64,000 bases of DNA from Natronorubrum texcoconense (GTDB taxonomy: Archaea > Halobacteriota > Halobacteria > Halobacteriales > Natrialbaceae): contig NZ_FNFE01000001.1 in NCBI RefSeq assembly GCF_900100335.1, forward strand, positions 1,116,001 to 1,180,000. The letters are read 5' to 3'. The notes beneath the pieces were generated by a model. It saw only the letters and a program-made list of their open reading frames with translations. It did no database searches and had not been told where the DNA came from. Numbering within the stretch: position 1 is the first letter of the stretch; the number at the start of each line of letters is the position of its first letter. Below, in pieces: positions 1 through 64,000 of this stretch. The translations under genes were made by a program, and so were the position numbers.

Positions 1-55
1 TCACGATAACTATGTCGCCCGTGCTGACAATACGTTCTCACGGACGAACTGAGCG

Positions 56-121
56 AGTAGGTTGGGGCAGATTTGAACCACGGTCGTTCCGCTTCGCTCC
101 ACTCCCTGATTCAAATCTGCC
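56..121 (-). repeat. Duplicated tRNA-Val 3' end with inverted T-arm copy (att-like)
   Basis: Bases 60-78 repeat the tRNA-Val 3' end (170-188) exactly over 19 bp; 56-78 matches 166-188 with one mismatch. At 110-121 an inverted copy of the T-arm (GGCAGATTTGAA) can pair with TTCAAATCTGCC of the direct copy, giving a 12-bp stem with a loop of about 32 nt. Direct copies of a tRNA 3' end are the usual footprint of tyrosine-recombinase integration. No intact integrase is visible here because the window edge is 55 bp away. tRNA-Glu at 31.7 kb has the same arrangement. Confidence 0.75.
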
Positions 122-167
122 TAACGTAACGAATTTGCTGCTCGCGGATTGCTCGCAGCAAAATTAG

Positions 168-242
168 TGGGTTGGGGCAGATTTGAACTGCCGACTTCCT
201 CCGTGTGAAGGAGGTATCATAACCAGACTAGATCACCAACCC
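168..242 (-). tRNA. tRNA-Val (anticodon CAC)
   Basis: On the minus strand the 75 nt fold into a full cloverleaf. The acceptor stem pairs GGGTTGG with CCAACCC and is followed by discriminator A. The anticodon stem is CCTCC/GGAGG around the loop TTCACAC, so the anticodon is CAC and it reads the valine codon GUG. The T-arm contains GGTTCAAATC-like bases (here AGTTCAAATCT). CCA is not encoded. A TATA-like TTAAGTTAAA lies about 25-30 bp upstream. A 7-bp hairpin (242-248 with 257-263) abuts the 5' end. The 3' end is duplicated 110 bp downstream, as described separately. Confidence 0.95.
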
Positions 243-282
243 GCACGGGATTGTATCCGTGCGTTTAACTTAAGACTTCCTT

Positions 283-561
283 TCAGCGGTCGTCAGCTGG
301 GTCTGCCGCGTCGGACCGTGAGAGCGTCGCTCGAGCGTTCCCAACGACTGCACGGGCCTGCCCGGCGGCGTTGCGCTCCAGATCGGACACGCCGTCCCGA
401 ACCGCCTCGAGGCGGCTCGGTTCGGGTTCCGGTTCCGACTCGCGGCCGACCAGGTCGCGGAGTCGCGTCGCGTAGGGCTCGAGGGCTTCACTGAGACCGA
501 GTTTCGCGTGTTCGCCGGCGCGGCTGAGGTAGTAACGGCTGTCGTCGAAGTGCTTATTCAT
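283..561 (-). CDS. Small haloarchaeal protein, DUF7553-like
   Basis: A 92-residue, highly charged, predicted helical protein without membrane segments or cysteines. It starts MNKHFDDSRYYLSRAGEHAK and has a Glu-Pro-rich hinge near residue 45. The pattern resembles a haloarchaeal family I recall as DUF7553, whose function is unknown; that assignment is from memory. I chose the ATG at 561 over an upstream TTG because an AGGT Shine-Dalgarno-like run precedes it and the family normally begins MNKHF. It lies alone between tRNA-Val and pduO. Confidence 0.7.
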   Translation of the reverse strand: MNKHFDDSRYYLSRAGEHAKLGLSEALEPYATRLRDLVGRESEPEPEPSRLEAVRDGVSDLERNAAGQARAVVGNARATLSRSDAADPADDR

Positions 562-713
562 GTGACCTTCTACCAAGGGGAGGACCCCATCCGATATAGC
601 CCTTTCGTAGGCAACAGGATGGGGTCGGTACCGATCCCGACGCCGACCTGCGAGTCTGTCTCGAGCCCAGGGCGAACGGACGGCGGTGTCGAGTTCGGTC
701 GAGTGCCAGCGAA

Positions 714-1247
714 TTAGTACTGCGGCGAGTCTTCCGGCTCGCCGTCGCGTTTGTTGACGACGCGACCGAAGGTGAACAACCCGTCCGAGAGGCGGTTCAG
801 GTACTGCACGGCTTGCTCGTTGATCTGCTCCTCGCTCGCGAGGGCGACAGCCCGACGCTCGGCGCGTCGGCAGACGGTTCTGGCGTGGTGGAGCGCCGCC
901 CCGTGTTCGCTGCCCGTCGGCAGGATGAAGGAAGTCAGCGGCTCGAGTTCCTCGTCGTACGCGTCGATCCAGTCCTCGATGGTTTCGACGTGATCGGCGC
1001 GGACGGCGGGATCGTCCTCGTCGGGGTCGGGGTTCGCGAAGTCAGCCTGCACGACGTGGAGGTGGTTCTGAACCGTTCGTAGCTGCTCGTCGACGTCGTC
1101 GTAGCCGGTCGGTCGGATCGTCCCGATCAGGGCGTTGAGTTCGTCGACGGTTCCGTAGGCCTCGATGCGCGCACTGGTCTTCGAGACGCGAGTCATATCC
1201 CGGAGATCGGTCTGTCCGTCGTCGCCGCGACCGGTATAGATCGTCAT
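714..1247 (-). CDS. pduO: Cob(I)alamin adenosyltransferase, PduO type
   Basis: Transfers the 5'-deoxyadenosyl group of ATP to cob(I)alamin or a cob(I)yrinate derivative to make coenzyme B12; cytoplasmic, acting as a trimer in this family. The 177 residues have normal PduO length. The N-terminal ATP-binding TGRGDDGQTDL (residues 5-15) and the C-terminal helical motif CRRAERRAVAL followed by YLNRLSDGLFTFGR are both present. It is monocistronic here, with no other cobalamin gene in the window. The ATG at 1247 gives the expected N-terminus MTIYTGRGD. Confidence 0.93.
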   Translation of the reverse strand: MTIYTGRGDDGQTDLRDMTRVSKTSARIEAYGTVDELNALIGTIRPTGYDDVDEQLRTVQNHLHVVQADFANPDPDEDDPAVRADHVETIEDWIDAYDEELEPLTSFILPTGSEHGAALHHARTVCRRAERRAVALASEEQINEQAVQYLNRLSDGLFTFGRVVNKRDGEPEDSPQY

Positions 1248-1514
1248 ACGCGAGTCGACGGACGGCGGCCACTTAACTGCTGACGCATCGGTAGGTCGTC
1301 AGATTGGGTCCGCTCGCAGTACGGACAGGCGATACGATATCGGGACACGACTGGAAAATGGCCGTTCTCTCGAGGAGACCTCATTCCCCCGGGTAGCGCA
1401 GCTATGAACGTATCAGTTTGGACCGGACGCAACTTATGGTCCTGCTCGGTATACGAGACCCCCGTGACTGAAAATAACGCACCCGTGGCCCGGGATTGCG
1501 GAGGTCGATCGTAG

Positions 1515-2510
1515 ATGTGCACGCGATTAGTGTATCTGGGACCCGACGACGTCGTTATTACCGGTCGGTCGATGGACTGGCACGACGAGATCGGAACCAA
1601 CATTTGGGTGTTTCCACGTGGGATGGATCGAACCGGTGCGGTCGGTCCGAACTCGGTGGAGTGGTCCGCAGAGTACGGCAGCGTCATCGCCTCTGCGTAC
1701 GACATTGCGTCGACAGACGGGATGAACGAGGCAGGCCTGGTCGCGAACCTTCTGTGGCTCACCGAATCCGACTACCCCGAGTGGGACGGCGACTCACCTG
1801 GACTGGCGATTTCGATGTGGGTACAGTACGTCCTGGACAACTTCGAGTCGGTAGCCGAGGCGGTCGAGAATCACCGGGAAGACGAGTTCGTCGTCGTCTC
1901 CGAGGAAATCCCCGACGAAGGCCGGTTCGCCACCTTGCACCTGTCTCTGTCGGACGCCACGGGTGACAGCGCCATCTTGGAGTACGTCGATGGCGAGCTA
2001 ACGATCCATCACGGTCGGGAGTACCAGGTGATGACGAACTCCCCACCGTTCGATCAGCAACTCGCACTCGACGAGTACTGGTCGGAGATCGGCGGCACGG
2101 TCATGTTACCGGGAACCAATCGCCCGGCCGACCGGTTCGCCCGGGCGAGTTTCTACGTGGACGCGATACCACAAACCCAGGACCGTCGAATCGCGACGGC
2201 GAGCGTCTTTGGCGTAATCCGGAACGTCTCCGTTCCGTACGGTATCAGTACGCCGGACGAACCACACATCTCCTCGACGCGCTGGCGTACGGTCGCGGAT
2301 CACCGAGACCGACGCTACTACTTCGAATCCGCGCTCTCACCGAACGTCTTCTGGCTGGATCTCGACGAACTCGACTTCGCCGCCGACACCGGTGTTCGAA
2401 CGCTTCCGCTCGGTCAGGACCAAGCGAACGTCTTCGCTGGCGACGTCGCCGGAGAGTTCGTCGACACCGAGCCGTTCGAGTTTCTCGGCGTCCCCGCTCC
2501 TTCGAGTTAA
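1515..2510 (+). CDS. Linear amide C-N hydrolase (choloylglycine hydrolase family)
   Basis: A 331-residue Ntn hydrolase of the penicillin V acylase/bile salt hydrolase superfamily. After removal of Met1 the chain would begin with the nucleophile Cys2 (MCTRLVYLG). Other family residues are visible: Arg18 and Asp21 in GRSMDWH, Asn71 in DGMNEAGL, and a conserved Asn in MTNSPPFDQQL. These enzymes cleave amide bonds of N-acyl compounds; the natural substrate in haloarchaea is unknown. No signal peptide is seen, so it is probably cytoplasmic. The start is fixed by the need for Cys at position 2. Confidence 0.88.
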   Translation: MCTRLVYLGPDDVVITGRSMDWHDEIGTNIWVFPRGMDRTGAVGPNSVEWSAEYGSVIASAYDIASTDGMNEAGLVANLLWLTESDYPEWDGDSPGLAISMWVQYVLDNFESVAEAVENHREDEFVVVSEEIPDEGRFATLHLSLSDATGDSAILEYVDGELTIHHGREYQVMTNSPPFDQQLALDEYWSEIGGTVMLPGTNRPADRFARASFYVDAIPQTQDRRIATASVFGVIRNVSVPYGISTPDEPHISSTRWRTVADHRDRRYYFESALSPNVFWLDLDELDFAADTGVRTLPLGQDQANVFAGDVAGEFVDTEPFEFLGVPAPSS

Positions 2511-2581
2511 TCTCGATCGAGAGACGAGCGCCGGCGGTAGCGATCGGTACGTTAAACACGCGCCGCGCCAAACGCCCGCGT

Positions 2582-2758
2582 ATGGCCATGGAACTCGACC
2601 ACGACTGTCCGAACTGCGGTGACGAGCGGACCTTCTACCGTGCGGCGAGCACCACGCTCCACCTCGGCGAGAAGGTCAAGTGGCACTGCCCGGACTGCGA
2701 CTACGGCTTCGTACGGATCGGCGACAACGGCACCGCCGTCGACTCGAGCGCGACATAA
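2582..2758 (+). CDS. Zinc beta-ribbon micro-protein (DUF7838-like)
   Basis: A 58-residue protein with two CxxC pairs: CPNC at residues 9-12 and CPDC at 36-39, a classic zinc beta-ribbon. The middle (FYRAASTTLHLGEKVKWHC) and YGFVRI after the second knuckle match a widespread haloarchaeal family that I recall as DUF7838; function unknown. Translation may start at 2582 or at Met3 (2588). It is convergent with the CBS-domain gene, with 23 bp between the stops. Confidence 0.8.
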   Translation: MAMELDHDCPNCGDERTFYRAASTTLHLGEKVKWHCPDCDYGFVRIGDNGTAVDSSAT

Positions 2759-2781
2759 CGACGACTAACTCCCTTCTGGTT

Positions 2782-3237
2782 TTAGTACGGTCCATCGCCG
2801 TCGCTTCGCGGCAGTCGCTCGTAGGCTGGCGACACCGACCGGATAATGTTCGCGACCTGCTGGAGTTCCATCCCAAGGAGCACGACGATATCGCTCAACG
2901 AGACGATGCCGACCAGGTCGCCGTCCTCGACCACGGGGACCCGACGGACGCCCTTGCGCGACATTCGCTCGAGGAGCTCGGAGATCCCCGCGTCGGCGGC
3001 GACCGTCAACAGGTCGCCAGAGACGATCTCGCCCACCGGCGTCGAGCTCGTCGCCCCGTCTCCGCCGAGGACCTCGAGGGCGAGGTCGCGGTCGGAGACC
3101 AACCCGACCGGTTCCCCCTCGGCGATGACGATGACGCTGCCGACGCGTTTCGTCCGCATCGTCTGGACGACGTCGGATAGCGCGGTTTCCGGTTCGACGG
3201 TGACGACCGTTTGCCGTGCGATATCGATCACAGCCAT
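2782..3237 (-). CDS. Tandem CBS-domain protein
   Basis: The 151 residues are almost entirely two CBS modules (about residues 5-58 and 72-128), which pair to form a Bateman module binding adenosyl ligands such as AMP, ATP or SAM. Typical signatures are RVGSVIVIAEGEPVGLVSDR and RRVPVVEDGDLVGIVSLSD. There is no attached catalytic domain, so it is probably a stand-alone energy sensor or regulator; its partner is unknown. I placed the start at the ATG at 3237 (MAVIDIARQTVV), which sets the first CBS domain directly at the N-terminus. Confidence 0.88.
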   Translation of the reverse strand: MAVIDIARQTVVTVEPETALSDVVQTMRTKRVGSVIVIAEGEPVGLVSDRDLALEVLGGDGATSSTPVGEIVSGDLLTVAADAGISELLERMSRKGVRRVPVVEDGDLVGIVSLSDIVVLLGMELQQVANIIRSVSPAYERLPRSDGDGPY

Positions 3238-3395
3238 ACGAGACCCGTCGTCGCCGATCGAGACAAGCGTTGTGCCGCGTACGGAGCCGTTCGACGATCG
3301 GCCACCGGCCTTCCCCGTCGAACGCATCGATCGCTCGGGTCCTCAATCGAGAACGCATACAAGATTACTTCTGGGGAGGAGTTCGTGGGATACGT

Positions 3396-5117
3396 ATGCA
3401 AGGACGCAGGCTCGCCACGACGGACGAGATCATCGCGATCGTCAGTCCCGACAGCGACGAGGCGCTCGCGTCGCTCACCGAGTGGACCGAGGAACGGGGA
3501 CTCGGGCTGGCGACCGTCGCCGTCGGGGACGACATCGGCGACGTCTACGACGAGAGTCGAGCGACGTTGGGCGTGACGCTCGGTGGCGACGGAACGTTTC
3601 TGGAGGGCGTCAAGACGTTCAGTCCGCGGGATATCCCGCAGCTGGGCGTCAACACGGGAACGCTCGCGTTTCTGGCCCGCGTCGAACCCGAGGACCTCGA
3701 GGACGCGCTCGACGAGACGCTCCGCGGGCGGGCCTCCGTCGACAGCCGCCAGCAGGTTCACGTCGAGGCACCCGGCGTGGACGCAACAGGGATCAACGAT
3801 GTCATGGTCCAGCAGGTGCCCCCGGAGAACCCGATCGACCGGAAGGTGACGCGACTCGACGTCTACGCGGACGACGAGTACGTCGGCGAGTTCGAGGGGA
3901 CGGGCCTGGCCGTCTCGACGCCGACCGGCTCGACCGGCATCTCGCTGTCGGCTAACGGGCCGGTCCACTACCCCGTGAACAACCATACGCTCCAGATCGT
4001 CCCGCTGCACACGCACAAACTCGGCGTCCGTCCGATCGTGGTCTCCCCCGAGACGGAGCTTCGAATCGTCACGCAGGAACAGGCGAGTCTGCTCGTCGAC
4101 GGCGGACGGGCTCACACCATCCTCACCGAAGGTGACGAGATCACGGCCACCGGCGCTGACAAACTGGCCCACATCGTCCGAACCAGTTACGACGACCACT
4201 TCTTCACCGCGATCACGAAGAAACTCGGTTGGGACGTTCGGGATGTCGACGTGCCGGCGGCGAAGCGTCGCGAGCCGCTGTCCGCCGCGTCGAAGAAGTC
4301 GATAACCGCCGACGAGGAGACGGATACCGTCGAACGTGCGCTGACGGTCGCAACGGAGGCCGCGAAGGCCGCCGGCGAACCGCTTCGCGAACTCCACGGA
4401 CAGGTGGAATCCATCGACGTCAAAACCGACAAATCCGATATCGTCACGGAGGCCGATCACCAGGCCGATCGGATCATCACGACCGTTATTCGCAACGAGT
4501 TCCCCAACCACGCAGTCTTTTCGGAGGAGGGAGCGCGCCAGCGAGGCACTGACAGCGACTACACGTGGGTGATCGACCCGCTCGACGGCACCGGAAACTT
4601 CGCTCACGGCAACCCCAACTACTCGATCTCGGTCGCCCTCGTCGAGGACGGCGAGCCGGTGATGGGCGTCGTCTACGTCCCCGAGACCGACGAGCTGTTC
4701 TCCGGAATCGCCGGGAATGGCGCCTGGCGCGACGGCGATCCGATCGAGACGACCGACCGTGACCAGCTCGACGAGAGCATGCTGATTTCGGGCTACGATC
4801 CCGACGGCACCTTCCTCTCGCACTTCTATCAGGCCTCGCGCGGCGTCAGACGGCTCGGCTCCGCCGCGCTCAATCTCTGTTACCTCGCCAGCGGCAGCGC
4901 GGACGCCGTCTGGGAGCACGACACGTACCCCTGGGACATCGCGGCCGGACTCGTCATCGCTCGCGAGGCCGGCGCGACGCTCACCGACCAGACGGGCGAC
5001 CCCTACGAGTTCGACTTCGATACCGACGACCGAACGCCGCTGCTCGGCTCGAACGGCTCGCTCCACCCGGCGCTGCTCGAGCACCTCGAGGACGGATTGC
5101 CGGCCCGCTCACAGTAA
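3396..5117 (+). CDS. Bifunctional NAD kinase / inositol monophosphatase fusion
   Basis: A 573-residue cytoplasmic fusion. Residues about 10-285 are an ATP-NAD kinase with GGDGTFLEG (63-71), NTGTLAFL (86-93), IND (133-135) and STPTGSTGISLSANGP (174-189), making NADP from NAD. Residues about 312-565 are an IMPase-fold phosphatase with the metal motifs EEGA (377-380), DPLDGTGNF (394-402) and WDIAAG (513-518), acting on inositol-1-phosphate, fructose-1,6-bisphosphate or NADP. A linker of about 25 residues joins them. Both active sites look intact. The ATG at 3396 was chosen over earlier in-frame starts because upstream codons do not look like coding sequence. Confidence 0.92.
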   Translation: MQGRRLATTDEIIAIVSPDSDEALASLTEWTEERGLGLATVAVGDDIGDVYDESRATLGVTLGGDGTFLEGVKTFSPRDIPQLGVNTGTLAFLARVEPEDLEDALDETLRGRASVDSRQQVHVEAPGVDATGINDVMVQQVPPENPIDRKVTRLDVYADDEYVGEFEGTGLAVSTPTGSTGISLSANGPVHYPVNNHTLQIVPLHTHKLGVRPIVVSPETELRIVTQEQASLLVDGGRAHTILTEGDEITATGADKLAHIVRTSYDDHFFTAITKKLGWDVRDVDVPAAKRREPLSAASKKSITADEETDTVERALTVATEAAKAAGEPLRELHGQVESIDVKTDKSDIVTEADHQADRIITTVIRNEFPNHAVFSEEGARQRGTDSDYTWVIDPLDGTGNFAHGNPNYSISVALVEDGEPVMGVVYVPETDELFSGIAGNGAWRDGDPIETTDRDQLDESMLISGYDPDGTFLSHFYQASRGVRRLGSAALNLCYLASGSADAVWEHDTYPWDIAAGLVIAREAGATLTDQTGDPYEFDFDTDDRTPLLGSNGSLHPALLEHLEDGLPARSQ

Positions 5118-5181
5118 GGGAAAGACGTACGAGTGTAGCCGAAAGCGACAAACGAGCGTGGCTGAACGCGACGGACGGCCG

Positions 5182-6720
5182 TTACTCGTCGTCCGTGTTT
5201 CCGATCGCGTGCCACGACAGCCGCGGATTCCGTGCGGCGCTGGTCTGGTCGATCCGGCGAGCCGTGGTGCGGCCGGGTGCGGCCTCGAGCGTCTCGTCGT
5301 CCTCCGCTGCGACGGCGTTGAAGGCGGCGGCGAGCCGGTCGAGCGTCCCCTTGCTCTCGACCTCCGTGGGTTCGGTCATCAGCGCCTCGGAGACGATCTC
5401 GGGCCACTTGGTCGTCGGCGGGTGGACGCCGTAGTCGAGCATCCGTTTGGCGACGTCGGCGGCGTCCTGGTCGCCCGCGCTGGCGACGAACTCGTGGTGG
5501 AACGGCTCGTAGGGGATGTCGTACTCGAGCTGACTCGCGAGGTAGTTCGCGTTGAGCACCGCCTTCGCGCTGGCGTCCGAGAGACCGGCATCACCCAGCC
5601 GAGCGATGTAGGCGAACGCCTTGACGAGAACGAGCCAGTTGCCCTGGTAGCCGTGTACGTGGCCGATCGTGTGTTCCGGGTCGAACAGCTCGTAGGTCGA
5701 CTCGCCGCTCTTCGTCTTGTCGCCTTCACGCACTCGAGGGGCCGGCAGGAACGGTGCCAGTTCGTCGACCACGCCGACGGGACCCGCGCCGGGACCGCCG
5801 CCGCCGTGGGGCGTCGCGAACGTCTTGTGGACGTTGTAGTGCATCACGTCGAAGCCCATATCGCCCGGGCGAGCGCGCCCGAGCAGGGCGTTCAGGTTCG
5901 CCCCGTCGTAGTAGAGCAAGCCGCCCACGTCGTGGACCATCTCGGCGATCCGTTCGATGTCGCGCTCGAACAGCCCGAGCGTGTTCGGATTCGTGAGCAT
6001 GAGCGCCGCCGTCTGCTCGCTCAGGGCGGCCTCGAGCGCCTCGAGGTCGACCCGACCCTCGTCGTCGCTCGGCAGCGAAACGACGTCGTAGCCGCCCAGC
6101 GCGGCGGTCGCGAAGTTGGTTCCGTGGGCGCTCTCGGGGACGATGACCTCGTCGCGGTGGTCCTCGCCGTTGTGCTCGTGGTAGGCCGCGGCGACGCGGA
6201 TGCCGACGAACTCGCCGGCCGCGCCGGCCGGCGGCTGGAGCGTGACGGCGTCCATGCCACCGATTCGGCCGAGGTAGTCCTGCAGCCGGTACAGTAGCTC
6301 GAGGGTCCCCTGCAGCGATCGTTCCGAGCGGTCGGGGTGGACCGCGGCCTTCGGCAGCGCTGCGACGTCCTCGGTGAACTTCGGGTTGTACTTCATCGTA
6401 CACGACCCCAGCGGGTAGGGGCCGCTGTCGATCCCGTAGATCATCTGGGAGAGCCGCGTGTAGTGGCGCGCCAGTTCGGGCTCGGAGAGTTCGGGGAGCT
6501 CGAGGGAGTCCCGCGTGAGGTGGTCGGGGAGGGGCGAGTCGCTGCCGTCGCCGCCGTCGCCGTCGTCCGTCTCGTCACCCTCGGCACCGATTTCGACGCG
6601 CGTCAGATCCTTCTCCGAGAGCAGCGGCTCGTACTGGCCGTTCTCGACGTACCGGGCCTGATCGTAGCGGACCCCCTCGGCTCGAGGCGCTGCGCTTGCG
6701 TCGTCGGAACGCTCGCTCAT
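5182..6720 (-). CDS. gcvPB: Glycine dehydrogenase (decarboxylating) subunit 2
   Basis: The PLP-bearing half of the P-protein of the glycine cleavage system, which decarboxylates glycine and passes the aminomethyl group to GcvH. The 512 residues are normal for this subunit. The PLP lysine is K299 in [27 protein letters not shown] (about 105-114) and [13 protein letters not shown] (about 194-206) are conserved. An acidic low-complexity insert (about residues 46-64) is typical halophile elaboration. The start codon overlaps the gcvPA stop by 4 bp, so the two are translationally coupled. Confidence 0.96.
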
Positions 6721-8054
6721 CGGGCCACCTCCTCGAACGCCGCGACGAACGAATCGATCCGTTCGTCCGTGACGCCGGCGACGCAGACCTGAATCAGGTG
6801 TTCACCGACGACGTGGACCGCGAAGCCGCGTTTCTCGAGGTCTTCGGCGATCGCGGCCGCGGGCTGGTCGACGTGGGCGACGAACTCGCGGATGTGGTGT
6901 CGGTCGTGAACCGGCGCCTTGACGCCGACGAGGGCGTCGAGTCGCGCCGCGAGATCCGACGCGCGGGTGACGCCGCGCTCGGCGAGGTCGACCATGCCGT
7001 TCGGGCCTAGGGACGCCGCGTGCATCGCGGTTCGGAGCGCGACCCACGCCTGATTCGTACAGATGTTACTCGTCGCGCGCTCTCGGCGGATGTGCTGTTC
7101 GCGGGTCTGTAGCGTGAGGGTGTACGCCCGGCGGTCGGTCGCGTCCTCGCTCACGCCGACCAGTCGGCCGGGGACCTGTCGGAGGTAGTCCTCGCTCGTC
7201 GCGAACAGCCCGAGTCCCATCCCGTAGCTCGTCGGGAGTCCGAGTACGCTTGCATCGCCGACGACGACGTCGGCACCGACGTCCGCCGGCCGCTGGAGTA
7301 CAGAGAGCGCGACGGGATCCGAGCCGAGGACGAACAGCGCGTCGTGGGCCGCGGCGAGGTCGCCGATCGCCGTCAGGCTCTCCTCGATCGTTCCGCGAAC
7401 GGTCGGATTCTCCGCGTAGACCATGACGCTCTTCTCGTTGACCTGCTCTTCGAGGGCGGCGAGGTCGACGTTCCCGTCGTCGGTCGGATACTCCTCGATC
7501 TCCAGATCGGTGCCGGCGACGTAGTTCTCGAGCGTCGACCGTCGCCCCTCGCGAAGGAGGTCGGGCACGAGCACGCGGTGGCCGCTCGTGTCCCGAACGC
7601 GCTCGGCCAGCGTGGCGGCTTCGCCGAGCGCCGTCGCGGCGTCGTACATCGAGCAGTTAGCGATCTCGAGGCCCGTCAGTTCGACCAGCAGCGACTGGTA
7701 CTCGAACAGCGCCTGCAGGAACCCCTGGGAGACTTCGGGCTGGTACTGCGTGTAGGAGGTGAGAAACTCCGAGCGGTCGGCGAGGTGGTCGACCAGCGAC
7801 GGCACGTAGTAGCCGTAGTGGCCTCGACCCAGCAGCTCCGTCAGGTCGCTGTTTCGGCCCAGGATCGAGCGAACCAGCCGTCTCGTCTCGCGTTCAGAGC
7901 GTGCGTCGATACCGAACTTCCCGTCGAACTGGACGGCCGTCGGGATGTCGAAGAGGTCGGCTTCGGTTTCGACGCCGACCGCCTCGAGCATCCGCGAGCG
8001 TTCCGCGTCCGTGTGGGGAGCGTACGGACTCCCCGTGGCGTGTGATCCGTGCAT
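6717..8054 (-). CDS. gcvPA: Glycine dehydrogenase (decarboxylating) subunit 1
   Basis: The non-catalytic half of the two-subunit P-protein that dimerises with GcvPB. The 445 residues carry the family pattern [20 protein letters not shown] and [16 protein letters not shown] chose the ATG at 8054 ([19 protein letters not shown]), which sits near the usual N-terminus; the longer frame adds arginine- and threonine-rich residues that look like non-coding upstream sequence. It is the first gene of a two-gene operon; gcvT and gcvH, which often precede it, are not in the window. Confidence 0.95.
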
Positions 8055-8313
8055 AGTTAGTAGCGGTCCCGGTCGAACGTCGCGGCCCGTCCCCAGCGTG
8101 GTCCGCCCCGTGCGATTCGAGACATGATACCAGCCAGTAGCGGTCACGGGGTAATGAACGCACCTCTTCGGCTCCGGGAACCTGTCGCCGAAAGCGATCG
8201 ATCACGCCACGCGGAGACCGACCAACGATGGACCGCTACCCGCTCGAGTCGCACCGTCGTGCCTGCAGACGCGCCGTCCCCACCTTTGACCGCCGCCGGC
8301 GTGGGCCACCCGC

Positions 8314-9063
8314 ATGGACAGTTCAGGCAGCCGAGACGACGATCGAACGCCGCCGTTCGACGGGTCCGGAGGCGGGGAGTCGCCGCTCGGGCGTGAAGAT
8401 CAGGAGGTCGGCGCCGAGGTCGCGACCGACCCCGACTCGTTTCTCGGCGTCCTCCCGCACTTTTATCGCGGCGAGGTCAGTCAGGCGAGCGGTGCACAGG
8501 ATCGGATCGACCGCACGACGGACTGGGCGATCGCCCTGCTCGCCGCGTTGCTCTCGCTCGTCTTCTCGAGTCCGGAGATGCCCGCGTTCCTCCTCCTGAT
8601 CGGGCTCTTCACCCTCTGTATCTTCCTGTTCTTCGAAGTTCGCCGATACCGGTTCTATGACCACTGGCGCGCTCGCGTCCGATTCGTCCAGGAGAACGTG
8701 TTCGCGAACGCGATCGATCCCGTCGGCGTCGAGCATCCGAACTGGCGCGAAGAGTTGGGCGACGATCTGCGCAGTCCGACGTTCAAAGTCTCGTTCGTCG
8801 AGGCGCTCTCCCGACGGCTGCGCCGCGTCTACGGCCTGTTGTTCGCCGTAACGGGAGTCGCGTGGGTGTTCAAGGTCACGCTGTTCACGCCCGAACAGCA
8901 GTGGACCGAAGCGGCCGAACTCCCCGGCATTCCGGGGCTCGCGGTGGCAACAGTGCTCGGCGTCTTCTTCGTCGGCATACTCGTGTTCGCCTTCTGGCCT
9001 GCCAAGCGCAGGGCGAAAGGCGAGATCCACGGGCAAGAGTCCGGCGACTGGAAGAACGATTGA
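8314..9063 (+). CDS. DUF2270 family membrane protein
   Basis: A 249-residue integral membrane protein. A soluble acidic N-terminus (1-50) contains HFYRGEVSQASGAQDRIDRT, the start of the DUF2270 core. Two hydrophobic helices follow at about 72-108, then a charged cytoplasmic stretch including FYDHWRARVRFVQENVFANA, then two more helices at about 170-230. Function is unknown. It is divergent from gcvPA and convergent with the AI-2E transporter gene. The ATG at 8314 is used; a later internal start would remove only the disordered acidic head. Confidence 0.85.
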   Translation: MDSSGSRDDDRTPPFDGSGGGESPLGREDQEVGAEVATDPDSFLGVLPHFYRGEVSQASGAQDRIDRTTDWAIALLAALLSLVFSSPEMPAFLLLIGLFTLCIFLFFEVRRYRFYDHWRARVRFVQENVFANAIDPVGVEHPNWREELGDDLRSPTFKVSFVEALSRRLRRVYGLLFAVTGVAWVFKVTLFTPEQQWTEAAELPGIPGLAVATVLGVFFVGILVFAFWPAKRRAKGEIHGQESGDWKND

Positions 9064-9093
9064 GGAGAGAGACGCGCTCTCGAGTCGGACGAG

Positions 9094-10443
9094 TTATCGA
9101 TCGGTATCAGTGGAATCGCCGTCCCGCTCGACTGGTCGGTCAACCTCGGCATCGACCCCTGCACCCCCGCTCGAATCGGTCGACGTGGTCGATTCGTCAC
9201 TGGTCACGTCGGGCGATTCGTCACTGGTCACGTCGGGCGATTCGTCACTGGTCTCGACGCTCGAACCGTCGCCAGTGTCGGCCGGGACCTCTCGAGCGCC
9301 GTCACCTCTCTCGTTCAAACCTTCGTCCGCATCCGTCCGAATACCGGTTTCTTCCTCCGTGTCGACGGCCGGATCTTCGGTCTCCTCGTCGTCCTCGAGC
9401 CCCGGTTCCGCGTCCGTCTCCGCGGCCCGTTCTCGAGCGAAGGCGTCGAGCGTGACTTTCGCGCCGCCGAGGACGACGGGACCGACGAACAGTCCGACCG
9501 CGCCGAAGACGACGATGCCGCCGAAGATACCGACGACGATGATGGCGGAGTTCAGGGCGCTCGTCCGACCGATGAGCGCGGGCCGCAGGTAGGTGTCGGA
9601 AGCGCTGACGATCGAGCCGTAGACGACGAGCGCGACCGCGCCGACGATATCGCCGGCGACGAGCAGGTAGAGCGAGACCGGAACCCAGACGCCGAACGCG
9701 CCGATCAGCGGGAGCAGCGCGAGGACGAACGTCATGACCGTGAGCAAGACGACGGCCGGGACGCCGAGGACGGCCAGCCCGATTCCCAGCGCAACCGCCT
9801 GAATCGCCGCGACGACAACGTTGCCGACGACCGAGGCCCACATGAGCTGGTCCAGATCGGCGAGGAGCTCCCGCTGAATGTCGTCGTCGATCGGGAGGAC
9901 GTGACGGATCCAGGCGACGAGTCGGTCGCCGTCTCGCAACAGCGCGAAGAGGACGAACACCGTCACGGTGAGCCCGATGAGCAGCCCCGGCAGTCCGCTG
10001 ACGAGTTCGATCCCGCTCGTCGCGAGCCCCTGTGCCGCCGTCCCGATCGGCTCCTGATACGTCTCGAACAGTTCGATGAGATCGTCGGGTTGGCCGATTA
10101 CCTCCAGTCGACGCTCGACGTCGGCCATTCCGAGCGACCCCTCCTGGACGGCCGTAAGCAGTTCGAGGGCCTCCCGGAGCGCGACCGCGAGAACGTACAG
10201 CATCGGCAGCAGTATCGCGAGAATCGCGACGACGACGAGCGTGAGCGCCGCGGTCATCGATCCGACGGAGCGCTCGAGGCGGCGCTGGGCCGGCATGAGA
10301 ATGTACGCGAGCACGACGCCGAGCAGGATGTACTGCAGATACGGGAGGAGAATGAGCGTCGCGAGGATGGCACTCACGAGCGCGAGGAGGGTCAATCCGG
10401 TCCGTTCGGAGAGCCACTCCGGTCGGCTGGATCGATCGGTCAT
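9094..10443 (-). CDS. AI-2E family transporter (PerM/UPF0118) with acidic repeat tail
   Basis: The first about 340 of 449 residues form a PerM-type membrane protein with about eight hydrophobic helices, including LTLLALVSAILATLILLPYL near the N-terminus and the conserved IFGGIVVFGAVGLFVGPVVLGG near residue 315. The family includes exporters of autoinducer-2 and Na+/H+ antiporters; the substrate here cannot be told. The last about 100 residues are disordered Asp/Glu/Ser/Thr-rich and contain a repeated 8-residue unit (TSDESPDV). I chose the ATG at 10443 (MTDRSSRPEW) rather than the upstream start 18 bp earlier. Confidence 0.9.
   Translation of the reverse strand: MTDRSSRPEWLSERTGLTLLALVSAILATLILLPYLQYILLGVVLAYILMPAQRRLERSVGSMTAALTLVVVAILAILLPMLYVLAVALREALELLTAVQEGSLGMADVERRLEVIGQPDDLIELFETYQEPIGTAAQGLATSGIELVSGLPGLLIGLTVTVFVLFALLRDGDRLVAWIRHVLPIDDDIQRELLADLDQLMWASVVGNVVVAAIQAVALGIGLAVLGVPAVVLLTVMTFVLALLPLIGAFGVWVPVSLYLLVAGDIVGAVALVVYGSIVSASDTYLRPALIGRTSALNSAIIVVGIFGGIVVFGAVGLFVGPVVLGGAKVTLDAFARERAAETDAEPGLEDDEETEDPAVDTEEETGIRTDADEGLNERGDGAREVPADTGDGSSVETSDESPDVTSDESPDVTSDESTTSTDSSGGAGVDAEVDRPVERDGDSTDTDR
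9191..9253 (-). repeat. 24-bp in-frame tandem repeat (2.6 copies) in transporter tail
   Basis: The 24-bp unit beginning gattcgtcactggtcacgtc occurs at 9191-9214 and 9215-9238 without a mismatch, and a partial third copy runs to 9253. It encodes repeats of TSDESPDV in the cytoplasmic tail of the AI-2E transporter. The perfect identity indicates recent slippage or expansion. Confidence 0.95.
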
Positions 10444-10505
10444 AGTCCACCATACGGTCACCTAACAGATTACTGCACTGGAAGATTCTCGCTCGACGTA
10501 GCCGA

Positions 10506-12977
10506 CTACGCCTCGTCGTCGAGCAGCGAGCGCGAGGAGTTCGTGACGACCAACAGGCTGCTCAGCCCCATCGCGACCGCAGCGAACAGCGGATTGAGCA
10601 GTCCCGTCACGGCGAGCGGGATCGCAATGGCGTTGTAACAGAACGCCCACCCGATGTTCCCTTTCACGCGCCGATCGGTGGCTCGAGCGAGGTCGAAGAC
10701 GGTGTCGACTGACGACAGATCGTCGTCGACGAGGGCGACGTCCGCCGCGTCGGCTGCCATCGCGGTGCCGCCGCCGAGTGCGATGCCGAGGTCGGCGGCC
10801 GCGAGCGCGGGCGCGTCGTTGGTTCCATCGCCGATCATGACCGTCTGACCCCTACGCTTGAGCCGTTCGACGGTCTCTGCTTTCCCCTCCGGCGGGACGC
10901 CCGCGAACACGCGGTCGACGGCGTCGTGCTCTCGGAATCGAGTCGCTGCGCGCGCATCGTCGCCGGTGAGGACGACGACCTCGGTCCCGGTCTCGGCGAT
11001 CGCCGTCAGCGTCTCCGCCCAGCCCTCGCGCAGGTCGTCGCCGACGACGATCACGCCCTCCGCCGCCCCGTCTCGACCGACGGCGACCGGAACGCGACCG
11101 GTCTCGCGGCTCTCGGCGATCCGCTGCTCGATCGCCTCGGATACCGACCAGCCGCGGTCGCGAAACAGGTCCGGGTGGCCGACGACGATCTCCTCGCCGT
11201 CGACGACGCCGACGACGCCGTTTCGGTGGCTCTCGAAGGACTCGACGCGTTCGGCCGCAGCATCGTCGCCATCGGCCGCGTCCGGGTCGGGGTCGGTAAC
11301 CGCAACGGCGTCGGACTCGACGGCACCGCCGTCGGCGACCGGTCCCTCGGCGGCGATCGCCTTCCCGATCGGGTGGGCCGACTGGCGCTCGAGCGTCGCC
11401 GCTTGCTCGAGCAGGTCGTCGTCGCAGTCGGCGTCGACGACCGTCATATCGCCGGTGGTCAGCGTTCCGGTCTTGTCGAAGACGACGGTGTCGGCGTCGC
11501 GAAGCCGCTCGAAGACGCTGTCGTCGAAGACGACGATCGATCGCTCGAGCGCGTCGCGGATCCCCGCGGCGACGGCCAGCGGTGTCGCAAGCCCCAGCGC
11601 GCACGGACAGGAGACGATCAGGACGGTGAGTCCGATGAGGAGGGCGGTAGCGAGCCCGGAGCCCAGGATGAGGTAGACGACCGTGACGACCGTCGCGAGC
11701 ACGAGCACGAGCGGGACGAAGATCGTCGCCAGCTTGTCCGCGAGCTTCTGGATGCCGTGGGTCCCGCTCTGGAGGTCCCAGACGAGTTCGCTGATACGGT
11801 CGACGGTGCTCGTGGCGTCTTCGCCGACGCAAATCGTGAGGGAGCCGTCGGAGACCGTCGAGCCGCCGACGACGTCGTCGCCGCCGACTTTGGTAACCGG
11901 AAGGGACTCGCCGGTGACGACCGCCTCGTCGACTGCGGCCTCGCCGTCGACGACCGTGCCGTCGATCGGAATCCGCTCGCCGGCGCGGACGACCACGCGC
12001 TCGTCCGGCTCGAGGTCGTCGACGGCGACGTCCTCCGTCTCGCCGGTCTCGAGGAGTCGCCTGGCTTCGTCGACCTGGACGGCCGTCAGGTCCGAGAGGC
12101 GTTCGGTCGCCTTCCGCTTGATCTCGGACTCGTAGTAGCCGCCGACGGAGACGATGACGATGATCGCGACCGTCACGTCGTAGTAGATGTGCGGGCCGCC
12201 GACGACGATCGAGAGCGTGCTGTAGAGGTAGGCGCTGACGGCTGCGATCGAGACGAGCAGGTCCATGTTCGGCGAGCGCGTCTTCACGGCAACGTAAGCC
12301 CCTTGGAGGATCGGCTTCCCCGTTACGCCGAGAACGATCGTCGTGAGCGCGGCGATCATGAGGTAAAACGGCGTCGCGAGATCGCTTGCGAGCGCCTGCG
12401 TGAAGAACTCCGTCGTCCGTTCGTCGTAGAACAGCCCGCCGAAGTACGTCGGGTAGATGATGAGCAGGTACTGCATCATCACCGCCATCCCCATGAGCAC
12501 GCCGACCGCGATCCGTCCCGTGGCCCAGTTGTCGGCCCGCCGGCGGCTGATCGAGTCCTCGCGGTCGTACGCGCTGTAGCCGAGTTGGCTGATTTCGGTT
12601 TTCAGCTCCTCGACGGAGGCGACCGCGGGGTCGTGGTCGATCCGGACTGTGTCGGTGACGTAACTGGAACTGACCGAACTCACGCCGTCGGCTTCGCCCG
12701 CGACCGACTCGATGAACGCCTCGCAGGTCGCACAGTACATGCCGTCGACCTCGAGGAACGTCGTCTCGTAGCCATCGGGGACGACTCGGTCCTCGGAGTC
12801 GTCCTCGCTCGAGTCGGTTCGCGCGTCGCGGACGTCGTCGGCCTCGACCGCGTCGATATCGCCGAGGGCGTCGTACACCTCGCGACAGCCCGCACAGCAG
12901 AACGCCTCGCCGCCGGCGGTCACGCCGCTCTCTTCGACGGGGAGTTCACACAGCGTACAGGTGGATTGATTCGACAT
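10506..12977 (-). CDS. Cu(I)-translocating P1B-type ATPase (CcoI/FixI-like)
   Basis: An 823-residue heavy-metal pump. N-terminal TRASH-like cysteines (C7, C10, C27, C28, C31) are followed by an HMA domain with GMYCATC (79-85). The transporter core has CPC (457-459), TGES (355-358), DKTGT (501-505) and a hinge MIGDGTNDAPALA. YN and MGLSS near the C-terminal helices are the known Cu(I)-site residues of P1B-1 ATPases. The extra N-terminal cysteine domain is typical of CcoI/FixI pumps that supply copper to haem-copper oxidases rather than detoxification CopA. The next gene upstream, a UreH-like protein, supports that reading. It starts at ATG 12977, 27 bp after the neighbour's stop. Confidence 0.92.
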   Translation of the reverse strand: MSNQSTCTLCELPVEESGVTAGGEAFCCAGCREVYDALGDIDAVEADDVRDARTDSSEDDSEDRVVPDGYETTFLEVDGMYCATCEAFIESVAGEADGVSSVSSSYVTDTVRIDHDPAVASVEELKTEISQLGYSAYDREDSISRRRADNWATGRIAVGVLMGMAVMMQYLLIIYPTYFGGLFYDERTTEFFTQALASDLATPFYLMIAALTTIVLGVTGKPILQGAYVAVKTRSPNMDLLVSIAAVSAYLYSTLSIVVGGPHIYYDVTVAIIVIVSVGGYYESEIKRKATERLSDLTAVQVDEARRLLETGETEDVAVDDLEPDERVVVRAGERIPIDGTVVDGEAAVDEAVVTGESLPVTKVGGDDVVGGSTVSDGSLTICVGEDATSTVDRISELVWDLQSGTHGIQKLADKLATIFVPLVLVLATVVTVVYLILGSGLATALLIGLTVLIVSCPCALGLATPLAVAAGIRDALERSIVVFDDSVFERLRDADTVVFDKTGTLTTGDMTVVDADCDDDLLEQAATLERQSAHPIGKAIAAEGPVADGGAVESDAVAVTDPDPDAADGDDAAAERVESFESHRNGVVGVVDGEEIVVGHPDLFRDRGWSVSEAIEQRIAESRETGRVPVAVGRDGAAEGVIVVGDDLREGWAETLTAIAETGTEVVVLTGDDARAATRFREHDAVDRVFAGVPPEGKAETVERLKRRGQTVMIGDGTNDAPALAAADLGIALGGGTAMAADAADVALVDDDLSSVDTVFDLARATDRRVKGNIGWAFCYNAIAIPLAVTGLLNPLFAAVAMGLSSLLVVTNSSRSLLDDEA

Positions 12978-13004
12978 GGATGATCGTGAGTTCCGTGAGT
13001 GTCG

Positions 13005-13823
13005 TCAGTGGGATTCGTGGCTACCGGCTCCGAGGCCGTCGTAGAACGGCAGTTCGGGGTGTGGAACGTGGATTCCCAGGCTCATCAGCCCGTGGGCGAA
13101 GAGGACGTAGCCCAGCGCGACGAACGCGACGCCGAGCAGTCGGTGGACCCGGCGGCGGTGGGCCACGTCGACCGAATCGATGATCGTCCCGTAGGCGAAG
13201 ACGGCCGGCACCGTTCCGATTCCGAGCGCCGCGAGCGCGAGCGCGCCGCTGATCGGCGAGCCGGTCGCGAACGCGTAGAGGAACGCCGGGTAGAGGATCG
13301 GACAGGGGAGCAGTCCGTGCACCGCGCCGAGGCCGACGATGCCGGGGCCGTTCGCGAGTCGGTCGACGCGTCCGGCGAGCCAGCCGGTGAGTCGCTCGAG
13401 ACCGGGAAAGGAGATCCCGCCGGTCGTCCGCCCCAGCGCGTAGTAGACGCCCGTTACGATGACGAACGCGCCGACGAGAAGCCCGACCGCACCGCGGGCG
13501 ACGTCGACGGCCGGCGTCAACTCGGCGGTCGTGACGAACAGCAGACCGCCGAGGGCGCCGAAGGCGGCCCCGAGGAGGGTGTAGCTCGCCGTCCGGCCGA
13601 GGTTGAACAGCGCGTGCTGGCGCACTTCGTACATCGAGAGGTGACCCGCACGCCCGGCGCTCGAGGCGGTCGCGGTCGTCCCCCCGTCGGTCGCGGCGCC
13701 GTCCATCCGACTCGCGTAGACGGTCACGAGCGGGCCGCACATTCCGATACAGTGGGCACCCGCGAGTAGCCCGATGAGCAGGAACAGCGCGACGTCGACG
13801 CCGAGGAACGTGAACGGGTCCAT
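13005..13823 (-). CDS. Sulfite exporter TauE/SafE-type, UreH-like membrane protein
   Basis: A 272-residue polytopic protein of the UreH-like/DsbD_2 transmembrane family. The first helix holds the signature GLLAGAHCIGMCGPLV (about residues 15-30), whose two cysteines may bind copper or take part in thiol chemistry. About six helices are seen. Homologues lie beside CcoI-type copper pumps in bacterial cytochrome oxidase assembly clusters, matching the arrangement here; a role in copper delivery is inference. The C-terminus is short and His-rich. The ATG at 13823 was preferred because the preceding 47 codons are polar and arginine-rich, unlike the membrane start. Confidence 0.82.
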   Translation of the reverse strand: MDPFTFLGVDVALFLLIGLLAGAHCIGMCGPLVTVYASRMDGAATDGGTTATASSAGRAGHLSMYEVRQHALFNLGRTASYTLLGAAFGALGGLLFVTTAELTPAVDVARGAVGLLVGAFVIVTGVYYALGRTTGGISFPGLERLTGWLAGRVDRLANGPGIVGLGAVHGLLPCPILYPAFLYAFATGSPISGALALAALGIGTVPAVFAYGTIIDSVDVAHRRRVHRLLGVAFVALGYVLFAHGLMSLGIHVPHPELPFYDGLGAGSHESH

Positions 13824-14157
13824 AGCTTCACTCTCGAGGTGGTCGTTGGTCGACCTAGTCAGCCAACGGTGTAGTGCGTTTCGCTCGAGGAACGGGTTTC
13901 GATGATCGTACCTCAGGGTATGTCTATCAGTATCGCTGAAGTCGTTATCATTCAGACTAACCAAACCGCGTACAGTGGCGCACGCTGTCGGCCGACCGAA
14001 CGAGTGTGAGGTCGGCCGACGAAAACGTGCGAGGGATGAGCGAACGACCGGAGGGAGTACGCGAATCGGCTGGGGAGGATGTGGGAATCATCGCCGCCAG
14101 CGGCAACAACACGCTCGCCCTCTCTAAATCCTCATAAAAACAACCCCGCTCACTAAG
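13824..14157. other. Intergenic region with twin palindromes
   Basis: No gene is supported in these 334 bp. The region is upstream of the UreH-like gene and downstream of the HMG-CoA synthase gene. It holds two perfect 10-bp palindromes GTCGGCCGAC at 13987-13996 and 14011-14020, spaced 24 bp apart. A T-rich stretch on the minus strand (TTTTTATGAGG, about 14133-14143) could terminate the HMG-CoA synthase transcript. Confidence 0.6.
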
Positions 14158-15495
14158 CTACTCGACGTATCGGTACTTCCGTTCGCCCATTCGCCCCCAG
14201 CCGTCGAAGACGAACTCGGACTCGGGCGCGGTGAACTCCTCGACGTCGACGTCCATGTCGTGGTTGTGGACGTCGTGGATCTCCTCGTAGTCGTCCCAGC
14301 TCATGTCGTACCGGTTCTCGAGCTGTTCGTCGACGTTCAGCGCCTCGATTTCGTCCTTCCAGCCGTCCTGGATCGTCTCCGCGTGGCCCTCGGCCTGCGC
14401 GCCGGAGCCGTAGGAGCCGACGAGGAGTTTACTCCCCGCGAGGTCGAGGTCGTTCTCGAGGCCGTGTTTCAGCGCGCTCACGCGGGCGACGTGGACCGAG
14501 CCGGTGTACCAGTTGCCGACCTCCCGGGAGAGCGTGAGGGTCGGATCGATCGTCGCCTCGTACCACTCCTGGTAGGTCTCGGTGTCCTTGAGCGCGTCCA
14601 TGTACTCCCGCAGCGCGTCGTGGAACGCTTCGTCGTCGTCGAACGCTTCGGCGCGGGGCTGGCGACCGATCTCCTCGGCCAGTTCGTCCTCGATGCTGGT
14701 GTCGCGGATCATGTGCCGGTAGACCAGCATCCCGGCCTTACGGACCATCCCCGGGAACGGGGTGTGGAACGGGATGTAGGCGAACTGATCGGGATGGGTT
14801 TCGCCGGCGACGCTCTCGAAGTCTTCGAGTGCCTCGCGCATGCGGGCGAGGTACACCTGCACGGAGCGTTTGCCGTCGACGGACGGGAACTGCTGGTTGG
14901 GTTTGAGGAAGTCCGTCTCGTCGGCCGAGCCGTAGCCCTGTTCGGTCGAGAGTTCGACGAGGCTCGGATCCTCGCTGATGAGCATCGCGACGGCACCGGC
15001 ACCCTGGGTCGCCTCGCCGGCGTCACCGCGGGCGTACAGCGCCGTGTCGGTGGCGATGACCAGCGCCGAGCGACCGCGATTTCGGCCGGCCTGGATCCAG
15101 TTGAACGCGTCGTCTAAGCTCTGCGTTCCGGCGATACAGGCGAACTTCCGTTCGCCCTTGTTCGCGTGGTGGAAGTCCTCGCCGTAGACCTGCTCGAGAC
15201 AGCCAGCGACGTACGTCGAAACCGGTTTCGAGTTGTCGAACGCGCTCTCGGTCGCGACGTCGATGCGGCCGATATCGTCGGGCTCGAGGCCCTTGCGTTC
15301 CATCAGCCGGTGGGCGGCGTTTGCCCCCATCGTGACGATGTCTTCGTAGCTGTCGGGGAACGAACTGGCGTTGAGACCGAGTCCTTTCGTGTACTTTTCG
15401 GGGTCCTCGCCCTTCTCGGGCGCGAAGGTCCCGGGTAAGTCGAGTTTGAGATTCCCGGTCCAGATTTCGATGGCGTCGATACCGACTGCAGTCAT
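14158..15495 (-). CDS. hmgB: Hydroxymethylglutaryl-CoA synthase
   Basis: Condenses acetyl-CoA with acetoacetyl-CoA to HMG-CoA, the entry to the mevalonate route for archaeal isoprenoid lipids. The 445 residues start MTAVGIDAIEIWTGNLKLDL; the nucleophile cysteine lies in KFACIAGTQSL (about residue 117), and GNWYTGSVHVARVSALKHGL carries conserved substrate-site residues. The start at 15495 is supported by a TATA-like TTGTATC about 25 bp upstream on the minus strand, giving a leaderless transcript. Monocistronic. Confidence 0.95.
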   Translation of the reverse strand: MTAVGIDAIEIWTGNLKLDLPGTFAPEKGEDPEKYTKGLGLNASSFPDSYEDIVTMGANAAHRLMERKGLEPDDIGRIDVATESAFDNSKPVSTYVAGCLEQVYGEDFHHANKGERKFACIAGTQSLDDAFNWIQAGRNRGRSALVIATDTALYARGDAGEATQGAGAVAMLISEDPSLVELSTEQGYGSADETDFLKPNQQFPSVDGKRSVQVYLARMREALEDFESVAGETHPDQFAYIPFHTPFPGMVRKAGMLVYRHMIRDTSIEDELAEEIGRQPRAEAFDDDEAFHDALREYMDALKDTETYQEWYEATIDPTLTLSREVGNWYTGSVHVARVSALKHGLENDLDLAGSKLLVGSYGSGAQAEGHAETIQDGWKDEIEALNVDEQLENRYDMSWDDYEEIHDVHNHDMDVDVEEFTAPESEFVFDGWGRMGERKYRYVE

Positions 15496-15594
15496 GCATC
15501 GACAATGCGGACCGAGATACAAGATATTGTCGTTCGACATTTCGACGTGTGTCGAACTTACCGCCGCAGTCCGCGACCCCTTCTGCAGGACCGA

Positions 15595-17622
15595 TTAGCC
15601 AGCGTACTCGACCGTCGTCGTTCGAGTACCCTCGCTCTCGCCGTTCGAGACGGTGACGGTGACCGTGTACGTCTGTGCGTCGGGGTTTCCAGTTTCCCTG
15701 AGTTCGGTCTCCCCGCTCGCGGTCGTCCCGGAAACGTCGACCCGTTCGCTGTCGACCTCGTCGCCGGCTTCATTTTCGAGCAAGACCGTTACCGTCTCGA
15801 GCGCGCCGTCGGTGTCGCTGACCGTCCAATCGACGTCGAGTTCGACCTGATTTCCGCTCCGGTCGTCGACTGCTAGTTCGTCGACGCTGAGCGTCTCCGG
15901 TTCGGCATCGACGGTGACGGTCGCCTCGTCGGACTCTTCGCCCCACCCGTCGGCGATTACGGTAATCGTCCGTTCTCCCGCGTCGCCGCTGTCGGTGTCC
16001 CAGGTGAGCGTCACTTCGCCGTCCTCGTCGACCGACGTTCGGTCGACCTCTTCAGCGTCTATCTCGAGCAGAACGTCGGCCCCGATGGTCTGTCTGACGT
16101 CCGCGGTCACCTCGAGCGTCTCGCCTTCGGTCACCGGGGCGTTCGTGCCGACGATTTGGACGTCGAGCCAGTCGCCGAGTTCGTACACGTCTGCGGTGCT
16201 GACGATACCGTCTGCATCCTCGTCGGTCGTGCCGCGCACGTCGATTTCGGGCGAGTCGTCGTCTTCCGTCCGGTAGGTCAGGGTGACCGTCTCCATCTCG
16301 CCGCTCCCGATCGTCACCTCGCCGCTGTCGACCTCGTCGAACGCACCGTTTCGGTCGCCATCGACCAGCAGGGAGACGTTCTGCGTTCGGTCGTCTTCGT
16401 GCAGGTTCTCGACGGTAACCTCGACGTCGAGGTCGGTGCCGGATTCGACGGGATCCCGGGGCTCGACCGACCGAACGACGACGCCCTGCCTGACGTCGAC
16501 CGTGATCGAATCGCCGCTCCCGCCGCTCGAGACGAACAACTCGAACGTCCCGTCACCCGTCGCCTCGAGTTGGACCGTGCCCGCGTCCCGGTCCTCGTCG
16601 AACGACTCGATCGTTACGTCACCGGCGCTATCGTACGCGAAGTCGAACGATGCCGCTTCCACGTCCGCGACCGCCTCGAAGCTCGCGGTGGAGCCGGTGC
16701 TGAGGTGATAGTCACAGCCCGCTCCGTCATCACAGGTGGTCGCACCGCTACTGGGACCATCGAAGGAAACGTCGTACTGGCCGGCCGTTCGGTCACCGTC
16801 GTCGGAGGAACGGTCGCTTCCGATACTGAATCCGCCGTCCGAGCTGCCGCCGGAACCGACCCCGACGCGGGCGATCTCGAGTTCGAACTCCGCTTCGAGT
16901 TCGACCGTGACCGTATTGTCGTCGGGCTGGCTGTCGACGTGGCGCACGCCGTCGGCTTGGTCGATCTCGGACTCCCAGCGGTCGATCAGCTCGGTCGGGA
17001 GCGTGAGTTTCGTTCCGGGATCGAGCGTTTTCGTACGCGCCGAATTGAGGGACTCGACGCTCACAGACGCTGTTCCGGACGTCTGTTCGTGGAGTTCGCC
17101 GTCGAGGAGCAAGAGCGTGATGCGATCGCTGCCGATCAGCTGTTGCTCGCCGACGGTGACCGCCGCGTCGTCGAACTCGTTGTAGACCGTGGAGTGTTCG
17201 ACGACCGTGCGCGGCGCGTTCTGGTACTCGTGGTAGCCGGGTTCGTACACCAACTGGCGCGTCTCGAACGTATCGTCCGCCGCCGAATTCGGATACTCGA
17301 TCGTCACGTTCGATTCCGGCTCGATCGTTCGCAACGTTCCCGTCGGATGTGGCGGATTAACGGCGGCGACCCGCGACTCGTACTGCGTCCCGAGCTCGAC
17401 CGAGACGCCCCGTGTGGCACCAGTCGTGCCGGTGGTCAGGATCGAATCGCGCAACTCGAGGAGATCCCCTTCGATCCGCTCGCTGTGGTCGAACTCGACC
17501 CCTCGGTTCTGTTCCGGAACGGCGTTGACCTGGTAGAGCGCGAGCGCGGAGAAGACGATCGCGAGCAGCAGTATCGCCCCGATCTGGACGGTGACTGCTC
17601 GGTCGTCTCCCCGACGTATCAT
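15595..17622 (-). CDS. Pilin-like-anchored surface protein with adhesion-type domains
   Basis: A 675-residue protein with a short positively charged head (MIRRGDDRAVTVQIG) and one hydrophobic helix (about 12-32), resembling the N-terminus of archaeal pilin-like or DUF7289-type proteins. The rest is acidic, beta-rich and presumably extracellular. About residues 355-600 look like tandem Ig/CARDB-type repeats, with recurring VTVENLHEDDRTQNVSLL-like patterns. Such proteins are usually cell-surface adhesins or pilus-associated factors; the exact role is unknown. The ATG at 17622 places the charged head directly before the helix. Confidence 0.75.
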   Translation of the reverse strand: MIRRGDDRAVTVQIGAILLLAIVFSALALYQVNAVPEQNRGVEFDHSERIEGDLLELRDSILTTGTTGATRGVSVELGTQYESRVAAVNPPHPTGTLRTIEPESNVTIEYPNSAADDTFETRQLVYEPGYHEYQNAPRTVVEHSTVYNEFDDAAVTVGEQQLIGSDRITLLLLDGELHEQTSGTASVSVESLNSARTKTLDPGTKLTLPTELIDRWESEIDQADGVRHVDSQPDDNTVTVELEAEFELEIARVGVGSGGSSDGGFSIGSDRSSDDGDRTAGQYDVSFDGPSSGATTCDDGAGCDYHLSTGSTASFEAVADVEAASFDFAYDSAGDVTIESFDEDRDAGTVQLEATGDGTFELFVSSGGSGDSITVDVRQGVVVRSVEPRDPVESGTDLDVEVTVENLHEDDRTQNVSLLVDGDRNGAFDEVDSGEVTIGSGEMETVTLTYRTEDDDSPEIDVRGTTDEDADGIVSTADVYELGDWLDVQIVGTNAPVTEGETLEVTADVRQTIGADVLLEIDAEEVDRTSVDEDGEVTLTWDTDSGDAGERTITVIADGWGEESDEATVTVDAEPETLSVDELAVDDRSGNQVELDVDWTVSDTDGALETVTVLLENEAGDEVDSERVDVSGTTASGETELRETGNPDAQTYTVTVTVSNGESEGTRTTTVEYAG

Positions 17623-17809
17623 ACCCGTGAATGATCTCCACAGTGTAAACGTGTACTGGCCGCCACGGGCCGCGCGGCGTGTGAACCTGTCGCGGCTGAC
17701 GGTATCCGCTCGTCCCGACGACGGCACTCGTGTTGTCGACCCATCGGTCGGTTGTCCGACGGTGAAGGGAGTGGCTTACTATGTGCTGGCTCGGGCTACC
17801 AGCAGTCGA

Positions 17810-18565
17810 ATGAGACCCGCGGAAGAGCGGTTCACGAGGCATCTGGTCGAGGGCGAATCGGTGCAGAATCTCGTGCCCGGGACGCTGCTCGAGGATGCCG
17901 TTCGCGGCACCGCAGCGGTCGGTGCGACCGACCGCCGGATACTGTGCGTTTCGAAGACCGGCGAGTTCGTCGACGTCGGCTACGACTACATCTGCTCGAT
18001 CGAAAGCCAACGGCGAGCCAGAACTGAGTATCGGCCCGGGGACGAGAACGACCGACTGCTCTCCCTTCTGGGTGGGATCGTCGGGCTGGCCGCGCTCGCC
18101 CTCGTCGTCGCCGCCAACGTCCCCGTCGACGCGTTCGGTGGTTCCCTTTCGGTCGGTCTCGCAACCGCGACGGTCGGCGTCGCGGGCGCCGTCGAACACG
18201 TCCGCAGGCAGCCTGCTATCGGCCGAGCGTACGCACCGGTGTTCGTCGGCGCCGGCATCTTCTCGCTCCTCGCGCTCGTCGGGGTCGCGCTCGTCGTACC
18301 GAACGTGTACGTTCCGCTGTACCTGCTCGTGACGCTCGGCGGGGGCGGACTGGTGGCCTACGCGGCCCGTCACCGAACGCACCTCAGCGGCCCGGGACTC
18401 GAGCGTCATCGCGAGACCCACCTCAGTATCAACACGATCGACGGCGAGACGGTACGGATCGCAATCGACGCCGAGACCGATTTCGACCGCGAACTCAGCG
18501 CGTGCGTTCACCGGTACGAGGGCTCGACTATCGATCGAGCCATCGCTGGAACTCCAACGGAGTGA
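17810..18565 (+). CDS. Membrane protein with PH-like domain
   Basis: A 251-residue protein. Residues 1-70 (RPAEERFTRHLVEGESVQNL ... ATDRRILCVSKTG) look like a bacterial/archaeal PH-type domain, based on the TDRRILCV strand. Four hydrophobic helices follow (about 85-175), then a soluble C-terminal segment with another PH-like fragment (LSINTIDGETVRIAID). Function is unknown. The ATG at 17810 (MRPAEERF) is the best start; the upstream frame overlaps the divergent surface-protein gene and lacks coding character. Confidence 0.7.
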   Translation: MRPAEERFTRHLVEGESVQNLVPGTLLEDAVRGTAAVGATDRRILCVSKTGEFVDVGYDYICSIESQRRARTEYRPGDENDRLLSLLGGIVGLAALALVVAANVPVDAFGGSLSVGLATATVGVAGAVEHVRRQPAIGRAYAPVFVGAGIFSLLALVGVALVVPNVYVPLYLLVTLGGGGLVAYAARHRTHLSGPGLERHRETHLSINTIDGETVRIAIDAETDFDRELSACVHRYEGSTIDRAIAGTPTE

Positions 18566-18742
18566 GCTCGGTCTCACATTCGCCCCCGTCGAGGCGCGCG
18601 AACGCGTCGATAAACGGATGCCGGTAGCTATCGCTTACCACGCTGGGGTCGGTTCGTCCGCAAAATAGTCGGCGATTACGGATCGTTCGGTTACCGCGCG
18701 AGAGGGAGAGCGGCGCTCGTTTGCCGTTCCCGTTCCCGACAG

Positions 18743-20383
18743 TCAGTCATCGTCGGTGTCCGCGGTGGGTTCGGAGTCGCTCGAGGCCATCTCGCCGGAG
18801 CTCGGGACGTCGACTTCGTCCTCGTCGCGCAGGAACAACGATCGCTGGGTGCCGAACGCGAGCGCCATCGAAGCGACGGCGATCAGCGTGATGACGGAGA
18901 ACGGACCGCCGGTGATGATCGCGGCCGCCTGCAGCGCTTCGACGCCGCCGGTGACGATCAGCAGCGACGCGAGGGCACCGATAAGAAAGCCCCAGATGAC
19001 GCGGTTGACCGTCGAGGGTCGCTGTGCGCCGCCCGTGGTGAGCATTCCGAGCGCGAGCGTCGACGAGTCCGCGGACGTGATGAGGAACAGCAGCACCAGC
19101 AGGAGGAACATCGCGGTCAACAGCCACCCGAGCGGCAGGGCCTCGAAGAGCGGATAGCCGGCGCCGGCTTCGTCGAACGTCGCCATCGCCGAGAGGATGT
19201 CGGCTTGGCCGTCGTTCTGGAGGTAGATCGCCGTCCCGCCCATCGTCGCGAACCACGGGATCGTGATGCCGGTCGACGCGAGCACCCCCGTCGCGGCGAC
19301 CTGCCGGACGGTTCGACCCCGCGAGATTCGGGCGATGAACAGCCCGACGAACGGCGTCCACGAGAACCACCAGGCCCAGTAGAAGATCGTCCAGTCGCCG
19401 ACCCAGCCCGAGACGCCGCCGTTGCCCGTTTGGGCGGTGCCGGTGTAGAAACTCATCTGGACGAACTGGCTGATGTAGGTGCCGAGCGCTTCGGTGCCGA
19501 TCGCCGTGATATAGTTGGTCGGACCGAGCAGGAACGTGACGATAGTCAGCAGTCCGAACAGCGACAGGTTGACGTACGAGATTCGGCGGATTCCCTTCTG
19601 TACCCCGAGTGCGACGGACGCCGTGAACGCGACGGTCATGCCGGTGATGATGAGAACCGTCCCCAGATCACCGACGGAGACACCCGTGGTCCACTCGATA
19701 CCGACCAGGAACTGGCTGCCGACCAGTCCGAGGGTCGTTGCGACCCCGCCGATCGTCGCGAACACCGCCAGGATGTCGACGGCTTTCGCGAGCGGCCCGT
19801 CGAGGTTGTCGATGCCGATCCAGGGCGCGAGCACCGTCGAGATCCGCATCGGTGCGTCGTACCGGTACGCGCAGTAGGCGATCGGCAGGGCGACGACGAC
19901 GTACGCCGTCCACGCCGAGACGCCCCAGTGGAAGAACGTGTACTGAATCGCCCCGACGGCCGCCTCGGAAGACTGCGGATCGGCGCCGATAAACGGCGAA
20001 ACGTCGTCGTAATGCGAGACCGCCTCCGCCGGCCCCCAGAAGACGATTCCGGCGGCGATCCCGGCCGAGTACAACATCGCGAAGTACGAGAGGAAGGCGA
20101 ACTCCGGCTCCTCGTCCTCCTCGCCGAGTTTGATGTTCCCCCAGGGACCGAAGATGAGGAAGATGACGAACGCGACGAGGAAGAACATCACGATCAGATA
20201 CCACCAGCCGAACCCGGTCCAGATGACCTGGTTCGCGCTGTCCATGTACCCCGTCGCCGCATCCGGCGCGACGACGAAGGCGATCACCGCTGCCACTGCG
20301 ATCGCGAACCCGACACCGAACACGACGGTGTCGAGTTCCTCGAAAAAGCCGTCCGCTGGACGTTGTCGATCTGAGTCAGTCAT
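18743..20383 (-). CDS. BCCT family betaine/choline/carnitine-type transporter
   Basis: A 546-residue secondary transporter, probably Na+ coupled, importing a quaternary ammonium compatible solute such as glycine betaine. Twelve hydrophobic helices are seen. The signature FYWAWWFSWTPFVGLFIARI and the preceding helix AMLYSAGIAAGIVFWGPAEA carry the tryptophan-rich substrate site of the family. The acidic C-terminal tail (about 515-546) may be the osmosensing extension. A cell in high salt is expected to use it for osmolyte uptake; the exact substrate is inference. Confidence 0.93.
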   Translation of the reverse strand: MTDSDRQRPADGFFEELDTVVFGVGFAIAVAAVIAFVVAPDAATGYMDSANQVIWTGFGWWYLIVMFFLVAFVIFLIFGPWGNIKLGEEDEEPEFAFLSYFAMLYSAGIAAGIVFWGPAEAVSHYDDVSPFIGADPQSSEAAVGAIQYTFFHWGVSAWTAYVVVALPIAYCAYRYDAPMRISTVLAPWIGIDNLDGPLAKAVDILAVFATIGGVATTLGLVGSQFLVGIEWTTGVSVGDLGTVLIITGMTVAFTASVALGVQKGIRRISYVNLSLFGLLTIVTFLLGPTNYITAIGTEALGTYISQFVQMSFYTGTAQTGNGGVSGWVGDWTIFYWAWWFSWTPFVGLFIARISRGRTVRQVAATGVLASTGITIPWFATMGGTAIYLQNDGQADILSAMATFDEAGAGYPLFEALPLGWLLTAMFLLLVLLFLITSADSSTLALGMLTTGGAQRPSTVNRVIWGFLIGALASLLIVTGGVEALQAAAIITGGPFSVITLIAVASMALAFGTQRSLFLRDEDEVDVPSSGEMASSDSEPTADTDDD

Positions 20384-20688
20384 TGAATAGGGGGAGTGTG
20401 GCGTCGTTGTGAGTGTTGAGCGGGTCGAGTATCGAGCGTCTCGAGTATCCGAACATCGAGTACGGACAAGTGTGCTGGGCTTGCACCGATGAGGAGATAT
20501 CAGTGTTGCGAATCGGCCCCAAGTGTCCAGATCTCGAGAGATAGGACTGACGGATCTCGCCGGTCGTTGCAGCCGACCTGAGAGGGACTCGAGCGGTGTT
20601 CCAATCGGTGCCGTCCGCTATCGGTTTCTGCTGAACTCATCAGTAAGAGCGATCAGTTTCGGGATTGCCGCCAGAATTCGCGTCGTAC
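20384..20688. other. Intergenic region, no gene seen
   Basis: These 305 bp separate the BCCT transporter gene start from the stop of the next minus-strand gene. The sequence contains repeated tcgag/gagtatcgag runs but no open frame with coding character. It probably holds the transporter promoter. Confidence 0.6.
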
Positions 20689-21273
20689 TTAGTCGCTGAT
20701 GAACTTGTTATCTCGCCAGTTGACGCCGCTCTGTCCCGAGGCGTTCTCGCCGGGGCCTTCGACGACTTCGATGTCGGCCGGCCGGGGTTCGCCCTCCACG
20801 ATTCGGGTCGCCTCGAGGTCGCCGTCGCGCTCCGAAATCGCGGTCAGCGTTCCCTTCTCGGCGGCCTCGGCGATCCCACAGAGAACGAGGAACATCTGGT
20901 ACTGTAACAGCGAGTTCTGCAGGACCGTCTCGCGGTCGCCCTTGAACGCTGCGAACTCGACGAGTTCGGACTCGATCTCTTCTTCTTCTTCCTCGTCCCA
21001 GCTAAAGGACTTCTGCCGGCGTTCGTCCGGATCCTCCTCGTAGACCCGGTTTTCGGTGACGCTGGCTTTCAACTGGGCCGTCGGCGTGTACTTGCTGACG
21101 GACTCGTCCTCGGCGACGGCCTTGAGAATGAGCGTGTTGTTTCGCCGCGTTATCTCCACGTCGGCGACGCCATCCGGGTACGTGGCCTCGTCGATGTGTT
21201 CGCGAAGCTCTTCGAGGGGCAGTTCGAGGGTCGAGTGCAGCCGATATACGTGTCTGGATTCCTCTGTTGACAT
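20689..21273 (-). CDS. Conserved haloarchaeal protein (possibly DUF7110)
   Basis: A 194-residue soluble acidic protein. The N-terminal half has the pattern VYRLHSTLELPLEELREHI followed by ITRRNNTLILKAVA, suggesting an alpha/beta domain. The middle has a run of glutamates (about 95-103), and the C-terminal third is probably disordered. I recall this as a widespread haloarchaeal family, perhaps DUF7110, but cannot confirm the number. No catalytic motif is recognised. Monocistronic, between the BCCT gene and glutaredoxin. Confidence 0.65.
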   Translation of the reverse strand: MSTEESRHVYRLHSTLELPLEELREHIDEATYPDGVADVEITRRNNTLILKAVAEDESVSKYTPTAQLKASVTENRVYEEDPDERRQKSFSWDEEEEEEIESELVEFAAFKGDRETVLQNSLLQYQMFLVLCGIAEAAEKGTLTAISERDGDLEATRIVEGEPRPADIEVVEGPGENASGQSGVNWRDNKFISD

Positions 21274-21394
21274 AGTGGGATGGTCTGCGGCGATAGTCGC
21301 TGGTGGCTAGTACGGGTGCGTGACTTATATGACCTGCTATTGAATACGTGGCCGAATTAGCCGGATAAATTTAATCGATAGTTCCGCGTTCGGA

Positions 21395-21739
21395 TTACGC
21401 CGTCTCGAGCGTCTCGGCCAGTTCGCCGCGCTCCTCGAGTTCCTCGAGTACGTCCGAGCCGCCGACGAACTCGCCGTCGACGAACGTCTGGGGGATCGTC
21501 TCCCAGCCGCTGTGACGGTTGAGGGCGGTGCGGTACTCGTCGAGCGACTCGAGGACGTCGACGACCTCGACCTCGTCGCGGTGCTGGGAGATGAGCCCGA
21601 GCGCCTTGCGGGAGTAGCCACACTGGGGCATCAGTTCGGTCCCCTTCATGAAGAGGACGACCTCGTTGTCGGCGATGAGTTCGTCGACCTGTTCGTCGAC
21701 TTCGTCCTGATCGAGACCCTGATTCGGTGGGAAGTCCAT
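21395..21739 (-). CDS. Monothiol glutaredoxin (Grx4/Grx5-like)
   Basis: A 114-residue thioredoxin-fold protein. The active site is CGYS in MPQCGYSRKAL, with the lysine of FMKGTELMP five residues upstream, the cis-proline strand ETIPQTFVDGEFVGGSDVL and a GG-[SC]D glutathione-binding turn. In this family CGFS/CGYS proteins bind [2Fe-2S] clusters with glutathione or a substitute thiol and deliver them to target proteins. Haloarchaea use gamma-glutamylcysteine rather than glutathione, so the cofactor is likely that. The ATG at 21739 gives the normal N-terminal helix. Confidence 0.93.
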   Translation of the reverse strand: MDFPPNQGLDQDEVDEQVDELIADNEVVLFMKGTELMPQCGYSRKALGLISQHRDEVEVVDVLESLDEYRTALNRHSGWETIPQTFVDGEFVGGSDVLEELEERGELAETLETA

Positions 21740-21818
21740 ACTCGACACATGTCGACGAAGGGGGATAGACCTTGCGTCATCCCCTCGAACGCGGTGTCGA
21801 CGACGACAACAAACGGAG

Positions 21819-23144
21819 TCAGGCCGGATCGAGACGGACGATCCGGTCGTCGTCCTCGAGCGGAAACCCGTCGCCAGCCCGGCCATCCCGATTGGACGTG
21901 AGTATGTAGAGCAACCCGTCCGGGCCGGGTTCGACGTGTCGAATCCGACCGAACTCGCCCTCGAAGAGGGTGTGAGCCGTCGCCTCGAATCGGTCGTCGA
22001 GCCAGTCGTCGTCGTACCGAGTTCCGTCGCCGGATTCGGCAGAATTTTCGGCTCCGTCGTCCGCCGGCTGCAACGCCACCGCGTACAGCGCGTTCGACGT
22101 GAGTCCGGCGACGAAGACGTGATTCTCCCAGGTCTCGATCGTCTCGTCGTCGTAGAACGCGAGCCCGGAGGGTGCCCACGTGGTTTCGGGACCCGTGTTG
22201 ACCACCGGCGGCGTCGCCTCGTCGTGTTCGTCGTAGCCGTCGTAGTCGGGATCGTTCGGTCCGCCGCGGAGGAGATCCCAGCCGTAGTTACCGCCGGGTC
22301 GGAGGATCGACAGCTCGTCTCGAGCGACGGGACCGTGTTCGGCGATCACCGGCGTCCCCTGCGGGGTGAAGGCGATCCCCTGCGGGTTTCGGTGGCCGAG
22401 CGTGTACGTCCGCGGATCGCCGTCGTCGCCCCAGTCGACGGACTCCGAAGCGGGGTCGCCGTCGGGCGTCACTCGGAGCACCGCGCCGGCACGAGAGCCG
22501 GGGTCCTGCGTGAGTGCGGGCTCCTCGGCGTCGCCCGTCAACACCCAGAGCGCGTCGTCGGGACCGAACGCGATTCGGCCGCCGTTGTGGGTCGTCGCAC
22601 CCGGTATGTCGTCGAGAATCGTCTCGAGGTCGTCGCCCTCTAGGTCGTAGCGAACGACACGGTTTCCGGTCCCGTCGTCGTCGGTCGTGTAGTAGACGAA
22701 CAGCTCGGATGCGTCCGGATAGTCGGGATGGACGGCGATTCCGAGCGTGCCACCCTCGCCGGGGGCCGCTCGGTCCGGGAGATCCTCGGCCTCGAGAATC
22801 GTCTCGCCGTCGTCGGGACCGAGCGGCGTCTCGTCGGCCGCGGCGAGAGCGTCCGCGTCGAACCGACGCACGCCGCCGTCGCGTTCGGTGAGGAAGGCGT
22901 CGTCGTCGGCGAACGTGAGGTCCCACGGAATCTCGAGGCCAGCGACGACCGTCGTCGCGTCGACGTCGTCCTCGGTGGGCGTGGCGTCCGCCGGACGCCA
23001 GTCTGGTTCGGACCAGTCGTCGTCCGGCGTCGCTTCGGGCGTGACGAGCTCCAGGCCGTCGGAGTCGACGCCCGTGAGACAGCCGGCCAGCGGGGCGAGC
23101 GAACAGCCGGTCGCCGCGAGCACGCGCCGCCGTGTCGGAGGCAT
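21819..23144 (-). CDS. PQQ-dependent sugar dehydrogenase-like (GSDH) lipoprotein
   Basis: A 441-residue secreted beta-propeller of the glucose/sorbosone dehydrogenase family. The N-terminus MPPTRRRVLAATGCSLAPLA is a twin-arginine signal with a lipobox (LAGC, Cys22), so it is probably a Tat-exported lipoprotein. Family strands are visible: LEIPWDLTFADDDAFLTERD, GTLGIAVHPDYP, TTHNGGRIAFGPDDALWV and GHRNPQGIAFTPQG. Whether it truly uses PQQ is unknown, since no PQQ biosynthesis gene is present here. Start at 23144 rather than 23153. Confidence 0.9.
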   Translation of the reverse strand: MPPTRRRVLAATGCSLAPLAGCLTGVDSDGLELVTPEATPDDDWSEPDWRPADATPTEDDVDATTVVAGLEIPWDLTFADDDAFLTERDGGVRRFDADALAAADETPLGPDDGETILEAEDLPDRAAPGEGGTLGIAVHPDYPDASELFVYYTTDDDGTGNRVVRYDLEGDDLETILDDIPGATTHNGGRIAFGPDDALWVLTGDAEEPALTQDPGSRAGAVLRVTPDGDPASESVDWGDDGDPRTYTLGHRNPQGIAFTPQGTPVIAEHGPVARDELSILRPGGNYGWDLLRGGPNDPDYDGYDEHDEATPPVVNTGPETTWAPSGLAFYDDETIETWENHVFVAGLTSNALYAVALQPADDGAENSAESGDGTRYDDDWLDDRFEATAHTLFEGEFGRIRHVEPGPDGLLYILTSNRDGRAGDGFPLEDDDRIVRLDPA

Positions 23145-23228
23145 ACTCGACACGAGGGAGTCGAGACGTGTGAACGCTACGGTGAACTCGAGTCGATCCG
23201 ACGCGATTCCGAGGAGCGCAAAAAGGGG

Positions 23229-23696
23229 TCAGTCCGCGGCCGCCGCGGGCGACTCGCTCTCGGTGCGTACCGAACGCCAGTAGCCCTGGACGTACGCGCC
23301 GACGAACATGCCGGCGATTCCGTACAGAATAAAGATATTCCCGACGCCGAGGCTGGCGTAGGCCGCACCGGGACAGATTCCCGAGAGCCCCCAGCCGACG
23401 CCGAAGATGCCGCCGCCAATGACGACGTTCGTGTCGAGCGTTTTGAGTCGACGGCCGTAAATCGCCCCCGTCAGCGGCGCTTCGCTGCGGAACTGCTTCA
23501 CGCCGAAGAAGGTGATTCCGGTCACGACGGCCGCACCGAACATGACGAACAGCAGTCCGAAGTCCTCGAACTGCAGGAAGTTCAGGACGACCTCTGGTTG
23601 GGCCATGTGACTGAATCCGAGCCCGAAGCCGAAGATCAGTCCGCCGACGAACACCAGCGGCAGGAACAGCGGGTGTTGCTCGTGTTCGGCTGCCAT
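23229..23696 (-). CDS. DUF6691 (YeeE/YedE-like) membrane protein
   Basis: A 155-residue protein with four hydrophobic helices. GFSHMAQPEVVLNFLQF and WGLSGICPGAAYASLGVG are the conserved cysteine- and glycine-rich signatures of the YeeE/YedE superfamily. Such paired half-size proteins are thought to transport sulfur compounds (thiosulfate or persulfide); the substrate here is not shown. It directly follows the partner gene: the partner stop is adjacent to this ATG with no gap, so the two are one operon. Confidence 0.9.
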   Translation of the reverse strand: MAAEHEQHPLFLPLVFVGGLIFGFGLGFSHMAQPEVVLNFLQFEDFGLLFVMFGAAVVTGITFFGVKQFRSEAPLTGAIYGRRLKTLDTNVVIGGGIFGVGWGLSGICPGAAYASLGVGNIFILYGIAGMFVGAYVQGYWRSVRTESESPAAAAD

Positions 23697-24251
23697 CTAC
23701 GGGTTCACCCCCGTTGCCGCCACCAACTGGGCGACACCGATCGCTACCAGCAGGAACGTCGTGACGCCGACGAACGACGCACCCGAGGCCGACCCGACGC
23801 CACAGACGCCGTGACCGGAGGTACAGCCCTTGCCGAGTCGGGTCCCGATCCCGATGAGGATGCCGCCGAGGAACAGCCGCCAGGGCTGGACCTCGGTCAA
23901 CCAGATCGTTACTCCGCCGACCTCCCGGAGTTCGCCGGTGGTCGCACCCGGTTGGAGGCCGCTCGAGAGAAGCCCCGACTGAAAGGTCAGCGCGTAGACC
24001 GCCGCGCCGGCGACGATCCCCAGCGTGAAGACGACGCGCCAGTCGCGGGACGTACGATACCGTTCGAACCGGGCGAGACTCGAGCCGTAGGAGAGCGTCG
24101 ACTCGAGGAACGTACTCGCGCCGGCTGGAATGCCGGTGCCGAGGTAGATCACGGCGACCCCGAGACCGACGAGCAGGCCGCCGATCACGTAGTGGCTGAT
24201 CCCGTTGGGGAACAGCTCCGCGAACATGGCGACGATAAGCGTTGCAGTCAT
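23697..24251 (-). CDS. YeeE/YedE family sulfur transporter subunit
   Basis: A 184-residue membrane protein with about five helices. The signature GTRLGKGCTSGHGVCGVG (about residues 138-155) holds the cysteines thought to relay sulfur in YeeE. It is the first gene of the pair with the DUF6691 protein, and together they reconstitute the two halves of a full-length YeeE. The operon has no rhodanese or TusA gene next to it, unlike many others. Confidence 0.9.
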   Translation of the reverse strand: MTATLIVAMFAELFPNGISHYVIGGLLVGLGVAVIYLGTGIPAGASTFLESTLSYGSSLARFERYRTSRDWRVVFTLGIVAGAAVYALTFQSGLLSSGLQPGATTGELREVGGVTIWLTEVQPWRLFLGGILIGIGTRLGKGCTSGHGVCGVGSASGASFVGVTTFLLVAIGVAQLVAATGVNP

Positions 24252-24408
24252 CGTTCTTCGGAAGGAAGTGTGGGGGTATCAAAGCTATCGACGCGGGGAA
24301 AATTGTGTCCATCTCGGACCGTCTCGCGAGCGGATCGACGCGATCGGAGGGCGGCGTCGTTCGAAGCGGCCGGCGTTCCAGTTCGTTCGAAGCGGCCCGT
24401 GTCCCGAC

Positions 24409-24873
24409 TTAGCTGCTCTCTACGCCAGCCGGTAGTTTGGCGACCGAGAGCCAGAAATCGGTGTACACCCCGATAGTGTCCATGAACTCGCCCGGCTCGA
24501 CCGCCTTGTGGAGGCAGGCGTTCGCGTGTTTCTCGTAGGACCGGACGACGTCACCTTCGTCTTTCGAGCCGGTTAGGACGGTGACGGGAATGTGCTTGAG
24601 ATCCGGATCGCCTTTCACCTCCGTCAACACGGTCTCGCCGCTCGTCCGCGGAATGTTCCAGTCGAGTAACACCAGGTCCGGTCTCGGCGCGGCCGCATGA
24701 TCGCCGCGCCGATAAAGAAAGTCCATCGCTTCGTCGCCGTCGGAGACGACGTGGAGCCGATTGGGGTTCGGACAGTCCCGAAGCGCTTCCTCGACGAGTC
24801 GTGCATCCCCCGGGTTGTCCTCGATCAACAACAGCTCTGCTGGCCGCGTCGGATGCGAGGACGAATCGCTCAT
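24409..24873 (-). CDS. Single-domain response regulator (Rcp1-like)
   Basis: A 154-residue receiver domain without an output domain. The acidic pocket is IEDN near residue 18, the phosphorylatable aspartate is in LVLLDWNIP (about residue 68), and the switch residues are VTVLTGS and HKAVEPGEF. Haloarchaea often have many such stand-alone receivers that accept phosphate from PAS histidine kinases. No kinase is adjacent; the nearest in the window is at 42.8 kb. I chose the ATG at 24873 (MSDSSSHPTR), as the longer version adds 12 residues without similarity. Confidence 0.92.
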   Translation of the reverse strand: MSDSSSHPTRPAELLLIEDNPGDARLVEEALRDCPNPNRLHVVSDGDEAMDFLYRRGDHAAAPRPDLVLLDWNIPRTSGETVLTEVKGDPDLKHIPVTVLTGSKDEGDVVRSYEKHANACLHKAVEPGEFMDTIGVYTDFWLSVAKLPAGVESS

Positions 24874-25115
24874 ACCCCGGTCGTTCGGTCCGACGACGGA
24901 TGAAGGCACTGCCTGAACGTGGTGACTGTCTCAACGATCGCACCGATAGTTGCGGCAACTGGTCGCCGAGTACGGAGCAGTAGGTCGGGGGAATCGCACG
25001 CTCGAGCCGGAACGGCCGGTCCCCTCGAGACGTTGCAAACGCACGCAGTGCTGTGGTCCAAGGACTTTAGGTGTCCCACCTATGTCCGTGTGCCCTGTGG
25101 GGTACGGTAGTGGAG

Positions 25116-25469
25116 ATGGATCAACGGGACGCGTTTCGAGTGCTCGCCAGTGCGGACCGACAGTTCGTTCTCCACGAGTTAGTCGATCGCGACGGATCGG
25201 TATCCGTCGACGAACTCTCACAGGCGGTCGCCGCGCGGCGACACCGCGTTTCGACCGAGGCAGTGAGCGACGCACAGGCCGACCGAGCACAGGTCCGACT
25301 GGTTCACCTCCATTTCCCCCAACTGATGGACCGAAATATCATCACCATCGACTGGGCAGATGACGAGGTTTCACTGGCCGACACCGAGCACGTCGACGTC
25401 TTGCTCGATGCCGCCGAGGAACTCGAGCCGTGGCCGCCGAGCGATATGCCGGGACGGTACTCCTGGTGA
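25116..25469 (+). CDS. DUF7344-like winged-helix protein
   Basis: A 117-residue predicted winged-helix DNA-binding protein of a family abundant in Halobacteria. It starts MDQRDAFRVLASADRQFVLH, continues with a helix-turn-helix-like region (about 30-45), a second helix VHLHFPQLMDRNIITIDW and a beta wing. The paralogue at 59.6 kb shows the same pattern, although the two are divergent. A role in regulation is inferred. A TATA-like CTTTAGG lies about 50 bp upstream. A GC-rich hairpin follows the stop. Confidence 0.8.
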   Translation: MDQRDAFRVLASADRQFVLHELVDRDGSVSVDELSQAVAARRHRVSTEAVSDAQADRAQVRLVHLHFPQLMDRNIITIDWADDEVSLADTEHVDVLLDAAEELEPWPPSDMPGRYSW

Positions 25470-25472
25470 CAT

Positions 25473-25498
25473 CCTCCCCGGCGTAAAGGGCGGGACTC
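25473..25498. terminator. GC-rich hairpin after DUF7344 gene
   Basis: The bases cctccccggcgtaaagggcggg lie four bases after the stop at 25469 and form an imperfect hairpin. It may end the transcript. It also resembles the palindromic end (ctccccgccnTAAAnggcgggg) of haloarchaeal IS200/IS605-type elements, but no transposase is nearby, so I call it only a hairpin. Confidence 0.4.
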
Positions 25499-25562
25499 TC
25501 GTCTTGATTCAGGTAGCTCCGATATCGGTCGTCGATCCGACGGCTACGCGAAACGTCGAAAC

Positions 25563-26360
25563 TCAGTCCGCGGCCGGCGACGGTGTCAACTCGTCGATCT
25601 TCTCTGCGGCGTAGCCGAAGACGTTTCGATAGCCGTTCGGTGACATGAGCACCGGGTAGAACGGCTCCTGTGCGACCTGCATATCGCCGTCGGCGGCCGC
25701 GAACGGATCACCGGGCTCGACTTCGGCGAAGTTGTCGACGAACACCTCGTAGGTGTCGGCTCGCTCCTTCCGAATAACGTCGGTGAGACGGTAGACCGGC
25801 AGATCCCGCGCGACCGTATCGCCGGGTAACGCGCCGACGGCCGTCAGGAATGCTCGCGTCAGGCGGTCGGCGTTCTGGGCGGCCGTCTCGGAACCCTGCA
25901 GCCCGCACTCGACTTCGATCGTGTCGATCTCGGAGAAGAGCCGTCCCTCCGCGAAGTTACTCGTTTCGACCATCGCTGCCACCGGGAGCTGTGGGACCAG
26001 TTCCCTCGCCGTCTCGCTGAGTTGGTTGACGATCGCGAACGGCTCGGCGTGGCTCTGCGTCGAGTGCATCGAGAACGCCAGACAGCCCTCGAGTTCCTCG
26101 ATGAGTTCGTGTGCGAGCCGGCCTTCGTGTGTCTCTGCGTCTGTACCGCCCGGGAACGCGCGGTTGAGATCCTCGTCGACGAACCGTACCTGACGCTCGA
26201 GCGCCGCCTCGTTGACGACGACGAGTTTGACGGGTCGTTCGACAGTCGGGCGTTCGTCGAGCAGCCGTTTGACGGCGCGGACGCCGCAGGGTTCGTCCCC
26301 GTGGACGCCCGCGACGACGGCGATCTCCGGCGTTCCCGACCCGAGCTGTGCAACTCTCAT
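25563..26360 (-). CDS. Succinylglutamate desuccinylase/aspartoacylase family protein
   Basis: A 265-residue zinc-dependent deacylase of the M14-like family. Zinc ligands are His20 and Glu23 in GVHGDEPCG and a later histidine in AFSMHSTQSH; DLNRAFPGGTD is the conserved substrate loop, and EVECGLQGSE near residue 165 carries the catalytic glutamate. It hydrolyses an N-acyl or amide bond; the substrate could be N-acetyl amino acids but is not known. I chose ATG 26360 (MRVAQLGSG), nine codons after an alternative start. Confidence 0.88.
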   Translation of the reverse strand: MRVAQLGSGTPEIAVVAGVHGDEPCGVRAVKRLLDERPTVERPVKLVVVNEAALERQVRFVDEDLNRAFPGGTDAETHEGRLAHELIEELEGCLAFSMHSTQSHAEPFAIVNQLSETARELVPQLPVAAMVETSNFAEGRLFSEIDTIEVECGLQGSETAAQNADRLTRAFLTAVGALPGDTVARDLPVYRLTDVIRKERADTYEVFVDNFAEVEPGDPFAAADGDMQVAQEPFYPVLMSPNGYRNVFGYAAEKIDELTPSPAAD

Positions 26361-26501
26361 TATCCAATAGTTGGTCTCGGTGGCCAAAGGCGATTCGGTC
26401 TCTCACGCACGCGAGAATTCACCGAAACGGAAACGTCGTCGTTTGTCACGGTACAGTGTGCCATCGATACGGGCAGTCCGCTCTCGGAAACCGTCGATCT
26501 G

Positions 26502-27104
26502 TCACTCCTCGAGCCCGTCGACGTACTCGAAATCGGCCGCTCGAGCGGACGGTCGCTCTCCGTCGATGGGGATCCGCCACTCGTCGATTCGGCTCGGGTC
26601 CTCGATCGCGTTCGTGAGCGTCGTCCGGACCTCGAGGACGTCCACACCGTAGTAGTCTCGAGGGATGCCGTGGAGGTACTGGAGTGCGGTTCGAAAGAGC
26701 GACCGCATTCCGTCGACGTTTCCTCGCGGCCGTTGCCCGCTCGCGGGTTCACCGTTCGATCCATCGAGACTCTCGCTACGTTCGCGCCTCGCACCGCTCG
26801 GGTGGTCCGCGGACCGTCGCTCCACGCTCTCGTCGAAATCGGCCCGTTTGTACGCGCCGGCGGCGACCTGGACCATCCCGTGGAGGAAGGCGCTCTCCTC
26901 GGTTCCGCGGCCGTAGTTGTACCACTCGAGTTCGAAGCAGTCGTGACTCTCGTGGTAGGCTCCGCCGTTGAACAGTCGGACGCCGTGGATCGTTGCGCGA
27001 CGGAGCGTCGCATGTTCCCAGTGGCCCTCAGCGGCGTTCCAGCCCGCCGGCGTGGTACCTCCGGGTGGTGGGGTCACCGACGGGTCACTGGTGTGATCGT
27101 CCAT
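26502..27104 (-). CDS. DUF309 domain protein
   Basis: A 200-residue soluble protein. Residues about 30-80 contain the helical DUF309 core: [21 protein letters not shown] followed by [17 protein letters not shown], with the conserved His/Glu pattern of that family. The central region (about 85-115) is Ser/Arg-rich and probably disordered, and the C-terminal part has helices. Function is unknown. It is divergent from the zinc-ribbon gene at 27313. Confidence 0.85.
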
Positions 27105-27312
27105 ACGTAATTGTGATCGAACAGACGGGTAATTCCATCGCCGTGGTCCCTGAGACGGTCCGCTGTGCCGACCGACCGGTGCAGCCGCGGTCGTCCTGCG
27201 GGTGCCCCGAAACTGACGGACAGCGGTCCGAACGAGAGGGGGCGAACCGCATTTAATGTGGCCAGTGCCATAGCCGAGGCTTTATTTCGGTTTGATACCT
27301 TCCCGCCGATAG

Positions 27313-27441
27313 ATGAGATACCCCATCGGCCGATGTCACCACTGCGGGGAGCGGCTGTACGAGCACATCGAGGGCGATTACCAGTGTTTGAACTGTAACC
27401 GACGGTACGAATCTCTCGAGATCGAATCGCGAGCGGCCTGA
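27313..27441 (+). CDS. Zinc-ribbon micro-protein
   Basis: A 42-residue protein, MRYPIGRCHHCGERLYEHIE then a second knuckle CLNC (residues 25-28); two CxxC pairs form a zinc ribbon. The pattern and codon use are fully haloarchaeal. Similar micro-proteins are common in Halobacteria; function unknown. A TATA-like CTTTATTTCGG (about 27281-27291) lies 22-32 bp upstream, compatible with a leaderless transcript. Confidence 0.75.
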   Translation: MRYPIGRCHHCGERLYEHIEGDYQCLNCNRRYESLEIESRAA

Positions 27442-27957
27442 CACTGCAGGTTGCCGGGAGCGTTTCGAACGACTCAGTAGCGATGGGGCACAATCGATAC
27501 CCGTCGAGATTCATTGGATCGAACGTGACAAGCGGGTGAGTAATTGGTCGGTCGCGAGTACACCGTCGAACGGGTCGTTTCCGAACGCCGAGTGACGCTC
27601 GGAGTGGGAGGCCACCCGTCGAAGTTGTGTATACAACCATCTTTCTCTTGCTAAAAGAGCTATTTTTGTCGCACGTGCAATCCCTCACGCCGTTACGCGA
27701 TGCTGCTACTCCCACATTCGAGCGTTCGGCACACCATCGGCCTCGAGACGCAATGCAGCGACTCCGGGAGGACGACGGCCCGCTCGGAGGGGGTTTTGGA
27801 GAGCACGCAACGCAGATCGATCGATCGACGTACCACGCGCCCGTTCTCGCACAGGTAGCTGCGAACTGCGTTTCGTATAGCCAAAAACAGTGTACCGTTT
27901 CGGCGCGAGCCCGAACCGAACAGTTCGCGGACGTCCGATCGACGGTCCACACAGGTC
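27442..27957. other. 516-bp intergenic region, no gene seen
   Basis: No frame here has coding character, although several open frames exist. The A+T-rich stretch around 27620-27670 includes gtatac and ctattttt and could hold a promoter or a terminator. The rest is G+C-rich and without clear repeats. Confidence 0.55.
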
Positions 27958-28119
27958 ATGTCACAGCATAGCGATCGGCCGAAAGTGGCTGCCCAGTGTT
28001 GTGAGTGTGGAGCCGTGTATTCGGCGTGGATTCTCTCCGACGAGACGGTACAACCGATCGGTCGGAAAGACGGCTGTCGATGCGGCGGTGATGCGTTCAA
28101 ATCGATCTCGACGGAGTAA
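27958..28119 (+). CDS. Small cysteine-cluster (zinc) protein
   Basis: A 53-residue frame with ATG start: residues 14-17 are CCEC and residues 40-42 are CRC, giving four or five cysteines in two groups 26 apart, consistent with zinc binding. The N-terminus is polar. It follows a 516-bp gene-free region and precedes the tungstate ABC operon. Function unknown. Confidence is moderate because the family is not recognised. Confidence 0.55.
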   Translation: MSQHSDRPKVAAQCCECGAVYSAWILSDETVQPIGRKDGCRCGGDAFKSISTE

Positions 28120-28375
28120 ACGCTGGCAGCGGGTTGACACGGCGTACTACCGGCTTCGGTAAGTCACCGTCACTGACTTACGGGAACTGCCACCCCATCC
28201 GGTGAGTCCTCGACGCGTCTCCGGGCAGTTTCGACGACCCGCGTCCCCGGTTATTGGGGACGGTATAACGGATGTCAGTTACGAACGGCGTACCGATCGT
28301 AATTCTACTACCGAATAGGTTCGCACTCGAAACCAGTATTAGTTATCTTCCGAGGGAATAGGAACTGAAGGTGGT

Positions 28376-28380
28376 TATAT
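28376..28380 (+). promoter_or_regulatory. TATA element of the tungstate/molybdate ABC operon
   Basis: TTATAT centred about 28 bp before the ATG at 28407 fits an archaeal TATA box for a leaderless transcript. It decides the start codon of the substrate-binding protein. Confidence 0.6.
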
Positions 28381-28406
28381 GTGCGGCCGAGTCCGAACAA
28401 CACTGT

Positions 28407-29357
28407 ATGAACACGGCTGGCGACCAGGTCGGATGTCGGATGCGTCGCCGTTCGGTACTCGCGACGACCGGGACGTTCGCCGGGCTCGGTTTCGCAGGCT
28501 GTCTCGGGAGCACGGCGAATTCGGTGCGCGTGCTGGCAGCGGGGAGTCTCGCCCGGACCTTCGAGGACCACGTTAGCCCGGCGTTCAGGGAGGAGACGGG
28601 GATCGAGGTTCGCGGCGAGTACTACGGTGCGAACGCCGTGATGCGGATGGTCGAAGATCGGACCAAACACCCCGACGTCGTCGTCAGCGCCGACGCGACG
28701 CTGCTCCGCGATCGGCTGTACGGCGAGTTCACCGACTGGGACGTCGCGTTCGCGACCAACAGTATCGGGATCGGGTACGCCGAGGAGTCGACGTTCGGAC
28801 AGCGTCTCGAGGACGGCGAGCCGTGGTACGAACCGGCTCGAGAGACCGACGAGGGCGACCTCGCGATCGGCGATCCGAACCTCGATCCGCTGGGCTATCG
28901 CGCCGTTCAGGCGTTCGATCTCGCGGCGACGGAGTACGGTCTCGACGGGTTTCGCGAGAACATGATGACCGTCGTCTACGAGGAGCCCGACGAGCCACAG
29001 CTCATGGTCGGCGTCGAGAGCGGTTCGCGCGCCGGTGCGATCGTCTACCGGAATATGGCGGTCGATCACGGGGTCCCCTTCCTCGAGTTCCCCGACGAGT
29101 ACAATTTCGCCGACCCCGAACTGGCCGACCACTACGCGACGGCCGAGTTCACGACTGACGAGGAGGGGTACACCGCCGAAGGCCGACCGATCGTCTACAA
29201 CGCGACGGTCACCGACGACGCGGACGAACCGGATGCCGGCCACCGACTGATACAGTTTCTCGTCGATCGGCCCGACCTCCTCGAAGAGGCGGGGTTGACG
29301 GTCGGATCGAACGTCCCCACCCCGAACGGCGACGTTCCGGAGGCGGTCGACGTATGA
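28407..29357 (+). CDS. wtpA: Tungstate/molybdate-type ABC substrate-binding protein
   Basis: A 316-residue secreted solute-binding lipoprotein. The N-terminus has a Tat-type MRRRSVLATTG and a lipobox LGFAGC, then the oxyanion-binding pattern VLAAGSLARTFEDHVSPAF, DVVVSADATLLRDRLY and IGDPNLDPLGYRA typical of WtpA/ModA proteins. It captures tungstate or molybdate outside the membrane and gives it to the permease. ATG 28407 is favoured by the TATA at 28376; 28440 (MRRRS) is an alternative. The stop overlaps the permease start by 4 bp. Confidence 0.85.
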   Translation: MNTAGDQVGCRMRRRSVLATTGTFAGLGFAGCLGSTANSVRVLAAGSLARTFEDHVSPAFREETGIEVRGEYYGANAVMRMVEDRTKHPDVVVSADATLLRDRLYGEFTDWDVAFATNSIGIGYAEESTFGQRLEDGEPWYEPARETDEGDLAIGDPNLDPLGYRAVQAFDLAATEYGLDGFRENMMTVVYEEPDEPQLMVGVESGSRAGAIVYRNMAVDHGVPFLEFPDEYNFADPELADHYATAEFTTDEEGYTAEGRPIVYNATVTDDADEPDAGHRLIQFLVDRPDLLEEAGLTVGSNVPTPNGDVPEAVDV

Positions 29358-30169
29358 GCCGCTCCGAATCGGCTCGTCTCCGGCGAATGCGAGCACCAGA
29401 ACTGCTCGTCCCGGCCGCGCTCGGCGGACTCATCCTCGTCTACTTTGCGCTTCCGTTCGTCACCTTTCTCTCTCGGACGGGGACCGCGACCGTCGTCGCC
29501 GGGCTGTCGACCCCCGAGGCACAGGTTGCGATTCGCAACTCGCTGCTCACCGCGCCGGTTTCGACCGCGATCGCGACGATTCTCGGCGTGCCGCTCGCGT
29601 ACGTCCTCGCCCGGACGTCGTTCCCCGGAAAGCGCCTCGTCGAAGCGCTGGTGATCCTGCCGCTCATCGTCCCACCCGTCGTCGGTGGTGCGATGATCAT
29701 TACTGCGGTCGGGCGGTTTACGCCGATCGGCTCCGCCGCGACCGCCGCGGGAATCCCCCTTACCGACAGTCTGATCGGGATCGTCCTCGCCCAGACGTTC
29801 GTCGCCGCGCCGTTCGTGATTATCACCGCTCGAGCGGGCTTCGGCGCCGTCGACGAACGCCTCGAGCAGGCCTCCCGGTCGCTCGGTTACGGACCGCTCG
29901 AGACGTTCTGGAACGTCTCGCTTCCGCTGGCTCGCGGCGCGATCCTCGCCGGGATCAGCCTGACGTTCGCTCGAGCGATCGGCGAGTTCGGCGCGACGAT
30001 GATGGTCGCCTACAACCCGCGGACGATGCCGACGCGCATCTGGGTCGACTTCATCACCGGTGGGATCGACGCGACCGTCCCGCTCGCGCTCGCTCTGTTC
30101 GCGATCACGCTCGTCGTTCTCGCGGCCGTCCAGCGATTCGGTCGGGTTCCGACGGTGATCGATCGATGA
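29354..30169 (+). CDS. wtpB: Tungstate/molybdate ABC permease
   Basis: A 271-residue membrane permease with six hydrophobic helices and the EAA-like motif around EQASRSLGYGPLETFWNVSL that contacts the ATPase. The family supplies the channel for oxyanion import. The ATG overlaps the end of the binding-protein gene (ATGA), and its own stop overlaps the ATPase start in the same way, so the three are translationally coupled. Confidence 0.9.
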   Translation: MSRSESARLRRMRAPELLVPAALGGLILVYFALPFVTFLSRTGTATVVAGLSTPEAQVAIRNSLLTAPVSTAIATILGVPLAYVLARTSFPGKRLVEALVILPLIVPPVVGGAMIITAVGRFTPIGSAATAAGIPLTDSLIGIVLAQTFVAAPFVIITARAGFGAVDERLEQASRSLGYGPLETFWNVSLPLARGAILAGISLTFARAIGEFGATMMVAYNPRTMPTRIWVDFITGGIDATVPLALALFAITLVVLAAVQRFGRVPTVIDR

Positions 30170-31269
30170 TGCTCGAACTCGAGTCGCTCACCCACCGATA
30201 CGGGACCGAATCGGCCGTCGACGACGTCTCGTTCGGCGTCGCGGAAGGCGAACTCGTCGCGCTGCTCGGCCCGAGCGGCTGTGGCAAGACGACGGTCGTA
30301 CAGGCGGTCGCCGGCCACGTTCGTCCGACCGCGGGCCGGGTGACACTCCGCGGCGCGGACGTCACCGACGCGCCGCCCGAATCCCGGCAGGTGAGCGTCG
30401 TCTTTCAACAGTCGACGCTCTACCCCCACATGACCGTGAGCGAAAACGTCGCGTACGGTCTCAGGGCACGCGGCGTCGAATCGGGCCCACGGGCCGACGT
30501 CGTGAGCGAGTATCTCGAACTGGTCGACCTCTCGGAACAACGTGATGCGTACCCGGCGGAACTGAGCGGCGGACAGCGACAACGGGTCGAACTGGCTCGA
30601 GCGGTCGCCCCTGAACCCGACGTGCTCTTGCTCGACGAACCGCTCTCGGCGCTCGACCGGTCGCTGCGCGAGCGCCTGCGTGGCGAGATCGCCCGTATTC
30701 AGCAAGAAACCGGCGTCACGACGCTGTTCGTCACGCACGACCAGGCGGAGGCGATGGCCCTCGCCGACCGACTCGTCGTGATGGACGACGGTAGCGTCGC
30801 CGGCGTCGGGGAGCCGCGGACGCTCTACGAGTCACCATCGACGCCGTTCGTGGCCTCCTTCCTCGGTCGGTCGAACGAGCTTTCGGCGACGGTCGTCAGA
30901 CAGGAGCCGCTGACGTTCACAGTTGGGGGCCAGGAGGTCGTGCTACCCGACTCGAGAGCCGACGGTTCGATCGGTTCCGCCGTCTCGTGTCACGTTCGGC
31001 CGGACGATCTCACGCTGGACGCTGGCGGTGGACTCGGTTCGGACGGGCCATCGGTATCGTTGCCGGGAACGGTGGCCCGCGTCGCCGATATGGGCTGCCG
31101 CTACGACGTGACCGTCCGACTCGAGACCGAGGAAGAAGTTATTGTCGAGCGGACCGAGACGCCGCCAGCGACGGGCGAGTCGGTTTCGGTGGGGCTGCTC
31201 GCGGAGAACCTAACGATATTCGGTGCTGGTCAGCGCGACCGTATCGGTGTCGACGTCGCGAGGCTGTGA
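30166..31269 (+). CDS. wtpC: Tungstate/molybdate ABC ATP-binding protein
   Basis: A 367-residue ABC ATPase: Walker A GPSGCGKT (35-42), Q-loop in VVFQQSTLYPH, signature LSGGQRQRVELARA, Walker B VLLLDEPLSALD and the switch histidine in FVTHDQAEAMA. Residues about 285-360 form a TOBE domain, which in ModC/WtpC binds oxyanion and regulates transport. It energises import through WtpB. Two adjacent ATG codons (30166 and 30169) are possible; the first overlaps the permease stop. Confidence 0.92.
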   Translation: MMLELESLTHRYGTESAVDDVSFGVAEGELVALLGPSGCGKTTVVQAVAGHVRPTAGRVTLRGADVTDAPPESRQVSVVFQQSTLYPHMTVSENVAYGLRARGVESGPRADVVSEYLELVDLSEQRDAYPAELSGGQRQRVELARAVAPEPDVLLLDEPLSALDRSLRERLRGEIARIQQETGVTTLFVTHDQAEAMALADRLVVMDDGSVAGVGEPRTLYESPSTPFVASFLGRSNELSATVVRQEPLTFTVGGQEVVLPDSRADGSIGSAVSCHVRPDDLTLDAGGGLGSDGPSVSLPGTVARVADMGCRYDVTVRLETEEEVIVERTETPPATGESVSVGLLAENLTIFGAGQRDRIGVDVARL

Positions 31270-31374
31270 GTACGTCAGTAGCGACATCCCTCGCGACCGT
31301 GCTCTCGCCGATCTCGAAGGCCGTGCTGGTATTTGCCTTCCGAGTGTGCGAAGATCGACAGCATTCACGGACCC

Positions 31375-31485
31375 CTACGACCCGACCAGGAGGTCATCGT
31401 CGTCATCCTCGTCATCGTCGCCTTCAGTCTCCTCGATCGCCTCCTCGACCTCGTCCTGTGTTGCCTCCTCGAGTTCATCCTCCAT
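31375..31485 (-). CDS. Possible very acidic micro-protein
   Basis: A 36-codon frame with ATG start, MEDELEEATQDEVEEAIEET, then an Asp-rich tail. The composition is extreme even for halophiles. It could be a small regulatory or structural peptide, or the tail of a lost gene from the element once integrated at tRNA-Glu. No homologue is recognised. Confidence 0.35.
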   Translation of the reverse strand: MEDELEEATQDEVEEAIEETEGDDDEDDDDDLLVGS

Positions 31486-31548
31486 TCTAGTGGTAAATAC
31501 GAGTACGAGGTCATTATGACCGATGAGCGTTTTCACGGTCAGATAATA

Positions 31549-31668
31549 TCATGCTTGACTGCTCTCGTCCAATACGTCGTACACGCGTTTTGTGATGGTC
31601 TCTGCGAAATGTGCTCCGTCAGGGATTTGAACCACGCGAAACGCTCGCTTCGCTTGCGTTTCTCTCAT
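31549..31668 (-). CDS. 39-codon ORF containing the tRNA-Glu 3'-end copy
   Basis: ATG to TGA, with MRETQAKRAFRVVQIPDGAH at the start and a helix-like tail TITKRVYDVLDESS. The bases that match the tRNA T-arm and acceptor (31612-31633) are read as VVQIPDG. The equivalent repeat beside tRNA-Val is read in the same frame as VVQIC. It may be the leftover 3' end of an integrated element's gene; expression is unproven. Confidence 0.4.
   Translation of the reverse strand: MRETQAKRAFRVVQIPDGAHFAETITKRVYDVLDESSQA
31612..31633 (-). repeat. Exact 22-bp copy of tRNA-Glu 3' end (att-like)
   Basis: The bases tgctccgtcagggatttgaa plus cc match 31712-31733 exactly, 100 bp apart. An inverted T-arm-like copy (attcaaattcc, 31667-31677) and a 7-bp perfect inner stem (gaaacgc/gcgtttc) lie between. 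The layout equals that downstream of tRNA-Val, and suggests a scar of site-specific integration at a tRNA gene. Confidence 0.8.
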
Positions 31669-31711
31669 TCAAATTCCTTCCGTCCGCTTTCGCTCACTAC
31701 GTTCGCAAAAA

Positions 31712-31786
31712 TGCTCCGTCAGGGATTTGAACCCTGGTCATCGGCTCGAAAGGCCGAAATGATTGGCCGGACTACACCAACGGAGC
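31712..31786 (-). tRNA. tRNA-Glu (anticodon TTC)
   Basis: On the minus strand 75 nt form a cloverleaf: acceptor GCTCCGT/ACGGAGC with discriminator A, anticodon stem TCGGC/GCCGA around CTTTCGA (anticodon TTC, reading GAA/GAG), and T-arm CAGGGTTCAAATCCCTG. CCA is not encoded. A TATA-like CTTTTTACT lies about 28 bp upstream (31815-31823). Confidence 0.96.
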
Positions 31787-31958
31787 CTATCTTACTCTGC
31801 AATCAGTCATTGCCGAGGCCTAGTAAAAAGCGTTCCGTTCCGAGTCGACGGTGGCACAGGCTGACGCACCTGAACGTCACGCACAGTACACACTCCCGCG
31901 TTCACCGCAGTCGGCCTCCATCTCAACGCTTTTGAAGCCTCGTGACAACCTATTTGGC

Positions 31959-32696
31959 ATGAAATACGTTCGATTCCGTGACCCGGCCGGTGCGATTCGA
32001 CGCGGCGAGTTCGAGAGCGGCCACGTTCACTTCGCGAACGAGAGCTACGACCTCGAGGACGATGCGATCGACGTCCTCCCACCGTGTGAGCCCTCGAAGA
32101 TCGTCTGCATCGGTCGCAACTACGCCGACCACGCCGACGAGATGGGGAACGACGTACCCGACCGGCCGCTGCTCTTCTTGAAACCGCCGAACGCGGTCGC
32201 CAGTCACGGCGACACCGTCACCGCACCCGCCGGAAAGGAACGGATCGACCACGAGGCGGAACTCGGCGTCGTCATCGGTGAACAGTGTCGCCACGTCCCC
32301 GAAGCCGAGGCGATGGACGTCGTCGAGGGCTTTACCTGCGTCAACGACATCTCGAACCGCGACGACCAGGAGAAAGAACAGAACTGGATCCGCGGGAAGG
32401 CGTTCGACGGCGCCGCGCCGATCGGGCCGCTGCTCGCGACGCCCGACGAGGTCCCCGACGACGCGAGCGTCCGGACCCGCGTCAACGGCGACCTGAAACA
32501 GGACGGCTCGCGCGAGCAGCTCATCTTCCCCATTCCGGAGCTCATCGCCGAGATCACGACCTACATGACTCTCGAGCCGGGCGACGTGATCGCCACCGGC
32601 ACGCCGGAAGGCGTCGGCCCGCTCTCCGACGGCGACGAGGTCGAAATCGAGGTCGAAGGCGTCGGCACGCTGTCGCACTCGATTCGACGTCCCTGA
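31959..32696 (+). CDS. Fumarylacetoacetate hydrolase family protein
   Basis: A 245-residue enzyme of the FAH superfamily, which cleaves or isomerises beta-diketone acids in aromatic catabolism, or decarboxylates oxaloacetate. KIVCIGRNYADHADEMG opens the core; metal ligands are in DHEAELGVVIG (Glu-x-Glu pattern) and FTCVNDISNRDDQ (Asp), and GTPEGVGPLSDGDEVEIEVE ends it. Substrate is undetermined. The ATG at 31959 (MKYVRFRDP) is the usual family start; the longer frame runs into the tRNA-Glu promoter. Confidence 0.93.
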   Translation: MKYVRFRDPAGAIRRGEFESGHVHFANESYDLEDDAIDVLPPCEPSKIVCIGRNYADHADEMGNDVPDRPLLFLKPPNAVASHGDTVTAPAGKERIDHEAELGVVIGEQCRHVPEAEAMDVVEGFTCVNDISNRDDQEKEQNWIRGKAFDGAAPIGPLLATPDEVPDDASVRTRVNGDLKQDGSREQLIFPIPELIAEITTYMTLEPGDVIATGTPEGVGPLSDGDEVEIEVEGVGTLSHSIRRP

Positions 32697-32784
32697 GCGG
32701 TCCCGTTTCCGATACGACAGTCAGTCGGCCACCGTACCGACTCGAACCGAACCGTTTTCGCCCCGCACTACTGAAAACAGTGGC

Positions 32785-33495
32785 ATGACCGTTCGATTCG
32801 GTGCGGTGACCGTCGACTGGCTCGGTCTCGCGACGATTCGCCTCGAGGGCCAGACGGGGGCCGTCATCTACACGGATCCCGGGCCGGAGACGTACGGCGT
32901 CCTCGACGGCCTCGAGCCGCGAGACGGCGATCTGATTCTCGTCAGTCACGACCACCACTACGATCCCGACTCGATCCGACGGGTGGCTCACGAGGACGCC
33001 ATCGTCGTGGTTCACGAATCGATCGACGCCCGCGAGATGGATCGGGAGGTCGAACAGCCCGAGGCACTGCCCTACGAGGTCGAACGCGTTCGCGCCGACG
33101 AGTCGTTCGTCCTCGGACCGTTGGATCTGTTCACCACGCCGGCGTACAACGATCCGGCGGGTCCACACGTCGACGAGGCGGGAACGCCGTACCACCCCGA
33201 AGGACGAGGCTGTGGCTTCGCGGTCACCGTCGACGGCGTCTCGGCGTTCTGGCCCGGCGACACCGACGTGCTTCCGTTCCACGAGGAGCTAGACGTCGAT
33301 CTCTTCTGTCCGCCGGTCGGCGGCACGTTCACGATGGACCGCCACGAGGCCGCCGATCTGGCCGATCGAATCCGGCCGGATCTCGTCCTGCCGGTCCACT
33401 ACGACACCTTCGAGGCGATCGAAATCGACGCGGACGCGTTCGTCGTCGACGTCGCAAACCGCGGTGTCCCGGTGGTTCTCGACGAACAGAACTAA
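32785..33495 (+). CDS. MBL-fold metal-dependent hydrolase (UlaG-like)
   Basis: A 236-residue metallo-beta-lactamase-fold protein. The metal motif is SHDHHYDPDS (about residues 54-63, a variant of HxHxDH), followed by a distal PGDTDVLPF aspartate and the C-terminal VLPVHYDTFE histidine. This arrangement matches UlaG/RomA-like hydrolases with unknown substrates in archaea. It is downstream of the FAH-family gene by 88 bp, on the same strand, but a functional link is not shown. Confidence 0.9.
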   Translation: MTVRFGAVTVDWLGLATIRLEGQTGAVIYTDPGPETYGVLDGLEPRDGDLILVSHDHHYDPDSIRRVAHEDAIVVVHESIDAREMDREVEQPEALPYEVERVRADESFVLGPLDLFTTPAYNDPAGPHVDEAGTPYHPEGRGCGFAVTVDGVSAFWPGDTDVLPFHEELDVDLFCPPVGGTFTMDRHEAADLADRIRPDLVLPVHYDTFEAIEIDADAFVVDVANRGVPVVLDEQN

Positions 33496-33649
33496 CCACT
33501 CTCACACATTCGGGGACGAATCCGTGGACATAAGTTGACGGTTGGCCACTCTCTCGCATCTGCCATGCATACTGGTACCAATCCGACAGCTTTCGGAGGC
33601 GACCACGTGAACAGTCGTCTGAGACCGACTCTTTCGTATTCACGAACGG

Positions 33650-35020
33650 GTGACCGACGTGGCCAATAGCGCGGCCGACGAGAGCGGCCCAAAGGATTCC
33701 GAACTCACCTACCCATCGTCCGACTGGCGCGGGTTCTTCGAGAACCACTTCGGACCGTCGATGCTCTGGGCGCTGATCAGCATCGGCGGGAGCCACATCG
33801 TCCTCGCACCGACGCTCGGCGGAACGTTCGGGCTCGTCGCGATCTGGATGTTCGGCCTCATCTACGTCGCCAAGTACGGCGCCTGGGAACTCGGCATCCG
33901 CTACAACTACGGAGTCGGAGCGAACCCGATCGAAGCCTACGGCGACCTCCCCGGGCCGAAGAACTGGGCCCTCTGGCTGACGATCCTCGTGTTCACCGTC
34001 ATGTACACGTTCATCACGGCCAGCGTCGGGATGAGTACCGCCGCATTCGTCGCCGCACTCACGCCGGGGTGGCTCACCGCCGCCTGGGCGTACGTGCTCT
34101 TCGTCGGCGCCGCTGGGGCTCTCGTGATCACGTCTCGATACTCCGTCCTCGAGAAGGCCCTGATCGGTTTCACGATCGCGGTGGGCGTCCTCGTTCTCCT
34201 CGGCGCGCTCGTCGGACCGCCCTCTCCGGAACTGATCGCTGACACGGCGTTCGCGGTACCGGATCTCACCGGCCCGGCGTTTATCGCGCTGTTCGCCGCC
34301 GCAGCGGGCTTCGCACCGACCGGCTTCAGCACCAGTATCCTGATCGGGAGCTGGAGTATGGCCAAGGGGGAAGGCGCCGGCGAACTCCGCGAGAAGGGGC
34401 TCGATCCGAACGATCCCGCTAATCACGACTACATCCGCGCGTGGATCCAAACCGGGCGGCGGGACTTCAACGTCGGCTACGTCTTCAGCTTCGTCCTGAT
34501 CGCGGCGATGGTCGTTCTGGCGACGAACGTGCTCTACCCGAACCCGCCGACGGACGCCAACCTCGCTTTCGCCATTGGAAACATATTGAGCGACTCGTTC
34601 GGGGAGTGGTCGTACTACGCCATGCTGATCGGTGCGTTCGCGGCGCTGTACTCGACGGTCATCACGCTCCTCGACGGTGCCGCCCGCGCAACCGGGGATA
34701 TTCTCCCGATGGCACTCGAGGACGAGAGCATCGACAGCGAACGGGTTCGAAAGCTCGTCGTCGTCGGTGTGGTCGTCGTCAGCAGTGCGATGGTCGTCGC
34801 ACTCGGTGACGTTCCAGTGACCCTGTTGCTCTACGTCGCCGCGATCCTCGCGGTCACGGAGATCTTCTTCTACCCGGCGAACTGGTACGTCGTCGAGAAG
34901 CACCTCCCGGAACCGTTCCGTCCGTCTCGAGCCTGGCACGCCTACTACGTCGTGAGTCTCGTGCTCGTCCTCGTCTTCGGTGCGATGGGGGCCGCGCTCC
35001 GACTCGGGTTCATCGGTTGA
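33650..35020 (+). CDS. Nramp family divalent metal transporter
   Basis: A 456-residue membrane protein with about eleven hydrophobic helices. Helix 1 contains GPSMLWALISIGGSHIVLAP, where Nramp proteins carry the metal-coordinating DPGN motif; here that motif is not canonical, so this is a divergent clade. GFAPTGFSTSILIGSWSMAK in helix 6 replaces the usual MPH region. Metal specificity (Mn2+, Fe2+ or another ion) is uncertain. The start is a GTG at 33650; no ATG is near. Confidence 0.75.
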   Translation: MTDVANSAADESGPKDSELTYPSSDWRGFFENHFGPSMLWALISIGGSHIVLAPTLGGTFGLVAIWMFGLIYVAKYGAWELGIRYNYGVGANPIEAYGDLPGPKNWALWLTILVFTVMYTFITASVGMSTAAFVAALTPGWLTAAWAYVLFVGAAGALVITSRYSVLEKALIGFTIAVGVLVLLGALVGPPSPELIADTAFAVPDLTGPAFIALFAAAAGFAPTGFSTSILIGSWSMAKGEGAGELREKGLDPNDPANHDYIRAWIQTGRRDFNVGYVFSFVLIAAMVVLATNVLYPNPPTDANLAFAIGNILSDSFGEWSYYAMLIGAFAALYSTVITLLDGAARATGDILPMALEDESIDSERVRKLVVVGVVVVSSAMVVALGDVPVTLLLYVAAILAVTEIFFYPANWYVVEKHLPEPFRPSRAWHAYYVVSLVLVLVFGAMGAALRLGFIG

Positions 35021-35146
35021 GACGCCGTTCGGATCGTTATTTGCGCCGGAATACTCCGATCCGGTCGATTGAGTACGTCCGCGTGGAACTAGTTAGCTAT
35101 CCGACCGGACCAAAGCGTTACTGTCACTGCTGACGACTCCACGACT

Positions 35147-36112
35147 ATGAGCACCGATCGCCGATCGAATCGAACCGGGGGCGGGCCGCCGTACTGTTCG
35201 AACTGCGGCACCGGTCTCGAGCCGTCGGCGAACTTCTGCCCGAACTGCGGACTGTCGAACGGTCGTCTGACCGACCGATCGAGTGCCGAGTCGTCGACCG
35301 TGCGAGAACGAACGGGTCCGCGTGCCAGCGCGAGTACGGATTCGAGCGGCAGTGTGACCGACCGCGAACACCTCGAGCATCGGATCGCGACGGCGCTGCA
35401 GGACGGCTGGGAACTCGAGCACGACTTCGGCGACCACGCCGTGATGGTGAAACGGTCGTTCGGCAGCAGGGACGAGCACCTGGTGGTCGCGCTGATCACC
35501 GTCTGGTTCACGATGGGAATCGGGAACGCACTCTATGGCGCATACCGGTACGTCGGCGACGCAGAGCGGATGGTGTTACGAACGGACCACGTCGAGAACA
35601 GCGACGCCGATCGCGAGTCCACCGGCTCCGCGCTCCGCTGGCGCGTGACGGCTGCGGTCTGCTGGCTCGCGGCCGCGATCGTCGCCGTGGTCGGTCTGCA
35701 GGTCGTCACGGCAGCCGCGAGCTACCCCCTCTTTCTCCTCGCGTTCGTGTTCGCGGCGATGGGTGTGAGCGCCCTGCCGTCGGTCCAGCGACGACTCGAG
35801 AGCCGCCACTCGGTGACGGCCAACGGCCGGGTCCGATCGGTCGACGAACGTACCGTCGTCGCTTACGACAGACCGTGTGCGGCCTGTGCGGATCCCGTCG
35901 GTCGCGGACTCGAGCGAATCTACCGAAAGGAGTTCTGCCTGCTCGGCGTCCCGCTGGCGGCCTCCGAGGGGCGCAACTACTACTGCAAACAGTGTGCGAA
36001 CGGAACGAGGCCCACGACTCCGGACCGGTCCGGCCCGCCCTCGTCCGCGAGCAACGCGAAGACGGACCGGTTGCTGGAGACGGATCCAGAGACGGAACGA
36101 GAATCGGTGTAG
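35147..36112 (+). CDS. Zinc-ribbon membrane protein
   Basis: A 321-residue protein. An N-terminal double CxxC zinc ribbon (YCSNCGTGL ... FCPNCGLSN, residues about 16-40) is followed by a low-complexity Ser/Thr linker and a soluble alpha/beta segment (about 75-115). Three hydrophobic helices follow (about 105-125, 160-190, 190-210), and a second cysteine cluster near the C-terminus: CAAC and YYCKQC. Function unknown; the combination is common among haloarchaeal 'zinc-ribbon domain' proteins. Confidence 0.75.
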   Translation: MSTDRRSNRTGGGPPYCSNCGTGLEPSANFCPNCGLSNGRLTDRSSAESSTVRERTGPRASASTDSSGSVTDREHLEHRIATALQDGWELEHDFGDHAVMVKRSFGSRDEHLVVALITVWFTMGIGNALYGAYRYVGDAERMVLRTDHVENSDADRESTGSALRWRVTAAVCWLAAAIVAVVGLQVVTAAASYPLFLLAFVFAAMGVSALPSVQRRLESRHSVTANGRVRSVDERTVVAYDRPCAACADPVGRGLERIYRKEFCLLGVPLAASEGRNYYCKQCANGTRPTTPDRSGPPSSASNAKTDRLLETDPETERESV

Positions 36113-36340
36113 TCCAGTCACGACAGGGGCGTCACAGCAGTGGCATTTCGAGGGAGCCGCGTCGCGGATACGGTGTGTGGCTCGAACGTCACTCGAGGAG
36201 TTGTGGTTCGACGAGGCGACCAGCAGGCTCTCGGCGGCGCTGCCGGAGCCGGTGAGTGTCCGACGGTACCGGAGCCGGCGAGGCGCCGATTGTTCCGGTT
36301 TGGGAATACTTTCCACGGTCGGCGTGCCAGTGGTGGTAGT

Positions 36341-37645
36341 GTGAGCGTCTCTTCGCCGCCGATCTGGTCGAACGTCTGGTCGAATCCGTACCGCCGCCGA
36401 TGGATTCTGTGGGGCATCCTCGCGACGACGTTCCTGCTCGTGAGCATCTACCGGCTCTTGACGGCAGTCATTGCGGGGCCGGTGATGTCCGCGTTCGGAA
36501 TCACGGGGACCCAGCTCGGAACGCTGCACGCGATATTCTTCGTTATCTACGCGCTGATGCAGATTCCGACGGGTATCCTCGTCGATCGGATCGGTCCCCG
36601 CCGGACGGCCACAGCCGGGGCGGCAGTGATGAACGTCGGGGCGGTCTGGTTCGCACTCGCCGGCGGATACGGAGGCGCACTCTCGGGACGGTTTCTCATC
36701 GGACTCGGCGGGAGCGTGATCTTCGTCTCGTTGCTTCGGTTCTGCGCGAACTGGTATCGAGCCGACGAGTTCGGGACGATGAACGGGCTGTGTTTCGCCG
36801 TCGGTGGGGTCGGCGGTATCCTCGCGACGACGCCGTTCGCCATCGCGGTCGACGTCGCGGGGTGGCGGACGGTCGTACTGGCCCTCGGAACGTTCGGACT
36901 CGTGGTAGCGGTCGCGACGTTCGTCTTCGTCCGAGACTCCGCCGAGCGGGCTGGTCTGCCGGCGATCGAAGGCGCTCCCGAACGGTCGATGTTGTCGGTC
37001 GGTGAAGTGAGGGAGTTCTCCGTGCGGATCCTCTCCGACCGATGGACGTGGGTCGCCGCCGTCATGCTGTACTGCACCGGCGGGGTCAATTTGACGCTCG
37101 TCGGCCTCTGGGGGATCCCCTACGTCGTTCAGACCTACGACGTCTCGGTGACGGTCGCCTCGACGATCACGCTCTTCGGCGGGATCGGGCTCGTCGTCGG
37201 GCCGCCCGTCATCGGTCGCCTCTCGGACTCCCTCGAGCGCGATACGGAGTTCATCGTCGTCGGCTCCGTCCTGTATACGATAGCGCTGGGATTCGTTGCC
37301 GCAACGGGTGACCCCCCACTCGTTACCGTCGGCGTCGTGTTCTTCCTGACCGGAAGCCTGTTCGGTACGTTCGTCCTCACCTATCCGATCGTCCAGAATC
37401 GGTACGACGACAGAGCCAGCGGTATCGCCATCGGAACGATAAACGGCGCGTCGTTCTTCGGCGCTGCGACCTTCCCGACACTGATGGGGTGGGTTCTCGA
37501 CGCCTACTGGACCGGCGACGTTCTCGACGGTGCCCGCGTGTACACCGAGACCGGCTACCGTGTTGCGTTCGCAATCGGCACCGTCGCCGGTCTCCTCTCG
37601 GTCTGCTGTGCCGTCTGGCTCCACCTTCACGACCGCCAAGAGTAG
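36341..37645 (+). CDS. MFS transporter
   Basis: A 434-residue major facilitator with twelve hydrophobic helices. The loop 2-3 signature is GILVDRIGPRRTATAGA, and the second half has the related motif GRLSDSLERDTEFIV. The resemblance is to nitrate/organic-acid MFS carriers, but the substrate is unknown. The start is a GTG at 36341, 33 bp after the TATA-like GAATACTTT; the upstream part of the open frame is arginine- and glycine-rich noise. Confidence 0.85.
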   Translation: MSVSSPPIWSNVWSNPYRRRWILWGILATTFLLVSIYRLLTAVIAGPVMSAFGITGTQLGTLHAIFFVIYALMQIPTGILVDRIGPRRTATAGAAVMNVGAVWFALAGGYGGALSGRFLIGLGGSVIFVSLLRFCANWYRADEFGTMNGLCFAVGGVGGILATTPFAIAVDVAGWRTVVLALGTFGLVVAVATFVFVRDSAERAGLPAIEGAPERSMLSVGEVREFSVRILSDRWTWVAAVMLYCTGGVNLTLVGLWGIPYVVQTYDVSVTVASTITLFGGIGLVVGPPVIGRLSDSLERDTEFIVVGSVLYTIALGFVAATGDPPLVTVGVVFFLTGSLFGTFVLTYPIVQNRYDDRASGIAIGTINGASFFGAATFPTLMGWVLDAYWTGDVLDGARVYTETGYRVAFAIGTVAGLLSVCCAVWLHLHDRQE

Positions 37646-37739
37646 GAAGACGGAGTAAGCGTTCGGCGGAACAGCGGCGGTCGCGACGCTCACGAAACTT
37701 CGTTTAAACCTCGGTAGGACGACTCACCCTCACTGAGAG

Positions 37740-37934
37740 CTCCGGTTCATCTCCCGAACCGTCGGTTCGAGGACCGTCTACAGGACGCCCATCTCGGTGA
37801 GACGCTCCGGCTCATCTCCCGAACCGTCGGTTCGATGGCCGTCTACAGAACGCCCATCTCGGTGAGACGCTCCGGCTCATCTCCCGCAACGTCGGTTCGA
37901 TGGCCGTCTACAGAACGCCCATCTCACTGAGACG
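37740..37934 (-). repeat. Three 65-bp tandem repeats spanning the end of top6A
   Basis: Units at 37740-37804, 37805-37869 and 37870-37934 are 65 bp each and about 90-97 percent alike. The third unit holds the true stop codon of top6A (37908-37910). Read in the gene's frame, units one and two encode RLTEMGVL followed by a stop, close to the true RLSEMGVL tail. Each unit contains a short CGAACC/GGTTCG hairpin, disrupted in the third, that could help terminate transcription. Confidence 0.95.
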
Positions 37935-38999
37935 TTCCGGGAGATACGTGTCCGTCACGAAGTCGAGACCGCGAGCAGCGAGCGACTGCTGTTCGGACTT
38001 CTTGCCGATCTCGAGCTGTAACTCGATCTGTTCCTCCCAGTAATCGGTCTGGAAGCGCGGGTCCTCGAGTTCGCTCTCGAGAGCGTTGATGTCCGAATCC
38101 GAGAGGGGATCGGTCGGGAGGTCGTACTCGACGATGTCGGCGGGCTGGATGCCGATGTACTGGGCCTCGGGGGTGGCGAGATACTCCGACAGGTGGGCCG
38201 ACTTGATCGAGCCGTAGGCGACGGAGCCGTAGATGCGGTACGACCACGGGTCACCGTCGGCGAAGACGGTGACGGGGAGATCGAGTTCGTCGTGGAGTCG
38301 CTTGGTCAGTCGTCGCGTCGCCCGCGCCGGCTGCCCGCCGAGGTGGACGATGAGGGCGTCGTACTCCTCGTCGAACCCGTTCTCGACCAGTCGGTCGCGC
38401 ATGCCACCGGTCTCGACGCAGAGGACGAACTCGGCGTCGTTGTCCAGGAACTCGATGGTGTCCGGGTTATTCGGGATCTGATACCCGCCCTGTCCCACGT
38501 CGAGCTGACAGTGGATGTCGCGGTCGCCGCGGTTGGTCTGCTCGCGGATGCGAAGCGGCCCCATGACCTTCGCGCCGGACTCCTCGGGGCGCATGTGAAA
38601 GTCCTCGCGGGTGACTCCCGAGACGATCTCTAAGTCTTCGATCAGCCCGTTCGACTCGTCCTGATCGTTGAACTGGGCCTCCTTGTTGTCCCAGCTCTCC
38701 GAGAGGTAGTAGAGTTCACGCAGGGTAGACGAGCGATCCTGCTCGAGTTGGTCCGCGAGGAACTCGATGGTGTAGACGGCCTTCAGGAGCTTTCGGGCTC
38801 CGCGAACGGAGTTGGCCGAGCGCGTCGACTCGCGGTCGCCGTACACCCAGACGTTCAGCTCCTCGCTGTACTCGATGTTGTTCTTCGTCCGCGTCGGGAC
38901 GGACATGTGCGGGATCTCGCCCAGTTCGAACTGGTCGTAGAACTGCGCCGCGAGATCGATCAACTGTTCTCGTGCCTGCTGGTCGTTGTCTGCGCTCAT
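37908..38999 (-). CDS. top6A: DNA topoisomerase VI subunit A
   Basis: The DNA-cleaving subunit of the archaeal type IIB topoisomerase (Spo11 homologue). The 363 residues include the winged-helix catalytic tyrosine in [11 protein letters not shown] (Tyr97/98) and a Toprim domain with [14 protein letters not shown] and [14 protein letters not shown], whose Glu and Asp-x-Asp bind Mg2+. It forms an A2B2 enzyme with top6B and relaxes positive and negative supercoils. Its ATG overlaps the top6B stop by 4 bp. The end of the gene is part of a triplicated 65-bp repeat. Confidence 0.97.
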
Positions 39000-41497
39000 T
39001 GGTCTGTGACGGTCAGTTTCTCGGTTTCGACACCCTTCACGTCGAGATCGAACTCGGCGTCGTCGGCCACCTCGTACTCGAGGGCGGCGTCCTCACCGCT
39101 CGAGACGTCCGGTTCCCACTTGACGAACCACTCGCCGTCCATCTCGACGACGGTCGCGTCGTCGGGGAGACCGGTCGGTTCGGCCGAGACGATATCGGTG
39201 ATCTCGAGGGACTCGCTGGTGTTGGAGTTGTTTTCGACCGTGACCGTAACGGCCTGACTGGTTCCGTTCTCCTCGAGCGATCGCTCGACGAGGACGTTGT
39301 TCATGATACGGGCGATGGCGTCGTCGATGTCGGGTTCGTCGCGCTCGGTTACCTCGGCGACCTTCGTGGCCATCTCGGGGAGGATCTTCCCGAGGACGTT
39401 CTGTTTCTTCCGGCGTTGTTGCATCGATCGCCGCTTGTTCAGATAGCTCTTGAGTTCGCGTGCGGCCTCCCGGATCGCGAGTTCGATCTCGTCTTCGATC
39501 GCGGGGACGTTCGCGACCGCGTCCTTCGACTCGCTGGTGAAGGGGACGTTCGTCGACGCGACGTGGACCATGATGACGGCCGGGCCGTTCGGCAGGCCGG
39601 AGCCGCCGGGCTGGTCGAGCCCGTAGTTTCGCCAGCCGATCGACTTGACCACGTCGGTCGTCGCACACGCGCCGCGCTGGTAGACCAGCGGGACGCGGTT
39701 GGCAAAGCGCATGACGTCGGCGCTCCCTTCGGCCTCGAGGTCGCCGCCGTAGGCGATGCCGGCTTCGACGATGAACGGGTCGCCGCCGTGAACTTCGGCG
39801 TCTCGGGTCGCCGAGGAGTAGAAGTCGGCCTCGAACTCCTTTTCGAGCCCGGCCGAGATCAGCTCCTCGGTGATGGGGGCGAGACACCGCGTCGGCGGTG
39901 CCATGATATCGGTCTCGCGCATCCCGTCGACGAGGTTGCTGGCGGCGTCGCGGTCGCCTTTGAACTCCCGCACGAGCGGCGGGTCGTCCGGGACGGTCGC
40001 CATGACTCCCCAGACGGCCTCGAGGACGTTCTCCCGGGCGGTGTCGCCGAACGAAACGTCATCGTACTCCTCGGTGAGATCCGCCGCGCGGTCGACGAAC
40101 GAGCGAAGTCGCTTGTGCGTGAGTCGGTGGCGGGTGAGCGCGTCCTCGTCGCCCTCCTCGCGTTCGTCCTCGAACTTGGCCGCGAGGCGCTCGGCGAACG
40201 CGTGGATCACCTCGTCGTCCTTGCGGGTGCTCGTCGCGTCGTCGGCGAGCGCGTAGAGGTCGGCGACGAGTCGCGACTCGCTGTCGACGTCGTCCTCGTC
40301 GAAGTCGACCGTCTCGTCTCCCTCCCCTGTCGCGTCGTCGCCGGGCGCGTCGATCAGCGCGCGCCAGACCACGTCGACGGCGTTCTCGCGGACGGTGTCG
40401 CCGAACGTCGTTCCGTGCTCGGACTCGACGTCGTCGGCGGCCGAATCGACGACCGCGAGGAGTTCGTGGTGGGCGATCCGATCGCGATCGTCGACCGCGT
40501 CGACGATGGCGTCGGCGAATGCGTCCGTCGCGTCGGCGCCTTTGTTCACGGTCGCGTCCGTGATCGACGATCGGAGGTCGATATCCTCGTGGCTCGCGGG
40601 CGGTCGCCACCGCATCTCGCGACCGTAGTGGCGGTCGCGGAACTCGTCGATGATCGACTCGGCGCTCTTCTTGCCCACGCGCGTGAACTCCTCCTGGAGG
40701 AAGCCCGAGACCGTCTGGGAGTCCGTCGCCGACAGCATCTTCATCACGGTGCCGAGTTCGACGCCGTGGGGGTGTGGACGGATCTCCTCGGTTTCCTCGG
40801 GTAGCTGATCCGTCGCGCGTTCGAACTTGAAATGCTCCTGCGGTTCGCGCAGTTCGAGGCGCGCGTGAGGGTTGACGACTGCGGTATGCTTGATATAGTC
40901 GTGAAGCTGGTTGCGAGCGCGCATGTTCGCCTCCATCTCGAGGACGATGCGCGTGCCGTGGGGCCGATCCCACGTGGTCGTCTCCTCGACGCTGATCTCG
41001 GGTTCGTTCTCGTCGGTATCGACGATGAGCTCGAAGTACTCCGCCTCGCTCGCACCCTGGGTTCGACTGGTGATTTTGGCGGGCTTCCCGCTCGTGAGCT
41101 GGGCGTAGAGCACCGCCGCGGAGATCCCGATCCCCTGCTGCCCGCGGGACTGTTCGCGGGCGTGGAATCGCGACCCGTACAGCAGTTTCCCGAAGACCTT
41201 CGGGAGCGTCTCCTTCGTCAGTCCCGGTCCGTTGTCCTCGACGATCAACCGATAGTAGTCGCCCGCTTCCTCGATCTCGACGTAGATATCCGGCAGAATG
41301 CTCGCCTCCTCGGCGGCGTCTAAGGCGTTGTCGACGGCCTCCTTGACGGCCGTGACGAGCCCTCGAGCCCCGCTGTCGAAGCCGAGCATGTGCTTGTTCT
41401 TCTCGAAGAACTCCGCGATCGAGATCGCCTGCTGGCTCTCGGCCAACTCCTCGGCGATCCCCGCCTCGTCCTCGAGTGTCGACTGAAACGACGTCAT
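38996..41497 (-). CDS. top6B: DNA topoisomerase VI subunit B
   Basis: The GHKL ATPase subunit of topoisomerase VI. Bergerat motifs are NALDAAEEA (57-65), EDNGPGL (87-93) and [10 protein letters not shown] (117-126). The 833 residues exceed the roughly 530 of the Sulfolobus enzyme; the extra sequence is mostly acidic and located about residues 310-530, where the H2TH region is expected. That insert holds two similar segments, [19 protein letters not shown] and [21 protein letters not shown]-terminal Ig-like domain ends with [20 protein letters not shown]-like CCTTTTAGCC lies about 30 bp upstream of the ATG. Confidence 0.97.
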
Positions 41498-41654
41498 TGT
41501 CCCTCCATACTAACGGCGGGGCTAAAAGGTGTGTGTTACCGGAGTGAAAGTGAACCCGGTGAGGGCGGCGGGGGTCGGGGGTGGACCGATCGTGTGGGTC
41601 CACGAGTCGACGCCCGTCCGTCTCGGGCGGCGTTCGATCCGTTTCGGGCGGCCG

Positions 41655-42659
41655 TCAGTCGTTCTCGAGCGGCGGCCAATACCACGCGTCGGCTCGGACG
41701 ACGCCGAGCAGCTTCTGCCGTCGATCCGTCAGGTCTTCGAGCGCCCCGTCGAACTCCCCGTCGGCCATCGGGATATCGTCGTCGCGGAGCCGATCGAGAT
41801 CCGGCGCTCGCGGCACGTCGTCGGCGGGTTCGATGAACGCCGTGCCGAGCGTGTCGAGGTAGCTGTCGACGCTCGAGCGCGCGTTTTCGACCAGCGTTGG
41901 ATTCGGTTGGGCTTCCTCGTCGACCCCGTGTCGGAAAATGGTCAGCGCCTCGTCGAAGATGGGGACGGCCATCGCCGAGGCCCGCGTGGCCTGTTCGCTG
42001 TGGTAGTAGTGGAGGATCGGGTAAGCCTTGTGCTGGTCCGCGAGCAGGGAGAGCTGGGCCGAGAGCGATTCGAGGGGGAGATCGAGCCCGTCGAACTCCT
42101 CGCTCTCGCCGGCCCAACCCGCGCGGACGAACGCCTCGCTGCGTTCACCCAACCCGGTGACGTCGCTGGCGAACGAGCGCTTCTCCGAAACGGCTCCGAG
42201 GACGGTGAGGACGTAGGAAACGCCCAGCGTCACGAAGGCCATGCCCGTCGCCGTCGTGAACGAACTCGCGATCTCCCAGGTTCCCGTCGTCGGCGAGTAG
42301 TCACCGTTTCCGTTCGTGAACATCGTGTAGGCGACGTAGTAGAGCCGTCCCGTCCAGTCGGCGTACTCGCCCGTCTGGGGGCTGACGAGGGCCGTCTGGT
42401 CGCCAGCGAAGAGAAACGTCCAGCCGAGCCACAGCAGCGCGATCCACATCGCGAGCGTGAGCGCGAGGATGAGCGGGCCGGCGACGCTCAACGCGCGCGG
42501 GTGATCGCCGCTTACCGTCCGGAGGCCGCGCCAGGTCCAACTGGTTAGCCGTCCCGAGAGCGGACCCGACCCTCCGTCGACCCAGAGCGTCGTCCAGAGA
42601 ATGTCGACGATCACCGCCGCGAGTACGACGGTACCGGCGGCCAGATACAGCGGTCTCAT
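41655..42659 (-). CDS. Two-TM potassium-channel-like protein with atypical filter
   Basis: A 334-residue membrane protein with an N-terminal anchor helix (about 1-22), a second helix (about 60-85), a pore loop and a third helix (about 125-150). The pore reads TMFTNGNGDYSP where potassium channels have TVGYGD, so the filter is NGNGD. The cytoplasmic C-terminus (150-334) is helical, contains LLADQHKAYPILHYYHSEQA and has no RCK motif. The family is known in haloarchaea as 'ion channel' proteins; ion selectivity cannot be stated from sequence. Confidence 0.75.
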   Translation of the reverse strand: MRPLYLAAGTVVLAAVIVDILWTTLWVDGGSGPLSGRLTSWTWRGLRTVSGDHPRALSVAGPLILALTLAMWIALLWLGWTFLFAGDQTALVSPQTGEYADWTGRLYYVAYTMFTNGNGDYSPTTGTWEIASSFTTATGMAFVTLGVSYVLTVLGAVSEKRSFASDVTGLGERSEAFVRAGWAGESEEFDGLDLPLESLSAQLSLLADQHKAYPILHYYHSEQATRASAMAVPIFDEALTIFRHGVDEEAQPNPTLVENARSSVDSYLDTLGTAFIEPADDVPRAPDLDRLRDDDIPMADGEFDGALEDLTDRRQKLLGVVRADAWYWPPLEND

Positions 42660-42794
42660 TTCACTCCCAGTACAGGGCCGAACTCCGTCAACGATGGCCC
42701 GGTCACTGACGCGGCTTTTTCAGTTCGGACCGCGCCGGTGGCAATGCTCCAGCGATGATCCGTGCCTGAAAAAACCGTGTAGTGTGCCAGAGGG

Positions 42795-42800
42795 TTTATA
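42795..42800 (+). promoter_or_regulatory. TATA element of the PAS histidine kinase
   Basis: TTTATA centred 26 bp before the ATG at 42824 fits a leaderless haloarchaeal promoter and supports that start over the upstream in-frame codon. Confidence 0.6.
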
Positions 42801-42823
42801 CTATTCACGGTACACCACCGACT

Positions 42824-45800
42824 ATGAGTACACGAACGGGTGCCACCGATGGATCCTTTTGGGGGGAGGTCGACGACGACCTGGCACTCTCTCGGTATCG
42901 GGCGCTCGTCGAAACGATCGACGATGGTCTCTATCAACTCGACGCTGACGGACGGTTCGTCGCGGTCAACGACGAACTCGTGGATGCGACGGGCTACGCT
43001 CGCGACGAACTCGTCGGCGAGCACGTTTCCCTCCTGCTCGACGATTCGACTATCGATGCGATCGAACGTGAAATCGCCATTCGACTGCGGTCGGACGACG
43101 ACGCTGCGACCCTCGAACTCGACGTTCGAACGGCCGACGGCGGAACGCTTCCCGTCGAACTGCGGATCAATCCGATCGTGGACGGCGACGAGTTTCGGGG
43201 GACGATCGGCGTCGCCCGCGATCGTTCGAGGCCCACCCGGAAGGTACACGCGACCGACGTCGAGCGATCGACACCGACGGATATCGCGGACACTTCCTCC
43301 GGGTCGATCACGACCATTCTCGACGATGCCAACATCGGCGTCGTCGTGCTCGACGACGCGTTTGACGTCGTCTGGGTCGACGAGACGTTCGAGGACGTTT
43401 TCGGACTCGAGCGCGAGTCGATCGTCGGTCGTGACAACCGGGCGGTGCTCGAAGACACCCTCGCGGAGACGGTCGCCGAACCCGGTTCGTTCGCGGAGAC
43501 CGTCTTGGCCACGTACGACGAGGGTAGCTACGCCGACGGTCTCGAGTGTCGAGTCATCGGAACCGCAGGCGACGATCTCGAGGAGCGGTGGCTCGAGTAC
43601 CAGAGCGAACCGATCGAGTCGGGCGAGTACGCCGGCGGACGGGTCGAACTCTACTACGATATCAGCGATCAGAAGCGGTCGGAAGGCGCCCTGCGGGAGA
43701 ACCAGGCGGAGTTTCACTCGCTGGTGGACGCCGTCGAGGAGTACGCGATCTTCCGGCTGGATGCGGACGGCCACATCATTAGTTGGAACGAGGGCGCGGC
43801 GCAGATCAAGGGCTACGACCGCGAGGAGATCCTCGGCGAACACATTTCGACGTTCTACACGGACGCGGATCGGGCCAAGGGCGTTCCCGAGCACAATCTC
43901 GAGCAGGCGCTCGAGAACGGCTCGGTCGAAGACGAAGGATGGCGCGTCAGGCAGGACGGAACGCAGTTCTGGGCGAACGTCACGATAACGGCGGTCCGAG
44001 ACGACGACGGGAATCACCGGGGCTACCTGAAAGTGACTCGCGACATGACCGATCGGTGGGAGCTCGAACAGGAGCTCGAAACCGAACTACAGCGCATGCT
44101 CAGCCGGATCTCCGACGCGTTCTACGCCGTCGACGACGAGTTCCGATTCACCCACGTTAACGACCGCGCCGAGGAGCTTCTCCAGCACTCCGAGGAGGAG
44201 TTAGTCGGCGAGGAGCTCTGGGACGTTTTCCCCGACCTCGTCGATCTCGACGAGGTTTGGGACGCCTTCCACACGGCACTGGAGACGCAGGAACCGACCA
44301 ACTACGAACTCTACTACGACACGCTCGACTTCTGGGTCGAGGCGAACCTCTACCCCTCCGAAACCGGTATTTCGGTCTACTTCCGAGACATCACCGAACG
44401 AAAAGAGCGCCAGCAGGCCTTAGAGGAGTCCGAGCGGCGCTATCGAACCCTCGCCGAGTACTTCCCGAACGGACTGGTCACACTGTTCGACCCCGATCTC
44501 GAGTACACGCTGGCAGCGGGTCAGGGCTTCGATCGGATCCCCGTCGACCCCGAGGACCTCGAGGGCGCGAATTTCTACGACGTGTGGCCCGAGGAGATGA
44601 TCGACGACCTCGAACCGGCGTTTCTGGCCGCACTCGAGGGCGAGGAGCGAACGATCGAAATTTCCTACGCCGACCAGGAGTGGGCCATTCACGCGGTGCC
44701 GATCACCGACGAGCGCGGTACCGTCATCACCGGGATGATGATGGCCCAGGACATCACCGAGCAAAAGGAACGAGAACGGTATCTGGAAGACGCGAAAACG
44801 CAACTCGAGGCCGCGACTGAGGCGGGTGCCGTCGGGACCTGGGAGTGGCACATTCCCGAAGATCAGTTCGTCACGGGTCGATCGTTCGCCAAGAAGCTCG
44901 GCGTCGATCCGAACGCGGCCCGCGAGGGCGTTCCGCTCGATCGAATCACGTCGTCGATTCACGAGGCAGATCGCGACCGCGTCGAGCGACGGATCGAGGC
45001 TGCCGTCGAGTCGGGCGAGGAGTACGAGGAGGAGTACCGCGTCTGGAACGCCGACGGCGAACTCCGATGGGTCGTCGCTCGCGGGCACGTCGAGTACGAC
45101 GAGAGCGGTACCCCCGAGACGTTCCCCGGTGCGCTCACCGATATCACGGAGCGAAAGCGAACCGAACTGGAACTCCAGCGGAACAAAGAACAGTTTCAGT
45201 CCCTGTTCGAGATCCTCCCCGTCGGGGTCGTCGTCGCGGAGCAAAACGGCGGTATCGTCGAGGCGAACAGGGCCGCCAAGGAGATCTGGGGCGTCGACGA
45301 GTTCGACGCCGACTCGTTCGACGATTACGATCAGTTCTCGGTTAGATGGGCCGACACGGGCGAGCCGCTCGAGCGCGACGAGTGGACGATCGCTCGCGTG
45401 CTTCAAGGCGAGGAGGTGACCGAGCCCGGAACCTTCGAAATCGATTCCAGGGACGGCGAGAGACGTATTCTCAGCGTCAGAGGGATGCCGATCAGGGACG
45501 CACGCGGCGACGTGACCCGCGCCGTGATCACGCTCAGCGACATCACCGAACGCACGGCCTACCAGCGCCGCCTCGAGGAGACGGTCGCCCAGCTCGAGGA
45601 GTCGAACGAACGGCTCGAGCACTTCGCGTACGCGGCCAGTCACGATCTGCAGGAGCCGCTGCGAATGGTCTCGAGCTATCTCCGACTCATCGAGCAGCGG
45701 TACGGGGACGAACTCGACGCCGACGGTGAGGAATTCCTCGAGTTCGCCGTCGACGGCGCCGATCGGATGCGCGAGATGATCGAGGGGCTGCTCGCCTACT

Positions 45801-46282
45801 CCCGAGTGGAGACGCGCGGCGACCCGCTCGAGCCGGTCGAGCTCGACGCGGTGCTCGCGGACGTCGTGTCGGATCTTCAGTTCCAGATCGAGGAGTCCGA
45901 GGCCGAGATTACGGTCGATCGACTGCCCCGCGTCGAGGGCGACGCGAGTCAGCTACGCCAGGTGTTCCAGAACCTCCTGACGAACGCGATCACGTACAGC
46001 GGAGACGAGCCGCCTCGAATTCATGTCGACGCCGAGCGACGAGGACGCCAGTGGGTGGTGTCGGTCCACGACGAGGGGATCGGCATCGATCCCGAGGATC
46101 AAGAGCGCGTGTTCGAGGTCTTCCAGCGGCTGCACAGCCGCGGCGAGCACACCGGAACGGGAATCGGGCTCGCGCTCTGTCAGCGCATCGTCGAGCGCCA
46201 CGGCGGCGAAATCAGCGTCGAGTCCGAGCCCGGCGAGGGGACGACGTTTTCGTTTACCCTGCCGGCGGCCGAGGGGCAGTGA
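42824..46282 (+). CDS. Multi-PAS sensor histidine kinase
   Basis: A 1152-residue cytoplasmic hybrid-free kinase without membrane helices. Seven PAS-like modules are visible, beginning near residues 24, 163, 297, 423, 538, 660 and 788; the third has the classic [20 protein letters not shown]. HisKA lies at about 930-995 with the phosphorylated His940 in SHDLQEPLR, a phytochrome-type box. The HATPase has N1054 (NLLTNAITY), DEGIGI (1083-1088) and GTGIGLALC (1111-1119). It probably phosphorylates a stand-alone receiver. The sensed signal is unknown; no haem or FAD signature stands out. Confidence 0.93.
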
Positions 46283-46381
46283 GAAACGCCGGGTCAGCGA
46301 CCGTCGAACCGCGTCTAACAGGGGTGTCACGGCCCGATTATTCGTTAGACACCACGTATCGCTCGCGTAGCGACCGCTCGC

Positions 46382-46639
46382 TCACTCGATGGCATCGAGA
46401 AAATCGCCACAGGGTTCGGCGAGTTCATCGATCCACTCGCCGTTCTCCCCAGGAACGAACCGGACCACGGTCGTGTCTCGCTCGTCTTCCCTGCGCGCCG
46501 TCTCGAGGCGCTGGATGCGTTGGGTCCGCTTCCAGATCCCCGTGACTTCGACGCGACCGTGTTCGGCGTGGTCGTACGTCCCTCCGTCCTCGATGAGCCG
46601 GTCGTCGGCCGACCCGTACTGCTGTTTCCCGTCGGTCAT
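46382..46639 (-). CDS. Conserved haloarchaeal small protein
   Basis: An 85-residue acidic protein without cysteines or hydrophobic helices. Its start MTDGKQQYGSADDRLIEDGG and central WKRTQRIQRLETARREDERD suggest a beta-strand/helix fold that binds a partner. The C-terminus ends GDFLDAIE. It is not a family I can name. Codon use is typical of the region. It follows the histidine kinase on the opposite strand. Confidence 0.6.
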   Translation of the reverse strand: MTDGKQQYGSADDRLIEDGGTYDHAEHGRVEVTGIWKRTQRIQRLETARREDERDTTVVRFVPGENGEWIDELAEPCGDFLDAIE

Positions 46640-46718
46640 ACGGGTCGGTACTGATCCGCACGGTTTCCGTTCGTTGCCTGCAATAGTATAAACGCACTCG
46701 TCTCCCCTCTGGCGGCAG

Positions 46719-48976
<2,258 letters not shown>

Positions 48977-48994
48977 ACGAGGTGACGTAACTAC

Positions 48995-51535
48995 ATGAGT
49001 TCAGACGTACCCGAACCGACTGACGTAGAGGCACGGGCGGTCGAAAACGTCCGCATCGAAGACGAGATGGAGCAGAGCTACATCGACTACGCGATGTCCG
49101 TCATCGCGGGGCGGGCCCTCCCGGACGTCCGGGACGGGCTGAAGCCGGTCCACCGGCGCATCCTGTATGCGATGCACGAGATGGGCGTCTCCTCCGGCAG
49201 CAGCCACCGGAAATCCTCCTCGATCGTCGGGGAGACGATGGGTGACTACCACCCGCACGGCGACAGCGCGATCTACGACACCCTGGTCCGACTGGCCCAG
49301 GACTTCTCGATGCGCTATCCCCTCGTCGACGGGCAGGGGAACTTCGGTTCGATGGACGGCGATCCGGCCGCAGCGCCTCGATACACTGAGGCTCGGATGG
49401 CTCCCGTCGCCGAAGAGTTGCTCGAGGACATCGACAAGGACACGGTCGACTTCTCGGCGAACTACGACGACCGCCTGCAGGAACCCGACGTGCTTCCGGC
49501 GGCGTTCCCGAACCTGCTGGTCAACGGCTCCTCAGGAATCGCTGTCGGGATGTCGACGAACATCCCGCCGCACAATCTTGGCGAGGTGATCGACGCGACG
49601 GTCGAGCTGATCGACAACCCCGACGCGACGGTCGAGGACCTGATGGAGCACGTCAAGGGCCCCGACTTCCCGACCGGCGCGAACATCGTCGGTCGCGACG
49701 CCATCTACTCGGCGTACAAGACCGGTCGCGGTCGGATTCGCGTCCGCGCGGAGTTCGAGGTCGAAGAGTGGAAGAACGACCGAGAACGCATCGTCATCAC
49801 CGAACTCCCCTATCAGGCGAACAAGGCTCGGATGGTCGAGCGCATCGCCGAGGACGTCAACGAGGGCCTGATCGAAGGCGTCTCGGACCTGCGCGACGAG
49901 TCGGACCGCGACGGCGTCCGCGTCGTCGTCGAGTGTAAACGCGGCGCGAACGTCGAGGTCGTCAAAAACCGGCTGCTCGAGAACCATCTCGAGAAAACGT
50001 TCGGCGTCATCAACCTCGCGCTGGTCGACGGCCAGCCCAAGGTGCTCTCGCTTCGAGAGACCTTGGAGGAGTACGTCGCCCACCGACGCGAGGTCGTCCG
50101 CCGTCGCAGCGAGTACGATCTCGAGGAAGCCGAGGATCGAGAACACATCCTTGAGGGTCGGCTGACGGCCGTCGAGAACGCCGACGACGTCGTCGAACTG
50201 ATCCGGAACAGCGAGGATCGCTCGGCCGCGAAAGAAGCCCTGCAGGAGGCGTACGACTTCTCACAGGCCCAGTCCGAACACATCGTCCGGATGCAACTCG
50301 GCAGCCTCACCTCGATGGAGACCGCCGAGATCGAAGACGAGTACGAGGAGGTCCAGGCCGAGATCGAGCGCCTGACGACCATCCTCGAGAGCGAGCAGGA
50401 ACTGCTCGCGGTCATCAAAGACGAGTTGCTGGAGATCAAAGACGAGTATTCGGACGATCGTCGCACCTCGATCATCGAGGATCAGGGGACGGTCACCCAC
50501 GAGGATCTCATCCCGGAAGAAGAGGTTTTCGTCGTCATGACCGAAGACGACTACGTCAAGCGGATGCCCATCGAGAACTTCGATCCCCAGGGACGCGGCG
50601 GCAAGGGGATCATCGGCGCGGACGTCAAGGAGGGCGACCGCGTGACGACGGTGTTCCGGGCGAACACCCACGACTACCTGCTCTGTTTCACCAATCAGGG
50701 CAAAGTCTATCAGCTCAAGACCTACGAAATTCCCGAGATGGGCCGGACGGCCCGCGGGAAATCGGCGGTCAACATCCTCGATCTCGACCCCGGCGAGGAC
50801 ATTACCGCTATCGTCGACACCGACGCCTTCGGCGAGGACGAGTACGTGACCATGGCGACCCGCCACGGCTACGTCAAGCGAACCGCCGGCGACGACTTCG
50901 AGAACATCCGCACGACCGGGATCATCGCGGCCGACTTGGAGGAAGGCGACGAACTCGTCGACGTCGAGGTCACCGACGGCTCGCAGGATCTGGTCATCGC
51001 CACCGAGGGCGGGATGACGATCCGGTTCGACGAGAGCGAAGTCCGTGCGATGGGCCGAAACGCCCGCGGGGTCAACGGCATCAAACTGCAAGAGGGTGAC
51101 GCGGTCGCCGGCCTCGTTGCGACGGACGAGGAGGACGGACAGGCGCTGTTGACCGTCACCCGGAACGGCTACGGGAAACGGACCCGGCTCTCCGAGTATC
51201 GCACTCAGTCGCGCTACGGGAAGGGGTTGATCGACATCAAGACGGGCGAGCGAAACGGTCCCGTGACGGCCGTCAAGGCCGTCGACGACGACGACCAGCT
51301 CGTCATGATGAGCGAGCGCGGCCAGATCGTCCGCACTCGCGTCGACGAAATTTCCGAAGTCGGTCGGAACACGATGGGCGTGATCGTGATGGCCGTCGAG
51401 GACGGCGACGCGGTTGCGAGCGTCGACGACATTCCGGCTGCCGCAGCGGCCGACGCCGAGGCCGACGACGATGGCGAGGCAACCGATGCTTCCGATGCGG
51501 ACGGCGAAGTCGAGGCGGACGGCGACGAGAACTGA
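48995..51535 (+). CDS. gyrA: DNA gyrase subunit A
   Basis: The DNA-cleaving subunit of gyrase. The 846 residues contain the N-terminal [19 protein letters not shown], catalytic Tyr130 in [10 protein letters not shown] and the quinolone-site [11 protein letters not shown] with Ser91 and Asp95, the residues of a drug-sensitive enzyme. The C-terminal beta-pinwheel includes [12 protein letters not shown] at about residue 530 (a GyrA box), which allows wrapping and negative supercoiling. The C-terminus is a long acidic tail. Co-transcribed with gyrB. Confidence 0.98.
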
Positions 51536-51549
51536 GCGGCCCGCAGCAA

Positions 51550-51556
51550 TTTTTTT
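51550..51556 (+). terminator. Oligo-T terminator after gyrA
   Basis: A run of seven T residues 15 bp after the gyrA stop, in an otherwise G+C-rich region, fits a typical archaeal U-tract terminator for the gyrBA transcript. Confidence 0.65.
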
Positions 51557-51654
51557 GCGCGTCGAAGCGCCGTCGAGCACAGTAGGCGAGCGGAGCGTCG
51601 TTGGATACTCTCGAGTACGGGGTACGCTATGAAGGGGCGAGAACTGTAGATGAC

Positions 51655-52188
51655 TCAGTGTGCAGGCTCTTCGGCTGGCGCAACCATGTCTTCGATTCGC
51701 AGGATGAGAATGTTGTTGGTGTCGTCCTTGCCGTCCACGCGGCCCTCGATGACCAGTTTCGACAGCGGCGTCGGGCCGACGATGACCGAGTCGTCCTCGT
51801 GAATCTCGCCCATCGGGCCCTGCATGTGAATCTCCGCGCGGCAGAGTTCGGGGTGGTGGACGCTCGAGAGGTCGATCTCCTCGACGATGACGTCCTGGAC
51901 GGGGTTGCCCTCGTGCTCGAGCGGGACGGAAGCGGGGTCGTCCATCTGCTGGATCTCGAGGGCTTCGTAGGCTGCGGCAGTCGGCTTGTAGCCACCTTTC
52001 GGACCTGGTACACCTTCGACCAACTGCAGGGCCTTGAGACTCTGCATCTGGTTGCGGATCGTTCCGGGGTTCCGGTCGACCTGCTCGGCGATGTCCTCGC
52101 CCTTGATCGCGGATTCGGACTCCTTGTGGAGATTTGTCAATGCACGGAGAATCTTCTTCTGGCTGGGGGTGAGTTCGATGGATGACAT
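51655..52188 (-). CDS. Rrf2/HTH-family transcriptional regulator
   Basis: A 177-residue regulator. Residues 1-85 form a winged helix-turn-helix: LTPSQKKILRALTNLHKESE, then IAEQVDRNPGTIRNQMQSL as the recognition helix and GPKGGYKPT as the wing. The C-terminal 90 residues have a small beta domain (RAEIHMQGPMGEIHEDDSVI, SKLVIEGRVDGKDDTNNILI) unique to haloarchaeal members. Databases commonly list the family as Rrf2; I see no Fe-S cysteines of the Rrf2/IscR pattern, so the name is loose. Target genes are unknown. Confidence 0.8.
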   Translation of the reverse strand: MSSIELTPSQKKILRALTNLHKESESAIKGEDIAEQVDRNPGTIRNQMQSLKALQLVEGVPGPKGGYKPTAAAYEALEIQQMDDPASVPLEHEGNPVQDVIVEEIDLSSVHHPELCRAEIHMQGPMGEIHEDDSVIVGPTPLSKLVIEGRVDGKDDTNNILILRIEDMVAPAEEPAH

Positions 52189-52329
52189 ACTTTATTGTTC
52201 GTAATTGATTTCCTTAAACCCGACGGGTATGTCGGGCTGATTCACTCAGATTTTGCTGTTTGAACCGGTCATAGTAAGGCGTTTGGGTTCGTCGTCCGTC
52301 GCTCGCTTCGACCGACGGCGATCGACCGC

Positions 52330-53262
52330 TTACGCCGGAATGAGCCAGCCTTCGAGGAGGACCTCGGTGAGGACGTCCTCGAGGAAGAACATCAGGACGA
52401 AACCGAACGAGAACGTCGCGGCGTTGACCCGGGTGAACACGGCTTCGGCGTCGAACCGGATGAGTTCCGCGACCTCGATGAGCACCTGGAGGATCGCGCC
52501 GATCGCGATGGCGTAGAACAGGATCGCGAGCAGAGTGGACTGGGCGAAGCTGCCGACCCAGCCGCCGAGAATAACGGTGCCCCCGGCGATGGTGCCCATT
52601 GCGACGAAGTGGTACAGCGGCGGTGCCGCCCTGTCGCGGGCGACCGCGGCGACGATGGTCGGTCCCTCCATCACGTTGTGCATCACGAACGCCAGAACGA
52701 GCAACATCACCAGCGACGCGTCGCCGGCGACGTAGGCGACGCCGATGCCGAGCCCTTCGCCGAGGCTGTGCAGGCCGAGCGCGAGCGCGACCAGATAGGC
52801 GATCTCGAGGCCGCTTTTTTGCTGGTCCGCCATTTTGCGCTGACGCCACTCGCTGGCTGCGTACATGACGAGAAACGTCCCCCCGACGCCGACGACGGCC
52901 AACGTGGCAGCGAGTACGGTGCTCTCGGCGTCGGCACTGTACTCGAAGACCTCTTCGGTCATCTCGACGGCAATGAAGACGAGGACACCAGCAGCGAGCG
53001 CCATGAAGGCGTGTAAGTACCGCGGATCGAGATCGCGAATGAACGGAAACCAGAGCATCCCGACTAACACCGGAATGATACCGGCGATCGCCCCGATTAT
53101 CGTCAGCATCCAGAGCATATCCGCCGTGCTCGCTTCGTCCACGCTTCCGAGGTCACCGAACGGCGAAGTGAGATAGAGCGCTCCGAAAATAGCCCCCAAC
53201 ACGAGGAGGGGACCGATCGCTAACAGCCAGCGAGGGAGATCGTATATCGATCGATCCGTCAT
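52330..53262 (-). CDS. ZIP family divalent metal transporter
   Basis: A 310-residue membrane protein with eight hydrophobic helices. The metal site is ALGLHSLGEGLGIG in helix 4 and VMHNVMEGPTIV in helix 5, with the His-x-x-x-Glu pairs of ZIP transporters. It moves Zn2+, Mn2+ or Fe2+ into the cytoplasm. A DtxR-type regulator gene lies upstream in the same orientation, and two TTAGA-N-TCTAA inverted repeats in its promoter suggest metal-dependent repression. N-terminal helices precede a loop with few histidines, unlike eukaryotic ZIPs. Confidence 0.9.
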   Translation of the reverse strand: MTDRSIYDLPRWLLAIGPLLVLGAIFGALYLTSPFGDLGSVDEASTADMLWMLTIIGAIAGIIPVLVGMLWFPFIRDLDPRYLHAFMALAAGVLVFIAVEMTEEVFEYSADAESTVLAATLAVVGVGGTFLVMYAASEWRQRKMADQQKSGLEIAYLVALALGLHSLGEGLGIGVAYVAGDASLVMLLVLAFVMHNVMEGPTIVAAVARDRAAPPLYHFVAMGTIAGGTVILGGWVGSFAQSTLLAILFYAIAIGAILQVLIEVAELIRFDAEAVFTRVNAATFSFGFVLMFFLEDVLTEVLLEGWLIPA

Positions 53263-53313
53263 CGCGAACCGTCACCTCCAGCAACACACACTCGAGTCGT
53301 CATTACGCATCGA

Positions 53314-53369
53314 TTAGAGACGTCTAAACATATATCTTTTCCACGCACGATCCGTTAGATCGAGTCTAA
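53314..53369. promoter_or_regulatory. Twin TTAGA-N4/5-TCTAA operator and TATA of ZIP gene
   Basis: Two inverted repeats, ttagagacgtctaa (53314-53327) and ttagatcgagtctaa (53355-53369), flank the minus-strand TATA-like AAGATATATG (53329-53338). Transcription of the ZIP gene should start near 53304, so the first repeat is between TATA and start, where a bound repressor would block RNA polymerase. The DtxR-type protein encoded just upstream is the natural candidate. Confidence 0.65.
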
Positions 53370-53415
53370 ACAAACTTCCAGATCGATTTTGTGTACGGAT
53401 ATGGTCCGGCCCGCG

Positions 53416-54096
53416 CTATTGTTCGATCTCCGCTCCACGAGCTACGCGCACGTGGTGTGCGACGGTGTCGGGGAGTGAGACCGACTCGTCGTGCTCGCTC
53501 GAGCGCGCCGTGATCATCCCGAACGGCGCGACCTCGACGATCTCGAGTTCGACCCCGGGTTCGACGCCGTGGTCGGCGAGGTAGGAGAGGACGTCCGCGT
53601 CGCGGTCGGCGACCTCCTCGACGACGACGACGTCGCCCTCTTCGAACTCGGTGACGGATTTGCCGTCGGGACGCTCCGGCGGCTCGAGGTCGGCGCTGGG
53701 GATCGGCGAGCCGTGGGGGTCGACCGTCGGCTGACCCAGTGCGTCCGCCACGCGGGCCTCGAAGTCCTCGCTGATGTGGTGTTCGAGCCGGTCGGCCTCC
53801 TCGTGGACCTCCGCCCAGTCGTAGTCTAAGTGTTCGGTGAGATAGGCCTCGAGCAGTCGATGGTGGCGGACGACCTCGAGGGCGACGGTCTCGCCCTCGT
53901 CGGTCAGCGTGACGCCGCGGTACTTCTCGCGGTCGACGAAGCCCCGTTCCTCGAGTTTATCGAGCATGCTCGTGACGGTCGGCGACGTGACGTCTAGCTC
54001 CTCGGCGATGGCCGACGTCTTGATCCGCTCGTCGGTCTCGCGCTGGAGCTGATAGATCGCCTTGAGGTAGTCTTCCATCACGTCGCTCAGCATCAT
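53416..54096 (-). CDS. DtxR family metal-dependent transcriptional repressor
   Basis: A 226-residue regulator. The N-terminal winged helix (1-65, VMEDYLKAIYQLQRE ... ELDVTSPTVTSMLDKLEERG) binds DNA, the central part (about 70-135) holds metal-ligand residues such as VRHHRLLEAYL and HEEADRLEHHISE, and the C-terminal 75 residues form a FeoA/SH3-like domain (GVEPGVELEIVEVAPFGMI). It senses Mn2+ or Fe2+. It lies upstream of a ZIP transporter gene with a matching operator. The gene's own promoter contains a different, larger inverted repeat. Two adjacent ATGs (54096, 54093) are possible starts. Confidence 0.92.
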   Translation of the reverse strand: MMLSDVMEDYLKAIYQLQRETDERIKTSAIAEELDVTSPTVTSMLDKLEERGFVDREKYRGVTLTDEGETVALEVVRHHRLLEAYLTEHLDYDWAEVHEEADRLEHHISEDFEARVADALGQPTVDPHGSPIPSADLEPPERPDGKSVTEFEEGDVVVVEEVADRDADVLSYLADHGVEPGVELEIVEVAPFGMITARSSEHDESVSLPDTVAHHVRVARGAEIEQ

Positions 54097-54105
54097 TCTA
54101 TTTGA

Positions 54106-54131
54106 GATTTAGGGCCATCTAACCCTAAATC
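54106..54131. promoter_or_regulatory. Perfect 9-bp inverted repeat in the dtxR promoter
   Basis: GATTTAGGG (54106-54114) and CCCTAAATC (54123-54131) form a perfect inverted repeat with an 8-bp spacer. It lies 10-35 bp before the DtxR start codon, over the core promoter of that leaderless gene, and about 50 bp before the divergent arginase gene. Autoregulation by the DtxR-type protein is likely; the arginase gene may be affected too. Confidence 0.65.
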
Positions 54132-54182
54132 TGTCGCCGTCTCGACCGTCACCATCAAATCGCCCGGTCGTAAACTGGACGT

Positions 54183-55103
54183 ATGGGCACGACTGTCAGA
54201 ATCATCGGTGCGCCGATGGACTACGGCGCGGATCGTCGCGGAGTCGACATGGGACCGTCCGCTATCCGGTACGCGGGACTCTCCGACAGACTCGAGCGCG
54301 CGGGTGTCGATCCGGTCGACGCCGGGGACCTCGCTATCCCACGGGCCGAAGAACGGGATCCGGACGCCGGCGGCCCGAATCGAGGGAACGCCAAGTTCCT
54401 CCAGGAGGTCGAAGATATCTGTACGCGGCTGGGAGACCAGGTCGCGGAGACGCTCGCCGACGGCGAGTTTCCGCTCGTCCTCGGCGGCGACCACTCGGTC
54501 GCCATCGGGTCGATGCACGGCGCCGCTCGAGACGCCGACCTCGGCGCGATCTGGTTCGACGCCCACGCCGACCTGAACACGCCCGAGACCTCACCCAGCG
54601 GAAACGTCCACGGGATGCCCCTCGCCGCGACGCTCGGCCACGGTGCGTTCGCGGAGATGGAGTGGGCCACCGCGCCGCGCGTCCGAGAGGAGTCGATCGC
54701 GTACGTCGGCCTCCGGAGCATCGACGAGCGCGAACGCGAACTCGTCCGAGACAGCGAGATGACGGCGTTTACGATGGCCGACATCGACGAACGCGGCATG
54801 ACGGCCGTCGTCGAGGATGCACTCGACGTCGCAACCGGCGGCACCGACGGCGTCCACGTCAGCCTCGACCTCGACTGGCTCGACCCCAAAGCGGCTCCCG
54901 GCGTCGGGACGCCCGTCCGCGGCGGCGTCACCTATCGGGAAGCCCACGCCGCACTCGAGACCGTCTCCGAGCGCCACGACAGCGAGGAAATCCTGCGGTC
55001 GATGGACGTCGTCGAAGTGAACCCGATCCTCGACGAGGGGAACGAAACGGCGACGCTCGGAGCCGAACTGACTGCAAGCGCGTTCGGAAACAAAATTCTC
55101 TGA
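54183..55103 (+). CDS. rocF: Arginase (ureohydrolase family)
   Basis: Cleaves arginine to ornithine and urea with a binuclear Mn2+ site. The 306 residues have GAPMDYGADRRGVDMGPSAI at the N-terminus, and the Mn ligands GGDHS (102-106), DAHADLN (126-132) and SLDLDWLD. The N-terminal block and GVGTPVRGGVTYREAH match arginase better than agmatinase; the substrate remains an inference. Placement beside the metal regulator is notable because the enzyme uses Mn2+. The ATG at 54183 gives the expected start. Confidence 0.9.
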   Translation: MGTTVRIIGAPMDYGADRRGVDMGPSAIRYAGLSDRLERAGVDPVDAGDLAIPRAEERDPDAGGPNRGNAKFLQEVEDICTRLGDQVAETLADGEFPLVLGGDHSVAIGSMHGAARDADLGAIWFDAHADLNTPETSPSGNVHGMPLAATLGHGAFAEMEWATAPRVREESIAYVGLRSIDERERELVRDSEMTAFTMADIDERGMTAVVEDALDVATGGTDGVHVSLDLDWLDPKAAPGVGTPVRGGVTYREAHAALETVSERHDSEEILRSMDVVEVNPILDEGNETATLGAELTASAFGNKIL

Positions 55104-55156
55104 GTTCGACACCTGTCAGGAGTCCGATTTTCCGAACATCGGATACTGTGAGGTGA

Positions 55157-55183
55157 GAACACGCCACAACACGATGCGTGTTC
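55157..55183. promoter_or_regulatory. 8-bp inverted repeat upstream of NDH-2 promoter
   Basis: GAACACGC (55157-55164) and GCGTGTTC (55176-55183) are perfect inverted repeats with an 11-bp spacer, just before the TATA-like TTTGTATC (55191-55198). The arm centres are about two helical turns apart, as expected for a dimeric regulator near the archaeal BRE/TATA. The protein that binds is unknown. Confidence 0.6.
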
Positions 55184-55220
55184 CAACACCTTTGTATCGT
55201 AGTGTATCAGACTGTCGAAT

Positions 55221-56375
55221 ATGACTGAGAACGTCGTCGTGCTCGGCGCGGGCTATGCCGGTGCTGGTGCGATCAACAAGCTCCAATCGGAGCTCGGGGG
55301 CAACGCGCGGCTAACGTGGATCGCAGACGTCGACTATCATCTCGTTTTGCACGAATCTCACCGCGTGATTCGCGACCCGAACGTTCGATCGGACATCACG
55401 TTCCCGGTCGAAGATATCGCCGATCCGTCGACCCGGTTCATCCAGGACGAAGTCACCGGCCTCGACGTCGACGAGCAGGTCGTCGAACTCGCCGACGGCG
55501 ACGACGTCGACTACGACTACGTCCTCGTCGGCCTCGGCAGCCAGACCGCCTACTACGGCATCCCCGGTCTCGAGGACCACTCGCTGACGCTGAAGAGCCT
55601 CGACGACGCCCTCGAGATCCACGAGGCCGTCAAAGACGCCAGTCAGGCCGCCACCCGCGGCGAACCCGCACAGGTCGTCATCGGCGGCGCCGGTCTCTCG
55701 GGCATCCAGACCGCCGGCGAGATCGCCGAGTTCCGCGACAACCACCGCGCGCCGATCGAGATCCACCTCGTCGAGGCGCTCGAGGAGATCTTCCCCGGCA
55801 ACGATCCGGAAGTTCAGCAGGCGCTGCGCGACCTCCTCGAGGACGCCGGCGTCCAGATCCACACGGACGACCCGATCACCGAAGCCAAAGAGGACGTCAT
55901 CGAGTTCGACGAGGGCGAACCGCTCGACCACGACGTGCTCGTCTGGACCGGCGGCATCACGGGCCGCGACGCGATGGACGGCGTCGACCTCGAGAACGAA
56001 CACAACCGCGTCAACACGGAAGCGAACTTCCAGACCTCCAACGAACGCGTCTTCGCCATCGGCGACTCGGCGATCATCGATCAGGGCGACCAGCCCGCAC
56101 CGCCGACCGCACAGGCCGCCTGGCAGGCCGCCGAGGTCGCCGGCGAGAACATCTCGCGCGCCATCGAGAACCGCCCGCTCAAGACCTGGGAGTACAACGA
56201 CAAAGGGACCGTCGTCTCCGTCGGCGAGAAAGCAGTCGCCCACGACGTGCAGATGCTCCCCGTCGACACCTTCGGCGGCTTCCCCGCGAAGAACCTGAAA
56301 AAGATGATCGCCGCCCGCTGGATCGCGGACATCACGTCCTGGAACGTCGCCCGAAAGTCCTGGTCGTCGCTGTAG
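55221..56375 (+). CDS. ndh: Type II NADH dehydrogenase (FAD-dependent)
   Basis: A 384-residue flavoprotein oxidising NADH and reducing menaquinone without proton pumping, bound at the membrane surface. FAD motif: VVVLGAGYAGAGAIN (4-18). NAD motif: AQVVIGGAGLSGIQTAGEI (about 154-172). C-terminal FAD contact RVFAIGDSAIID and PTAQAAWQAAEVAGEN. Halobacteria generally lack NADH-oxidising complex I, so this family carries much NADH oxidation; that is general knowledge. The TATA is 23-30 bp upstream of the ATG (leaderless). Confidence 0.93.
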   Translation: MTENVVVLGAGYAGAGAINKLQSELGGNARLTWIADVDYHLVLHESHRVIRDPNVRSDITFPVEDIADPSTRFIQDEVTGLDVDEQVVELADGDDVDYDYVLVGLGSQTAYYGIPGLEDHSLTLKSLDDALEIHEAVKDASQAATRGEPAQVVIGGAGLSGIQTAGEIAEFRDNHRAPIEIHLVEALEEIFPGNDPEVQQALRDLLEDAGVQIHTDDPITEAKEDVIEFDEGEPLDHDVLVWTGGITGRDAMDGVDLENEHNRVNTEANFQTSNERVFAIGDSAIIDQGDQPAPPTAQAAWQAAEVAGENISRAIENRPLKTWEYNDKGTVVSVGEKAVAHDVQMLPVDTFGGFPAKNLKKMIAARWIADITSWNVARKSWSSL

Positions 56376-56499
56376 CCCGGCCACGTCCCAGTTCCGAGCG
56401 CTCGAGTCGATCTTTTCGCAGTGCTGGTGGGATCCGTTGCGTCGATATTCACAGTGTCGTCGATAGCGTCCACACGTACAACAGGGGACGCGTGACGTC

Positions 56500-57156
56500 T
56501 CAGAACCGACCGTCGAGATAGCTCCGTGCGAGCGTCGCCTCCGCTTTCCGCAGGTGGTCGCCGGCCGTACTCGTCGCGAGTCCCAACTCGTCTGCGACGT
56601 CATTTACGGTTCCCTCACGCGGGATGTCGTAGTAGCCGACTCGCTCGGCGGCCGCCAGTGTTTCTCGCTGTCGTTCGGTCAGTCCGACGCGACCGCCGGT
56701 CGGCCCCATCGCAGTCACGGCCTCGAGTTCGACGTCGAACCCGCCGGGGAGTGCGTTTACGACGGTATCGACGTCAGCGGCAGTTCCCAACATCTGTATC
56801 GTGAGTCGACCACCAGAGAGGAACGTGATCGGCGGCACGGCGACGAGGTTCGTTGCCGTGAACGCGTCGTACAGCTCCCGATCGCTCTCTGTAGGCGTAT
56901 CCCTGACGTAGAGGTACAGTTCGTCGGCTCGGCCGTCTACCAGTTCGTACTCGCGGATCGACGCCGTCTCTCGGAGCGCCCGCTCGTAAACGTCGCGGTC
57001 GGCGAGCACGCGAAACACCAGTGCAGTACGCTGCTCGCCCGTGACGTTCCACTCGAGTAGCTCGCTCCGATGAACCGCCTCGTGGTCGTCGATCAATCGA
57101 TGCATCGGATGCTGGACCCACTCCGGAATTCGGATCGCCACCGTAAACGATCGCAT
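56500..57156 (-). CDS. Bacterio-opsin activator-type HTH regulator
   Basis: A 218-residue haloarchaeal transcription factor. Residues 1-150 form the BAT-type N-terminal sensing domain (MRSFTVAIRIPEWVQHPMHR, VDTVVNALPGGFDVELEAV). The C-terminal HTH-10 domain has LTERQRETLAAAERVGYYDI and the recognition segment LGLATSTAGDHLRKAEATL. It is divergent from the cytochrome P450 gene and may control it. Its ATG is 27 bp from the centre of a shared TATA, giving a leaderless transcript. Confidence 0.9.
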   Translation of the reverse strand: MRSFTVAIRIPEWVQHPMHRLIDDHEAVHRSELLEWNVTGEQRTALVFRVLADRDVYERALRETASIREYELVDGRADELYLYVRDTPTESDRELYDAFTATNLVAVPPITFLSGGRLTIQMLGTAADVDTVVNALPGGFDVELEAVTAMGPTGGRVGLTERQRETLAAAERVGYYDIPREGTVNDVADELGLATSTAGDHLRKAEATLARSYLDGRF

Positions 57157-57177
57157 ACCGATACCGACGGGTTGAGC

Positions 57178-57189
57178 TTATAAATAGGC
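57178..57189. promoter_or_regulatory. Shared TATA of divergent regulator and P450 genes
   Basis: The sequence CTTATAAATAGG contains the palindrome TTATAA and can be read as a TATA box in both directions. The regulator start is 27 bp away, so that gene is leaderless. The P450 start is 55 bp away, leaving a leader of about 30 nt. Only one of the two polymerase complexes could occupy the element at a time. Confidence 0.6.
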
Positions 57190-57238
57190 GGATGTATCCG
57201 TGAGAACGACGAGGGTTTCAGGGCATCGATTCGCTGGT

Positions 57239-58696
57239 ATGAGCGAGGAGACACGTGCTTCAGAGAGGACCAGCACCGGTAGCGACGCGGCGTCCACCGA
57301 CGAGGACCGCGGTGATCCCACCGATATTGGCGGCGACCGAACGGATCGTCCGAAACCGCTACCCGTAATCGGCAACCTCCACCAGATAACCGGCGACCCG
57401 CTCGGGTTCTTCGACGCGGCACGCGGACACGACTTGCTGCCCTACCGAATGTTCACCGACCAGTGCTACGTCGTCGTTCATCCCGAAGGGGTCCAGACCG
57501 TCCTCGTCGACGGCGACGATGCGTACCACAAGGGAGAGATGATGCAACGACAGATCGGGAGCCTCCTCGGCGACGGGATCTTCCTCGCCGAAGGCGACGA
57601 CTGGCAGCGCCAGCGGTCGACGATGCAGCCCGCGTTCTACCGCGAGCGGATCACCGGCTACGCCGACGCAATGACTGAGAACGCCGCGACGATGGCCGAC
57701 GGCTGGACGGACGGCGAAATCGTCGACGTTGCCGACGCAGCGAGCGAGCTCACCCTCGCGGTCCTGGCGGACACCCTGCTCGGAATCGATCCCGGTTCGG
57801 AGCGGGACGTCGTTGCTCGAGCGGCCGACGCTATCGCCGCGAGATACGACTCCCGGCGCGTCGGCGCGTTCCTCCCGGAGTGGATCCCCTCACCGACAAA
57901 CCGACGCTACAGACGTTCGCTCGTGGATCTCCGTCGGACCATCGATCGGATTATCGACGACCGACGAACCGCTATCGAGGACGAGCGCTATTCCGGAACG
58001 GACCTCCTGTCGATGCTCATCGCCGCGACCGCAGACGGCAGCATGGACGACGAGACGCTCCGGGACAACGTCGTCACGTTCCTGTTCGCCGGCCACGAAA
58101 CGACCGCACTCGGCCTGACTTACGCGCTCCACTCGCTCGCGACCGAGCCCGACGAACAGGCGACGGTTCGAGACGCGATCGCCGAGTTCGGCGACCCCGC
58201 GACCGATCCGGACGGCGCGGCTGCACCCGACGCGCTTCCGGCCGTCGACCGCGTCGTCGACGAGACGCTTCGGCTCTATCCGCCGGTACACGTGTTCTTT
58301 CGCGAGCCCGCTCGTTCGGTCGACCTGCTGGACACTCGAGTCCCGGCCGGAACCGTCCTCGCACTGTCGCCGTGGACGTGCCATCGAGACCCGCGCTGGT
58401 GGGACGACCCCGAGTCGTTCCGTCCGGATCGCTGGACGACATCGAAGGGAGAAGGGAGAGACCGGGGGTCGGCACCGAAGTCGTCCCGTCCGGAGTACGC
58501 GTACTTTCCGTTCGGCGGGGGCCCACGCCACTGTATCGGGATGCGCTTTGCGCTGCTGGAACTCCGGCTGACTCTCGCGGTGGTGCTCTCTCGGTACCGG
58601 TTCAGCCCGGTCACCGAGACGCTGTCCTTTGCCCCGAGCGCGACACTACAGCCCGACGGCCCGGTTCGACTGCGAGTCGATGCTGACGCTCTTTGA
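57239..58696 (+). CDS. Cytochrome P450
   Basis: A 485-residue soluble P450 monooxygenase. The oxygen-activation motif is AGHETT (284-289), the K-helix is ETLR (342-345), PERF-like is FRPDRW (394-399) and the haem ligand is Cys432 in FGGGPRHCIG. The sequence resembles the CYP4/102-like group, as other haloarchaeal P450s do. An acidic disordered head (1-36) precedes the proline-rich start PKPLPVIGNLHQ. Substrate may be a fatty acid or carotenoid; there is no carotenoid gene here. No ferredoxin partner is adjacent. Confidence 0.94.
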   Translation: MSEETRASERTSTGSDAASTDEDRGDPTDIGGDRTDRPKPLPVIGNLHQITGDPLGFFDAARGHDLLPYRMFTDQCYVVVHPEGVQTVLVDGDDAYHKGEMMQRQIGSLLGDGIFLAEGDDWQRQRSTMQPAFYRERITGYADAMTENAATMADGWTDGEIVDVADAASELTLAVLADTLLGIDPGSERDVVARAADAIAARYDSRRVGAFLPEWIPSPTNRRYRRSLVDLRRTIDRIIDDRRTAIEDERYSGTDLLSMLIAATADGSMDDETLRDNVVTFLFAGHETTALGLTYALHSLATEPDEQATVRDAIAEFGDPATDPDGAAAPDALPAVDRVVDETLRLYPPVHVFFREPARSVDLLDTRVPAGTVLALSPWTCHRDPRWWDDPESFRPDRWTTSKGEGRDRGSAPKSSRPEYAYFPFGGGPRHCIGMRFALLELRLTLAVVLSRYRFSPVTETLSFAPSATLQPDGPVRLRVDADAL

Positions 58697-58843
58697 GACG
58701 ACCATCATCTCCTGACTGGATCCAACGAGGTCGACACTTTCAGGCGATGCAACGGCGGGGATCGCTTTGGCTTGGCTAATCGCGACCGAAATCTGTCGTG
58801 TTCAGCCGTACAGAATCGTCTCTGCTCGCATTCGCGCCCCGTC

Positions 58844-59395
58844 TCACTCTTCGGTTTCGCCGTCGTCGCTCTCTACAGCGTCGTCGGTGGTCTGTGATCC
58901 CATCGGCTCGGCCGGAACGCCCGCAACCGTCGTCCCTGGCGGTACGTCCCTCGTCACGAGCGAGTTCGCCGCGACGCGCGCGTCCGCGCCGATCTCGACC
59001 CCCGGGAGCACGATGGCCCCGGCACCGATCATGGCCCGTTCGCCGATTCGGACCTCCCCCGTCCGATACTCGTCCTGTAGAAACTCGTGACAGAGGATCG
59101 TGGCGTCGTAACCCACGATCGCTTCGGCTTCGACGGTGATCAGTTCGGGCCAGAAGACGTCCGGCGTGGCCTCGAGTCCCCAGGAGACGCCCGGCCCGAC
59201 GGTGACGCCGATGCGTCGGAGGAGCCAGCGCTTGAGCCGTAGGCTCGGGGAGATCCGCACGAGCCAGACGACGACGTACGAGATCGCGACTCGAAGCGGA
59301 TTACGAGCGCGGGTCCAGTCAGCGAGCGAGTTCCCCGATCCCGGCGTCGGATGGCGCCGGACGCGGTCGTGGCGGGACGGCGTCTCGTCAGTCAC
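58844..59395 (-). CDS. Left-handed beta-helix acyltransferase
   Basis: A 183-residue protein. An amphipathic N-terminal segment (about 38-60, AISYVVVWLVRISPSLRLK) may touch the membrane. Hexapeptide repeats form a left-handed beta-helix from about residue 70: LITVEAEAIVGYDATILCH, IGERAMIGAGAIVLPGVEIG and the typical ending TTVAGVPAEP. The catalytic histidine is in ILCHEF. This is the maltose/galactoside O-acetyltransferase type; the acceptor is unknown, possibly a surface glycan. Confidence 0.85.
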   Translation of the reverse strand: MTDETPSRHDRVRRHPTPGSGNSLADWTRARNPLRVAISYVVVWLVRISPSLRLKRWLLRRIGVTVGPGVSWGLEATPDVFWPELITVEAEAIVGYDATILCHEFLQDEYRTGEVRIGERAMIGAGAIVLPGVEIGADARVAANSLVTRDVPPGTTVAGVPAEPMGSQTTDDAVESDDGETEE

Positions 59396-59621
59396 TAGCC
59401 GAAGGTATAACCTATCACTACATGAAACCGACCGATCGTCGTTCGGGTCGACGACTCGACGGTTCCTTTCGAGGCTGTCTCAGATAATCCGTTACGGACC
59501 CGACGGTAATCACAATAGAATATCACCGTTCGTTGACCATTCGACGATCGGATACGATAGTTGGGGACCCAACCAGTTAGGGCCAACCGTTGTTTCGGAT
59601 GGCCTCATTGTGTCGAACGTA

Positions 59622-59963
59622 ATGTCGCTTCAACGAGATACCCTCGAGCGGGAAACGGTGTATTCGCTTCTCGCCAACCGAGTCCGTGGGTATTTACTCA
59701 GGTATCTATCGGTCACCGATCGGACGACGGTGTCGGAAGCCGCCCAGCGGATCGCCGACTGGCAACGCGAGACGACGGCAACGACGCTCGAATCGGATCG
59801 GACGGCCGTCCTCGTCCAGTTGGTCCACAACCACTTGCCGCGGCTCAGTCAGTACGATATCGTCGAGTACGACCGCACGACCGAGGAGATTACCCCCGGC
59901 TCGAACTTCGAAGCGGTAGCGCCGTACGTCTCGGATCTCGAGATCACGGTCGATCACCAGTGA
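59622..59963 (+). CDS. DUF7344-like winged-helix protein (second paralogue)
   Basis: A 113-residue predicted winged helix: MSLQRDTLERETVYSLLANR, then DRTTVSEAAQRIADWQRET as the HTH, VQLVHNHLPRLSQYDIVEYD as the next helix and strand, and a wing. This is the same family as the gene at 25116. It probably binds DNA; targets are unknown. The ATG at 59622 gives the usual family N-terminus. It is convergent with the Nmad3-like gene, with 7 bp between stops. Confidence 0.8.
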   Translation: MSLQRDTLERETVYSLLANRVRGYLLRYLSVTDRTTVSEAAQRIADWQRETTATTLESDRTAVLVQLVHNHLPRLSQYDIVEYDRTTEEITPGSNFEAVAPYVSDLEITVDHQ

Positions 59964-59970
59964 CGCACTG

Positions 59971-60786
59971 CTAGGCGGGCTCGACCGCCGCGTCGTCGGC
60001 GGTTCGCTCGCCTGGAGCGCCGACGAGTCGCCGGAACGCATCCCCGGAGATTCCACAGCGATAGGCCGGTTTGTACATCATGTTCTCCCCGCCAGCACGG
60101 ACGTCGAACGCGCTCGCGATCGACTCTCGCAGATAGTACTGCGCCCGTTCGTTCCCCGACTTGACGTAGTAGTCCGACAGCTGAATCGGGTGGCGCTCGA
60201 ACAGACCACCGGGTTCGCGGCCGTCGACGAGCACGACCGGTTTCTCGAGGTAGCACTCGCCGTCGCGGGCGCGTTTGGTGTGGGCGTTGTCCGGGTGTGC
60301 CGCGAGGACCGATTCGCGTTCGTCCCGGGGCATCTCGGGCGTGACGACATCCACGCGGTCGACTGTGAAGTAGCCGATCAGGTAGCGATGAGCGCGGTCG
60401 CCATCGGGTCGGCGCAGGCCGGCGTAGAAGCCGACGACGTCGTCCGGCTCGAGCGCGCGCAGCCTCGAGACGTAGCCGCTGGTACGGTGTTCGCCGTAGG
60501 TCAGGGCCTCGAAGTTAGGATCGTGGTGGAACGGCCAGGACTCGAGTTCGTCACCGGTAACGGTCCGGTCGGCGTCGCCGATCGGCTGGGGTGTGATCCG
60601 GGTCGTGAGGTCCGCCGCGGTCTCGTCGCTCGTGCTGAGCTCCCAGGAACCGAGCGTGGCCGTTTCGTCCGTCTCGCAGGTCTTCTCGGGAATCGGGACG
60701 TATTCGAAGCGGCCGTCGTCGTACAACGGCGCGAGCGCGCCCAGATTCGTGCTGTCCGCACCGACTCCGGCCAGAACCACCGTCAT
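59971..60786 (-). CDS. Nmad3-like putative nucleotide-modification protein
   Basis: A 271-residue protein. The start MTVVLAGVGADSTNLGALAP and YDDGRFEYVPIPEK match what I recall of Nmad3 (nucleotide modification-associated domain 3), a Rossmann-like domain predicted by comparative genomics to act on modified bases, often in phages and archaea. Other strands include DDVVGFYAGLRRPDG and YLIGYFTVDRVDVV, and the C-terminus has a Cys-poor helical region. The catalytic role is unproven. Its neighbour upstream is a small membrane protein. The ATG at 60786 was chosen; the longer frame is Ser/Arg/Pro-rich. Confidence 0.65.
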   Translation of the reverse strand: MTVVLAGVGADSTNLGALAPLYDDGRFEYVPIPEKTCETDETATLGSWELSTSDETAADLTTRITPQPIGDADRTVTGDELESWPFHHDPNFEALTYGEHRTSGYVSRLRALEPDDVVGFYAGLRRPDGDRAHRYLIGYFTVDRVDVVTPEMPRDERESVLAAHPDNAHTKRARDGECYLEKPVVLVDGREPGGLFERHPIQLSDYYVKSGNERAQYYLRESIASAFDVRAGGENMMYKPAYRCGISGDAFRRLVGAPGERTADDAAVEPA

Positions 60787-60863
60787 TACTCGTCCGTGGG
60801 GATGGCTGGGACGTAAAGCCGACGGTCGCGATAGCGATGGCGTGGGTGCGACCCCGTGGAGAG

Positions 60864-61121
60864 CTACCGGGTCGTCGACCGGGCCGAGTAGAACAGGGGG
60901 ACGAGTAAGACGAGAAAGAGACAGCCCATCACGGCGATCCCGATCCAGATCGTCGACAGCCACGGTTCGGGGACCACCCCCGCCAACTCGAGCACCCAGA
61001 GCAGGCTGTAGCCGCCGACGACCACGAGCGAACAGACGTAGAGTCGGAGGCCCCAGCCGACGACGTGGTACAGGGTCGTCTTCGTCACCTGCGGCGGAAC
61101 GTACTCTTCGAGCCCGAACAT
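60864..61121 (-). CDS. Small two-TM membrane protein
   Basis: An 85-residue protein with a soluble head MFGLEEYVPPQVTKTTLYHV and two helices (about 25-47 and 53-78). The C-terminus is short and basic. The family is not recognised, but similar small proteins are found in other haloarchaea. It is co-directional with the Nmad3-like gene (77 bp apart) and may share its transcript. Its ATG overlaps by one base the stop of a 21-codon micro-ORF (61121-61186) that might couple its translation. Confidence 0.65.
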   Translation of the reverse strand: MFGLEEYVPPQVTKTTLYHVVGWGLRLYVCSLVVVGGYSLLWVLELAGVVPEPWLSTIWIGIAVMGCLFLVLLVPLFYSARSTTR

Positions 61122-61249
61122 CAGCGTCTCACCTCGACGATGGAATTGGCCTCGCGGTCGATCGATGACTCGAGTGAGATACGCATCGGATTCGATACCT
61201 GTAGCCAGTCATCGCAGTACGTGCGCTTGAATCTGTTTGCCGTCAGTGA

Positions 61250-61269
61250 CCCACGACTGAAGTCGTGGG
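61250..61269. mobile_element. IS200/IS605-type terminal hairpin remnant
   Basis: CCCACGACT-ga-AGTCGTGGG is a perfect 9-bp hairpin with a two-base loop. As I recall, this sequence, followed by cttac, is frequent at ends of haloarchaeal IS1341/IS605-type (TnpB) elements. No intact transposase is nearby, so I regard it as a solo end or remnant. Confidence 0.5.
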
Positions 61270-61360
61270 CTTACTCCTTGCATTTCTGTGAGTCAGTTGT
61301 CGACGCCGAACGCAGCCTCGATCTCACGCAAGCGACCGGCCCTCCGTCGACACTGGACGG

Positions 61361-61645
61361 CTACGAAACGGAGTCTCGAGCGGTGTCGCCCTTCTCGGTT
61401 GTGAACAGCGGTCGGCGATCGCCCGATCCGGCTCGCTCGACGCGGTTCACGTCGATGTACTCCTGCACTCGGTCGGCGACTTCCCGCGTGAGTGCAATCG
61501 GCCGCTCGCCCTCGCGTTTGTTCTTCAACGGCGTCTCCGGTCGGTGACGGAAGTAGACGAACGGCAGTTCGACCGCCTCGAGGGCCTCCTGATCGATGTC
61601 GTCCTGGTGTCGGAGCCGCTCGAAAAATCTAAAGTTAGATTAAAA
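61361..61645 (-). pseudogene. Truncated tyrosine recombinase (integrase) remnant
   Basis: An 89-95 codon frame without a start, ending at TAG 61361-61363. It includes FVYFRHRPETPLKNKREGER and IALTREVADRVQEYIDVNR, then RRPLFTTEKG: the middle of a XerC/D-type catalytic domain of haloarchaeal integrases. The N-terminal core-binding part, the later HxLR motif and the catalytic tyrosine are absent. The 5' end is cut at an A+T-rich junction next to the pilin genes. This indicates a decayed integrated element. Confidence 0.75.
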
Positions 61646-61668
61646 CTGCAGTGAAATATATACCGATT

Positions 61669-62172
<504 letters not shown>

Positions 62173-62622
62173 TTATACCTCGAATTCTGCGAGGGTACTC
62201 GAGCTGCCATCGGATTCCCACGTAATAGTTACTTCTTCTACATCAGTTTCACTACCATCAAGATCGCCATCAATTTCGAGTGTGTTACCTGCACTGATCT
62301 CTTCGTTGCCGTCCCAGTCACCTCCATCCAAGTCCTCAGATTCGTAGGAGGTACCATCAACAATCACAGTCAAGGTATTGTAATCTACTGAGTCACCACT
62401 TGTGTGTTCAACAGCGACAATGTATCCATCCGAATCAGTATCGTAGTTGAAATTTGCATTCGGTGCTGAGTCTCCCATGTCGCCCATGTCCAACACGAAG
62501 GCTGCGATCACGGCTGCGAGAATAACGGTTATCGCAACCATGAGGATGACCCCAATTACGGGTGAGACCGCTCGTTCGTCTTCGTTACCAATTAGCTTGT
62601 TTCTGTATTTTGTCAGATCCAT
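62173..62622 (-). CDS. PilA-type type IV pilin 2
   Basis: A 149-residue pilin, the first gene of the pair. It starts MDLTKYRNKLIGNEDE and shares with pilin 1 an identical H-domain and the following [15 protein letters not shown], then diverges. The C-terminus is an Asp/Ser/Gly-rich beta domain ending STLAEFEV. Identical N-termini plus different exposed parts suggest duplication and diversification of the filament surface. The ATG at 62622 yields the normal short leader; a longer frame is not pilin-like. Confidence 0.9.
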   Translation of the reverse strand: MDLTKYRNKLIGNEDERAVSPVIGVILMVAITVILAAVIAAFVLDMGDMGDSAPNANFNYDTDSDGYIVAVEHTSGDSVDYNTLTVIVDGTSYESEDLDGGDWDGNEEISAGNTLEIDGDLDGSETDVEEVTITWESDGSSSTLAEFEV

Positions 62623-62853
62623 TGTTGGATTCTCGTTTGTCACGCACCCGCGAACGGTAAGAAAGCTTATCCCGGGAAGTGTGGTAGCCACCCGGTGACG
62701 CTCGAGGGGGATTGGAAACCACAACACCTCGGCGTCGCCTTCTCGTCGTTTCCGGTGCTGATAGCATCCAGCTAATTCAGAGTATATATAATTAGTTGAT
62801 AGTGAAGGTATTCATATCAGATGTTCTAAATTAGGCGCTTTCAATACTGATAA

Positions 62854-63144
62854 TCAGGTGGGTACAGAAACCCTACAGCACGGTCTTGAAGCCACACCGT
62901 CTTGCGATATCAGATGTGAGACCGTAGACGGTACCATTTTGCCATCTCGAGGCAATCGCCAGCTATGGAGTGCGAGGAACCGTTGATCGACGAACGCGAC
63001 CTGGCGCGCACCTACGATGGCGGGGCATATAGCGATCCGTGGGCTGCCGTTCTCGTCAATCAGTCCCTCGAGTCGGAGATCGTCTTTCGGCATTGTGACT
63101 CCGGCAGAGTTCCCATCGAGCTGTCGCAGTTTGTTCAAGGCCAT
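62854..63144 (-). CDS. AbrB/SpoVT-like protein with unusual C-terminus
   Basis: A 96-residue frame. The first 33 residues, MALNKLRQLDGNSAGVTMPK and DDLRLEGLIDENG, match the N-terminus of haloarchaeal AbrB-type (swapped-hairpin) DNA-binding antitoxin-like proteins. The family normally ends about 20-25 residues later; here about 60 unrelated, Cys- and Arg-containing residues follow. A frameshift or fusion to foreign DNA is possible. It is divergent from the provirus-like gene at 63255 and may control it. Confidence 0.6.
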   Translation of the reverse strand: MALNKLRQLDGNSAGVTMPKDDLRLEGLIDENGSPRIAICPAIVGARQVAFVDQRFLALHSWRLPRDGKMVPSTVSHLISQDGVASRPCCRVSVPT

Positions 63145-63191
63145 ACGTCGGCTCGCAACCCGCCTTGGTATACAATGTGGTGAACCGATAG

Positions 63192-63922
<731 letters not shown>

Positions 63923-63926
63923 CGAA

Positions 63927-64000
63927 TTACTCTTCAACCGGTTCGAGTGTCGCTAGCGCTTCTATCGCCACTTCGACTGCGCTCATCTCATCAGCATTGT
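63927..64000 (-). CDS. Partial CDS at window edge (C-terminus)
   Basis: A minus-strand frame enters the window and ends at TAA 63927-63929. The last 23 residues are NADEMSAVEVAIEALATLEP then VEE, an acidic helix. It is convergent with the nuclease-like gene, 4 bp away. Family unknown because most of the gene lies outside. Confidence 0.6.
   Translation of the reverse strand, partial: NADEMSAVEVAIEALATLEPVEE

Follow-up and report, generated by a model that had tools for sequence, protein, structure and literature searches.

The window analysed here is a stretch of 64,000 nucleotides from Natronorubrum texcoconense. The gene for tRNA-Glu(TTC) lies in it at 31712..31786 on the minus strand (ARAGORN and Rfam RF00005), and a compact unit of repeats follows the gene on the same strand. 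Hairpin 1 (TTTTTGCGAACGTAGTGAGCGAAA, 31688..31711), which is built from a stem, tandem GA/GA, AC/GT and a triloop, starts without a gap after the tRNA. It is followed by an inverted copy of the T-arm (AAGGAATTTGAA, 31668..31679) that is complementary to the 3' strand of the T-stem and the T-loop, by an inner hairpin cassette (TGAGAGAAACGCAAGCGAAGCGAGCGTTTCGCGTGG, 31632..31667) with a 7-bp stem, GAAACGC/GCGTTTC, and by a direct copy of the tRNA 3' end (31612..31633), which is exact over 22 bp and extends from the T-loop to the discriminator base. The arms derive from the tRNA between its T-loop and its 3' end (31712-31731, minus strand, by exact repeat), and the longest exact repeat pairs 31712-31733 with 31612-31633 at an offset of exactly 100. 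A 39-codon ATG frame, which we judged to be non-coding, also crosses the unit (31549..31668, minus strand). The first-pass annotation of this DNA had described the 22-bp recurrence, the inverted T-arm copy, the 7-bp stem and the ATG frame from 31668 to 31549, and all of them were recovered.

The same order of parts, as that annotation had also proposed, is found on the minus strand at the second module of the window, which is anchored at tRNA-Val(CAC) (167..242, ARAGORN and Rfam). Its hairpin 1 lies at 134..163, the inverted T-arm copy (GGCAGATTTGAA) at 110..121, the inner cassette at 78..109 and the direct copy of the tRNA-Val 3' end at 60..78. Both middles contain AGCGAAGCG. Relatives of the Glu inner cassette are located at tRNA-Met, tRNA-Lys and tRNA-Glu in other species. 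When the window was scanned for the apical motif, most matches fell in coding regions and had one-pair stems, and outside genes the Glu hairpin alone was notable. The single-strand folding energy of the Glu unit is modestly below that of shuffled sequences (DNA z −1.2).

We located the 43 tRNA genes of the genome and read the flanks of each. A strict unit was defined by a copy matching at 15 or more of 19 positions together with an inverted arm. Strict units stand directly after 23 of the 43 tRNA genes, which supports the earlier idea that one mechanism lies behind modules at many tRNAs. In a congener (G326) 22 of 44 tRNA genes carry such units, and in a genome of 2.1 Mb from another family (G007) 19 of 43 do. 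When decayed copies were also accepted on visual inspection, about 31 of the 43 tRNAs of our genome had a module, and arrays of two to five units occur. Over the whole genome, a 12-mer specific to the tRNA itself ranked in the top 5% downstream of 24 of the 43 tRNAs and upstream of only 2. The recurrence of tRNA-specific arms downstream is thus far above chance. A relaxed pattern gave 25 matches in the 4.6-Mb genome, of which 12 were within 400 bp downstream of a tRNA, none was upstream, and a 13th followed a displaced 3' end of tRNA-Glu.

The order of a unit is constant: hairpin 1, inverted T-arm, exchangeable inner hairpin, and direct copy from the T-loop to the tRNA 3' end. We compared both arms with the local tRNA in an anchored comparison. 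The direct arm and the adjacent tRNA have the same base at 243 of 276 positions (130 ± 10 after permutation), and the T-stem part of the inverted arm matches at 79 of 115 (51 ± 4 after permutation); in neither case did any of 20,000 permutations reach the observed match. Covariation between arms and adjacent tRNA in a wider alignment, on which the first-pass annotation had staked its proposal, was therefore found, and for both arms. Since the match of the inverted arm to the tRNA (79) is at least as good as its match to the copy beside it (73), it is the tRNA that the arms follow and not each other. At base 57 of the T-loop (A or G), tRNA and inverted arm are consistent in 136 of the 140 units, although in this retest the arm was picked partly by its match, which makes the count slightly biased and leaves the smaller permutation comparison as the unbiased test.

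The first-pass annotation was right that the tRNA 3' end is duplicated; as a correction, the copied piece begins at the T-loop and not at the 5' strand of the T-stem. In the copies the 5' strand of the T-stem is not tRNA-specific (61 of 115 positions, against 53 when permuted), and a generic GTGG-like context precedes them; thus, the direct copy spans the T-loop to the discriminator base. The copy lacks CCA, which would speak against reverse transcription of a mature tRNA. Twelve of the 140 direct copies carry one extra T-loop base (TTCA-C/T-AATC), often after GTAG, as a recurring bulge of the outer stem; they are located at Phe, Ser-tga, Thr-cgt and Lys-ctt in our genome and related loci.

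We then considered the class as a whole. In a first search, 19 of 20 loci were directly downstream of a tRNA. At the twentieth (L059:1430-1550) the module stands without an intact tRNA and is preceded by an apparent 3' remnant of tRNA-Val. The palindrome GATTTGAA-N22-52-TTCAAATC is present in 260 of 292 Halobacteria genomes, and a stricter motif that includes the apical hairpin in 91 of 116; the reversed control and the control of the stricter motif both gave 0. Because such patterns detect only tRNAs with the common T-loop, these counts are lower bounds. Among 36 oriented matches that were sampled, 33 were on the tRNA strand and downstream, 2 were flipped, none was upstream and 1 had no tRNA. 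In the rest of the phylum, outside the class, there were at most single matches per genome, and those among the matches listed were not module-like. Whether the module stands beside other tRNAs had been set as a test of the earlier proposal, and it does so both genome-wide and across the class.

Orthologous loci showed that the units turn over quickly in number and content. The orthologous tRNA-Glu locus carries 0, 1 or 2 units across species of the family, and the inner hairpins are unrelated. Between our genome and G326, differences of exactly one period exist at Thr-cgt, Leu-tag, Cys and Arg-gcg. The inner alone was replaced in 5 units (Arg-tct, Lys-ttt, Lys-ctt, Gly-gcc and Phe), with hairpin 1, arms and copy kept; of the other units, 5 are conserved, hairpin 1 alone is different in 3, and both hairpins are different in 14. 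At tRNA-Phe, for example, identity is 1.00 for hairpin 1, 1.00 for the inverted arm, 0.95 for the copy and 0.53 for the inner. These replacements between the congeners break exactly at the T-loops (GATTTGAA ... TTCAAATC).

The relatives of the two hairpins are distributed differently. Of the pairs of similar inners (at least 85%), 97 of 144 are at different isoacceptors, against 34 of 40 pairs of similar hairpin 1 at the same isoacceptor. In our genome, tRNA-Val(CAC) and tRNA-Arg(CCT) carry an identical inner between arms that differ as the two tRNAs do. From such comparisons between species we infer that inner hairpins have probably been exchanged between tRNA loci. Inners flipped between intact tRNA-specific arms were observed at tRNA-Phe and tRNA-Ala (L392, L407), and flipping in place is expected of DNA recombination between inverted T-loops.

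Taken together, these results are probably best explained by a family of short palindromic DNA cassettes, non-coding and mosaic in make-up, that are anchored at tRNA 3' ends, remodelled by recombination, and spread class-wide in Halobacteria. Gain and loss of units would result from recombination between the direct copies of about 22 bp. The inner cassettes may spread by T-loop-guided copying or template switching, in which a strand ending in TTCAAATC would prime on the T-arm of another tRNA and extend into its 3' end. Priming and extension would leave an arm specific to the local tRNA at either side of the cassette, since in a palindromic cassette the inverted arm would be matched to that tRNA by an equivalent step on the opposite strand.

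We asked in which nucleic acid the cassettes would fold. The module could be a structured RNA transcribed together with the tRNA, as a trailer or as a small RNA; its inverted arm would pair with the T-arm of the tRNA or with the copy and so affect 3' processing, stability or termination. The strand bias of the sampled matches (33 vs 2) agrees with this, as do the better folding of the sense strand than of the antisense strand in 117 of 140 units, the T-rich start of hairpin 1 and the position of the unit directly at the tRNA 3' end. The base pairs give a divided answer. Over the whole second hairpin G.T exceeds A.C (82 vs 52), whereas in the inner stems it does not (20 vs 33), and the G.U share of pairs is lower than in tRNAs (5.7% vs 8.9%). 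In the window only the two tRNAs match Rfam covariance models, so that no other known structured RNA was recognised there. Orthologous tRNAs, moreover, often have 0, 1 or 2 units and unrelated inners, which argues against an RNA, and the apical loops are GNA triloops, which are typical of hyperstable DNA hairpins. We regard the RNA explanation as unlikely.

Those apical loops point to the other nucleic acid. The apex GA-NN-GNA-NN-GA occurs in 65 of 140 inners, whereas the opposite strand has 2 and shuffled sequences 2.4, and GNA accounts for 51 of the 67 triloops in such apices. The family motif of hairpin 1 is found in 46 of 140 units and in none on the other strand. Isolated mismatches are G.A in 108 cases and T.C in 9. 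Minihairpins of the type d(GCGNAGC) are exceptionally stable as DNA, with a melting temperature of about 78 °C for d(GCGAAGC) (PMC4686876). GNA triloops, tandem G.A pairs and inner stems without a preference for G.U suggest that the folded form is single-stranded DNA of the sense strand. Thus, the modules probably fold as sense-strand DNA hairpins; the structural data tip the balance towards single-stranded DNA over RNA without settling the question.

The host may also keep the modules for its own benefit. The copies could serve as insulation or as spare 3' ends that absorb integration, or as a shield of the tRNA gene against recombination. The modules are near-universal in the class, the direct copies are accurate (243 of 276 positions, as above), and tRNA 3' ends are prime targets of integration (PMC8371274), all of which would fit such a role. 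However, tRNAs without modules (Gly-ccc, Ala-ggc and Leu-gag) are stable in both congeners, and an element has integrated at tRNA-Glu(CTC) of our own genome despite the modules there. We consider a benefit to the host rather improbable as the reason for their upkeep; it is more likely that the array is a mosaic repeat that is mainly selfish or driven by recombination, comparable to bacterial REP/BIME, than that it benefits the host.

The element at tRNA-Glu(CTC) also bears on whether the units are relics of integrative elements, that is, displaced tRNA 3' ends (attR) left after deletion between attL and attR. Integration classically leaves a direct repeat of a tRNA 3' end, archaeal integrases prefer such ends as targets (PMC8371274), and HF2-like islands at tRNA-Glu are known (PMC3119063). 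The element is a genuine integrated one of about 54 kb (L335:16914-18017 in G000:C2, after tRNA-Glu(CTC) at 958683-958757; L304, about 17790-17830), and its tyrosine integrase (PF00589) adjoins the tRNA. Its attL and attR share a common core of about 47 bp that begins at the anticodon loop and ends 6 nt beyond the tRNA, whereas the copies in the modules start at the T-loop. At its far end there is the displaced tRNA 3' end and then two chromosomal module units, so that the genome's own modules lie at the far end of the element and not at the tRNA.

Two integrase queries were run against all fetched tRNA loci, and they matched only tRNA-Glu loci that have no module at the tRNA, together with one integrase fragment past the array at Gly-tcc; three integrase-bearing tRNA-Glu loci lack a module at the tRNA. 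Apart from that fragment, no integrase or remnant was found between or beside the repeats. The architecture is constant, with inverted arms specific to the tRNA, at over half of the tRNAs, which also argues against relics, and two refined module patterns had no exact match in 2.9 million viral contigs. We therefore rejected the attachment-site relic, which we hold to be very improbable. The link to an integrase attP that the first-pass annotation had raised is not supported: the modules have no integrase, and the att core of the genuine element is different and longer. As further observations, the fragment just past the tRNA-Gly(TCC) array is from an integrase C-terminus (L014:1830-2000, 82% identity over 57 aa), and at two loci (L239, L253) tRNA-Glu is followed directly, with no module, by an open frame that is similar to part of an inserted element.

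It is extremely improbable that the VVQI frame across the copied bases encodes a short protein or the tail of an integrase. The 39- and 34-codon frames are open in the window, but over 96 units each of the three frames is as open as the others, and the VVQI frame is neither longer nor more often ATG-started; the ATG is absent from the congener, the frame is not preserved across homologues and the 39-aa product has no Pfam or PHROG family match. The reading frame shared by the two loci, on which the first-pass annotation had remarked, is a by-product of the DNA consensus, VVQI being the translation of GTGGTTCAAATC.

Several other origins were rejected. Broad-pattern matches in viral contigs were unspecific among the matches listed, because the pattern is only a 16-base palindrome, and the two refined patterns gave none, so a viral origin was not retained. 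BLAST against phages returned only partial matches of 34-47 bp to Sulfolobus virus sequences, and BLAST against plasmids returned matches of about 75 bp on haloarchaeal plasmids that are consistent with tRNA-Glu genes. A CRISPR array does not apply either: its repeats would be identical and its spacers unrelated, whereas here each tRNA has repeats of its own and the segments between them belong to shared hairpin families. Presence of genes was also compared with presence of modules, and neither Y1 transposases nor integrases were linked to the units. One genome with 10 pattern matches (G033) has no PF01797, while another with no match (G037) has four; integrases occur both in a module-rich genome and in a genome without pattern matches.

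REP palindromes of bacteria carry a constant GTAG or CGTC tag, and it stands on the side opposite to the ends of our inner cassettes (GTGG in 54 of 140, GTAG in 17 of 140). The tRNA modules agree with the REP/RAYT description in being intergenic mosaic clusters of short palindromes 3' of genes. They further resemble REP/BIME in being non-coding, in the alternating orientation of a motif, in the single-strand hairpins that they probably form and in fast turnover between species (PMC3733652). In contrast to REP/BIME, the present repeats are confined to tRNA genes and their alternating motif is copied from the neighbouring tRNA; in contrast to REP/RAYT, no dedicated Y1 transposase accompanies them by the gene presence test. 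A survey of GTAG- and CGTC-tagged REPs lists bacterial phyla (PMC3733652).

Among archaea, Methanopyrus kandleri has a palindrome about 10 bp downstream of about half of its tRNAs, but this is one short fixed CGTTA(N)9TAACG without tRNA-specific arms or tandem units, and it was reported only in that species (PMC5217627). Haloquadratum walsbyi has PATE, MITE and small mobile repeats, which are likewise haloarchaeal, gene-free and short, with palindromes or inverted repeats; however, no anchoring at tRNAs is described for them, and their ends are no copies of a host gene (PMC3119063). The att duplications of SSV, pNOB8, SNJ2 and HF2-like elements share the tRNA 3' end as a direct repeat (PMC8371274, PMC3119063). 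They differ in the start of the core, and the modules have no integrase, keep a period of about 100 bp and add a tRNA-specific inverted arm and exchangeable hairpins, while real elements displace modules. Integron attC cassettes are exchangeable units between palindromic recombination sites that fold as single strands, and in this they are like the modules; the modules, however, have neither genes nor an integron integrase, and their arms differ at each tRNA.

In the open-access literature we found no published description of tRNA-anchored hairpin arrays. Tentatively, the modules may represent a new genetic element: gene-free single-stranded DNA hairpin cassettes that home to tRNA genes via the shared T-loop, add at each new site a copy of the tRNA 3' end to each of their own ends, and in this way circulate among all haloarchaeal tRNA loci without a tRNA-specific recombinase. 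The surroundings of most haloarchaeal tRNAs may have been shaped by an element of which we found no description. Cassettes anchored at tRNAs would account for a large share of the "partial tRNA" repeats that are otherwise taken as integration scars, and for annotation it follows that a 22-bp copy from the T-loop to the tRNA end within about 150 bp is usually not attR. The cassettes would also record, in natural genomes, how DNA recombines through 8-bp palindromes, and they offer a simple way to ask if single-stranded DNA hairpins drive cassette exchange in archaea.

Two loci are of additional interest. The tRNA-Ser(tga) of G007 is followed by a five-unit array (L373, G007:C1:704500-707500) in which units 1 and 3 have a common inner, as do units 2 and 4; this pairing suggests a duplicated block of two units. 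In Natronorubrum bangense, a locus with tRNA-Glu and a fumarylacetoacetase-like gene is present both on the chromosome and on an 828-kb plasmid (L224, L225), and the 3' flanks of the two tRNAs are identical.
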